Shown piece by piece: positions 1 to 38,887 of a DNA stretch of 38,887 bases (its first letter is position 1; every line of letters starts with the position of its first letter). Origin of the DNA: an uncultured beta proteobacterium (GTDB lineage: Bacteria; Pseudomonadota; Gammaproteobacteria; Burkholderiales; Burkholderiaceae_E); assembly GCA_903934295.1 (NCBI GenBank), contig CAIZNI010000013.1:1-38887 (forward strand), in the 5' to 3' direction. The translations under genes were made by a program, and so were the position numbers. The notes below the pieces were generated by a model. That model did no database searches and was not told the DNA's origin. It worked only from the letters and a program-made list of their open reading frames with translations.

Positions 1-3000
1 CCGGCAATGATCTCTATCCGGTATCGGCTGGCGCGCCGAATTTCATCTGGGATGGCGCGGGAGTCGACACGCTCGACCTGTCGGCGCTCGCGCAGGCGGC
101 CACCGTCTATCTGACGCCGGGCTACTGGGGCTACGTCGGCAGCGGTCCCGCGGCGCTGATCACCGCGCCCGGTCAGATCACCGTCAACTTCGGCTCGGTC
201 ATCGAAAACCTGTCCGGCACCACCGGCACGGATCGTTTGTACGGCAACGATGCGGACAACCGGATCGAGGGCAATGCCGGCGACGATTCCCTCGAAGGCG
301 GGGCGGGCAACGACACGCTGATCGGCGGCAGCGGCATCGACACCGCCGTCTTCGCCGGCACCCGCCGCAACAACACCATCACCTGGTCCGCGCTCACCGG
401 CAGCTTCACCGTGGTCTCGGCCGCCGGGGGTACCGACACCGTGTCCGGCGTCGAGTTCCTGAGTTTTGACGATGCCGGCTTCGCCGCGGGCGACCTCCAG
501 GCGAACACCGCACCGACCCTCACCGCCATCAGCCCGCTGGCCGGGGCCCTCGAGGACACCGCCTTCACCCTCACCTGGGCGATGCTGGCGGCGGCCGCCG
601 ACGAGGCCGACGCGCAGGGCGACGCGATCGGTTTCCGGATCGAGGCGCCGGTCAACGGCACCCTGACCCTGAACGGCGTGGCGGTCACCCCCGCGGTCTC
701 GGTGCTGGCCGACGGCGACTCGCTGGTTTGGACGCCAGCGGCCAATGCCAATGGCAGCCTGGAGGCCTTCCAGGTGCGCGCGAGCGATGGCACCCTGGTC
801 TCGGGCGCCGCGCTGCCGGTGCGGGTCACGGTGGGCGCCGTCAACGATGCGCCGGTCGTCGCCAACCCGATTCCGGATCAGACCCGGCCGGTCGGCGCGG
901 CACTGAGCTACACCGTGCCGGCCAACGCCTTCAGCGATGTCGACGGCAACACGCTGACCTACAGCGCCACCCTGGCCGATGGCAGCGCGCTGCCGTCCTG
1001 GCTGGCGTTCAACACCGCCACCCGCGTCTTCAGCGGCACGCCGGCCCTCTCGGCGGTGGGCACTGCCAGCCTGCGCGTCACCGCCAGCGACGGCGCCGGC
1101 GGCACCGTCTCCGATGTGTTCAACGTGACGGTCAGCCCGGATGTCACCGCGCCCACGGTGACCCGTCTGGTGGACGATGTGCAGGGCTCGGTCATCCGCA
1201 GCACCCTGAACATCGCCTACACCTGGACCTTCAGCGAGCCGGTCACCGGGGTCGAGGTGGCCGACTTCGCGGTGACCAACGGCACCGCGGTGTCGGTAAC
1301 GGGCGGGGGCAGCCTCTGGACGGTCAATGTCCGCCCGGCGCTCGGCGTGGCCAACAGCACCATCGGGATACGCCTGCTGGGCGGCTCGGTCACCGACCTG
1401 GCCGGCAATGGGACCACCGTCACCTACGTCAGCAATGCCCAGGTGATCGACACGCCCACACCGCTGGCGCCGAAACTGATCCCGGGCAATGCCTTCGATT
1501 TTCTGGTCGATCCCCAGGTCACGCTGCAGACGACCCGGGGCACGATGGTCCTGGAACTGTCGCCCGATGCGGCCCCGGCGACGGTAGCCAACCTGCTGGC
1601 CTATGTGGATGCCGGCTTTTACGACAGCACGATTTTTCATCGGGTCATTCCCGGGTTCGTGATCCAGGGCGGCGGCTACAACACCGGCCTGGCCTACAAG
1701 ACGCCCACCTACGGGCCGATTCCGCTCGAGCCCGCCAACGGGCTGTCGAACCTGCGCGGCACGGTCGCGATGGCGCGCACCAACGCCGCCGACTCGGCCA
1801 CCGATCAGTTCTTCATCAACCTGGTCGACAACCTGGCATTGAACTACGCGAGTGCCACGGCGCCCGGTTATGCGGTCTTCGGCCGGGTGGTGTCGGGCCT
1901 GTCGGTGATGGATGCCATCGCCAGCGCGCCCACCACCACGGCGGGCGGCCTGGACAACGTACCCGCCACCGAGATCGCCATCGTCTCGATGCGCCAGACC
2001 CTGGCCGGTCAGAGCACCACCCGCAACGCGACGCTGTCGCTCGTCGGGCTCGAGGCGGGCGCCCAGTGGTCGTACAGCCTGGACGCTGGCGCGAGCTGGC
2101 AGCCTGGCAGCGGCGCCAGCCTGCTGGTGCCCGAGGGCAGCTATGCGGCCAACGCGATTCAGGTTCGCCAGACCGATGCCGCGGGTCGCACCGGCCCGGC
2201 CGGCCGGCTGACCAGCGCGCTGGTGGTGCAGGACACCACCGCGCCGGTCGCGGTCGCCTTCAATCCGGCCGAAGGTGCCACCGGCGTGGCGCTGGCCAGC
2301 AACCTGGTGGTGACCTTCAGCGAGGCCATCCAGCGCGGCACCGGCACGATCGTGATTCGCGACGCCAGCGGGGCCGCCTTCGCGGCCTACGATGCCGCCA
2401 CCAGCAGCAACCTCTCGATCGCCGGCAGCACGCTCACCCTGGACCCCTCGGGCGATCTGCGCTATGGCAAGTCCTACAGCCTCGAGTTCGCCGCCGGCTC
2501 GGTTCGCGACCTTGCCGGTAACGGGCTGGCCGCGAACGCGGCCTATCACTTCACCGCGCTGGCCAATCCGGCCAACCAGACCTTCACCGGCGGAGCGGGC
2601 AACGACAGCCCGGTCGGTGGCGTGGGCGATGACACCCTGAGCGGCGGCGCGGGCAACGACTTGCTCACCGGCGGCGCGGGCGATGATCGCCTGGACGGGG
2701 GCAGCGGTCTGGACGAGGCCCGATACGACTCGGCGCGATCGGCCAGCACCTTCCTGCGCCTGGCCAACGGCGACATTCAGGTGAGCGGCCCCGAGGGGGT
2801 GGACATCCTGCACGACGTCGAGCGCGCGGTGTTCGGTACCGCGGCGGTGGGGTTCGACATCGACGGCACCGGCGGACAAGCTTACCGGCTCTATCAGGCT
2901 GCGTTCGACCGGGTGCCCGACGAGGGCGGGGTGGGTTTCTGGATGTACTACATCGACCGCGGGTTCGCGATCGGCCTGGTGGCAGCCGAATTCATCAAGA

Positions 3001-3269
3001 GCCCCGAGTTCACCAGCCTGTACGGTCCGAGCATCACCAACGACCAGTTCATCCAGCTGCTTTATCAGAATGTCCTGAACCGCGATCCGGATGCGGAGGG
3101 CTATGCCTTCTGGAGATCGGCGATGGCCAACGAGGGCGGCAATTATGGGAAGGCCTGGACGCGGTCGGATGTGCTGCTGTTTTATTCCGACTCGCCCGAG
3201 AACAAGGCCAATGTGATCGGCGCGATCACCAACGGATTTTTTTACGAATCGTTCCTGCCGCCCGGTTGA
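1..3269 (+). CDS. RTX/DUF4214 multidomain protein with embedded cyclophilin domain (5' partial)
   Basis: The reading frame is open from the first bases of the window, so the N-terminus is missing; the TTG at 237 is only an internal codon. Modules by nucleotide position: serralysin (M10) C-terminal-like segment with RTX nonapeptides (3-500); cadherin/VCBS-like domain (510-845); putative Ig (He_PIG-like) domain with the SGTP motif (846-1135); bacterial Ig-like domain (1141-1450); cyclophilin-type peptidyl-prolyl isomerase (about 1510-2000, with FHRVIPGF, QGGG, QFFIN and GYAVFG); SbsA-type Ig-like domain (2236-2560); a second calcium-binding RTX block (2580-2710); and a C-terminal DUF4214 (2870-3260). 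RTX proteins of this kind are normally exported by type I secretion and fold on extracellular calcium. No catalytic protease domain is visible here, but it could lie upstream. The domain reading is solid; the role (adhesin, surface or S-layer-like protein) is inference. Confidence 0.9.
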   Translation, partial: GNDLYPVSAGAPNFIWDGAGVDTLDLSALAQAATVYLTPGYWGYVGSGPAALITAPGQITVNFGSVIENLSGTTGTDRLYGNDADNRIEGNAGDDSLEGGAGNDTLIGGSGIDTAVFAGTRRNNTITWSALTGSFTVVSAAGGTDTVSGVEFLSFDDAGFAAGDLQANTAPTLTAISPLAGALEDTAFTLTWAMLAAAADEADAQGDAIGFRIEAPVNGTLTLNGVAVTPAVSVLADGDSLVWTPAANANGSLEAFQVRASDGTLVSGAALPVRVTVGAVNDAPVVANPIPDQTRPVGAALSYTVPANAFSDVDGNTLTYSATLADGSALPSWLAFNTATRVFSGTPALSAVGTASLRVTASDGAGGTVSDVFNVTVSPDVTAPTVTRLVDDVQGSVIRSTLNIAYTWTFSEPVTGVEVADFAVTNGTAVSVTGGGSLWTVNVRPALGVANSTIGIRLLGGSVTDLAGNGTTVTYVSNAQVIDTPTPLAPKLIPGNAFDFLVDPQVTLQTTRGTMVLELSPDAAPATVANLLAYVDAGFYDSTIFHRVIPGFVIQGGGYNTGLAYKTPTYGPIPLEPANGLSNLRGTVAMARTNAADSATDQFFINLVDNLALNYASATAPGYAVFGRVVSGLSVMDAIASAPTTTAGGLDNVPATEIAIVSMRQTLAGQSTTRNATLSLVGLEAGAQWSYSLDAGASWQPGSGASLLVPEGSYAANAIQVRQTDAAGRTGPAGRLTSALVVQDTTAPVAVAFNPAEGATGVALASNLVVTFSEAIQRGTGTIVIRDASGAAFAAYDAATSSNLSIAGSTLTLDPSGDLRYGKSYSLEFAAGSVRDLAGNGLAANAAYHFTALANPANQTFTGGAGNDSPVGGVGDDTLSGGAGNDLLTGGAGDDRLDGGSGLDEARYDSARSASTFLRLANGDIQVSGPEGVDILHDVERAVFGTAAVGFDIDGTGGQAYRLYQAAFDRVPDEGGVGFWMYYIDRGFAIGLVAAEFIKSPEFTSLYGPSITNDQFIQLLYQNVLNRDPDAEGYAFWRSAMANEGGNYGKAWTRSDVLLFYSDSPENKANVIGAITNGFFYESFLPPG

Positions 3270-3430
3270 GATCTGTTTGCCGATTCCCTGACCGGCGTCA
3301 TCGTCAGCCCATCCGGTTGCGCGACTGCGCCGGCGGCAGGTACCCGACCCCCTGGTTTCTCGGTTAGGATTTCGGGCTGTCAGGGGCTGCGCTGGCGCCT
3401 CTCGCACCAACCGCTTTCCAGGGAGATCCG

Positions 3431-6400
3431 ATGCCTGTTTTCAATGGAACCGCCGGTGGCGATCTGCTCGTCGGCACCACCAGTCCCGACTCCTTCGTGG
3501 GTGGGGCCGGCAACGACACGATCGATGGCGGGGCCGGCAGCGATGTCGTGCTGTTTCCGGATTCGACGACCGGGGTGGTGGTCGATCTGCTCGCCGGCAC
3601 CGCCAGTGACGGTCAGGGCGGCCTCGATACCCTGGTGTCCATCGAGGGTGTGGATGCCACCGCCTTCAACGACACCGTGCGCCTGTCCAACAGCGCGGGC
3701 AGCTATGTGCTCGGGCGTGACGGCAACGACACCCTGACCGGTGGCACCGGCGACGACACTTTCTACGGCGGGCGCGGCAACGACCTGATCGACGGCGGGG
3801 CCGGATTCAACTGGATCGCCTATTCCGATGGCGGGACCCGCGGCGTCGAGGTGAATCTGGTCACCGGGGAAGCCCTGGACAGTTGGGGCGACGTCGATCG
3901 GTTCTCGGGCATCGCGCTCGTCATCGGCACCGGCTTCGCCGATGTGCTGACGGGCGGCAATCCGGCCAATGGCAGTGCCCTCTTCGACGGATTCGAAGGG
4001 TTTCGTGGCGGTGGCGGCAACGACACCATCAATGGCGGGCCAGGGTTCGACCGGGTCTATTACGACACCAGCGGCGGATCGGTCGTCGTCGAACTGAGCG
4101 ATTCCGGCTCGGGCACCGCGATCGACGGGCAGGGGGGAACCGACACGCTGATCAGCATCGAGGAGGTCCGCGCCTCCAGCTTTGCCGACACCCTGACCGG
4201 CAGCGGCGCGGCCTATGAATCCTTCGAAGGACGCGGTGGCAACGACTCCATCGATGGCCGCGGGGGTACCGACCGGGTCAACTACCAGACCTCGCCGGCC
4301 GGCGTCTCGGTGAGCCTGCTCACCGAGACGGCCAGCGACGGCTGGGGGGGCACCGACCGTTTCGACAGCATCGATGACATACGCGGTTCCGAGTTCGACG
4401 ACACCCTGATCGGCGATTCCCACGACAACGCGCTCGAGGGTCGTGCCGGCAATGACCTGCTCAGCGGCGGCAGCGGCGAAGACACCCTGACGGGGGGCGC
4501 GGGCGACGACACCCTCGACGGCGGCGCGCAGAGTTCACCGGATGACCCGCTCGAAGGCACCGAGTTCGACGTCGCGATCTTCAGCGACGCCAGCGGTGGT
4601 GTCACCGTCGCGCTGGGCACGGACGGATCGAACGGAACCGCCACCGGCGCGGGGGTGGGGACCGACCGGCTGATCGGCATCGAGTATGTGGTGGGGTCGG
4701 CGTTCGCCGACCGGATCTCGGGCAGCAACCGGGATGTGGTCGAAGTCATCCGCGGCGGCGCCGGCAACGACACCCTGAGCGGCGGTGCGGCCAGCGGAAC
4801 CGACATGGGTGTCAATGTGGTCGACTATCAGACGGCCAGCGGACCGGTGACGGTGAACCTCACCACCGGATCGGCGTCGGGGGCCGATGGCGTCGATGTG
4901 CTGAGCGGCTTCATGGGTGTGGTCGCCTCGGCCCACAACGACCTGATCACGGGTAACGCCTCGGACAACTACTTCGGCGACCGGGGTGGCAACGACACCT
5001 ACGACGGCGCGTTCGGACGTGATCGCGTGAGCTACGATCGAGTCGCCGGCCCGGTGACGGTGGATCTGCTGACGCTGGAAACCGGCGGCGCCGCCGGCGC
5101 CGACACGCTGATTTCGATCGAGAACCTCCAGGGCTCGGACTATGACGACACCCTGACCGGTGACCTCCTCGCCAATGATCTGCGAGGCGGCAGCGGCAAC
5201 GATACCCTGGTCGGGGGTTTTGGCAACGACACCCTGAGAGGGGGCCGTGGCAATGACCGGCTCGAGGGCGGAGTCGGCATCGACGCCGCGGAGTTCGCCG
5301 GCCTGCGGGCCGACTACACGGTGGCGCTGCTGCCGGGCGATGCCGGGGTGACGGTGACCGACCGGGTGAGCGACCGCGACGGGATCGACACGCTGATCGG
5401 CGTCGAGCGACTGATTTTCGCCGACCAGACCGTCAACACCGTCAATGTCGCGCCGGTCGTGGCCTTGCCCTTGCCGGACCTGAGCGTGAACATCGGTCTC
5501 GCGCTGGATTTTCTGGTGCCTGCGGGCACCTTTACCGACGAGAACGGCGATGTGCTGAGCCTGAGCGCGAGCCAGGCCGACGGCTCGCCCCTGCCGGCGT
5601 GGCTCACCTTCAATGCGGGCAGCGGACGTTTCAGCGGCACCCCGCCGCTCGCCTCGGTCGGCAGCATCGCGCTGCGGGTGAGCGCCACCGACGGCGAGTT
5701 CGGCACCAGCGACACCTTCACCCTGACCGTCGCCGACGCGGCTGCCAGTCTGGTCAGCGGCCGCGTCATCGACGGTTATGTGAGCGGCGCGGCGATCTAC
5801 ATCGACCGCAATGCCAACAACCGACCGGACGCCGACGAGGCGACCGGTCTGCTGACCGACGCCCAGGGGCGGTTCGCCGGCGCGGTCTTCACGAGCGGCT
5901 CGCTGATGGCGGTGGGCGGCACCAGCACCGACACCGGGCTGCCCAACCGGATGACCTTGAGCGCCCCGGCCGGCTCGGCGGTGATCAGCCCGCTCACCAC
6001 CCTGGTCGAGGCGCTCATCGACCAGCAGGCGTTCAGCGCGGCGGGGGCTCAGGCCGCGCTGGCTGCTGCCTTCGGTCTGCCGACAAGTCTGAACCTGCTG
6101 CAATACGATCCGCTGGCGCAGCCGCCCGGCGATGCCGACGCGGTGAGCGTGCAGCAGCTGATCGTGCAGCTGGCGATCACCGCCACACTGGCCGACAACA
6201 CGGCAGGGGTGATGGCGGGCGTGGCGCGGCTGGTTTCTGATGCTGTTGGCGCGGGGGGGAGCGCCGGGGTGATCGCGATTGATCTCTCCGACAGCGCCAC
6301 CGTCGAGTCGGCGCTGTCGCAGACCTCGGTCAGCGTGCCGGTACAGGATGCGATCGCGCGTGCCAATGCCGGCGTGCAGGCCGCCGGTACGCTCGCGCAG

Positions 6401-7915
6401 ATCGCCGAGGTCCAGCGCGAGGCTTCGCCTGATTTCCGTGAATGGGTGGCGGCCACCGACACCGTCGGATCGCTGATCAGCGCGCTGCTGGCGCCGGGCT
6501 CGGGCATCACCGTCAACGCCGCCAGCCTGGCGCTGCAATACGGGCGCCACCTCGATGAGAGCACCGGGACCTACCAGGCCTCGGTGGGTTTCTACAACGG
6601 CGGCATCGCCGGGCTCGGCATCGGCGCCGGACTGATCCTGAGTTCGGGCGATGCCAGTCCGCCGCAGCGCAACACCGCCATCGATTACAGCGCCATCCTC
6701 GAGCCGGTGGATTCGCGGTTGTCGCTGGTCGATGCCGATCTGCAGGCGGCAGCCCTGACCGGTTTTGCCGAGGCCGGCGAGGTGGCCGATGTGACGATGC
6801 TGTCCTTCGATTTCACGCTGACCGATCCCGCCTCGACCAGCGTGCGGCTGGAGCTCGTCTTTGCCTCGGATGAGTATCCCGAGTTCAGCGAGTCCAGCTA
6901 TGTGGACATTGCCGGGGTGTTCGTGAACGGGGTGAACTACGCGCTGTTCGGTGGCAACGCGAATCAGCCGCTGTCCATCCTCGACCGCAACCTGGCGGCG
7001 GGCGCTTTCGTTGCCAATGCCAGCGGCGCGATCCCGATCGAGTACGACGGTCTGTCGCGCAAGCTCACCGTGATCGCGCCGGTGCACAGCGGCGTGAACA
7101 CGATCAAGATCGCGGTCGGTGACACCGGCGACTCGATCCTGGATTCCTCGCTGTTTGTTTCATCGCTGCGCGCGGGCAACTACCTGTCGGGCGCGCTCTC
7201 GCGCCAGCTCGACGGCAGCGCCGGCGCCGACGACGTGCGCGGCGGCGACATCAACGAGTTCATCGAACTGGGCTCGGGTGATGACCGGGGCTCGGGCGGC
7301 GGGGGTGATGACCTCATCGACGGGGGCAGCGGTCGGGACGAGGCGCGCTACGACTCGGCGCGCGCGGCCAGCACCTTCGTGCGCCTGGGCAACGGCGACA
7401 TCCAGGTGAGCGGCCCCGAGGGGGTCGACATCCTGCACGACGTCGAGCGCGCGGTGTTCGGCACCGCGGCGGTGGGGTTCCGCCCCTCGGCGGTGGGGTT
7501 CGACATCGACGGCACCGGCGGACAGGCTTACCGGCTCTATCAGGCCGCGTTCGACCGGGTGCCCGACGAGGGCGGGGTGGGTTTCTGGATGTACTACATC
7601 GACCGCGGGTTCGACATCGGCCTGGTGGCAGCCGATTTCATCACCAGCCCCGAGTTCACCAGCCTGTACGGTCCGAGCATCACCAACGACCGGTTCATCC
7701 AGCTGCTTTATCAGAATGTGCTGAACCGCGATCCGGATGCGGGGGGCTATGCCTTCTGGAAAGCGGCGATGGCCAACGAGGGCGGCAATTACGGCAAGGC
7801 CTGGACGCGCGCGGATCTGCTGCTGTTCTATTCCGACTCGGCCGAGAACAAAGCCAATGTGATCGGCGCGATCACCAATGGCTTCTACTACGAGCTTTTC
7901 GAGCCGCCCCTGTGA
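3431..7915 (+). CDS. Large RTX/choice-of-anchor L/DUF4214 calcium-binding protein
   Basis: The protein has 1494 residues. The start at 3431 is supported by GGGAG at 3421-3425. Residues 1-660 are an extended RTX array of GGxGNDxL-type nonapeptides alternating with DxxGGVTVxL-type spacers. Residues 675-775 form a putative Ig (He_PIG-like) domain paralogous to the one in the upstream gene. Next comes a segment beginning SGRVIDGYVSGA, with a DRNANNRPDADE-type calcium motif as seen in big adhesins. Residues about 1010-1250 match the choice-of-anchor L domain (FASDEYPEF, GVFVNGVNYA). Residues 1260-1305 are a short RTX block and 1365-1494 are DUF4214. There is no N-terminal signal peptide, consistent with type I secretion. 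It lies 161 bp after the upstream RTX gene and shares its C-terminal tail almost exactly. Function is probably an extracellular matrix, adhesion or surface protein (inferred). Confidence 0.92.
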   Translation: MPVFNGTAGGDLLVGTTSPDSFVGGAGNDTIDGGAGSDVVLFPDSTTGVVVDLLAGTASDGQGGLDTLVSIEGVDATAFNDTVRLSNSAGSYVLGRDGNDTLTGGTGDDTFYGGRGNDLIDGGAGFNWIAYSDGGTRGVEVNLVTGEALDSWGDVDRFSGIALVIGTGFADVLTGGNPANGSALFDGFEGFRGGGGNDTINGGPGFDRVYYDTSGGSVVVELSDSGSGTAIDGQGGTDTLISIEEVRASSFADTLTGSGAAYESFEGRGGNDSIDGRGGTDRVNYQTSPAGVSVSLLTETASDGWGGTDRFDSIDDIRGSEFDDTLIGDSHDNALEGRAGNDLLSGGSGEDTLTGGAGDDTLDGGAQSSPDDPLEGTEFDVAIFSDASGGVTVALGTDGSNGTATGAGVGTDRLIGIEYVVGSAFADRISGSNRDVVEVIRGGAGNDTLSGGAASGTDMGVNVVDYQTASGPVTVNLTTGSASGADGVDVLSGFMGVVASAHNDLITGNASDNYFGDRGGNDTYDGAFGRDRVSYDRVAGPVTVDLLTLETGGAAGADTLISIENLQGSDYDDTLTGDLLANDLRGGSGNDTLVGGFGNDTLRGGRGNDRLEGGVGIDAAEFAGLRADYTVALLPGDAGVTVTDRVSDRDGIDTLIGVERLIFADQTVNTVNVAPVVALPLPDLSVNIGLALDFLVPAGTFTDENGDVLSLSASQADGSPLPAWLTFNAGSGRFSGTPPLASVGSIALRVSATDGEFGTSDTFTLTVADAAASLVSGRVIDGYVSGAAIYIDRNANNRPDADEATGLLTDAQGRFAGAVFTSGSLMAVGGTSTDTGLPNRMTLSAPAGSAVISPLTTLVEALIDQQAFSAAGAQAALAAAFGLPTSLNLLQYDPLAQPPGDADAVSVQQLIVQLAITATLADNTAGVMAGVARLVSDAVGAGGSAGVIAIDLSDSATVESALSQTSVSVPVQDAIARANAGVQAAGTLAQIAEVQREASPDFREWVAATDTVGSLISALLAPGSGITVNAASLALQYGRHLDESTGTYQASVGFYNGGIAGLGIGAGLILSSGDASPPQRNTAIDYSAILEPVDSRLSLVDADLQAAALTGFAEAGEVADVTMLSFDFTLTDPASTSVRLELVFASDEYPEFSESSYVDIAGVFVNGVNYALFGGNANQPLSILDRNLAAGAFVANASGAIPIEYDGLSRKLTVIAPVHSGVNTIKIAVGDTGDSILDSSLFVSSLRAGNYLSGALSRQLDGSAGADDVRGGDINEFIELGSGDDRGSGGGGDDLIDGGSGRDEARYDSARAASTFVRLGNGDIQVSGPEGVDILHDVERAVFGTAAVGFRPSAVGFDIDGTGGQAYRLYQAAFDRVPDEGGVGFWMYYIDRGFDIGLVAADFITSPEFTSLYGPSITNDRFIQLLYQNVLNRDPDAGGYAFWKAAMANEGGNYGKAWTRADLLLFYSDSAENKANVIGAITNGFYYELFEPPL

Positions 7916-7982
7916 GCGCGGTCGGGGCGGTCATGGCATCGGACTGCGCGGACCGGTCCGCCCGCGCCCGCCGCCCGGCCCG

Positions 7983-9197
7983 CTAGTTCGCGCCCAGCAC
8001 GCCGCCCGCCCGCAGCGCCGCGATCTCGTCATCGCTGAACCCCGAGTCGCGCAGCACCGACTCACTGTGCTCGCCCAGTTCGGGCGCCGATCCGGGCGCC
8101 CGTTTTTCGGTGCCGACGATCTCGAAGGGGCTTGACACCGTCAGGCCCGAGCCGTCGGCCAGCGGCACCAGCGCGCCGGCGGCGCGCATCTGCTCGTCCT
8201 GCGCGAGGTCGGCCATCTTGCCGATCACCCCGAAAGTGATGCCTGCCCGGTCCAGCCGTTCGCGCCAGTGCGCGAGGTCGTGCAGCGCGAAGCGGGCATC
8301 GAGCCGTTCGATCAGCTCGACATGGTTGCGCAGCCGCAGCGGCTGATCGGAAAAGCGCGGGTCGTCGGCCAGATCGGTGCAGTCGAGCGCCTGCAGCAGG
8401 GGCAGGAACTGGCGGGCCTCATTGAGCACCGTCAGGTTCAGCCACCGGTCGTCGCGGCAGCGGTAGAGGTTGGCGAGCGGGTTGGGCGCGTGGCTGCGCG
8501 GCGGGCGCGGCGGCATGATCGTGCCGCTCAGTTCGGCCTGCACCATCACCGCGTTGGCCCACAGACCGTTGGCCAGCAGCGAGGAGCGCACCACCCCGCC
8601 CAGCCCCGTGCGCTCGCGCCGGTACAGTGCGGTGGTGATCGCGCCGAACAGGGCCATTGCGCTCGGGTGATCGCCCATGCCCGAGACCGAGCGCGCCGGC
8701 GGCGCGGTGTGATCGGCGCGCACCAGGTCCATCAGCCCCGATCGCGCCCAGTAGGCGGTCGCATCGAATCCGGTCTTGTCGGCCTCGGCACCGGCCTCGC
8801 CGTAGGCGGTGAACGAGGCGTAGATGAGCCGCGGGTTCAGGCTCTGCAGCGCGGCGTGGTCGACCCGCAGGCGTTCGCGCACCGGCAGCGGCAGGTTGGT
8901 GATGAACACATCGGCGTCGCCGACCAGCCGCTGCAGCACCGCCAGTCCCTCGGGGCGCTTGAGGTCGAGCACCAGGCTGCGCTTGTTGCGCGCATCGATC
9001 TGCCAGGCGAAGTTGCGCTCGCTCGGCGGCAGGCCCGGGCTGCGGTAGAAATACCGGTACGGATCGCCCTCGGGCGGCTCGATCTTCACCACGTCGGCGC
9101 CCAGGTCGGCGAGCACGGTGGCCGCGGCCGGGGCGGCGATGTAGCTGCCGCAATCGACTACCTTCAGGCCCGCAAAGGGCAGGGGATCAGAGGACAT
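7983..9197 (-). CDS. CaiB/BaiF family III CoA-transferase (copy 1)
   Basis: The protein has 404 residues. The ATG at 9197 is chosen over an in-frame start 11 codons upstream because AGGAG (9203-9207 on the complement) sits five bases before it. Family III CoA-transferases move CoA between acyl-CoA and free carboxylic acids through an aspartyl-CoA thioester. The N-terminal GLKVVDCGSYIAAP and GADVVKIEPP motifs are typical, and Asp145 in GFDATAYWARSG aligns with the catalytic aspartate. The C-terminal 'LxxxGFSDDEIAALRAGGV' ending is also characteristic. It is the last gene of a four-gene minus-strand run (CoA-transferase, SDR, phosphotriesterase-like protein, this gene). Substrate is unknown. 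It has little obvious similarity to the other two CoA-transferases in the window beyond family motifs. Confidence 0.9.
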   Translation of the reverse strand: MSSDPLPFAGLKVVDCGSYIAAPAAATVLADLGADVVKIEPPEGDPYRYFYRSPGLPPSERNFAWQIDARNKRSLVLDLKRPEGLAVLQRLVGDADVFITNLPLPVRERLRVDHAALQSLNPRLIYASFTAYGEAGAEADKTGFDATAYWARSGLMDLVRADHTAPPARSVSGMGDHPSAMALFGAITTALYRRERTGLGGVVRSSLLANGLWANAVMVQAELSGTIMPPRPPRSHAPNPLANLYRCRDDRWLNLTVLNEARQFLPLLQALDCTDLADDPRFSDQPLRLRNHVELIERLDARFALHDLAHWRERLDRAGITFGVIGKMADLAQDEQMRAAGALVPLADGSGLTVSSPFEIVGTEKRAPGSAPELGEHSESVLRDSGFSDDEIAALRAGGVLGAN

Positions 9198-9269
9198 GCG
9201 CACTCCTGGTGGTGAAACGGGTCGGCCCATCGACGGGCGATGCCGGCCGCGGCAATGACCGATGCGCGC

Positions 9270-10229
9270 CTAGGCGCCGGCGAGGAAGCGTCGGGGGTTG
9301 TCGACGAACAGCGTGCTGATCTGGGCTTCGGTGGTGCCCAGTTCGCGCAGCATCGGGATGATCTGGCGGTGCATGTACAGGTACTGGTCCGGATTGGAGC
9401 GCTGGTAGTCGTGCTCCTCGGGAATGGTGCCGTCGGCTCGCTCGTTGTGGATGTGCAGGCAGATGCAGTCGTGCGAGGGGCACAGGCGGTCGCCGTGGCC
9501 TTCGTCGATCAGCGTCTTCAGGGTGAGGGTGCGCATGCGCGGGCTCACCAGCCGGCCGGGGTAGCGGTCCAGTCCCAGGTAGCACCCCTGGTCGAGGATC
9601 CATTTCAGGTACTCGATGTCGGTGGTGTCGTTGGAGTGGTCGATCTTCACCCGGGTGAGGTCGACCCCTTCCTCGCGGAAGATCTCGATCTGGCGCCGCG
9701 CGAGCTGCGTGCCCGGGTGCGAGTGCACCATGATCGGCAGACCGGTCTCGCGGTGCGCGCGCGCGACTGCCCGGGCCATGGTCTCCAGCGGCGGCGTCAC
9801 GCCGTCGATGTCGGCGGCGCACTTGAGCAGTCCGGCCTTGATGTCGGTGCCGCGAAAGCCCTCGACCACATCGCGCACGAATTCGCGCGCCATCTGGTTC
9901 GGCCCGACCCCGCGCAGAAAGCGTGGCACATCGAGCCACCAGCCGGTGACGTTGACGATGTTCACGCCGCTGGCCTTGGAGACCTGCGCCAGCAGCGGCG
10001 CGTGCCGGCCCAGGTCGAAGGTGGTCGCGTCGATGATGGTGTCGATGCCGGCCGCCTTGGCGCGCTGCAGGGTTGCGATGGCGCGCGCCTCGGGGCCGCG
10101 GCCCAGCAGGTCCGGGTAGCTCTGGTAGAGGCCGCTGGCGGCGACCATCACGTGTTCATGCATCAGGGTGAAGCCGAGCGCGGCAGGCGCGATCGGCCCG
10201 AGCACGGTGTTGATGCGGGTGGCGGTCAT
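9270..10229 (-). CDS. Phosphotriesterase-family metal-dependent hydrolase
   Basis: The 319-residue TIM-barrel protein belongs to the amidohydrolase superfamily, phosphotriesterase family. All six expected binuclear metal ligands are visible: His24 and His26 (HEH), the bridging Lys136 (AGLLKCAAD), His169 (VHSH), His198 (KIDHSND) and Asp254 (PSHD). Natural activities of this family are mostly lactonase or carboxylic-ester hydrolase rather than organophosphate hydrolysis. The neighbours (CoA-transferases and an SDR) suggest opening of a lactone or cleavage of an ester in a catabolic pathway; that is inference. GGGAG stands eight bases before the ATG. It is 46 bp from the upstream SDR and 72 bp from the downstream CoA-transferase, and is probably co-transcribed with them. 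Confidence 0.9.
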   Translation of the reverse strand: MTATRINTVLGPIAPAALGFTLMHEHVMVAASGLYQSYPDLLGRGPEARAIATLQRAKAAGIDTIIDATTFDLGRHAPLLAQVSKASGVNIVNVTGWWLDVPRFLRGVGPNQMAREFVRDVVEGFRGTDIKAGLLKCAADIDGVTPPLETMARAVARAHRETGLPIMVHSHPGTQLARRQIEIFREEGVDLTRVKIDHSNDTTDIEYLKWILDQGCYLGLDRYPGRLVSPRMRTLTLKTLIDEGHGDRLCPSHDCICLHIHNERADGTIPEEHDYQRSNPDQYLYMHRQIIPMLRELGTTEAQISTLFVDNPRRFLAGA

Positions 10230-10275
10230 GTCGGTGACTCCCGGTGCGCCGCGGGCGCGGCGCAGGTGTGGTCGA

Positions 10276-11049
10276 TCAGGCGTTGCGGATGGTCAGGCCG
10301 CCGTCCACCGGCAGGGTCACGCCGGTCACGAAGCTGGCGGCCGGCAGGCACAGCGAGAGCGTCATCTGCGCCACCTCCTCGGCTTCCGCGTAGCGGCGCA
10401 GCGCGACCCGCCGGCGGGCGTATTCGGCTTTCTGCTCCGGCGGGATCCGCTGGGTCAGGGCGGTGTTGATCGGACCCGGGCAGATGCAGTTCACCGTGAT
10501 GCCCTCGGGTCCGAACTCGACCGCGAGCGAGCGCGTCAGGCCGATCACCCCGGTCTTGGCCGCGGTGTAGGGGCTGATGAAGCGGGTGGCGCCCAGCCCC
10601 TCGGTCGACGAGATGTTGACGATGCGCGGGCACTCGGACTTGCGCAGCCACGGCAGCGCGGCGCGGATCATGCGCACCTGGCCGGTCAACAGCACATCGA
10701 GGTGGCGCGCCCAGCGCTCCTCGAAGTCCTCGGAATCGATCGGCCCGTGGCGCGAGAAGCCGGCGTTGTTCACCAGGATGTCGATGCCGCCGAAGCGCTC
10801 GGCGATCTCGCCCACCACCCGCTCGATGTCGGCGCGGTTGCCCACGTCGAGTTCCCAGCCCTGCGCGGTGCCGCCGGCCTCGGTGATCTCGGCGATCACC
10901 GGCGCGATCGGGCTGATGTCGGTGGCGGCCACCCGCGCACCCTCATCGGCGAACAGGTGGGCGGTCGCGCGGCCCATGCCGCTGGCCGCGCCGGTCACGA
11001 TGGCGACCTTGCCGGCGATGGATCTCGAGAGTTTGCTCAATCGGGCCAT
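10276..11049 (-). CDS. SDR family NAD(P)-dependent oxidoreductase (classical, FabG-like)
   Basis: The protein has 257 residues, normal for a classical short-chain dehydrogenase. The cofactor motif TGAASGMG is at residues 19-26, NNAG at 94-97, and the catalytic triad is Ser148, Tyr161 and Lys165. The C-terminal PVDGG motif is also typical. The acidic residue after the second beta strand (TDIS) suggests a preference for NAD. GAGGAG lies six bases before the ATG. It sits between a CoA-transferase and the phosphotriesterase-like gene in one direction, so it probably oxidises a hydroxyl or reduces a keto intermediate of the same pathway. The exact substrate cannot be read from the sequence. Confidence 0.9.
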   Translation of the reverse strand: MARLSKLSRSIAGKVAIVTGAASGMGRATAHLFADEGARVAATDISPIAPVIAEITEAGGTAQGWELDVGNRADIERVVGEIAERFGGIDILVNNAGFSRHGPIDSEDFEERWARHLDVLLTGQVRMIRAALPWLRKSECPRIVNISSTEGLGATRFISPYTAAKTGVIGLTRSLAVEFGPEGITVNCICPGPINTALTQRIPPEQKAEYARRRVALRRYAEAEEVAQMTLSLCLPAASFVTGVTLPVDGGLTIRNA

Positions 11050-11102
11050 GGGGGACTCCTCGTTGGTGGGGGTGGGCGGTTCGGGGATCTTGGCTGACGC
11101 CG

Positions 11103-12374
11103 TCAGCCGAGCTTGATCGCGCCCGAGGCGGCCAGCCGGTCGATGGTGGCCTCGTCGACGCCGTTTTCCAGCAGCACTTCACGCGTGTGCTGGCCCAGCA
11201 TCGGCGGCGGGCGCCGATAGCTGACCGGCGATTTCGAGAAGCGCATCGGATTGGCGATGCCGGGGGCCGCGACGCCGGTGGCGTGCGGGATGCCGATCCG
11301 CGACTTCAGGTGCTGCGCCTGCGGATGGGCCATGGCCTGCGCATAGTCGTTGATCGGACCGGCCGGCACGCCGACGCGGGTGAACAGTTCTTCCCAGTGC
11401 GCCCGCGGCTGCGTGCTCAGGATGCTCGAGAACAGGGTGTGCAGTTCGGACTGGTTGGCCATCCGCGCGCCGTTGTCCTTGAAGCGCGGGTCGGCGACCC
11501 ACTCCGGGTGGCCGAGCGCGGTGCACAGGGCGGTGAACTGCGTCTGGTTGGCGCTGGCGACGATGAACAGGCCATCGGCGCAGGGGTACACGCCATAGGG
11601 GGTGATGTTGGGCGAGGCGTTGCCGGTGCGCCCCGGCAGCTTGCCCCCGACCATGTAGTTGGACAGCTGGCCGGAGCTCATCGCGAGCACCGCGCTGAAC
11701 AGCGAGATGTCCAGGTGCTGACCTTCGCCGGTTTCGCCGCGATGGTGCAGTGCAGCAAGAATCGCGATGGTCGCGTACATGCCGGTGAACAGGTCGACGA
11801 TCGGCACGCCGAATCGCTGCGGACCGCCGCCGGGCAGATCGTCGCGCTCGCCGGTCACGCTCATCAGGCCGCCCATGCCCTGGAACAGGTAGTCGTAGCC
11901 GGGCCGCTGGGCCCACGGGCCGTCCTGCCCGAAGCCGGTGACCGAGCAGTAGATCAGGCGCGGATTCACTTTCGAGAGCGAAGCGTAGTCCAGGCCGTAG
12001 CGGGCGAGGTCGCCGACCTTGAAGTTCTCGATGCAGATGTCGGCCTTCTCGGCGAGCTGGCGGATCAGCGCCTGTCCGTCGGCCGAGGCGAGGTCGATCG
12101 ACACCGAGCGCTTGTTGCGGTTGGCCGACAGGAAGTAGGCCGACTCGCGGGTCGGCTGGCCGTCGGGCCCGGTGAGCCAGGGCGGGCCCCAGTGGCGCGA
12201 TTCATCGCCGGGGCCCGGGCGTTCGATCTTGACCACATCGGCGCCCAGGTCGCCCAGGTTCTGCACGCACCAGGGCGCGGCCAGCACCCGCGACAGGTCG
12301 AGGATGCGGATGCCTTTAAGCGGGCCCGAGGGCTGGGCGTCGGGCGTGTCGGCAGCGGCGTTCTGGGTGGTCAT
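11103..12374 (-). CDS. CaiB/BaiF family III CoA-transferase (copy 2)
   Basis: The protein has 423 residues. The ATG at 12374 is preferred because GGAG lies nine bases upstream; another in-frame ATG exists at 12389 within that ribosome-binding region. It shows the family hallmarks GIRILDLSRVLAAPWCVQNLGDLGADVVKIE and the catalytic-aspartate region GYDYLFQGMGGLMS (Asp161). This set is close in style to formyl-CoA or succinyl-CoA:dicarboxylate transferases. It is the first gene of the four-gene minus-strand run and is divergent from the RraA-like gene at 12504. It probably activates a carboxylic acid at pathway entry; the substrate is not determinable here. Confidence 0.92.
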   Translation of the reverse strand: MTTQNAAADTPDAQPSGPLKGIRILDLSRVLAAPWCVQNLGDLGADVVKIERPGPGDESRHWGPPWLTGPDGQPTRESAYFLSANRNKRSVSIDLASADGQALIRQLAEKADICIENFKVGDLARYGLDYASLSKVNPRLIYCSVTGFGQDGPWAQRPGYDYLFQGMGGLMSVTGERDDLPGGGPQRFGVPIVDLFTGMYATIAILAALHHRGETGEGQHLDISLFSAVLAMSSGQLSNYMVGGKLPGRTGNASPNITPYGVYPCADGLFIVASANQTQFTALCTALGHPEWVADPRFKDNGARMANQSELHTLFSSILSTQPRAHWEELFTRVGVPAGPINDYAQAMAHPQAQHLKSRIGIPHATGVAAPGIANPMRFSKSPVSYRRPPPMLGQHTREVLLENGVDEATIDRLAASGAIKLG

Positions 12375-12503
12375 GGGTTCCGGCTCCATCAGGCAAAAGG
12401 GTGGTGCACGTGAGCATACCGTCGGGAATGGAAGGCCGGATTGGACGGAATCCCCGCAACCTTCCAACATCTGCCTCCCAACCCACTCGCCAGGAGAAAC
12501 CCC

Positions 12504-13205
12504 ATGTTCGTGCTGTCCCCGGAACTGATTGCGGAACTGCAGACGATGGACACGCCCACGGTCTGCAATGCGCTCGAACTGCTGGTGCCGGCGCGCCGTG
12601 GCCATGGTTTCACCACCACGCCGCTGGTGTGCACCCGTCCGCACCTCAAGCCGATGGTGGGCATCGCGCGCACCGCGACGATTCGCAGTGCGCATCCCAC
12701 CGACCTGAATCCGGCGCAGGCCCGCCAGCTCTCCGATGCCTACTACGCCTACATCGACCAGGGCGCCAAGCCGAGCGTGATCGTCATCCAGGACATCGAC
12801 GAGAACCGTGGCTATGGCGCCTTCTGGGGCGAGGTGAACAGCACGATCCACAAGGGCTTCGGCTGCGTCGGGCTCATTACCGACGGTGGCGTGCGCGACC
12901 TGCCCGACGTGGCCGAGGGTTTCCAGATGCTGGCCGCGCAGGTGATTCCCTCGCATGCCTATGTGCATGTGGTCGATTTCTCGCGCCCGATCAATGTCGC
13001 CGGCATGCGGGTGCGCGACGGCGACCTGATCCACGCCGACCAGCACGGCGCGGTGGTGATTCCCCATGAAGTGGCCGACAAGGTCCGCGGGGCGGCCGAT
13101 CAGGTGATCCGCCGCGAGCGGGTGATCATCGAGGCGGCCAGCCAGCCCGGCTTCAACATCGAGAAGCTGCGTGCCGCCCAGGGCAAGGCGGCCGAGATCC
13201 ACTGA
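12504..13205 (+). CDS. RraA-like / HMG-CHA aldolase-family protein
   Basis: The 233-residue protein belongs to the RraA/dimethylmenaquinone methyltransferase-like superfamily. This family includes 4-hydroxy-4-methyl-2-oxoglutarate and 4-carboxy-4-hydroxy-2-oxoadipate (HMG/CHA) aldolases, oxaloacetate decarboxylases and the RNase E regulator RraA. The ATG at 12504 has AGGAG seven bases upstream, so an in-frame start 21 codons earlier is rejected. The expected WGEV (GE) motif and the TDGGVRD motif, whose Arg-Asp contacts the metal-bound pyruvate moiety in the aldolases, are both present. The catabolic setting favours an aldolase or decarboxylase over RNase E control. Its stop overlaps the next gene's start (TGATG), suggesting translational coupling with the esterase. 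Confidence 0.82.
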   Translation: MFVLSPELIAELQTMDTPTVCNALELLVPARRGHGFTTTPLVCTRPHLKPMVGIARTATIRSAHPTDLNPAQARQLSDAYYAYIDQGAKPSVIVIQDIDENRGYGAFWGEVNSTIHKGFGCVGLITDGGVRDLPDVAEGFQMLAAQVIPSHAYVHVVDFSRPINVAGMRVRDGDLIHADQHGAVVIPHEVADKVRGAADQVIRRERVIIEAASQPGFNIEKLRAAQGKAAEIH

Positions 13206-14296
13206 TGCAGCGCCTGGCGCTGTGGCCTGGTCGCGCGCCCGGCGCGGCGGGTGGCGAAGGGGCGTCGGCCGGCCTGACCGGCGATGCCCCGACCCTGAGC
13301 GTGCATTTGCCCGAGCCGGCGCTGGCCACCGGCGCGGCGGTCATCGTCAACCCGGGCGGCGGCTACCGGACGCTGGCCAGCGATCACGAAGGCCGGCAGG
13401 TCGCGCGCTGGCTCAACCGGATCGGGGTTGCCGCGTTCGTGCTGCGCTACCGCGTCGGTCCGACCCATCACTCGTCGGTGTCGCTGCTCGATGGCCAGCG
13501 GGCGATCCGCTGGGTGCGTCACCGGGCCGCCGAATTCGGGATCAGCCCCCGGCGCGTCGGCATGCTCGGTTTTTCAGCGGGCGGGCATCTGGCGGTGGCC
13601 TGCGCGACCCGCTACGACGACGGCGACCCCGACGCCGCCGATCCGATCGAGCGGCAGGGCTGCCGGCCCGATTTCGTGGTGCCGGTCTATGCGGTGGTCA
13701 ATGGGGAAGTGCGCGGCCGCAAGGCCGATGAGTACACGCCGACCGACACGCGGGTCGATGCGAACACGCCGCCCGCCTTTCTCGTGCACACCCACGAGGA
13801 CCGGGTGGTGTCGGCCGATCAGTCATTGTTGTTCTATCGCGCCTGTCTGGCGGCGGGGGTGCCGGCCGAACTGCATGTGTTCGGCTTCGGCGAGCACGGC
13901 GTCGGGCTGGCGGTCGGCGACCCGGACGTGCGCCACTGGACCGGTCTGCTGCATCGCTGGCTGGTGCGCAGCGCGTTCCTGACGGACGGCGCACGCATGG
14001 CGGTTTCGGGTCGGCTGACGATCGATGGCCAGGCACCCGGTCTGGCCTGGGTGACGCTGATTCCGCTCGATGTGAACGCGCCGTCGGCCCGCGCCCGCAC
14101 CGACCGTGGCGTCGATGGACGCTTCGAGATCGATGCGGCGCACGGCCCGGTCGCGGGACCGCACCGCATCGAGATCCATCACCTGTCGGACCGCCATCCT
14201 TTCGATGCGAGCGGCGACTGCACGCTGGACGACTCGCGGGTGCAGGTGCTGCACCGGCATCTGCGCGCCGGCGAACCCCTGGCACTGGCGGTCTGA
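13205..14296 (+). CDS. Alpha/beta hydrolase (acetyl-xylan-esterase/BD-FAE-like) with C-terminal beta extension
   Basis: The protein has 363 residues. The hydrolase core spans roughly residues 1-255, with an oxyanion-hole motif NPGGGY (49-54), nucleophile Ser124 in GFSAGG, Asp199 in HTHEDRVV and His231 in GEHGVGL, a full catalytic triad. Residues about 262-363 form an extra part (VSGRLTIDGQAPGLAWVTLIPLD...) that looks like a small beta-sandwich, similar to carboxypeptidase-regulatory or transthyretin-like domains; this domain call is tentative. The start overlaps the preceding aldolase-like gene by one base. No signal peptide is visible, so it likely acts in the cytoplasm on an acyl ester. The substrate is unknown. 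Confidence 0.85.
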   Translation: MQRLALWPGRAPGAAGGEGASAGLTGDAPTLSVHLPEPALATGAAVIVNPGGGYRTLASDHEGRQVARWLNRIGVAAFVLRYRVGPTHHSSVSLLDGQRAIRWVRHRAAEFGISPRRVGMLGFSAGGHLAVACATRYDDGDPDAADPIERQGCRPDFVVPVYAVVNGEVRGRKADEYTPTDTRVDANTPPAFLVHTHEDRVVSADQSLLFYRACLAAGVPAELHVFGFGEHGVGLAVGDPDVRHWTGLLHRWLVRSAFLTDGARMAVSGRLTIDGQAPGLAWVTLIPLDVNAPSARARTDRGVDGRFEIDAAHGPVAGPHRIEIHHLSDRHPFDASGDCTLDDSRVQVLHRHLRAGEPLALAV

Positions 14297-14365
14297 CGGG
14301 GGCTCCGTGCGGGAGCGGTGCCCGGCTGCGCTCACCCAACGCGCTCGCCCGGCCGTGCTTACTCC

Positions 14366-14407
14366 GCCGCCTTCACCCCGCCGCCTTCACCCCGCCGCCT
14401 TCACCCC
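14366..14407. repeat. Three perfect 14-bp tandem repeats at the convergent gene junction
   Basis: The 14-base unit GCCGCCTTCACCCC occurs three times head to tail, followed by a partial fourth copy (GCCGC). The array fills the gap between the esterase end (14296) and the minus-strand SDR, and its third copy contains the SDR stop codon (14401-14403). The unit length is not a multiple of three, so copy-number change inside the coding frame would alter the SDR C-terminus. Confidence 0.9.
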
Positions 14408-15372
14408 GCCGCGCGGGGCGTGATCGCGGCGCTCTGCCAGCGCTCGGCAAAGTCCGCTTCATAGGCGGCCTCCGGATCCTCGCGAACCATCCGGTCCAGA
14501 CGCTGCGCGTCCTCCCCGACCAGGATGCGCCAGCGGTCGGCTCGCACCCCCGCCAGGATGATCCCGGCCGCCTCGTCGGCGCTGGTCGGCGCCTTGTCGC
14601 GGAAATCGAGCGCGCGCTGGTGCAGCATCTGCCGGATCGCTGCGTCGGGCAGGGTCGCCACCGGCGCGCCGGCCTTGAGCATCCGATCGCGGACCTCGGC
14701 GACCCGTTCGGCAGACATCTCCAGCGCGCCGCCGCTGCCCAGCACCTTGCCGGTGTTCAGCGCGATCGACGTGCCGATGTGCCCGGGCATCACCACCGCG
14801 CATTTCACATGGGGCGCATTCAGGTGCAGGTCGGTGATCAGGGCCTCGGTGAAACCCTTGACCGCAAACTTGGCGGCGCTGTAGGCCGAGTGCGAGACGC
14901 CCGGTCCCAGGCTGGCCCAGAACCCGTTCACGCTGCTCACATTGACGAGGTAGGCCTGCTGGCTGGCGATCAGCATCGGCAGGAAGGCGCGGGTCATGAG
15001 GTAGACGCCCTGCCAGCACACGCCGAAAGTGCGCTCCCATTCGGCCCGGTCGCCCGACACGAAGCTGCCGCCGCCGCCGATGCCCGCGTTGTTGAACAGC
15101 AGGTCGATGTGCTCGCACCGATGGTCCCTGCGCACCGAGTCGCGAAACGCCAGCACCTCGGATTCCTGGCTGACATCGGCCCGGCACACGCTCACCCGCG
15201 TGCCGGCCGGCGCCTGCGCCAGGCACAACTCGCGGGTCTGCGCCATCGTCTCTTCCGAGACGTCGCACAGCGCCACGTGCACGCCGGCGGCGCTGAGCTG
15301 CAGTGCCAGGGCGCGGCCGATGCCCGAGCCCCCGCCGGTCACGACGGCCACCTGATTCGCTTGGATCTGCAT
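14401..15372 (-). CDS. SDR family oxidoreductase with extended C-terminus
   Basis: The protein has 323 residues, longer than the usual 250. The start at 15372 (ATG) has CAGGAAC seven bases upstream; a GTG six codons earlier is less likely because it overlaps that site. The cofactor motif TGGGSGIG is at residues 12-19, NNAG at 94-97, and the catalytic residues are Ser147, Tyr164 and Lys168. The C-terminal part (about residues 240-323) carries a helix-rich extension seen in SDRs of the acetoin-reductase/carbonyl-reductase-like type. It lies downstream of the D-2-hydroxyacid dehydrogenase gene on the same strand, separated by a strong hairpin. The probable role is NAD(P)-linked oxidation or reduction of a pathway intermediate. 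Confidence 0.88.
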   Translation of the reverse strand: MQIQANQVAVVTGGGSGIGRALALQLSAAGVHVALCDVSEETMAQTRELCLAQAPAGTRVSVCRADVSQESEVLAFRDSVRRDHRCEHIDLLFNNAGIGGGGSFVSGDRAEWERTFGVCWQGVYLMTRAFLPMLIASQQAYLVNVSSVNGFWASLGPGVSHSAYSAAKFAVKGFTEALITDLHLNAPHVKCAVVMPGHIGTSIALNTGKVLGSGGALEMSAERVAEVRDRMLKAGAPVATLPDAAIRQMLHQRALDFRDKAPTSADEAAGIILAGVRADRWRILVGEDAQRLDRMVREDPEAAYEADFAERWQSAAITPRAAG

Positions 15373-15433
15373 GAAGTGTTCCTGATTCACCGCGCCCGGC
15401 GCGGTGGTGTGGGGGTGTCTGGACGGTGGTTAA

Positions 15434-15462
15434 GGGTGCCCGGCGCATGGCGCCGGGCACCC
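15434..15462 (-). terminator. Perfect 13-bp hairpin between two minus-strand genes
   Basis: A perfect 13-bp inverted repeat (15434-15446 with 15450-15462) closes a three-base loop. It lies just after the stop of the D-2-hydroxyacid dehydrogenase gene (15469) and before the SDR. Read on the minus strand it is followed by TTAACC, a weak T tract, so it may be a leaky terminator, an attenuator or an mRNA-stabilising element. Confidence 0.5.
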
Positions 15463-15468
15463 GCCGGT

Positions 15469-16479
15469 CTAGCGGCGGTGGGTCAGGAAGGCGTCGTTCA
15501 CGCAGTTCTCGAGCCGGCCGTCGCGCAGGTAGCGGGCGGCGGTGCGCGCGGCGATGGCGCGCATGTCGCGCGCGCTCTCGGGCGTGTAGAAGGCCGAGTG
15601 CGGCGTGACCACCAGGCGGTGGCGCAGCCAGGCTTCCTCGTTCGCCCAGGCCTTGATCAGTGGCACCTGCAGGTCGGGCGGTTCCTGGGGCAGCACGTCG
15701 AGCCCTGCCGCCAGCACCACATCGGCCTTCATCGCGTCGTGCAGGGCGGCCAGATCGACCACCGGCCCGCGCGCGGTGTTCACCAGGATCAGGCCCGGCC
15801 GGGCGGCGGCGAAGGCCGCGCGGCCGATCAGGTTGAGCGTCTCGGGGGTCGAGGGCAGGTGCAGGCTGATCACATCGCTTTGGGCGAACAGCGCCTCGAG
15901 CGTGTCGGCGCGGCGGATGCCCAGGGCCAGGTCGGATCCGTTGGGCTTGTTCGGGTCGTAGAAGACCACGTTCATGCCGAAGGCCTTGGCACGCAGCGCG
16001 GCCGCGGTACCGATACGGCCCAGACCGACCACGCCGAAGGTGCACAGCGACAGCCGGCGCCCGAACGGGCTGAGCGCCGGGATCCAGTTGCCGTGGGGAT
16101 CATCGCGCAGGCGCTCGTCGTGGAAGGCGATGCCCTTCATCAGGGTCAGCATCATCGCGATCGCGTGATCGGCGACCTCCATCGTGCCGTAGTCCGGCGT
16201 GTTGCAGACCGGGATGCCGTGGCGCCCCCAGCGCGCGATGTCGATGGTGTCGAAACCGACCGCCGCGCGGACATGCACCCGGCAGCGTTTCATTTTGGCA
16301 ATGATCTCGTCGGGCAGGTCGGGCCCGCCGACGATGCCATCGGCCAGCGCCCACAGCTCCTCGCTGACCGATTCAATCCCGTGGCAGAAGTGCGGCGTGA
16401 CACCGGCGCCCAGCGCCTCGGTCTCGATGTGCAGGTTGTCGGCCCAGCGAACCGCCGGCCAGAGTACGTTGATGGTCAT
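15469..16479 (-). CDS. D-2-hydroxyacid dehydrogenase (CtBP/phosphoglycerate dehydrogenase family)
   Basis: The 336-residue protein has the two-domain layout of NAD-dependent D-2-hydroxyacid dehydrogenases. The Rossmann motif GLGRIG is at residues 152-157 and the catalytic residues are Arg237 (NTARG), Glu266 (LDVLPQEPPD) and His294 (TPHSAF). An Asp after beta-2 (FYDPNKPNG) points to NAD. Such enzymes interconvert 2-oxo acids and D-2-hydroxy acids. The divergent neighbour at 16642 is an FMN-dependent alpha-hydroxyacid dehydrogenase, usually L-specific. The pair could interconvert the two enantiomers of a 2-hydroxy acid through the oxo acid, which is an inference from context. Confidence 0.9.
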   Translation of the reverse strand: MTINVLWPAVRWADNLHIETEALGAGVTPHFCHGIESVSEELWALADGIVGGPDLPDEIIAKMKRCRVHVRAAVGFDTIDIARWGRHGIPVCNTPDYGTMEVADHAIAMMLTLMKGIAFHDERLRDDPHGNWIPALSPFGRRLSLCTFGVVGLGRIGTAAALRAKAFGMNVVFYDPNKPNGSDLALGIRRADTLEALFAQSDVISLHLPSTPETLNLIGRAAFAAARPGLILVNTARGPVVDLAALHDAMKADVVLAAGLDVLPQEPPDLQVPLIKAWANEEAWLRHRLVVTPHSAFYTPESARDMRAIAARTAARYLRDGRLENCVNDAFLTHRR

Positions 16480-16573
16480 GTGCGCCTATCCATGGAAGTC
16501 CGGTGGTGGGCTGCATTGTCGGGCATCCGCCCGGGGGCCGTACCCGTGCCCGCAGCAAAATCGGACGTCGGCG

Positions 16574-16602
16574 GGGCGCGCGGCGATTCGCCCCGCGCGC
16601 CC
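16574..16602. promoter_or_regulatory. 10-bp inverted repeat in the divergent promoter region
   Basis: Between the divergent genes starting at 16479 (minus) and 16642 (plus) there is a perfect 10-bp inverted repeat (16574-16583 with 16593-16602) separated by nine bases. It could be an operator for a shared regulator or only a GC-rich hairpin. A weak -10-like CATACT follows at about 16609. No regulator gene is adjacent. Confidence 0.3.
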
Positions 16603-16641
16603 GCAGGGCATACTCGATCCAACAAAAGAACGGGAGCTTCG

Positions 16642-17733
16642 ATGGCCGCTGATTTCCAGACGCTGCAGGAAATGGTTCAGCTCGCACGCAGTCACCTCGG
16701 GCGCGGCGAGTGGGATTACCTCATCGGCGCCGCCGACAGCGAGACCACGATGAAGCGCAACCGGCTGGCGTTCGACCGGCTCGCGCTGAAGGCCCGGGTG
16801 ATGAACGACGTCTCCCGGGTCAGCACGCGGCGCACGCTGCTGGGCGCCGACCTGCGGATCCCGGTGCTGCTCGCGCCGATCGGTTCGCTCCAGGTCTTCG
16901 AGAAGGGCGGTGGGCTGTCGGCGGCGCGTGCCGCCGAGTCCTTCGGCGTGATGCAGATCCTGAGCTCGGTGTGCACGCCCGACTTCGAGGCCCTCACGCG
17001 CGAATGCGCCGCGCCGCTCATCTACCAGCTCTATGTGCACGGCGACGAGGCCTGGATGATGGACATCATCGGCCGGGCCGCGGCAGCCGGCTGCCGGGGC
17101 TTCTGCCTCACCGCCGACACCCAGGTCTACAGCCGGCGCGAGCGCGACCTGCTCAAGCGCTATGTGCCGTTGGCCGGACGCCAGGCCGACGGCCGCCCGC
17201 GCCCGCGCCCCACGGTGACGATGCAGCCCACGATGAGCTGGGAACTGGTGCGCCGCATCAAGGACCGCTTCGACCTGCCGCTGGTGTTGAAGGGCATCGC
17301 CTGTGCCGAGGACGCGGAGCTCGCGGTGCGCCACGGCGTCGATGTGGTGTACGTGTCGAACCACGGCGGGCGCCAGCTCGATCAGGGGCAGGCGACCCTG
17401 GACATGCTGCCGGGCGTGGTGCAGGCGGTGGCCGGACGCGCCCGGGTCCTGGTCGACGGCGGGATCCTGCGCGGCACCGATGTGATCAAGGCGCTGGCGC
17501 TGGGCGCCGACGCGGTGGGGGTCGGTCGCCTGGAAGCCCTGGCGATGGCCGCCGGCGGCACGCCTGCGGTGGTTCGGATGCTGGAGTTGCTCGAAACCGA
17601 GATCGCGATCAATCTGGCGTTGATGGGCCTGTCGTCGATCGATCAGCTTCATCCGGGCTGCGTGCTGCCGGCCGAATCGGTGGTCGACCCGCATGTGCTC
17701 AGTGGTTTTCCGCTGCTCGACGAGGATTATTGA
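16642..17733 (+). CDS. FMN-dependent alpha-hydroxy acid dehydrogenase/oxidase
   Basis: The protein has 363 residues. The ATG at 16642 is supported by GGGAG at 16632-16636; the frame is open far upstream but that part is antisense to other genes and not coding. It belongs to the glycolate oxidase, mandelate dehydrogenase and lactate monooxygenase family. Visible FMN and active-site residues include Tyr26 (EWDYL), Tyr131 (YQLYV), Asp159 (TADT), Lys217 (LVLKGI), and His241 and Arg244 in SNHGGRQLD. The phosphate-binding stretch VDGGILRGTDVIKAL is also present. It oxidises an L-2-hydroxy acid to the 2-oxo acid, using oxygen or a respiratory acceptor. There is no membrane-binding insertion like that of mandelate dehydrogenase. 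It leads the plus-strand run that contains the molybdenum hydroxylase. Confidence 0.92.
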   Translation: MAADFQTLQEMVQLARSHLGRGEWDYLIGAADSETTMKRNRLAFDRLALKARVMNDVSRVSTRRTLLGADLRIPVLLAPIGSLQVFEKGGGLSAARAAESFGVMQILSSVCTPDFEALTRECAAPLIYQLYVHGDEAWMMDIIGRAAAAGCRGFCLTADTQVYSRRERDLLKRYVPLAGRQADGRPRPRPTVTMQPTMSWELVRRIKDRFDLPLVLKGIACAEDAELAVRHGVDVVYVSNHGGRQLDQGQATLDMLPGVVQAVAGRARVLVDGGILRGTDVIKALALGADAVGVGRLEALAMAAGGTPAVVRMLELLETEIAINLALMGLSSIDQLHPGCVLPAESVVDPHVLSGFPLLDEDY

Positions 17734-17799
17734 CGCTCGGCGGGCTTCAGCCGTCACGGCATCGTGCCGTGTCGTGAGTCCCTTGGAAGGGAGACAGTC

Positions 17800-18671
17800 T
17801 TGACCGAACTCGATTTCCAGGCGCCGGCGGACCTGGCCGGTGCGCTGGCGCTGCTGGCATCAGCCGGCGCCGGCGCGGGCGCCACGCGGCTGCTGGCCGG
17901 TGGCACCGACCTGATGGTGCAGATGCGATCCGGCCGGGCCGATCCGGCGCGCATCGTCGACCTCAAGCGCATCCCTGGGCTGATGGGCATCGAAGCCGAT
18001 GCCGGCGGCTTTCTGATTGGCGCGGCGACGTCGTGCGCGCGCATTGGCGAGCACGCGGGCCTGGCCGCCGCCTGGCCGGGCGTGGTCGAAGCCGCGCGCC
18101 TCATCGGTTCGACGCAGGTGCAGGGGCGTGCCAGCCTGGGCGGCAACCTGTGCAATGCCTCCCCGGCGGCCGACAGCGTGCCGGCCCTGATCGCGGCCGG
18201 GGCCACCTGCCTGATTGCCGGCCCTGCCGGCCGGCGCGAGATCGCGGTCGAGGCCCTGCCGCTGGGCCCGGGGCGCCATTGCCTGGCACCTGGCGAGCTT
18301 GTGCTGGCGATCCGACTGCCGGCTCGGGCCGCGCACTCGGGCGACGCCTATCTGCGGCTGATCCCACGCACGGAAATGGACATCGCGGTGGTGGGCGCCG
18401 GCGTCGCGCTGACGATCGACGCACAGGGGCGGGTGGTCGCGGCCCGGGTGGCGCTGGGCGCGGTGGCGCCGACGGCGCTGCGGGTGGACGCCGCCGCACA
18501 GGCGCTGCTGGGATCGACCCTGGACGAACCCGCGCTGGCGCGCCTCGCGGCGGCCGCCAGCGCCGCCTGCCGTCCGATCGACGACAAGCGGGGCACCGCC
18601 GAATACCGCATCCGGGTGGCCGGTGTGCTGGCCCGGCGGGCGGCACGGATCGCTTATGAAAGGGCAACGGC

Positions 18672-18675
<4 letters not shown>
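17800..18675 (+). CDS. FAD-binding subunit of a molybdenum hydroxylase (CoxM/xanthine dehydrogenase-like)
   Basis: The protein has 291 residues. A TTG start at 17800 is chosen because GGGAG (17789-17793) precedes it by six bases; an in-frame GTG lies at 17764 without a good site. It carries the FAD-binding motif LLAGGTDL near residue 32 and the second motif QGRASLGGNLCNASPAADSVP of the molybdopterin dehydrogenase FAD domain. The C-terminal CO-dehydrogenase flavoprotein domain follows, with KRGTAEYR. In the holoenzyme it passes electrons from the iron-sulfur subunit to the acceptor. The stop overlaps the next start (ATGA), so the subunits are translationally coupled. Confidence 0.9.
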
Positions 18676-19156
<481 letters not shown>

Positions 19157-19160
<4 letters not shown>

Positions 19161-21451
19161 CCGATACCGTCTCGCCCCCGGCGTTCAAGGTCGTCGGCCA
19201 GCGCCCGATCCGCCCCGACGGTGCGGACAAGGTCACCGGTCGCGCCAACTTCGGCGCCGACCTGCGACTGCCCGGCATGCTCACCGGCGGCGTCAAGCGA
19301 AGCCCCCATGCCCATGCCCGCCTCCTGCGCATCGACACCGCCGCCGCGCGCGCGCTGCCCGGCGTCAAGGCGGTGGTGACCGCCGCCGATTTCCCCGAGC
19401 CCGGCAACGAGGAAGTGGAGGCCGGCGAGGGCGCGGCCACGCTGCGCGCGCTCTCGGAAAACTGCATGGCGCGTGACAAGGTCCTGTACGTCGGCCATGC
19501 GGTGGCGGCGGTGGCGGCGACCACCCCCGAGGTCCTGCACGAGGCGCTCGTGCTGATCCGCGTCGAGTACGAGGTGCTCGCGCACGTCATCGACGTGGAG
19601 GCGGCGATGGCGCCCGATGCGCCGCTGCTGCACGACGATCTCTTCACCAAGGGGGAGGTGCCGCGCCCGACGACGCCCTCGAACATCGCCGAGAAGATCC
19701 AGCTGGGTCGCGGCGATCCGACGGCCGGCTTCGCCCAGGCCGATGTGGTGGTCCAGGGGCGTTATGTCACCGCGCCGGTTCACCAGGGTTATCTCGAGCC
19801 GCACGCCTGCGTGGCCAGCGCCGGCGCCGATGGCCAGAACCAGATCTGGGTGTCCACCCAGGGCCAGTTCGCGGTGCGGGCGATGTGTTCCCGCCTGCTG
19901 GGCATTGCGCTGCGCGACCTGCGGGTGACGCCGGCCGAGATCGGCGGCGGCTTCGGCGGCAAGACCACCGTCTATCTCGAGCCGGTCGCGCTGGCGCTGT
20001 CGCGGCAATGCGGGCGGCCGGTGCGGATGGTGATGTCGCGCGCCGAGACCTTCGAGGCCAGCGGACCCACCTCGGGGACGGTGATCGAGGTGCGCCTGGG
20101 CGCGATGCGCGACGGCCGTCTCGTCGCCGCCGAGCTCACCCTGAAATACCAGGCGGGCGCCTATCCGGGCTCGCCGGTGGGCGCCGGCTGCATGGCGGCA
20201 TTGGCCTGCTACGACATCGCCCATGTCGCGATCACCGGTTATGACGTGGTGAGCAACCGGGCCAAGGTCGCCGCCTACCGGGCGCCGGGCGCGCCGATGG
20301 CCGCCTTCGCGGTCGAAAGCGCGATCGACGATCTGGCGCGCGAACTCGCCCTCGATCCGCTCGACCTGCGCATCCTGAACGCGGTCAAGCCGGGCACCAA
20401 GGCCATCTACGGCGCCACCTTCCGCGAAATCGCCTTCATCGACACCCTGCGGGCGATCCGCGCGCATCCGCACTACAGTGCGCCGCTGGGACCCAACCAG
20501 GGCCGCGGGGTGGCCTGCGGATTCTGGTTCAACGTCGGCGGCGAGTCGTCGGCGGCGGTCCATGTCGACGAGGAGGGCGGCGTCACCGTGGTCTCCAGCA
20601 ACCCCGACATCGGCGGCTCGCGGGCCTCGATGGCGATGATGGCGGCCGAGACGCTGGGGCTGCCGATCGAGCAGGTGCGTGCGATCGTGGCCGACACCGC
20701 CTCGATCGGCTTCTCGGGGGCCACCGGCGGCAGCCGCGTGACGTTTGCCACCGGCATGGCGGTGGTCCAGGCCGCCGAGCGCGTCGCCAGGGACCTCGAG
20801 CGCCGGGCGGGCCTGATCTGGGACTGCCCGTCCGAGCAGGTGCGCTGGCAGGCCGGCCAGGCGGTCTGCACCGACGCCGCCAGGACGGTCGCGCCGCTCA
20901 GCCTGCGCGAGATCGCCGGCCGCACCGCGCGCACCGGCGGGCCGATCGGCGCCGAGGTCTCGCTCACCGCGCAGGGGGCCGGTCCGGGATTCGCGGTGCA
21001 CCTGTGCGATGTCGAGGTCGATCCGCAGACCGGCCGCAGCACGGTGGTGCGCTACACCGCCGCGCAGGACGTCGGGCGCGCCATCCATCCGTCCTATGTC
21101 GAAGGCCAGATCCAGGGCGGCGTGGCCCAGGGGGTCGGCTGGGCGCTGAACGAGGCCTATCGCTACGACAGCCAGGGCGTGCTCGAGAACCCGGGTTTTC
21201 TCGACTACCGGATGCCGGTGGCCAGTGACTTGCCGATGATCGAGACGCTGCTGATCGAAACCGCGCCGAACAAGCGCCATCCGTTCGGCGCCAAGGGCGT
21301 GGGCGAGGCGCCGATCGTGCCGCCGCTGCCCGCGATTGCGTGCGCGCTCAGCCATGCGGTCGGCATGCGCCTGACCGAACTCCCGCTGTCGCCCCCTCGG
21401 GTGCTGCAGGCGCTGGACGCGGTTGCGCGGCGTGGCGGCCGGGACCGCTGA
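19157..21451 (+). CDS. Molybdopterin-binding large subunit of an aerobic-type hydroxylase (CoxL/XdhB/HcrA-like)
   Basis: The protein has 764 residues, with the ATG at 19157 overlapping the stop of the iron-sulfur subunit. It carries the molybdopterin motif GGGFGGKT (about residues 263-270), an active-site loop AYRAPGAP (about 372-379) and the conserved catalytic Glu717 in GVGEAP. The loop resembles the AYRGAGR of form II/xanthine-dehydrogenase-type enzymes and lacks the AYXCSFR of form I CO dehydrogenase, so CO oxidation is unlikely. Enzymes of this kind hydroxylate N-heterocycles, aldehydes or benzoyl-CoA-type compounds with water as oxygen source. The surrounding hydroxyacid and CoA-ester genes suggest an aromatic or heterocyclic acid. 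The substrate remains unidentified. Confidence 0.92.
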
Positions 21452-21456
21452 GGCGA

Positions 21457-21705
21457 ATGGCGCGGGTCACTTCCATCGACAGCCGGGTGCATGAACTCAC
21501 CGGCGGCCTGTCGCACCTGGTGGTCGAGGCCACCTCGGTGCGCGGTTTGATGCGCGCGCTCGAGGCCCGGTTTCCGGGGCTCGGCCGCCATGTCGAGCAG
21601 CAGATGGCGATCGCGATCGACGGCGAGATTCACCACGATGCGCTCGCCGAGCGCCTGCAGCCCGACAGCGAGGTGGTGCTGATTCCGCGGATCGGGGGCG
21701 GCTGA
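21457..21705 (+). CDS. MoaD/ThiS-like ubiquitin-fold small protein
   Basis: The protein has 82 residues. It begins five bases after the large-subunit stop, with GAGG just before the ATG. It has the length and pattern of MoaD/ThiS beta-grasp sulfur carriers and ends in Gly-Gly-Gly, giving the C-terminal diglycine that is adenylated and thiocarboxylated. In MoaD it donates sulfur for the molybdopterin dithiolene. Its place directly after the molybdenum hydroxylase genes suggests it supplies cofactor or another thiocarboxylate-dependent step for this enzyme. It may instead serve a separate sulfur-transfer reaction. No MoaE or adenylating partner is nearby. Confidence 0.85.
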   Translation: MARVTSIDSRVHELTGGLSHLVVEATSVRGLMRALEARFPGLGRHVEQQMAIAIDGEIHHDALAERLQPDSEVVLIPRIGGG

Positions 21706-21776
21706 ACGAATGCGGATGTCCGCCCGCCGGTGGCGCGCGCCGTCGGCGCCGCGTCACCTCGGGCGGGTGGCCTCTA

Positions 21777-22997
21777 TCAGGCCTTCGACTCCAGCACTGC
21801 CGCGTTCACCAGCGTGCGCAGTTCGCGCCGGATCGGGTAGCGGTTCGAGGGCATGTACTGGGTCAGGAAGACCACGCTGATGTCCTCCACCGGATCGATC
21901 CAGAACGCGGTCGAGGCCGCGCCGCCCCACCAGAACTCGCCGGTCGACCCGGTCAGCTGCGTGCGCGCCACATCGGTGGTCATCGCGAAGCCCAGCCCGA
22001 AGCCCACGCCCTGGTAGATCGATTCCGAGAACATCGACACCGACAGGTCCGACAGGTCGCGCCCGCCCGGCAGGTGGTTCATCCGCATCAGCGCCACCGT
22101 CTTCGGACTGAGCAGGCGCACCTCGCCCAGCGCGCCCCCCAGGCGCATCGCTTCGCAGAAACGCAGGTAGTCGGCCGCGCTCGAGACCAGGCCGCCGCCG
22201 CCCGAGGGACCCACCGGCGCGACCCGGTAGTCGCGGCTGGGCGCGGGCACCAGACGGTCGTCGGGCGCGCTCATGTAGCACTGCGCGAGCCGGTGCACCT
22301 TCTCGGGCGGCAGGTGAAAGCCGGTGTCGACCATGCCCAGCGGCTCGATGATCCGGGTGCGCAGGAAGTCCTCGAACGGCATGCCCGAGATCCGGCCCAC
22401 CAGATAGCCCAGCACATCGGTGGACACCGAGTAGTTCCAGGCGGTGCCGGGCGAGAATTCCAGCGGCAGGCGGCCCAGCGCCTCGACCAGACCGTCGAGC
22501 CCCTGCGCGTGCTCGGCGCCCTCGATGCCGGCCGCGCGATAGCCGGCGTCGACATTGGTGCGCATCTGGAAACCGTAGGTCAGCCCCGAGGTGTGGCGCA
22601 GCAGGTCGATCATGCGCATCGGCGAATCGGTGCGCCGGGTCTGGAAGGCGCCGTGCACGCCGCCGACATACACCCCCAGGTCGCGCCAGCTGTCGATGAA
22701 CCGGTGCACCGGGTCGTCCAGCGCCACCAGCCCCTGCTCGACCAGCATCATGAACGCGACGCTGGTGAGCGGCTTGGTCATCGAATAGATGCGCACCAGC
22801 GTGTCCTCGGCCATCGGGATGTCGCCCTCGATCGAGGCCTTGCCCAGCACGCTCTGGTGCACCAGATGACCGTCGCGCATCACCGCCAGTTGCGCGCAGG
22901 GCAGGCGCCCGCTGTCGATGTAGCGCTGCGACAGGAAGCGGTCCAGCCGCGCCAGGCGCTGCGAGCACATCCCCACGGATTCGGGCGTCACGGTCAT
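21777..22997 (-). CDS. Serine hydrolase of the beta-lactamase/transpeptidase fold (class C-like esterase)
   Basis: The protein has 406 residues. The ATG at 22997 is supported by AAGGAG eight bases upstream. The SxxK motif is Ser72-Met-Thr-Lys75 (SMTK) and the second motif is Tyr189-Ser-Val (NYSV), where true beta-lactamases have YxN. The third motif position is occupied by WWGGAAS, as in EstB-type esterases. There is no signal peptide, so a cytoplasmic esterase or lactone hydrolase is more likely than a periplasmic beta-lactamase. It lies convergent with the hydroxylase operon and divergent from the VOC/GMC operon. Confidence 0.9.
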   Translation of the reverse strand: MTVTPESVGMCSQRLARLDRFLSQRYIDSGRLPCAQLAVMRDGHLVHQSVLGKASIEGDIPMAEDTLVRIYSMTKPLTSVAFMMLVEQGLVALDDPVHRFIDSWRDLGVYVGGVHGAFQTRRTDSPMRMIDLLRHTSGLTYGFQMRTNVDAGYRAAGIEGAEHAQGLDGLVEALGRLPLEFSPGTAWNYSVSTDVLGYLVGRISGMPFEDFLRTRIIEPLGMVDTGFHLPPEKVHRLAQCYMSAPDDRLVPAPSRDYRVAPVGPSGGGGLVSSAADYLRFCEAMRLGGALGEVRLLSPKTVALMRMNHLPGGRDLSDLSVSMFSESIYQGVGFGLGFAMTTDVARTQLTGSTGEFWWGGAASTAFWIDPVEDISVVFLTQYMPSNRYPIRRELRTLVNAAVLESKA

Positions 22998-23171
22998 TCG
23001 ATGGCTCCTTCGGTTGCGATCGATGCAGCTTGCCTGATTGCCGCCCGTCCCGGCAAGCCGGGCGTGCGTGCCGTGTCGCCCCGGTATCGGCGAAGCCGGA
23101 ACGCCCCCCGTCGGCCGCCCCGGGCCCCTCAGGTAGACTCGATTCGTCCTCCTTTCGCCCGGGTTACCGCG

Positions 23172-23861
23172 ATGAAGCTCGCCAAGGCAGCACTCGATGT
23201 CGGTCTGTACACCCACCAGCGCGAGCCGATGCTCGCGTTCTGGCAGAACGAGGTCGGTCTGCCCTTCGGCGAACTGCTGCCGGCCGGCCGCGGGGTGCAT
23301 CAGCTGCGCCACCCGATCGGCGACTCGATCCTGAAGATCAACCATGTGCGCGATCCGATGCCGGCGACGCCGCCTTCGGGGTACCGGCGTCTGAGCATCG
23401 CCCGACCCGGGCTCGTGGCCGTTCGCGAACTCACCGACCCCGACGGCAACGCGGTGCGCCTCTTGCCCCCGGGTTTCGAGGGCATCGACCAGATCGAGAT
23501 CGAACTCGGGGTGCGCGATGTCGCCGCCACCGCGGCCTTCTATCGCGATGCGCTGGCCTTCGAGGCCTTGCCCGACGGCCGCTTTCGCTGCGGCGTCTCG
23601 CTGGTCGCCCTGCGCCACGATCCGTCGGCCCCGGCCCCGGGCCTGCCGATGCGCGCCGGGGGCTATCGCTACACCACCGTGCAGGTCTTCGACGTGGTCG
23701 CCGAGCATGCCGAGATCCTGCGCCGCGGCGGCCTCGAGGGCGCTGCGCCGGTGAAGCTGGGCGAGGTGGCCTACATCTCCTTCGTGCTCGATCCGGATGG
23801 CAACTGGATCGAGATCTCCCAGCGCAAGTCGTTGACCGGCTCGCTGGCCTCCGGGGGGTGA
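23172..23861 (+). CDS. VOC (glyoxalase/extradiol dioxygenase) superfamily protein, two modules
   Basis: The protein has 229 residues with two vicinal-oxygen-chelate modules: residues about 1-97 (LYTHQREPMLAFWQNEVGLPF...TDPDGNAVRL) and 105-220 (IELGVRDVAATAAFYRDALAF...DPDGNWIEI). The DPDGN motif with a downstream Glu is typical of the metal-binding end of each module. It could be a glyoxalase-like isomerase, an epimerase or a ring-cleavage dioxygenase; the two-module form fits several. The ribosome-binding site is weak. It begins the plus-strand run VOC, GMC oxidoreductase, subunit-3-like, acyl-CoA dehydrogenase, with only seven bases before the GMC gene. Confidence 0.85.
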   Translation: MKLAKAALDVGLYTHQREPMLAFWQNEVGLPFGELLPAGRGVHQLRHPIGDSILKINHVRDPMPATPPSGYRRLSIARPGLVAVRELTDPDGNAVRLLPPGFEGIDQIEIELGVRDVAATAAFYRDALAFEALPDGRFRCGVSLVALRHDPSAPAPGLPMRAGGYRYTTVQVFDVVAEHAEILRRGGLEGAAPVKLGEVAYISFVLDPDGNWIEISQRKSLTGSLASGG

Positions 23862-23868
23862 TCGCGTC

Positions 23869-25473
23869 ATGGCCGACGACATTGTCGATGTCCTGATCAT
23901 CGGGTCCGGCGCCTCTGGCGCGGCGGTGGCCTGGAGCCTGGCCGACACCCGCATGCGCATCGTCTGCCTCGAGCAGGGCGACTGGATGAACCCGGCCGAT
24001 TACCCGACCACCCGGCGCAGCTGGGAGGCCGAGGCCCACGGGGCGTTCTCCACCAGCCCCAACATCCGGGGCCGGCCGCACGACTACCCGATCAACGAGG
24101 ACGCCTCGCCGATCTCGATCGTCAATTTCAATGGCGTGGGCGGCAGCACCGTTCTCTATTCGGCGCACTGGCCGCGCTTTCATCCGTCCGACTTCAAGGT
24201 CCGCACGCTCGATGGCGTGGCCGACGACTGGCCGATCGACTACGCCGCGCTCGAGCCCTTCTTCGCCCAGAACGACCGCAACATCGGCGTGTCGGGGCTG
24301 GCCGGCGATCCGGCCGGTCCCTATCACCAGCCGCCGCTGCCGCCGGTGCCGCTGGGGCTGATGGGCGAGACCATGGCGCGCGGCTTCAACCGGCTGGGCT
24401 GGCACTGGTGGCCCTCCGACAGCGCGCTCATCACCCGCGACTACGAGGGCCGCGAGGCCTGCGCCAACCTGGGGCCCTGTCATTCCGGCTGCGCCAAGGG
24501 CGCCAAGAGCAGCGCCGACATCACTTACTGGCCGATGGCGCGGCGCGCCGGCGTCGAACTGCGCACCGGCTGCCGGGTGCGCGAGATCCTGGTCGATGAG
24601 AACGACATGGCCACCGGCGTCGTCTACTTCGACCCCGACGGCGTTGAGCGCCGGCAGCGGGCCGAAGTGGTGGTGATCGCCTGCAACGGCGTGGGCACGC
24701 CGCGCCTGCTGCTCAATTCCACCTCGGCGCGGTTCCCCGACGGGCTGGCCAACCGCTCAGGGCTGGTTGGCCGCAACCTGATGTTGCATCCCTGGGGGCT
24801 GGTCCAGGGACTGTTCGACACGCCGCTGGCGTCGCGCTACGGTCCGGCGGGCTGCTGCCTGCTCAGCAAGCAGTTCTATGAAACCGACCTGTCGCGCGGT
24901 TTCGTGCGCGGCTACAACCTGCAGATCACCCGCGGCGCAGGCCCGGTCAACACCGCGCGCCAGGGGCTGACCCGCGGCACCATTCCCTGGGGCGCCGGCC
25001 ACCACGAGGCCTTCGCCCGTCACCACGAGCGCGCGATCAACATCGGCATCTGCTGCGAGGATCTGCCCGAGTTGCACAACACCGTCACCCTCGATCCCGA
25101 GCTGACCGACTCCAGCGGTATCGCCGCCCCGCGGATCACCTACCGGCTGAGCGAGAACACCGAGCGCATGATGCAGCACGCCTTCCGGGCGGGCACCGAG
25201 GTCATGCAGGCGGCCGGCGCCACCCGCATCCACACCGAGGGGCCGCTGCGCTACGCCGGCTGGCACCTGCTGGGCACCGCGCGCATGGGCGTCGACCCGC
25301 AGACCTCGGTGGTCAATCCCTGGGGCCGCTGCCACGATGTGCGCAACCTGTTCATCGTCGACGGCAGCGTCTTCGTCACCTCGGGCGGGGTCAATCCGAC
25401 CTCCACCATCCAGGCGGTGGCCCTGTACATCGCCGACCAGATGAAGCAGCGTCTGGCCAATCTCTTCGACTAG
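23869..25473 (+). CDS. GMC family FAD-dependent oxidoreductase (gluconate/choline dehydrogenase-like large subunit)
   Basis: The protein has 534 residues. The N-terminal FAD motif IIGSGASGAA is at residues 11-20, followed by the GMC element GVGGSTVLYSAHWPRF. A cysteine-bearing stretch GPCHSGCAKGAKSSADITYW is typical of membrane-dehydrogenase GMC proteins. The C-terminal part has the catalytic His in WHLLGTARMG and the Asn in GVNPTSTIQ. Enzymes of this subgroup oxidise an alcohol or sugar hydroxyl and pass electrons to a cytochrome via a small subunit. The next gene encodes a gluconate 2-dehydrogenase subunit-3-like protein 13 bases away. The usual cytochrome c subunit is not in view. Confidence 0.92.
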   Translation: MADDIVDVLIIGSGASGAAVAWSLADTRMRIVCLEQGDWMNPADYPTTRRSWEAEAHGAFSTSPNIRGRPHDYPINEDASPISIVNFNGVGGSTVLYSAHWPRFHPSDFKVRTLDGVADDWPIDYAALEPFFAQNDRNIGVSGLAGDPAGPYHQPPLPPVPLGLMGETMARGFNRLGWHWWPSDSALITRDYEGREACANLGPCHSGCAKGAKSSADITYWPMARRAGVELRTGCRVREILVDENDMATGVVYFDPDGVERRQRAEVVVIACNGVGTPRLLLNSTSARFPDGLANRSGLVGRNLMLHPWGLVQGLFDTPLASRYGPAGCCLLSKQFYETDLSRGFVRGYNLQITRGAGPVNTARQGLTRGTIPWGAGHHEAFARHHERAINIGICCEDLPELHNTVTLDPELTDSSGIAAPRITYRLSENTERMMQHAFRAGTEVMQAAGATRIHTEGPLRYAGWHLLGTARMGVDPQTSVVNPWGRCHDVRNLFIVDGSVFVTSGGVNPTSTIQAVALYIADQMKQRLANLFD

Positions 25474-25486
25474 CGAGCCTGAACCG

Positions 25487-25963
25487 ATGACCGATCGAAC
25501 CCCGATCGCCGGCGGCGACCCGATCTCGCCGGCGCAGCGCGCGGTGCTCGCCCTGGTGGTCGACATAATCGTGCCGCCGAGCGCCGACGGCCGCATGCCC
25601 GGCGCCGCCGAACTCGGTGTGACCGACTATCTGCTCAGCCACGCCGCGCCGGCGCTGCCCGCCATCCTGGCCGACATCGACCGACTGCAGGCACTGGCCG
25701 GCGAACGCCACGGCAGCGCCTTCGAGGCCCTGCCGGCGGCTGCCCGCCAGACGCTGGTCGATGGCCTGCGCGCCGCCGAACCCGCTTTCCTCGAGCGGCT
25801 GGCGCTCGAAACCGTCACCTGCTACTACCAGAGCGACCGCGTGCTGGCCCTGATCGGCGTCGAGCTTCGCCCGCCGTTTCCGCAGGGCTACCAGGTGCTC
25901 CAGGGCGACCTGTCGCTGCTGGCCCCGGTGCGCCGGCGTGGTCCGATCTACCGCGATGTCTAG
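25487..25963 (+). CDS. Gluconate 2-dehydrogenase subunit 3-like protein
   Basis: The 158-residue protein resembles the small subunit (subunit 3 family) of membrane-bound gluconate dehydrogenase, from LSPAQRAVLALVVDIIVPPS-like and MPGAAELGV segments. It has no Tat or Sec signal, although many members carry a Tat signal that carries the FAD subunit across the membrane. The pair here may therefore stay in the cytoplasm. It follows the GMC gene by 13 bases and precedes the acyl-CoA dehydrogenase by 46 bases. The role is probably to stabilise or mature the GMC enzyme (inferred). Confidence 0.8.
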   Translation: MTDRTPIAGGDPISPAQRAVLALVVDIIVPPSADGRMPGAAELGVTDYLLSHAAPALPAILADIDRLQALAGERHGSAFEALPAAARQTLVDGLRAAEPAFLERLALETVTCYYQSDRVLALIGVELRPPFPQGYQVLQGDLSLLAPVRRRGPIYRDV

Positions 25964-26009
25964 GGGCCCTCATCGGCCCTTTTGTCTCCTTCCTGCCTGA
26001 CGAGGTCCC

Positions 26010-27110
26010 GTGCCCGAATTCCTGTCCGATGAACTGAAGAGCCTGCGCGACCGTGTCGCCAGCCTGGCCACCGGCGAGCTCGCCGCGGTGCGCGACGCGA
26101 CGGATCTGGCGGCAGGCGATGCCGCGGCCCGGGTCCGAGCGGCATCCAAGGCGGCCGGCGTCTATGCGCTGACGCAGACCGAGGGCGTGTCGGAGCTCAC
26201 GCTGCTGGTCGTGCGCGAGACGCTCGCGCGCCACGGCGTGAGCCATCTGCCGGGCCTGTTCGGCGCCGGGGCGGGTTTGCTTGAGGGCGTGGGCGAGCCG
26301 CTGCGCAGCTCGCACCTGCTGCCGATGCTGGCCGGCGACAAGCGCGTCGGCTTCGCCTTCACCGAGCCGGCCGGCGTGCCCCGGAGCACCTGGGCGCGGG
26401 TCGAGGGCGACGAACTGGTGATCACCGGCCAGAAGTCCTATGTGACCGCCGGTGCGGATGTGGCCTTTCTCACCGCGCTGGTCGAGGTCGAAGGGCAGGG
26501 CCCCTCGATGGTGATCATCGACACCGATCGTCCCGGGGTCACCGTCACGCGCCGTTTCACCTCGATCGACGGCAGTCACCACGCCGCCTTCCGCTTCGAG
26601 GATGTCCGCGTGCCGCGCCACCACGCGATCGGCGCGCCGGGCGACGGCCGGGGCCGGGCGCTGGCCAAGATCAGCGCGGTGCGCCGGGCGATTGCCGCCG
26701 ACTGCGTGGGCACCGCCGGCTGGATCATCGAACAGGTCGCGGCGGGCCTGCGTCGCGAACGGCGCGGCGGCGCACTGGGCGACCACGAGCGCGCCCGGCT
26801 TCGTTATGGCGAGATGCGCATCGCGGCCTATGCCGCCCGCTCGGCGGTGTACCGCACCGCCCGGCTGGTCGATGCCGGGATCGACGCGGTCAACGAGAGC
26901 ATCGCGGCCAAGGTGATCGCCACCGAGACCGCCAACACACTGGCCGACTCGGCGGTGCAGTTGCTGGGCGGCGAGTCGCTGGTGGTCGGCCACCCGCTGG
27001 AGGCCACTTACCGGCGGCTGCGGGTGCTGCGGCTGGCCGAGGGCGAGACCGACACCCTGCGCGTCAATGCCGCGCGCGGCCACCTCGACCTGGGCAAGGG
27101 CTCGATCTGA
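26010..27110 (+). CDS. Acyl-CoA dehydrogenase family protein
   Basis: The protein has 366 residues. A GTG start at 26010 is preceded by GAGG at 26002-26005. The middle domain shows FAFTEPAGVP and ITGQKSYVTAGADVAFL, typical of flavin-binding acyl-CoA dehydrogenases. The C-terminal helical domain has GETDTLRVNAARG, where the fold usually places substrate and flavin contacts. The N-terminal helical domain is shorter than in classical enzymes. It probably introduces an alpha,beta double bond into an acyl-CoA of the pathway, with the enoyl-CoA hydratase and SDR genes nearby able to act next. It ends nine bases from the convergent CoA-transferase. Confidence 0.88.
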   Translation: MPEFLSDELKSLRDRVASLATGELAAVRDATDLAAGDAAARVRAASKAAGVYALTQTEGVSELTLLVVRETLARHGVSHLPGLFGAGAGLLEGVGEPLRSSHLLPMLAGDKRVGFAFTEPAGVPRSTWARVEGDELVITGQKSYVTAGADVAFLTALVEVEGQGPSMVIIDTDRPGVTVTRRFTSIDGSHHAAFRFEDVRVPRHHAIGAPGDGRGRALAKISAVRRAIAADCVGTAGWIIEQVAAGLRRERRGGALGDHERARLRYGEMRIAAYAARSAVYRTARLVDAGIDAVNESIAAKVIATETANTLADSAVQLLGGESLVVGHPLEATYRRLRVLRLAEGETDTLRVNAARGHLDLGKGSI

Positions 27111-27119
27111 GGGTGGCGT

Positions 27120-28349
27120 TCAGCGCTGGCGGGTGACACCGCTGCGGGCGAGGTCCTGGCGCTGCTGCTCGCTGAAGCCGGCCCGGCTCAGCACCGCGTC
27201 GGTGTGTTCGCCCACCATCGGGGCCGCCTCGATCGGCCGGCGCAGGCTTCGCACCGGCGTGCCGGCCCAGGCGACGGTGCCGATGCCGGGCTGCGCCAGC
27301 GATTCGAAAGTGCCGAGATGGCGCGCCTGCGGATGGTCGACGCACTGCGAGAAGCTGCGCACCGGCGCGTGCAGCACATCGAACTGGCGAAAGCGCTCGC
27401 TCCAGTGGGCCACCGGCAGCGCCTTCATCACGCCCGCGATCAGGGCGGTGATGGCCTGCGCATTCGCCAGCCGGCTGGACGGATCGGCGAAGCGCGGCTC
27501 GTCGGCCCATTGCGGCTGCCCCAGGGCCTGGCAGACCCGCACGAACTGCTCGTTGTTCAGGGTCACCAGGTTGATCGAGCCGTCGCTGGCCTCGAAGGTG
27601 CCGTTGGGCGCCGATGCCGCCACGATCGGCATCGTTTCGCGCTGCGGTTCCATCGCGTGCTCGACGAAATTGCACACCAGGGTGGCGGCGCAGGTCTCGA
27701 ACAGGTTCAGTTCGATGTGGGCGCCCTCGCCGCCGGTCGCGCGGCGGTACAGCGCCGCGCCGACCGCCTGCGCGGCATACAGCCCCGAGTTCACATCGGC
27801 CAGATAGACGCCGATCTTGCGCGGCACCGAGTCGCTGCCGCGGTTGCAGAACATCAGACCGGCGTCGGCCTGCACCACCGAATCGGTCGCCGGCGCGCCC
27901 GCATAGGGCCCGTGGGTGCCGTAGCCCGAGATCGACACGAAGATCAGTTCCGGGCGCGCCGCGCGCATCACCGCGGCGTCGAGGCCCAGCCGCGCGGCAA
28001 CCCCGGGTCGGAAGTTCTCGATGATCACATCCGCCTCGGCGGCCAGCCGCTGCAGGACCTCGCGGCCCTGCGGCTGGGTCGCATCCACGCAGATCGCCTG
28101 CTTGCCGCCATTGAAGGCGATCGCCAGCGAACTCGTGCCCTCGCGCAGGATGCCCATGCCGCGCGCCCAGTCGCCCGCAGGCGGCTCCACCTTGACCACA
28201 TCGGCGCCCTGCTGCCACAGGATGTGCGCGCAGTAGGGCCCGGAGATGCCCTGGCTGACATCGAGCACCCGCAGTCCGGCGAAGGGCAGTCGGGCTCTGT
28301 CTTGCGCCGCCGCGGGGGGGGCCGTGGCGGGGCGGTCTTGCTGGGTCAT
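27120..28349 (-). CDS. CaiB/BaiF family III CoA-transferase (copy 3)
   Basis: The protein has 409 residues. The ATG at 28349 has GGAG six bases upstream. Family motifs are LPFAGLRVLDVSQGISGPYC, GADVVKVEPP, ENFRPGVAARLG and the catalytic-aspartate segment ATDSVVQADAG (Asp156). It transfers CoA between a donor acyl-CoA and a carboxylate. Its position opposite the acyl-CoA dehydrogenase suggests it makes the substrate of that enzyme. The divergent gene on the other side is a medium-chain oxidoreductase. Its sequence differs clearly from the other two CoA-transferases, so the three are unlikely to be recent duplicates. Confidence 0.92.
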   Translation of the reverse strand: MTQQDRPATAPPAAAQDRARLPFAGLRVLDVSQGISGPYCAHILWQQGADVVKVEPPAGDWARGMGILREGTSSLAIAFNGGKQAICVDATQPQGREVLQRLAAEADVIIENFRPGVAARLGLDAAVMRAARPELIFVSISGYGTHGPYAGAPATDSVVQADAGLMFCNRGSDSVPRKIGVYLADVNSGLYAAQAVGAALYRRATGGEGAHIELNLFETCAATLVCNFVEHAMEPQRETMPIVAASAPNGTFEASDGSINLVTLNNEQFVRVCQALGQPQWADEPRFADPSSRLANAQAITALIAGVMKALPVAHWSERFRQFDVLHAPVRSFSQCVDHPQARHLGTFESLAQPGIGTVAWAGTPVRSLRRPIEAAPMVGEHTDAVLSRAGFSEQQRQDLARSGVTRQR

Positions 28350-28520
28350 GCGGATCTCCGGGGGGAACGTGGACGGCCGTACCGGGCGTCGCCCATTGCA
28401 AAGGGTTGTCCATTATTCGTGACATTGTGATGCCCGGGTTTTCACTTCCTGATGTCTGACCGCCGGGCTCGGGCGGCCGGGTCCATGATCCTGCCTTCGT
28501 GGTCCGGCAAGGAGCAGCGG
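28350..28520. promoter_or_regulatory. Divergent intergenic region, presumed promoters
   Basis: This 171-bp gap separates the CoA-transferase on the minus strand from the oxidoreductase on the plus strand. A patch around 28395-28445 is more AT-rich than its surroundings (ATTATTCGTGACATTGTGAT), as expected for promoter DNA. I see no clear -35/-10 pair or operator. Confidence 0.3.
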
Positions 28521-29585
28521 GTGCGTGCAGTGGTGTGTCGCGAGTTGGGCAATGAAGCCGCGGTGACGGTTGAAACCGTGCCGGATCCGGTGGCCGGCGA
28601 ATCAGACGTGCGGATCGCGGTCTGCGCCAGCGGGGTGAGCCTCGCCAACCGGATGATGCTTGCGGGCACCTACCAGATCCGGCCGGATCTGCCCTTCGTT
28701 CCGGGCACCGAGGCCAGCGGGGTGGTGATCGGCTGCGGCGCGGCGGTGACGCGTTTTCGGCCGGGCGATCGGGTCACCACCGGCATCCGCCACGGCGGCT
28801 TCGCCGAACAGCTGATCGCGCCCGAACGCAATGTCTTTGCGATCCCCGACGCGATCGATCATCACGTCGCGATGCAGATTCCGATGGTCTACGGGACCGC
28901 CTACGGCGCGCTGAAGTGGCGGGCCCGGCTCGAAGCCGGCGAGACGGTGCTGGTGCACGGCGCGGTCGGGGACAGCGGCATGGCCGCCGTCGAGGTCGCC
29001 CGTTGCCTGGGCGGGCGTGTCATTGCCACCGCCACCACCGAGGCCAAGGCGGCCGCCTGTCGTCGTCATGGGGCCGACGTCGTCATCAACCTGTGGGAGC
29101 AGCCGTTTCGCGAAGCGGTGCTGGCGATGACCGAGGGACGGGGCGCCGATGTGGTTTTCGATCCGGTGGGCGGAGCGGTGTTCGCCGAATCGCTGCGGTG
29201 CATCGCCCCGGAGGGTCGCCTGGTGACCATGGGCTTTGTCAGCGGTGGCGTTCCCCAGGTGCCGGCGAACATCCTGCTGGTCAAGAATTTCGATGTGATC
29301 GGGGTCTACTGGGGTTACTACCTTGGCTGGGAGCGTGTCGCGCCGCGGCCCCGTCACCCGGACCGCGTTCGGTCGTCGATGGCGGAAATGCTCGCCTGGT
29401 GCGAGCATGGCCTGCTGCGCCCGGAAGTCTATGGGCGCTTTCGCCTCGACGATTTCCGCGCGGCGCTGGACGCGCTGGTCGATGCGAACATCATCGGCCG
29501 GGTGGCGCTGAGCCCGCTGACCGAGCCGCTGATCGAGCAGCAGCGGCTGGCGGCGCTGGCCGGCATCCCCATCACTCGCCCTTGA
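28521..29585 (+). CDS. Medium-chain (MDR) NADPH:quinone-oxidoreductase-like protein
   Basis: The protein has 354 residues. GTG at 28521 is preferred to the ATG at 28452 because AAGGAG (28509-28514) precedes it by six bases and the homologous core begins there (VRAVVCRELG). It resembles zinc-independent quinone oxidoreductases and enoyl reductases: the N-terminal GroES-like fold is followed by a cofactor loop VHGAVGDSGMAAVEVA, a variant of the usual GAAGGVG. The stretch ADVVFDPVGG is also typical. Zinc-ligand cysteines of alcohol dehydrogenases are absent. It probably reduces an enone or enoyl compound with NADPH. Its last 14 bases overlap the convergent enoyl-CoA hydratase gene. Confidence 0.88.
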   Translation: MRAVVCRELGNEAAVTVETVPDPVAGESDVRIAVCASGVSLANRMMLAGTYQIRPDLPFVPGTEASGVVIGCGAAVTRFRPGDRVTTGIRHGGFAEQLIAPERNVFAIPDAIDHHVAMQIPMVYGTAYGALKWRARLEAGETVLVHGAVGDSGMAAVEVARCLGGRVIATATTEAKAAACRRHGADVVINLWEQPFREAVLAMTEGRGADVVFDPVGGAVFAESLRCIAPEGRLVTMGFVSGGVPQVPANILLVKNFDVIGVYWGYYLGWERVAPRPRHPDRVRSSMAEMLAWCEHGLLRPEVYGRFRLDDFRAALDALVDANIIGRVALSPLTEPLIEQQRLAALAGIPITRP

Positions 29586-30393
29586 ACACCGCCGGCCGTT
29601 TCTCCAGGTAGCTGGCCACCCCCTCGCGGTGGTCGTCGGTGCGCGCCAGCCGGCGGATGGTGTCGATGGCCCAGCCGCCGATCTCGCGCGGATTGCCGTA
29701 GGCGGTGCGCTGCAGGCCGGTCTTGAGCGCCTGCACCGCGAGCGGCGGGTTGTCGGCGATCCGGCGCGCCAGCGCCAGCGCTTCGGTCATCAGTTGCTCA
29801 TGCGCGACCACCCGTCCGACCAGTCCGATCTGCAGGGCCTGCGCCGCGTCGATCAGATCGCCGGTGAACAGCAGTTCGGCCGCCTTCTCCGGCCCGACCA
29901 GCGCGGGCAGCCGGTAGAAACCGCCCACGTCGCAGACCAGTCCGCGCTTGACGAACATCTCCGAGAACTTCGCCCGGTCCGACGCCACCCGCAGATCGGC
30001 GAACAGGGCCAGTTCGACCCCCCAGCCGATCGCCGCGCCATTGACCGCGGCGATCACCGGCTTGCCGCATTCGAGCACCGCCATCGCGGCCGGGGTGGGC
30101 GGGTTGTGGATCACCGACTGCTTGCGCTGGGCGAGACCACCCTCGGGGCCGGCCATGATCTCGCCGACATCGTCGCCCGAGCAAAAGCCGGGATCGGCGC
30201 CGGTGACGATCACGCAGCGCACCGCCGGATCCTGATGCGCGTGGCGGAACGCCGACTCCAGTTCATCGTAGGCGCGCCAGTTCAGCGCGTTGCGGCGTTG
30301 CGGCCGGTTCAGCGTGACGGTCAGCACATGGTCGACCAGCGAATAGCCGGTGTGGATGAACGAGGGCGGGTCGATGAGAGCGGTCGATGTCAT
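29572..30393 (-). CDS. Enoyl-CoA hydratase/isomerase family protein
   Basis: The protein has 273 residues, with the ATG at 30393. The crotonase fold is clear: oxyanion-hole segments CSGDDVG (71-77) and NGAAIGWGVEL (118-128), with the first acidic residue Glu127 conserved. The position of the second catalytic glutamate of classical hydratases appears to be Phe147 (MFVKRG), while Asp155 in VCDVGG matches the aspartate of dienoyl-CoA isomerase-type members. It may therefore be an isomerase or a hydratase with altered chemistry; this alignment is by eye. It overlaps the MDR gene by 14 bases at their 3' ends and is the last gene of the catabolic island. Confidence 0.9.
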   Translation of the reverse strand: MTSTALIDPPSFIHTGYSLVDHVLTVTLNRPQRRNALNWRAYDELESAFRHAHQDPAVRCVIVTGADPGFCSGDDVGEIMAGPEGGLAQRKQSVIHNPPTPAAMAVLECGKPVIAAVNGAAIGWGVELALFADLRVASDRAKFSEMFVKRGLVCDVGGFYRLPALVGPEKAAELLFTGDLIDAAQALQIGLVGRVVAHEQLMTEALALARRIADNPPLAVQALKTGLQRTAYGNPREIGGWAIDTIRRLARTDDHREGVASYLEKRPAVFKGE

Positions 30394-30577
30394 GGCGCCG
30401 ATGTCCTGAGAAAGGGGGAGTGTCCTGGGGCCGGATTCAGGCCCAGCCCTCCTGCGGGCGCCGGATGAGCTGCACCTGATCGGGCTTGGCGATCCTACTA
30501 CGCCCCCGCCCGGGGCGGGCAGTGGCGCACGGCCGAGGGTATCCTGCGGGATCACATCGACCGCCCGCGGCAAGCGC

Positions 30578-31615
30578 ATGAGCCTATCTTCCGATCCGAT
30601 TCTGGCGGACACGCCGCGTTCGTCGAGTCCGCGCCGCGTTTTCCTTCTCGGGGCCACCGGCACCATCGGCCGGGCATGCGCACACGCGCTGGTGCGGCGC
30701 GGCCACGAGGTGGTCTGCTTCCTGCGGCCCCGCGCCGGGGTCGGAGGTGCGCTGGACCCCGACGACAGCGCCCGTCTGCTGGCGGGCGCCACCGTGCGCA
30801 TCGGCGAGGTGACGGACGCGCGATCGCTGGCACGTGACGGTTTCCGCGGTGAACGTTTCGATGTGCTCGTGTCGTGTCTGGCCTCGCGCACCGGCTCGCC
30901 CGCCGATGCCTGGGCGATCGATCACCAGGCGCATGTCCACGCCCTGGCCGCCGCGCGCCGCGCCGGGGTCTCGCAGGCGGTCCAGCTCTCGGCGATCTGC
31001 GTGCAAAAGCCGGTCCTTGCGTTTCAGCAGGCCAAGCTCGCCTTCGAGCAGGAACTGATCGCTTCCGGGCTGACCTACTCGATCGTGCGCCCGACCGCTT
31101 TCTTCAAGTCGCTGTCCGGACAGCTCGATCGGCTGCGCCGCGGCAAGTCCTTCCTGGTGTTCGGTGACGGCACGCTGACCGCCTGCAAGCCGATCAGCGA
31201 CCGCGACCTGGGCGAGTACCTGGCCGGTTGCCTCGATGACCCGGCTCGCCAGAATCGTGTGCTGCCGATCGGCGGACCCGGCGCGGCCGTCACACCGCGT
31301 CAGCAGGGCGAGCAGCTGTTCACCCTGATGGGCCGCGAGCCCCGCTTCACGCAGGTGCCGGTGGCCCTGCTCGACGGCATCATCGCGGCGCTGTCGACAC
31401 TCGGTCGCGTGGTGCCTGCCCTGGCGGAAAAGGCCGAACTCGCCCGCATCGGGCGCTATTACGCCACCGAGTCGATGCTGGTGCTCAACCCCTCGACCGG
31501 CCGTTACGACGAGGCCGCCACGCCTTCAGCGGGCACCGACACGCTCTTCGATTTCTATGCGCAGCTGGTGAGCGGGCAGGCGCGCGTCGAGCGCGGCGAT
31601 CACGCGGTGTTCTGA
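30578..31615 (+). CDS. bciA: Divinyl (bacterio)chlorophyllide a 8-vinyl-reductase, BciA-type
   Basis: The 345-residue protein is an extended SDR/NmrA-like NAD(P)H-binding protein with the cofactor motif GATGTIG at residues 25-31. Long stretches match the BciA/DVR family as I know it: SCLASRTGSPADAWAID, LSAICVQKPVL, SGLTYSIVRPTAFFKSLSG, FGDGTLTACKPISDRDL, LPIGGPG, and the C-terminal ESMLVLNP and TPSAGTDTLFDFY. BciA reduces the C8 vinyl group of divinyl (proto)chlorophyllide a with NADPH in chlorophyll and bacteriochlorophyll synthesis. No other bch, puf or crt gene is in the window, so it stands alone here. The ribosome-binding site is weak. A related non-photosynthetic reductase cannot be excluded, but the motif agreement is strong. 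Confidence 0.82.
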   Translation: MSLSSDPILADTPRSSSPRRVFLLGATGTIGRACAHALVRRGHEVVCFLRPRAGVGGALDPDDSARLLAGATVRIGEVTDARSLARDGFRGERFDVLVSCLASRTGSPADAWAIDHQAHVHALAAARRAGVSQAVQLSAICVQKPVLAFQQAKLAFEQELIASGLTYSIVRPTAFFKSLSGQLDRLRRGKSFLVFGDGTLTACKPISDRDLGEYLAGCLDDPARQNRVLPIGGPGAAVTPRQQGEQLFTLMGREPRFTQVPVALLDGIIAALSTLGRVVPALAEKAELARIGRYYATESMLVLNPSTGRYDEAATPSAGTDTLFDFYAQLVSGQARVERGDHAVF

Positions 31616-31664
31616 GCGGGAAGAAGCACCCGGCTGATCGCGGTCGCCCGGCGCCGGCTCCCGA

Positions 31665-32300
31665 TCAACTCGGCTTGACCCAGGTGTACACCCGCATCGG
31701 CGGCAGGTTCCACAGCTCCCACTCCTGCCGCGGTTCGCCCAGGTGAGGCGTGGTGCGCTCGGCCACGCTCGGTGTCCACTGATAGGCCACGAAGCGCCCG
31801 CCCGGCGCGAGGCATCGGGCGATCGCGGCGGCAATCCGCTCGCCCGTCGCTGCCGGCATCGTCGAAAACGGAATGCCCGACACGATGGCATCGGGCGCCG
31901 GAAGACGGTGCGCCGCGAGGTGCTCGGCGAGGTCCTCGGCGCTGCCGCACTCGGCGCGCAGGCGCGGATCCGGAATGTGCCGGCACAGGTGGGCATGGAA
32001 GGCGGGGTTCATCTCGATGGCGAGCAGCCGCGAGCGCGGCCCCATCCGTCCGAGCAGCGTGCGCGTGCTGCCGCCGGTACCCGGCCCGAGTTCGACCACG
32101 CAGGCAGCCTCGCCCACTTTGGCCTGGCGGGCGACCCGTTCGATCAGCCGATTCGAACTCGGCACGATGGAGGCGGTACGGCGTGGGTGGCCGAGGAAGG
32201 CCTTGAAGAATTCGACCGCGTCGGCAAGGGCGTTGGCCGCCGGCATCGGTCGGGTGGAGTCCGCGGTTCTGGATGAGGCCTGTTTGTCGACGGGGGGCAT
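31665..32300 (-). CDS. Class I SAM-dependent methyltransferase, phospholipid N-methyltransferase (PmtA)-like
   Basis: The protein has 211 residues. The ATG at 32300 has AGGAG five bases upstream (32306-32310), so further upstream in-frame starts are rejected. The SAM motif VVELGPGTGGSTRTLL begins at residue 68 and a second acidic motif LLAIEMNP follows. The segment SGIPFSTMP and the late WNLPPMRVYTW resemble PmtA-type phosphatidylethanolamine N-methyltransferases and rRNA-adenine-dimethylase-like proteins. It probably methylates a phospholipid head group (inferred from family). It is convergent with bciA and divergent from the SDR at 32631; a functional link to bciA is not evident. Confidence 0.78.
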   Translation of the reverse strand: MPPVDKQASSRTADSTRPMPAANALADAVEFFKAFLGHPRRTASIVPSSNRLIERVARQAKVGEAACVVELGPGTGGSTRTLLGRMGPRSRLLAIEMNPAFHAHLCRHIPDPRLRAECGSAEDLAEHLAAHRLPAPDAIVSGIPFSTMPAATGERIAAAIARCLAPGGRFVAYQWTPSVAERTTPHLGEPRQEWELWNLPPMRVYTWVKPS

Positions 32301-32630
32301 TCTGGCTCCTGAAAAGTGCATCGTCGTCGAAGGAGATGACGAGATCATCACAGCAGACACCTGGTGGCCGGGAGATGACCCTGGTGCGGGGAGCGTTGTG
32401 AAAGCCTCGGTTTGCAGCGCGCCGCCCGGTGTGCGCACCCACCCGGAGTCGGGTCCCGCGGTCCGGATTTCGCGCGATGCGGCTGTCCTGCCTGTCGCGG
32501 GTCCGCTGCGCCATGGGACACTTCCGGCTCCCAGACACAAGCAGTCGGCTGGCGACCCCTTCGCCACCCGCGCAGCGCCGGCCGGCGCCGCGCGTTTCGC
32601 GCACTCACAGCACCCACGGAGACAGCAACC
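32301..32630. other. 330-bp divergent intergenic region
   Basis: This gap between the methyltransferase and SDR starts must hold both promoters. A small inverted repeat GATGA-N5-TCATC lies at 32335-32349, 35 bases upstream of the methyltransferase start, and could be a regulator site. No coding sequence with a plausible ribosome-binding site was found, although both strands are open here in frame with the flanking genes. Confidence 0.45.
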
Positions 32631-33413
32631 ATGATAATTGACGCAACCACCAGCGCGGTCGTGACCGGCGGCGCTTCCGGCCTGGGCAGAGCCGCCGCCG
32701 AGGCGCTGGCCGCCGCCGGGGTCAAGGTCGCCATTTTTGATGTGAACGAAGCCAAGGGCGAGGAAGTCGCCCAGTCCATCGGCGGCCTGTTCTGCAAGGT
32801 CGACATCAACAGCGAGGAAAGCGTCGTCGCCGGCTTCGCCAAGGCGCGCGCCGCGCTCGGGCAGGAGCGGATCCTGGTCCACTGCGCGATGACCTCGCGG
32901 CGCGGCAAGACACTGGCCTTCGACAAGGCCGCCGGGCGGCTCAAGCGCCTGCCTACCGCCGAGTACGAGATCGGCGTGCAGGGCGTGCTGATTGCCAGCT
33001 ATCGGCTGGCTTCGCTCGCGGCCGAGGGCATGGCGACGCTGGCGCCGCTGGAAGACGGCGAGCGCGGCTGCATCACGCTGACCGCCTCGGTGGCCGCCCA
33101 GGATGGCCAGATCGGCCAGGTGATCTACGGTTCGGCCAAGGCGGGCGTGAACGGGCTGGTCCTGCCCATGGCACGCGATCTGTCCGACATCGGCATCCGC
33201 GTGAATTCGATCATGCCCGGCATCTTCGCCACGCCGCTGATGATGGGCGCCGCGCAGCCGGTGCTCGACAGCTTGAGCGCCTCGGTGCCTTTCCCGAAGC
33301 GGCTGGGCAAGCCGGAAGAGTTCGGCAGCCTGTCGCTCGAACTGGTGCGCAATTCCTATTTCAACGGGCAGTGCATCCGCCTGGACGGCGCGATCCGGAT
33401 GGCGCCGCGCTGA
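32631..33413 (+). CDS. SDR family protein, type II 3-hydroxyacyl-CoA dehydrogenase-like
   Basis: The protein has 260 residues. The ATG at 32631 has GGAGA eight bases upstream. The cofactor motif TGGASGLG is at 12-19 and Asp37 in IFDVNE suggests NAD. The catalytic residues are Ser153, Tyr166 and Lys170. The usual NNAG is replaced by HCAM, an atypical form. The overall pattern (TASVAAQDGQIGQVIYGSAKAG, RVNSIMPGIFATPLM) resembles type II 3-hydroxyacyl-CoA dehydrogenases (HSD17B10-like). It probably oxidises a 3-hydroxyacyl-CoA in beta-oxidation, and could complete the acyl-CoA steps of the island to its left. Confidence 0.87.
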   Translation: MIIDATTSAVVTGGASGLGRAAAEALAAAGVKVAIFDVNEAKGEEVAQSIGGLFCKVDINSEESVVAGFAKARAALGQERILVHCAMTSRRGKTLAFDKAAGRLKRLPTAEYEIGVQGVLIASYRLASLAAEGMATLAPLEDGERGCITLTASVAAQDGQIGQVIYGSAKAGVNGLVLPMARDLSDIGIRVNSIMPGIFATPLMMGAAQPVLDSLSASVPFPKRLGKPEEFGSLSLELVRNSYFNGQCIRLDGAIRMAPR

Positions 33414-33420
33414 AGCCCGG

Positions 33421-33473
33421 ACCCGGCGATGCCGGGTCTGTGTCGATGATCCCGGGACGCCGCGGCGTCCCGG
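33421..33473. terminator. Two tandem hairpins after the SDR gene
   Basis: Seven bases after the SDR stop, ACCCGGC and GCCGGGT (33421-33437) form a 7-bp stem with a GAT loop. A perfect 22-base palindrome follows at 33452-33473. No T tract follows either, so this is a candidate factor-dependent terminator or mRNA-stabilising structure, not a classic intrinsic terminator. Confidence 0.4.
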
Positions 33474-33546
33474 CGCTGCGGCCCGTCAGGCGCGGGGCCG
33501 GCCTTTCGGTAAGATCAGGTGCTTTGCCTGACGATGGGAGGGCCAT

Positions 33547-33831
33547 TTGCCCCAGCAAGCGAACACCAGCGGCCCGACGCAGCGGATCGATTTTGAATTG
33601 CGCGGCGAATTCATCGCCCTCGATTCCCTGCTCAAGGCGACCGGCCTGGCCGACAGCGGTGGCGGCGCCAAACAGATGATTGCCGGTGGCCAGATAAGGG
33701 TCGACGGCCAGGCGGAACTTCGGCGTGGCTGCAAGCTGCGCGCCGGCCAGGTGGTCGAACTGACCGGTGCCCGCATCCAGGTCCGGGCGGCGGCGGCCGA
33801 GTTGCCGCACAGCCCGATCCCCGGAGCCTGA
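33547..33831 (+). CDS. S4-domain RNA-binding protein (YbcJ-like)
   Basis: The protein has 94 residues. The start is TTG at 33547 with GGGAGG seven bases upstream; no ATG fits the homologous region. Residues about 24-80 form an S4 RNA-binding domain (IALDSLLKATGLADSGGGAKQMI, GQIRVDGQAEL, RRGCKLRAGQVVEL), which is the whole core of the small YbcJ-type family. Such proteins bind RNA, possibly rRNA, but their function is not well known. It stands alone between an SDR and a thioesterase that faces it. Confidence 0.85.
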   Translation: MPQQANTSGPTQRIDFELRGEFIALDSLLKATGLADSGGGAKQMIAGGQIRVDGQAELRRGCKLRAGQVVELTGARIQVRAAAAELPHSPIPGA

Positions 33832-33859
33832 CGACGCCGCGCCCCGGAGGGCGACCGCG

Positions 33860-34753
33860 CTAGCCCGCGGGCGCCGCCAGCCGATAGGGGTTCATCAGCG
33901 CGCGCGCCTCGTCCGAGAGCGGCGCGCTGGCGCGGCTCTCGCGGTCGATGGACACCATCACCGAATCGCAGATCGCCACGCACCGGTCCGCTTCGAATAT
34001 CGCGCCGCGCACCCCGAGCGAACGCTCGCCCATGCGTGACACGCCGCCGGCGAGTTGCCACTGCGCGGCCGGCGCGCTGCGCTGCAGCCAGCGCAGCGAG
34101 ACATGCGCCACCATCATGCCGCCCACCTGCGGGCGCTGATGCTCGAACACCTGATGAAGAAATTCCACGCGCATCTGCTCGGCCGCGCGGGCCAGGCAGG
34201 TGTCGCTCGCGAGGCGGTGCGCATCGCTGTCGGCGAAACGGGTCGACAGCGCGGTCTGCCACGGAAAGTCGGCCAGAACCGGCGTCGCGGCGGTGTCGCC
34301 GTCGGGCCCCGCCAGCTCGGCGGCCGGTACCCGGGCCGTCTGCAGCGCCGACCGGTGTTCCGGCGTCAGTCCCGCTGCCTGCCCGCCGGACCAGCCGGTC
34401 AGGGTGGCCTCGTGCAAGCCGACGCAGTGGCCGTGCTGGAACAGTGCGGTGGCCACGCGCAGACCGCTGGCGTCAGTGCCGAGCACTCTTGCCCCCCATT
34501 GCAGCGGGGCAGGATAGTAGGCCTCGCTCAGGAAGTCGGTGGCATTGCGTGCGCAGGCCAGCGCGGGTTCGCGCTGCCGCCAGGCGGCGGGCCCGAAGAC
34601 GCTGCGCAGCGTTTGTTGCACCGCTTCGCCGTGCATCGAGATCAGCGCGCCGTTGTTCAGGTGCTGCCAGACATCAACATCGGTGTAGCGCGGTTGCAGT
34701 TCGCCGCGCAGCGGATAGGACGCGGCATCGCGCCGCCAGGCGTCCTGTCTCAT
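33860..34753 (-). CDS. Acyl-CoA thioesterase-like protein, double hotdog
   Basis: The 297-residue protein contains two 4HBT-type hotdog units: the first around YTDVDVWQHLNNGAL (residues 23-37) and the second around FADSDAHRLASDTC near residue 170. The DxDxxxHxNN pattern of the first unit is typical of catalytic thioesterase half-sites. The second lacks part of it and may be structural. It probably hydrolyses acyl-CoA or acyl-ACP to the free acid. The ribosome-binding site before the ATG is weak. It is convergent with the S4 protein gene. Confidence 0.82.
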   Translation of the reverse strand: MRQDAWRRDAASYPLRGELQPRYTDVDVWQHLNNGALISMHGEAVQQTLRSVFGPAAWRQREPALACARNATDFLSEAYYPAPLQWGARVLGTDASGLRVATALFQHGHCVGLHEATLTGWSGGQAAGLTPEHRSALQTARVPAAELAGPDGDTAATPVLADFPWQTALSTRFADSDAHRLASDTCLARAAEQMRVEFLHQVFEHQRPQVGGMMVAHVSLRWLQRSAPAAQWQLAGGVSRMGERSLGVRGAIFEADRCVAICDSVMVSIDRESRASAPLSDEARALMNPYRLAAPAG

Positions 34754-34853
34754 GGCGCGGGTGGCCGGGCGGGGGGCGTCATCGGATCGGAGCGGGGCAT
34801 GGCATCCTTTTGTTGCCGCGTCGGCAGCCAGGGCAAAGCCAGACGCACCAGTG

Positions 34854-34880
34854 AAAACGGCACCCTCGAGAGGTGCCGTT
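34854..34880 (-). terminator. Intrinsic terminator of tRNA-Val
   Basis: On the minus strand a 9-bp stem (34872-34880 with 34856-34864) and a seven-base loop are followed by TTTTC. It lies 24 bases downstream of the tRNA 3' end and fits a rho-independent terminator. Confidence 0.8.
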
Positions 34881-34904
34881 CGCCACAGTCTTGCTGATAT
34901 CTGC

Positions 34905-34979
34905 TGGTGGGCGGCACAGGGTTCGAACCTGTGACCCCTGCCGTGTGAAGGCAGTGCTCTACCGCTGAGCTAGCCGCCC
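34905..34979 (-). tRNA. tRNA-Val (anticodon CAC)
   Basis: The 75-base gene folds as a cloverleaf on the minus strand. The acceptor stem GGGCGGC pairs with GCCGCCC, the D-arm is AGCTCAGCGGTAGAGC, the anticodon stem CTGCC/GGCAG holds loop TTCACAC (anticodon CAC, reading GUG), and the T-arm has GGTTCGAACC-type sequence. The CCA end is encoded (34905-34907). An intrinsic terminator follows. No integrase or repeated 3' end marks it as an integration site. Confidence 0.97.
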
Positions 34980-35084
34980 GAGCAAGAGCAAGATTGTAGC
35001 CGATTTGCTGGCGAAGAAAAGCGGGGCGCGGGATAATTCTTCCCCGCCAGCCGGCGGGTCATCGCCTTTGCCCCGAGCGTGCCC

Positions 35085-37982
35085 ATGAAGACCGAGAACA
35101 TCGCCGCCGCCCTGCCCGAGCAGGAAGTCACCCTGGACGTGCTGCTCGAGAAGTACGCCAAGAACGACGAGCGCACCCCGCGCGACATCCGGTTGCGGGT
35201 GGCGCGGGCCCTGGCGTCCAACGAGCCGGCGCCTGATCGCGAGCGCTGGCAGGCGGACTACCTCTGGGCGCTGGAAAACGGATTCGTGCCGGCCGGGCGC
35301 ATCAACTCGGCGGCCGGCACCGACATCGCCGCCACCCTGATCAACTGTTTCGTGCAGCCGATCGGCGACGCCGTCTGGGGCTATGGTCCCGACGGCACCC
35401 CGGGCATCTACGCCGCGCTGCAGGAGGCGGCCGAGACCATGCGCCGCGGTGGGGGTGTCGGTTACGACTTCTCGTCGATCCGCCCCAGCGGGGCGCTGGT
35501 GCACGGCACACAGTCGCGCGCCTCCGGGCCTGTCTCCTACATGCGGGTGTTCGACAAGTCCTGCGAGACCCTCGAGTCGGCCGGCGCGCGGCGCGGTGCA
35601 CAGATGGGCGTCCTGCGGATCGACCACCCGGATGTCGAGGCCTTCATCCACGCCAAGCGCGACGGCTCGCTCACCAATTTCAACACCTCGGTCGCGGTCA
35701 CCGACACCTTCATGCGCGCGGTCGAGGAGGACGCGATGTTCGAGCTGGTGCATGTGGCCGAGCCCTTCGAGGCGGGCGCCTCGCATCGGCGCGAGGACGG
35801 TCAGTGGGTGTACCGCTGCGTGCCGGCGCGCCAGTTGTGGGACCAGATCATGCGGTCCACCTACAACCACGCGGAACCGGGCGTGATCTTCATCGACCGG
35901 GTCAACCGCGACAACAACCTGTCCTACTGCGAGCACATCGCCGCGACCAATCCCTGCGGCGAACAGGCGTTACCGCCTTACGGCTGCTGCGACCTCGGCT
36001 CGCTCAACCTCACCAGCTTCGTCGGCAATCCGTTCGGCGAGGCGCCCACCGTCGACTGGGAGCGCTTTCAGCGGGTGGTCCGAATCGCGGTGCGGGCGCT
36101 CGACAACGTGCTCGATCTGACGCTGTGGCCGCTGCAGGCCCAGGCCCGCGAGGCGCAGGCCAAGCGGCGCATCGGACTGGGCTTCACCGGCCTGGGCAAT
36201 GCGCTCACCATGCTCAAGCTGCGCTACGACTCCGATGCCGGGCGCGAGATGGCGGCCCGCTTCGCCGGCACGATGCGCGACACCGCCTATGCGGCATCGG
36301 TGGGGCTGGCGCGCGAGCGTGGCGCCTTCGCGCTGTTCGATGCCGACCGCTACCTGGCCGAGCCGCACGCGGCCTCGCGCCTGCCGGAGTCCATCAAGCG
36401 CGAGATCCGCAGCCACGGCATCCGCAATTCGCACCTGATGTCGGTGGCGCCCACCGGCACCATCTCGATCGCCTTCGCCGGCAACGCTTCGGGCGGCATC
36501 GAGCCCGCCTTCTCGTTCACTTACACCCGCAAGAAGCGCATGCCGGACGGCTCGCGCCGCGAGTACCAGGTCGAGGACTACGCCTATCGGCTGTACCGCC
36601 ACCTGGGCGGCGATCCGGCCCACCTGCCCGACTATTTCGTGTCGGCCATGCAGATCCCGGCCATGGACCACATGCGCATGAGCGCGGCGGTGCAGCCCTT
36701 CGTCGACTCGGCCATCAGCAAGACGGTCAACGTCGACGAGCACTACCCCTACGAAGATTTCCAGGCCCTGTACCTGGAGGCCTGGCGCGCCGGGCTCAAG
36801 GGCATCACCACCTACCGGCCCAACGCGGTGATCGGCTCGGTGCTCAGCGTCGGTCCGTCCGCGCCGGCCCAGCCGTCGCCGATCATGCCCCAGGACCTGC
36901 AGCACGACGCCGATCGCCGGCTGCGCCTGGACACCGTGCCGCAGCCGGCGCTGGCCTCGCTGCGCTGGCCGGGACGCCCGCGCCTGGCGGCCGGCAATCT
37001 GGCCTGGTCATACATGATCGAGCCGGCCGATGGCCGTTCGTCGTTCGCGATCTTCATCGGTCAGACCGAGGAGGCGCCGGCAGGCGAGGGCGCAGGCCGG
37101 GTCGCGCGCACCGTTCCCTTCGAGACCTGGGTCAACGGCAACGAGCAGCCGCGCGGTCTGGGCGCGATCGCCAAGGCGCTGTCGATGGACATGCGTTCGA
37201 ACGACCGCGCCTGGCTGCGCCTGAAGCTCGATGTGCTGGCGGCGACCCGCGACGAACTGCCTTTGCGCCTGCCGTTTCCGCCTGAGGGCGAGTTGCTGAA
37301 CAAGCCCGGCATCGTGGCGGCCTTCGCCGACATCGTGCGCTATCGCTGCGAGCAGCTCGGCGTGTTCGAGGCCGTCGAGGAGCAGCCCACGCCGATGATC
37401 GACGCGATGATCTTCCGCGCCGAGCCCAAGTCGGGTCCGCTGGGCACGCTGTCGTGGACCGCCGACATCGTCAATGCCGCCACCGGCGATGATTTCGTGC
37501 TCGGGGTCAAGGAGCTGCAGTTGCCCGACGGTTCGCGCCGGCCCTACTCGATCTGGCTGGCCGGCGACTATCCGCGGGTCCTGGACGGCCTGTGCAAGCT
37601 GCTGTCACTGGACATGCGGGTGATCGATGTGAGCTGGGTGGGTCTGAAGCTGCGCAAGCTGCTGTCGTTCGGCGAGCTCAACGGTTCGTTCTGGGCACAG
37701 GTGCCGGGCGCGGCGCGCCAGCAGGTCTGGCCGAGCACGGTGGCCTACCTTGCCGCGCTCATCCTGCATCGCTACACGGTGCTGGGCCTGCTCGACGCCG
37801 AGGGCCATGCGATCGGTGGCGTGGGTGCGCTGGCCTCGCCCGAACCGGCGCGCCCCGGCGAGCCGCCGCGCGCCGCGATCGTGGCCGGGCTGCCTTGTCC
37901 GGCCTGCGGCGCCCATGCCTACATCCGCAAGGACGGTTGCCAGTTCTGCACCGCCTGCGGCCATCAGGGCGAGTGCGGCTAG
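35085..37982 (+). CDS. nrdJ: Adenosylcobalamin-dependent (class II) ribonucleoside-diphosphate reductase
   Basis: The protein has 965 residues from the ATG at 35085; a GTG two codons upstream is a possible alternative. It converts ribonucleotides to deoxyribonucleotides with an AdoCbl radical. Visible catalytic elements are Cys88 (NCFVQP), Asn289-Cys291-Glu293 in NPCGEQ and Cys301/Cys302 in YGCCDLGS. PTGTISIAFAGNASGGIEP is also typical. Beyond residue 600 there are two TSCPD-like repeats (each with an ALSMDMR/LLSLDMR core). A C-terminal cysteine cluster follows (Cys938, 941, 952, 955, 958 and 964), likely a zinc ribbon that re-reduces the active site. The gap to the divergent tRNA is about 105 bp, with no room for a typical B12 riboswitch. 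Confidence 0.95.
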   Translation: MKTENIAAALPEQEVTLDVLLEKYAKNDERTPRDIRLRVARALASNEPAPDRERWQADYLWALENGFVPAGRINSAAGTDIAATLINCFVQPIGDAVWGYGPDGTPGIYAALQEAAETMRRGGGVGYDFSSIRPSGALVHGTQSRASGPVSYMRVFDKSCETLESAGARRGAQMGVLRIDHPDVEAFIHAKRDGSLTNFNTSVAVTDTFMRAVEEDAMFELVHVAEPFEAGASHRREDGQWVYRCVPARQLWDQIMRSTYNHAEPGVIFIDRVNRDNNLSYCEHIAATNPCGEQALPPYGCCDLGSLNLTSFVGNPFGEAPTVDWERFQRVVRIAVRALDNVLDLTLWPLQAQAREAQAKRRIGLGFTGLGNALTMLKLRYDSDAGREMAARFAGTMRDTAYAASVGLARERGAFALFDADRYLAEPHAASRLPESIKREIRSHGIRNSHLMSVAPTGTISIAFAGNASGGIEPAFSFTYTRKKRMPDGSRREYQVEDYAYRLYRHLGGDPAHLPDYFVSAMQIPAMDHMRMSAAVQPFVDSAISKTVNVDEHYPYEDFQALYLEAWRAGLKGITTYRPNAVIGSVLSVGPSAPAQPSPIMPQDLQHDADRRLRLDTVPQPALASLRWPGRPRLAAGNLAWSYMIEPADGRSSFAIFIGQTEEAPAGEGAGRVARTVPFETWVNGNEQPRGLGAIAKALSMDMRSNDRAWLRLKLDVLAATRDELPLRLPFPPEGELLNKPGIVAAFADIVRYRCEQLGVFEAVEEQPTPMIDAMIFRAEPKSGPLGTLSWTADIVNAATGDDFVLGVKELQLPDGSRRPYSIWLAGDYPRVLDGLCKLLSLDMRVIDVSWVGLKLRKLLSFGELNGSFWAQVPGAARQQVWPSTVAYLAALILHRYTVLGLLDAEGHAIGGVGALASPEPARPGEPPRAAIVAGLPCPACGAHAYIRKDGCQFCTACGHQGECG

Positions 37983-37986
37983 GGCC

Positions 37987-38887
37987 TCAACCCGGCAGGC
38001 GAAACTGCTCGCCGGTCATCAGGTCCTGCGCGAGGTACTGCTGACGGTAGGTCTCGAAGGGCAGGGTGTCCGCGGCTTCGATCGCTGCCTGCGCGGTCCA
38101 GGAGTCACGGGCCATCGCGTCGAACTGCGCCTGGGTTCCCGGGTCCAGCGGCATCGCCCGCAGCCGCGTGTCATGGGCGAGCGATTGCGCCAGTCCGAAC
38201 TTCAGGTACGAGCGGTCGTGGTCGGCGGCCATCTGCGCCAGCACCCGCGCCGAGGGCAGCGTGTCGGGCGCGCGCAGCGCGGCGGTCGCGGCCTGCAGTG
38301 CATCGCGGTGATCCGCGCCGCCATGCGCGGCGTCCAGCGCCTGGGCGATCGGCTCGCATTGCGCGAGCAACTCGTCGCCCCACTGCCGCAGGGGCACCTC
38401 GACACCGTCACGCAGCAACTGGAGCGCCGGATCGCGGCCCCGGTCCGCGGCGCGGTGCTGGTTGACCATCAGCCCGGCAATCTCCTGGGGGCTGTCGGGC
38501 GGGCTTTCGGTCAGCAGGCAGTGCAGCAAAAACACGTCGAGCAGGCGCATGGTGGCGGCGTTGATGCCCACCGGCTCGAACGGATCGATGTCCATGCAGC
38601 GCACCTCGACATATTCGACCCCGCGTTCGCCCAGCGCGTGCAGCGGCCGCTCGCCGGGCTGAATCCGCCGTTTCGGGCGGATGGTGCCGTAGAACTCGTT
38701 CTCGATCTGCAGCAGCGTGCTGGACAGCTGGCGGTACTGATCGCCGTCGCGCACGCCGATCGCCTCGTAGGCCGGATAGGGCTCGGTTAGCGCCCGGTTC
38801 AGTGATTTCGCATAGCCCAGCAGGGTGTTGTAACTGACCGCCAGCGCCGACTGCGCCTCGCTCTGGTAGCCCAGCGGACCCATCCGC
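37987..38887 (-). CDS. gshA: Glutamate-cysteine ligase, E. coli type (5' partial)
   Basis: The frame is open to the window edge, so the N-terminal part of this roughly 520-residue enzyme is missing; about 300 residues remain. The ATG at 38883 is internal, as shown by the match RMGPLGYQSEAQ to the GshA motif RMSNIGYQS. Further motifs are PYPAYEAIGVRDGDQYRQL, LQIENEFYGTIRPKR and YVEVRCMDIDPF, typical of class I GshA. It makes gamma-glutamylcysteine from glutamate, cysteine and ATP, the first step of glutathione synthesis in the cytosol. It ends four bases from the stop of nrdJ, in convergent orientation. Confidence 0.95.
   Translation of the reverse strand, partial: RMGPLGYQSEAQSALAVSYNTLLGYAKSLNRALTEPYPAYEAIGVRDGDQYRQLSSTLLQIENEFYGTIRPKRRIQPGERPLHALGERGVEYVEVRCMDIDPFEPVGINAATMRLLDVFLLHCLLTESPPDSPQEIAGLMVNQHRAADRGRDPALQLLRDGVEVPLRQWGDELLAQCEPIAQALDAAHGGADHRDALQAATAALRAPDTLPSARVLAQMAADHDRSYLKFGLAQSLAHDTRLRAMPLDPGTQAQFDAMARDSWTAQAAIEAADTLPFETYRQQYLAQDLMTGEQFRLPG

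Follow-up and report, generated by a model that had tools for sequence, protein, structure and literature searches.

BciA is described as an 8-vinyl reductase that requires NADPH and prefers 8-vinyl chlorophyllide (PMC4214422, PMC7242693), and the same reaction is ascribed to two proteins unrelated to it, namely BciB and chlorophyllide oxidoreductase (COR, including BchX) (PMC7242693). A PF13460 Rossmann fold and a GxxGxxG motif are given as the marks of BciA, both being reported for the proteins of Rhodobacter sphaeroides (rsp_3070) and Chlorobaculum tepidum (ct_1063) (PMC3931815). The BciA of Acaryochloris marina (AM1_2394), a cyanobacterium with chlorophyll d that also possesses BciB, was tested by complementation in a report that prints seven of its peptides (PMC4836224). 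According to that report, all known bacteriochlorophyll a phototrophs except Roseiflexus contain bciA (PMC4836224); Roseiflexus is elsewhere described as a case without BciA and BciB (PMC4214422), and some purple bacteria are reported to have BciB (PMC7242693). COR is also described as capable of 8-vinyl reduction, and since it performs the same step, R. sphaeroides deleted for bciA continues to produce bacteriochlorophyll a (PMC4331041, PMC4432870), growing at about the wild-type rate (PMC4331041).

The window analysed here, a stretch of 38,887 nucleotides, belongs to a contig of 252 kb (C13) in a 4.6 Mb genome of 72 contigs, which is 98.5% complete with 0.03% contamination. It carries an open reading frame, intact from its ATG to its stop codon, whose product is a BciA-type protein (Table 1). 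The Pfam matches of this protein were NAD_binding_10 (PF13460, E 1.9e-17), Epimerase and, slightly below its cut-off, NmrA. Like rsp_3070 and ct_1063, it thus has both marks of BciA, the PF13460 Rossmann fold and GxxGxxG, and a match to PF04432, as would befit a BciB, was not among its Pfam matches. No functional difference from rsp_3070 and ct_1063 is known, the neighbourhood alone being different; the Rhodobacter sequence compared was the copy of Rhodobacter sp. CZR27. Identity to 30 aligned relatives was 62-78%, with conserved motifs and with G25, G28 and G31 invariant across the 31 aligned sequences. The start codon is uncertain, since for 49 of 80 relatives (the best 80 of 334 places) the aligned region starts no earlier than residue 12.

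Table 1. Coordinates of bciA, its conserved segments and nearby features in the window
Feature	Position	Strand	Remarks
bciA, predicted NADPH-dependent 8-vinyl reductase	30578..31615	+	345 aa, stop codon included in coordinates
GxxGxxG nucleotide-binding motif GATGTIG, residues 25-31	30650..30670	+	alignment; motif given for BciA in PMC3931815
RPTAFFKSL segment, residues 171-179	31088..31114	+	overlaps strongest A. marina peptide match (residues 162-177)
C-terminal ERGDHAVF, residues 338-345	31589..31612	+	A. marina BciA terminus is ERGDFAVF
Zinc alcohol dehydrogenase/quinone reductase	28452..29585		
Methyltransferase	31665..32549	-	
SDR gene	~32606..33419		
tRNA-Val	34905..34979	-	
Frame adjoining tRNA-Val	35079..37982	+	967 aa

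No model in the Pfam or NCBIfam libraries searched gives the protein the name BciA, the NCBIfam search yielding a single weak SDR match far under its cut-off, and its relatives among solved structures, pinoresinol reductase and SimC7 for example, are all remote. The name is therefore owed to homologues and to the published peptides of A. marina BciA. Four of the seven peptides matched the window protein above the best of 1000 shuffles (13/16, 10/16 at the C-terminus, 8/12 and 8/12 residues), while the remaining three gave no match above shuffled sequence. Ten controls were used, comprising nine related whole frames from family genomes and one Acaryochloris plasmid protein. Three peptides discriminated the window protein from all of them (13/16 versus at most 7, 10/16 versus at most 5 and 8/12 versus at most 4 residues); the glycine-motif peptide did not, three of the ten controls matching it equally well or better. 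Via these peptides, and not via full sequences, the window protein matches a functionally tested BciA and not the paralogues.

In a tree of 102 rows, 97 of them BciA and four paralogues, the window protein was placed with the former, with a weak split support of 51, and its own row fell in an unresolved part. This tree was built by a quick method, has long outgroup branches and holds no full-length characterised BciA among its rows; its input omits one split fragment, L036, along with exact duplicates, and includes one protein (L149) as the whole annotated protein. The latter, from plasmid pMB02 of Acaryochloris sp. 'Moss Beach' (L149:2596-3543), was considered as a BciA anchor and rejected, being another protein with 26% identity. 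It is an NAD(P)H-binding protein adjoining Rieske and PaO-family genes, and is perhaps another chlorophyll-related reductase.

The surroundings of the gene are of a different kind. Between 26.0 and 34.8 kb, eight neighbouring proteins, all scanned against Pfam and seven of them also against NCBIfam, were of the following types: acyl-CoA dehydrogenase, CoA-transferase, zinc alcohol dehydrogenase/quinone reductase, enoyl-CoA hydratase, methyltransferase, SDR, S4 and thioesterase. The zinc dehydrogenase scored just 36.3 bits against the BchC model TIGR01202 (cut-off 291), far below the 208.6 bits of its best match, PIG3 quinone reductase. A tblastn search at E 1e-8 with 39 proteins, many genes being represented twice, from two species, found no photosynthesis-cluster genes in the window and the next 23 kb of C13, and positions 29901-31000 contained no PpsR-like TGT-N12-ACA site. 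The sequence-only reading had described a BciA-type 8-vinyl reductase standing beside non-photosynthetic genes, and both parts of this description hold. Some of these neighbours deserve a comment of their own. The methyltransferase resembles the ornithine-lipid/phospholipid N-methyltransferases OlsG and PmtA, with scores far under curated cut-offs, and the 967-aa frame that adjoins the tRNA-Val gene is presumably similar to a cobalamin-dependent ribonucleotide reductase.

Acyl-CoA, CoA-transfer and redox genes as neighbours, together with the many functions spanned by the wider PF13460 and NmrA-like superfamily, would suit a BciA homologue repurposed as an NAD(P)H-dependent reductase of some other substrate, for example in fatty or aromatic acid metabolism. 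The sequence-only reading had set this possibility beside that of a phototroph with its photosynthesis cluster elsewhere, and the rest of the genome speaks for the phototroph. Contig C22 (75 kb) encodes proteins of the PufL (E 1.5e-106) and PufM (E 9.4e-96) types, BchL (447.8 bits, cut-off 345.15) and BchX (415.3 bits, cut-off 331.2). At 34.1-58.4 kb of this contig are bchP, a BCD-family transporter gene, bchG, ppsR, ppaA/aerR, bchF, bchN, bchB and bchH, as well as bchL, bchM, lhaA, puhA, puhB, puhC, acsF and puhE; TspO, hemA and idi, which were also among the queries, had no match on C22. From its bch, puf, puh and acsF genes, the host is predicted to make (bacterio)chlorophyll. AcsF, the oxygen-dependent cyclase, would agree with an aerobic phototroph, judging from its gene. 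The genome that carries the window thus holds the bch, puf and acsF genes, and the protein lies among the BciA rows of the tree, with a weakly supported split from the paralogues.

Because C13 and C22 are separate contigs, their membership in one genome rests on binning and composition. In a genome of 72 contigs, the window and the cluster could in principle come from different organisms, which we regard as highly improbable given the reported contamination of 0.03% and the likeness of the two in composition. GC content is 0.698 in the window and 0.695 in C22, and the tetranucleotide correlation between them is 0.995, whereas stretches taken from two other bacteria gave 0.960 and 0.939. The window is also recognised in its genus: the region of the SDR gene has counterparts of 81-84% DNA identity in six of nine genus mates, which again argues against an artefact of binning, as does the co-occurrence of BciA and PufLM in relatives described below. 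The enoyl-CoA hydratase matches five of the nine at 78-82%.

We are therefore almost certain that the window contains an ordinary bciA of a phototroph, probably betaproteobacterial, the photosynthesis cluster of which lies elsewhere in the genome. In such an organism, BciA would bind NADPH via its N-terminal Rossmann fold and reduce to ethyl the vinyl group that 8-vinyl chlorophyllide (or 8-vinyl protochlorophyllide) carries at C8. This step would precede the reduction of ring B by BchXYZ (COR), toward bacteriochlorophyll a as the likely pigment. We infer that BciA and COR form the expected pair in the window organism. Compared with the other proteins that perform this reaction, the window genome has BchX and, in contrast to A. 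marina with its BciB, contains no PF04432 match.

How closely BciA tracks photosynthesis can be seen in the family. Among 74 family genomes, 22 had a BciA orthologue, called by a match of at least 120 bits to the window protein (the rest, at or below 33.4 bits, were dropped as paralogues), and 27 had PufLM. Both occurred together in 20 genomes, BciA alone in two (G033 and G035) and PufLM alone in seven, and the other 45 genomes lacked both (Fisher p 2.7e-10, in a test that ignores relatedness); one BciA-positive genome (G042) was scored from two contig-end pieces, one with an internal stop. As for the two with BciA alone, G033 contains BchX above the cut-off, and G035 is 78% complete, its BchX- and BchL-like sequences being just short contig-end pieces. 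Among 80 named genomes that carry a close BciA (the best 80 of 334 confirmed places, hence the closest relatives and not a random sample), PufLM was found in 74, namely 37 of 40 in each of two halves. The two samples overlap (e.g., L074/G033 and L075/G034), so their counts are not independent. Three of the six named carriers without PufLM hold BchL, over the cut-off in L074 and L121 and in pieces in L076, where two contig-end pieces score just or well below it. No credible BchL, and likewise no PufLM, was present in L059 (Rhizobacter), L105 (a Lysobacterales bin) and L130 (a Thermomicrobiales bin). These three carriers out of 80 would count in favour of a repurposed homologue; we suspect that gaps or mis-binning lie behind the missing photosynthesis genes in these metagenome bins.

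Taken with the cluster in the window genome itself, the fact that relatives at such identity mostly occur with photosynthesis genes leaves a repurposed homologue with very little credit. The gene is not an orphan, and its product is most unlikely to be a repurposed enzyme; the gene belongs to an already known kind and is correctly recognised as such. Finding bciA by itself may also be taken as a reasonable indication that the organism is phototrophic. As a separate observation, proteobacterial-like bciA genes occur in bins of other lineages, namely L130:3043-4050 (Thermomicrobiales), L105:2762-3724 (Lysobacterales) and L077:1234-2229 (Anaerolineae), the last of which holds PufLM as well; either mis-binning or transfer could have placed them there.

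The sequence-only reading had treated the isolation of the gene as odd, but among the relatives examined it is not. Only four of the 80 bciA loci (the best 80 of 334 places) had clear photosynthesis-cluster genes in their flanks: bchP and the BCD transporter in L107, bchG in L090, bchX (87%) in L102 and a reaction-centre protein (92%) in L067, the percentages being identities to the window genome's own proteins. Further matches in L116 and L108, at 34-39%, were unconvincing. Only 37 of the 80 loci had flanks reaching 7.5 kb or more to either side (49 had 3 kb or more), so some linkage may be missed. Standing apart from the photosynthesis cluster is a common arrangement among the 80 relatives examined. 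It recurs in Rhodobacter sp. CZR27, whose BciA is 72.7% identical to the window protein. There, a replicon of 860 kb carries bciA, with a sorbosone dehydrogenase family gene on one side and genes of aromatic degradation on the other. The plasmid gene table, which is incomplete, lists neither bch nor puf within 8 kb of it, and a search for BchL at E 1e-60 matched ten plasmid records, of which this replicon is not one. We take bciA of R. sphaeroides to be likewise outside of its photosynthesis cluster. The linked loci L102 and L067 belong to Xylophilus sp. ASV27 and to a Hydrogenophaga bin, with bciA within about 8 kb of photosynthesis genes.

The neighbours themselves are not a constant company of the gene. 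None of the 80 bciA loci held any of nine window neighbours in its flanks (at least 40% identity, E 1e-10 or better), which led us to reject a conserved operon around bciA. Four stretches of 7 to 14 kb from genus mates, surrounding the enoyl-CoA hydratase, likewise contained none of the other window neighbours. Since the nine are never found beside bciA in the 80 relatives, they give no functional hint, and the acyl-CoA and redox surroundings lose their weight as an argument for repurposing.

A true bciA might nevertheless be idle or redundant, as COR also reduces the 8-vinyl group. The BchX above its cut-off in the window genome, the R. sphaeroides deletion mutant that keeps bacteriochlorophyll a and about wild-type growth (PMC4331041) and three family phototrophs that lack both BciA and a BciB-like gene all point in this direction. 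We nonetheless consider it unlikely, as the frame is intact, its motifs are conserved, and BciA is kept in 20 of the 27 family phototrophs, with a BciB-like gene in four of the other seven. Such retention suggests selection for a dedicated reductase, although the absence of BciA from seven of the 27 means that the gene is not indispensable.

By BciB-like we mean a match to PF04432 alone, which could also come from other FrhB-like proteins; this domain (FrhB/FdhB C-terminal) is the Pfam domain of BciB. It was found in five of the 74 family genomes, four being BciA-less phototrophs (G009, G013, G040 and G041) and one lacking PufLM (G060). None of the 22 BciA genomes had it, and in none of the 74 did BciA and a BciB-like gene occur together. 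The PufLM genomes with neither are G001, G023 and G048, the last 75% complete; BchX exceeded the cut-off in G001 and G023. In these three, the 8-vinyl group may be reduced by COR, or bacteriochlorophyll b may be made.

Variation of this sort reaches into the genus of the window. PufLM occurs in just two of its nine genus mates, G023 and G029, and BciA in G029 alone, on a 3.6 kb contig, so that one phototroph of the genus carries a bciA just 65% identical to that of the window and another carries none. It is tempting to suppose that the 8-vinyl reductase is an interchangeable part in this family, exchanged independently of the photosynthesis cluster, with BciA, BciB or neither in its place. We put this forward tentatively, as an idea that could well turn out otherwise. 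If it is true, the genomes with neither depend on COR by itself or produce bacteriochlorophyll b. The distribution seen in the family provides natural test cases for whether 8-vinyl reduction can be supplied by COR alone. Two loci from genomes with neither reductase are G001:C1:78658-85199 and G023:C192:41452-47968, and the BciB-like loci of BciA-less phototrophs are L046, L047, L048 and G013:C487:12352-12774.
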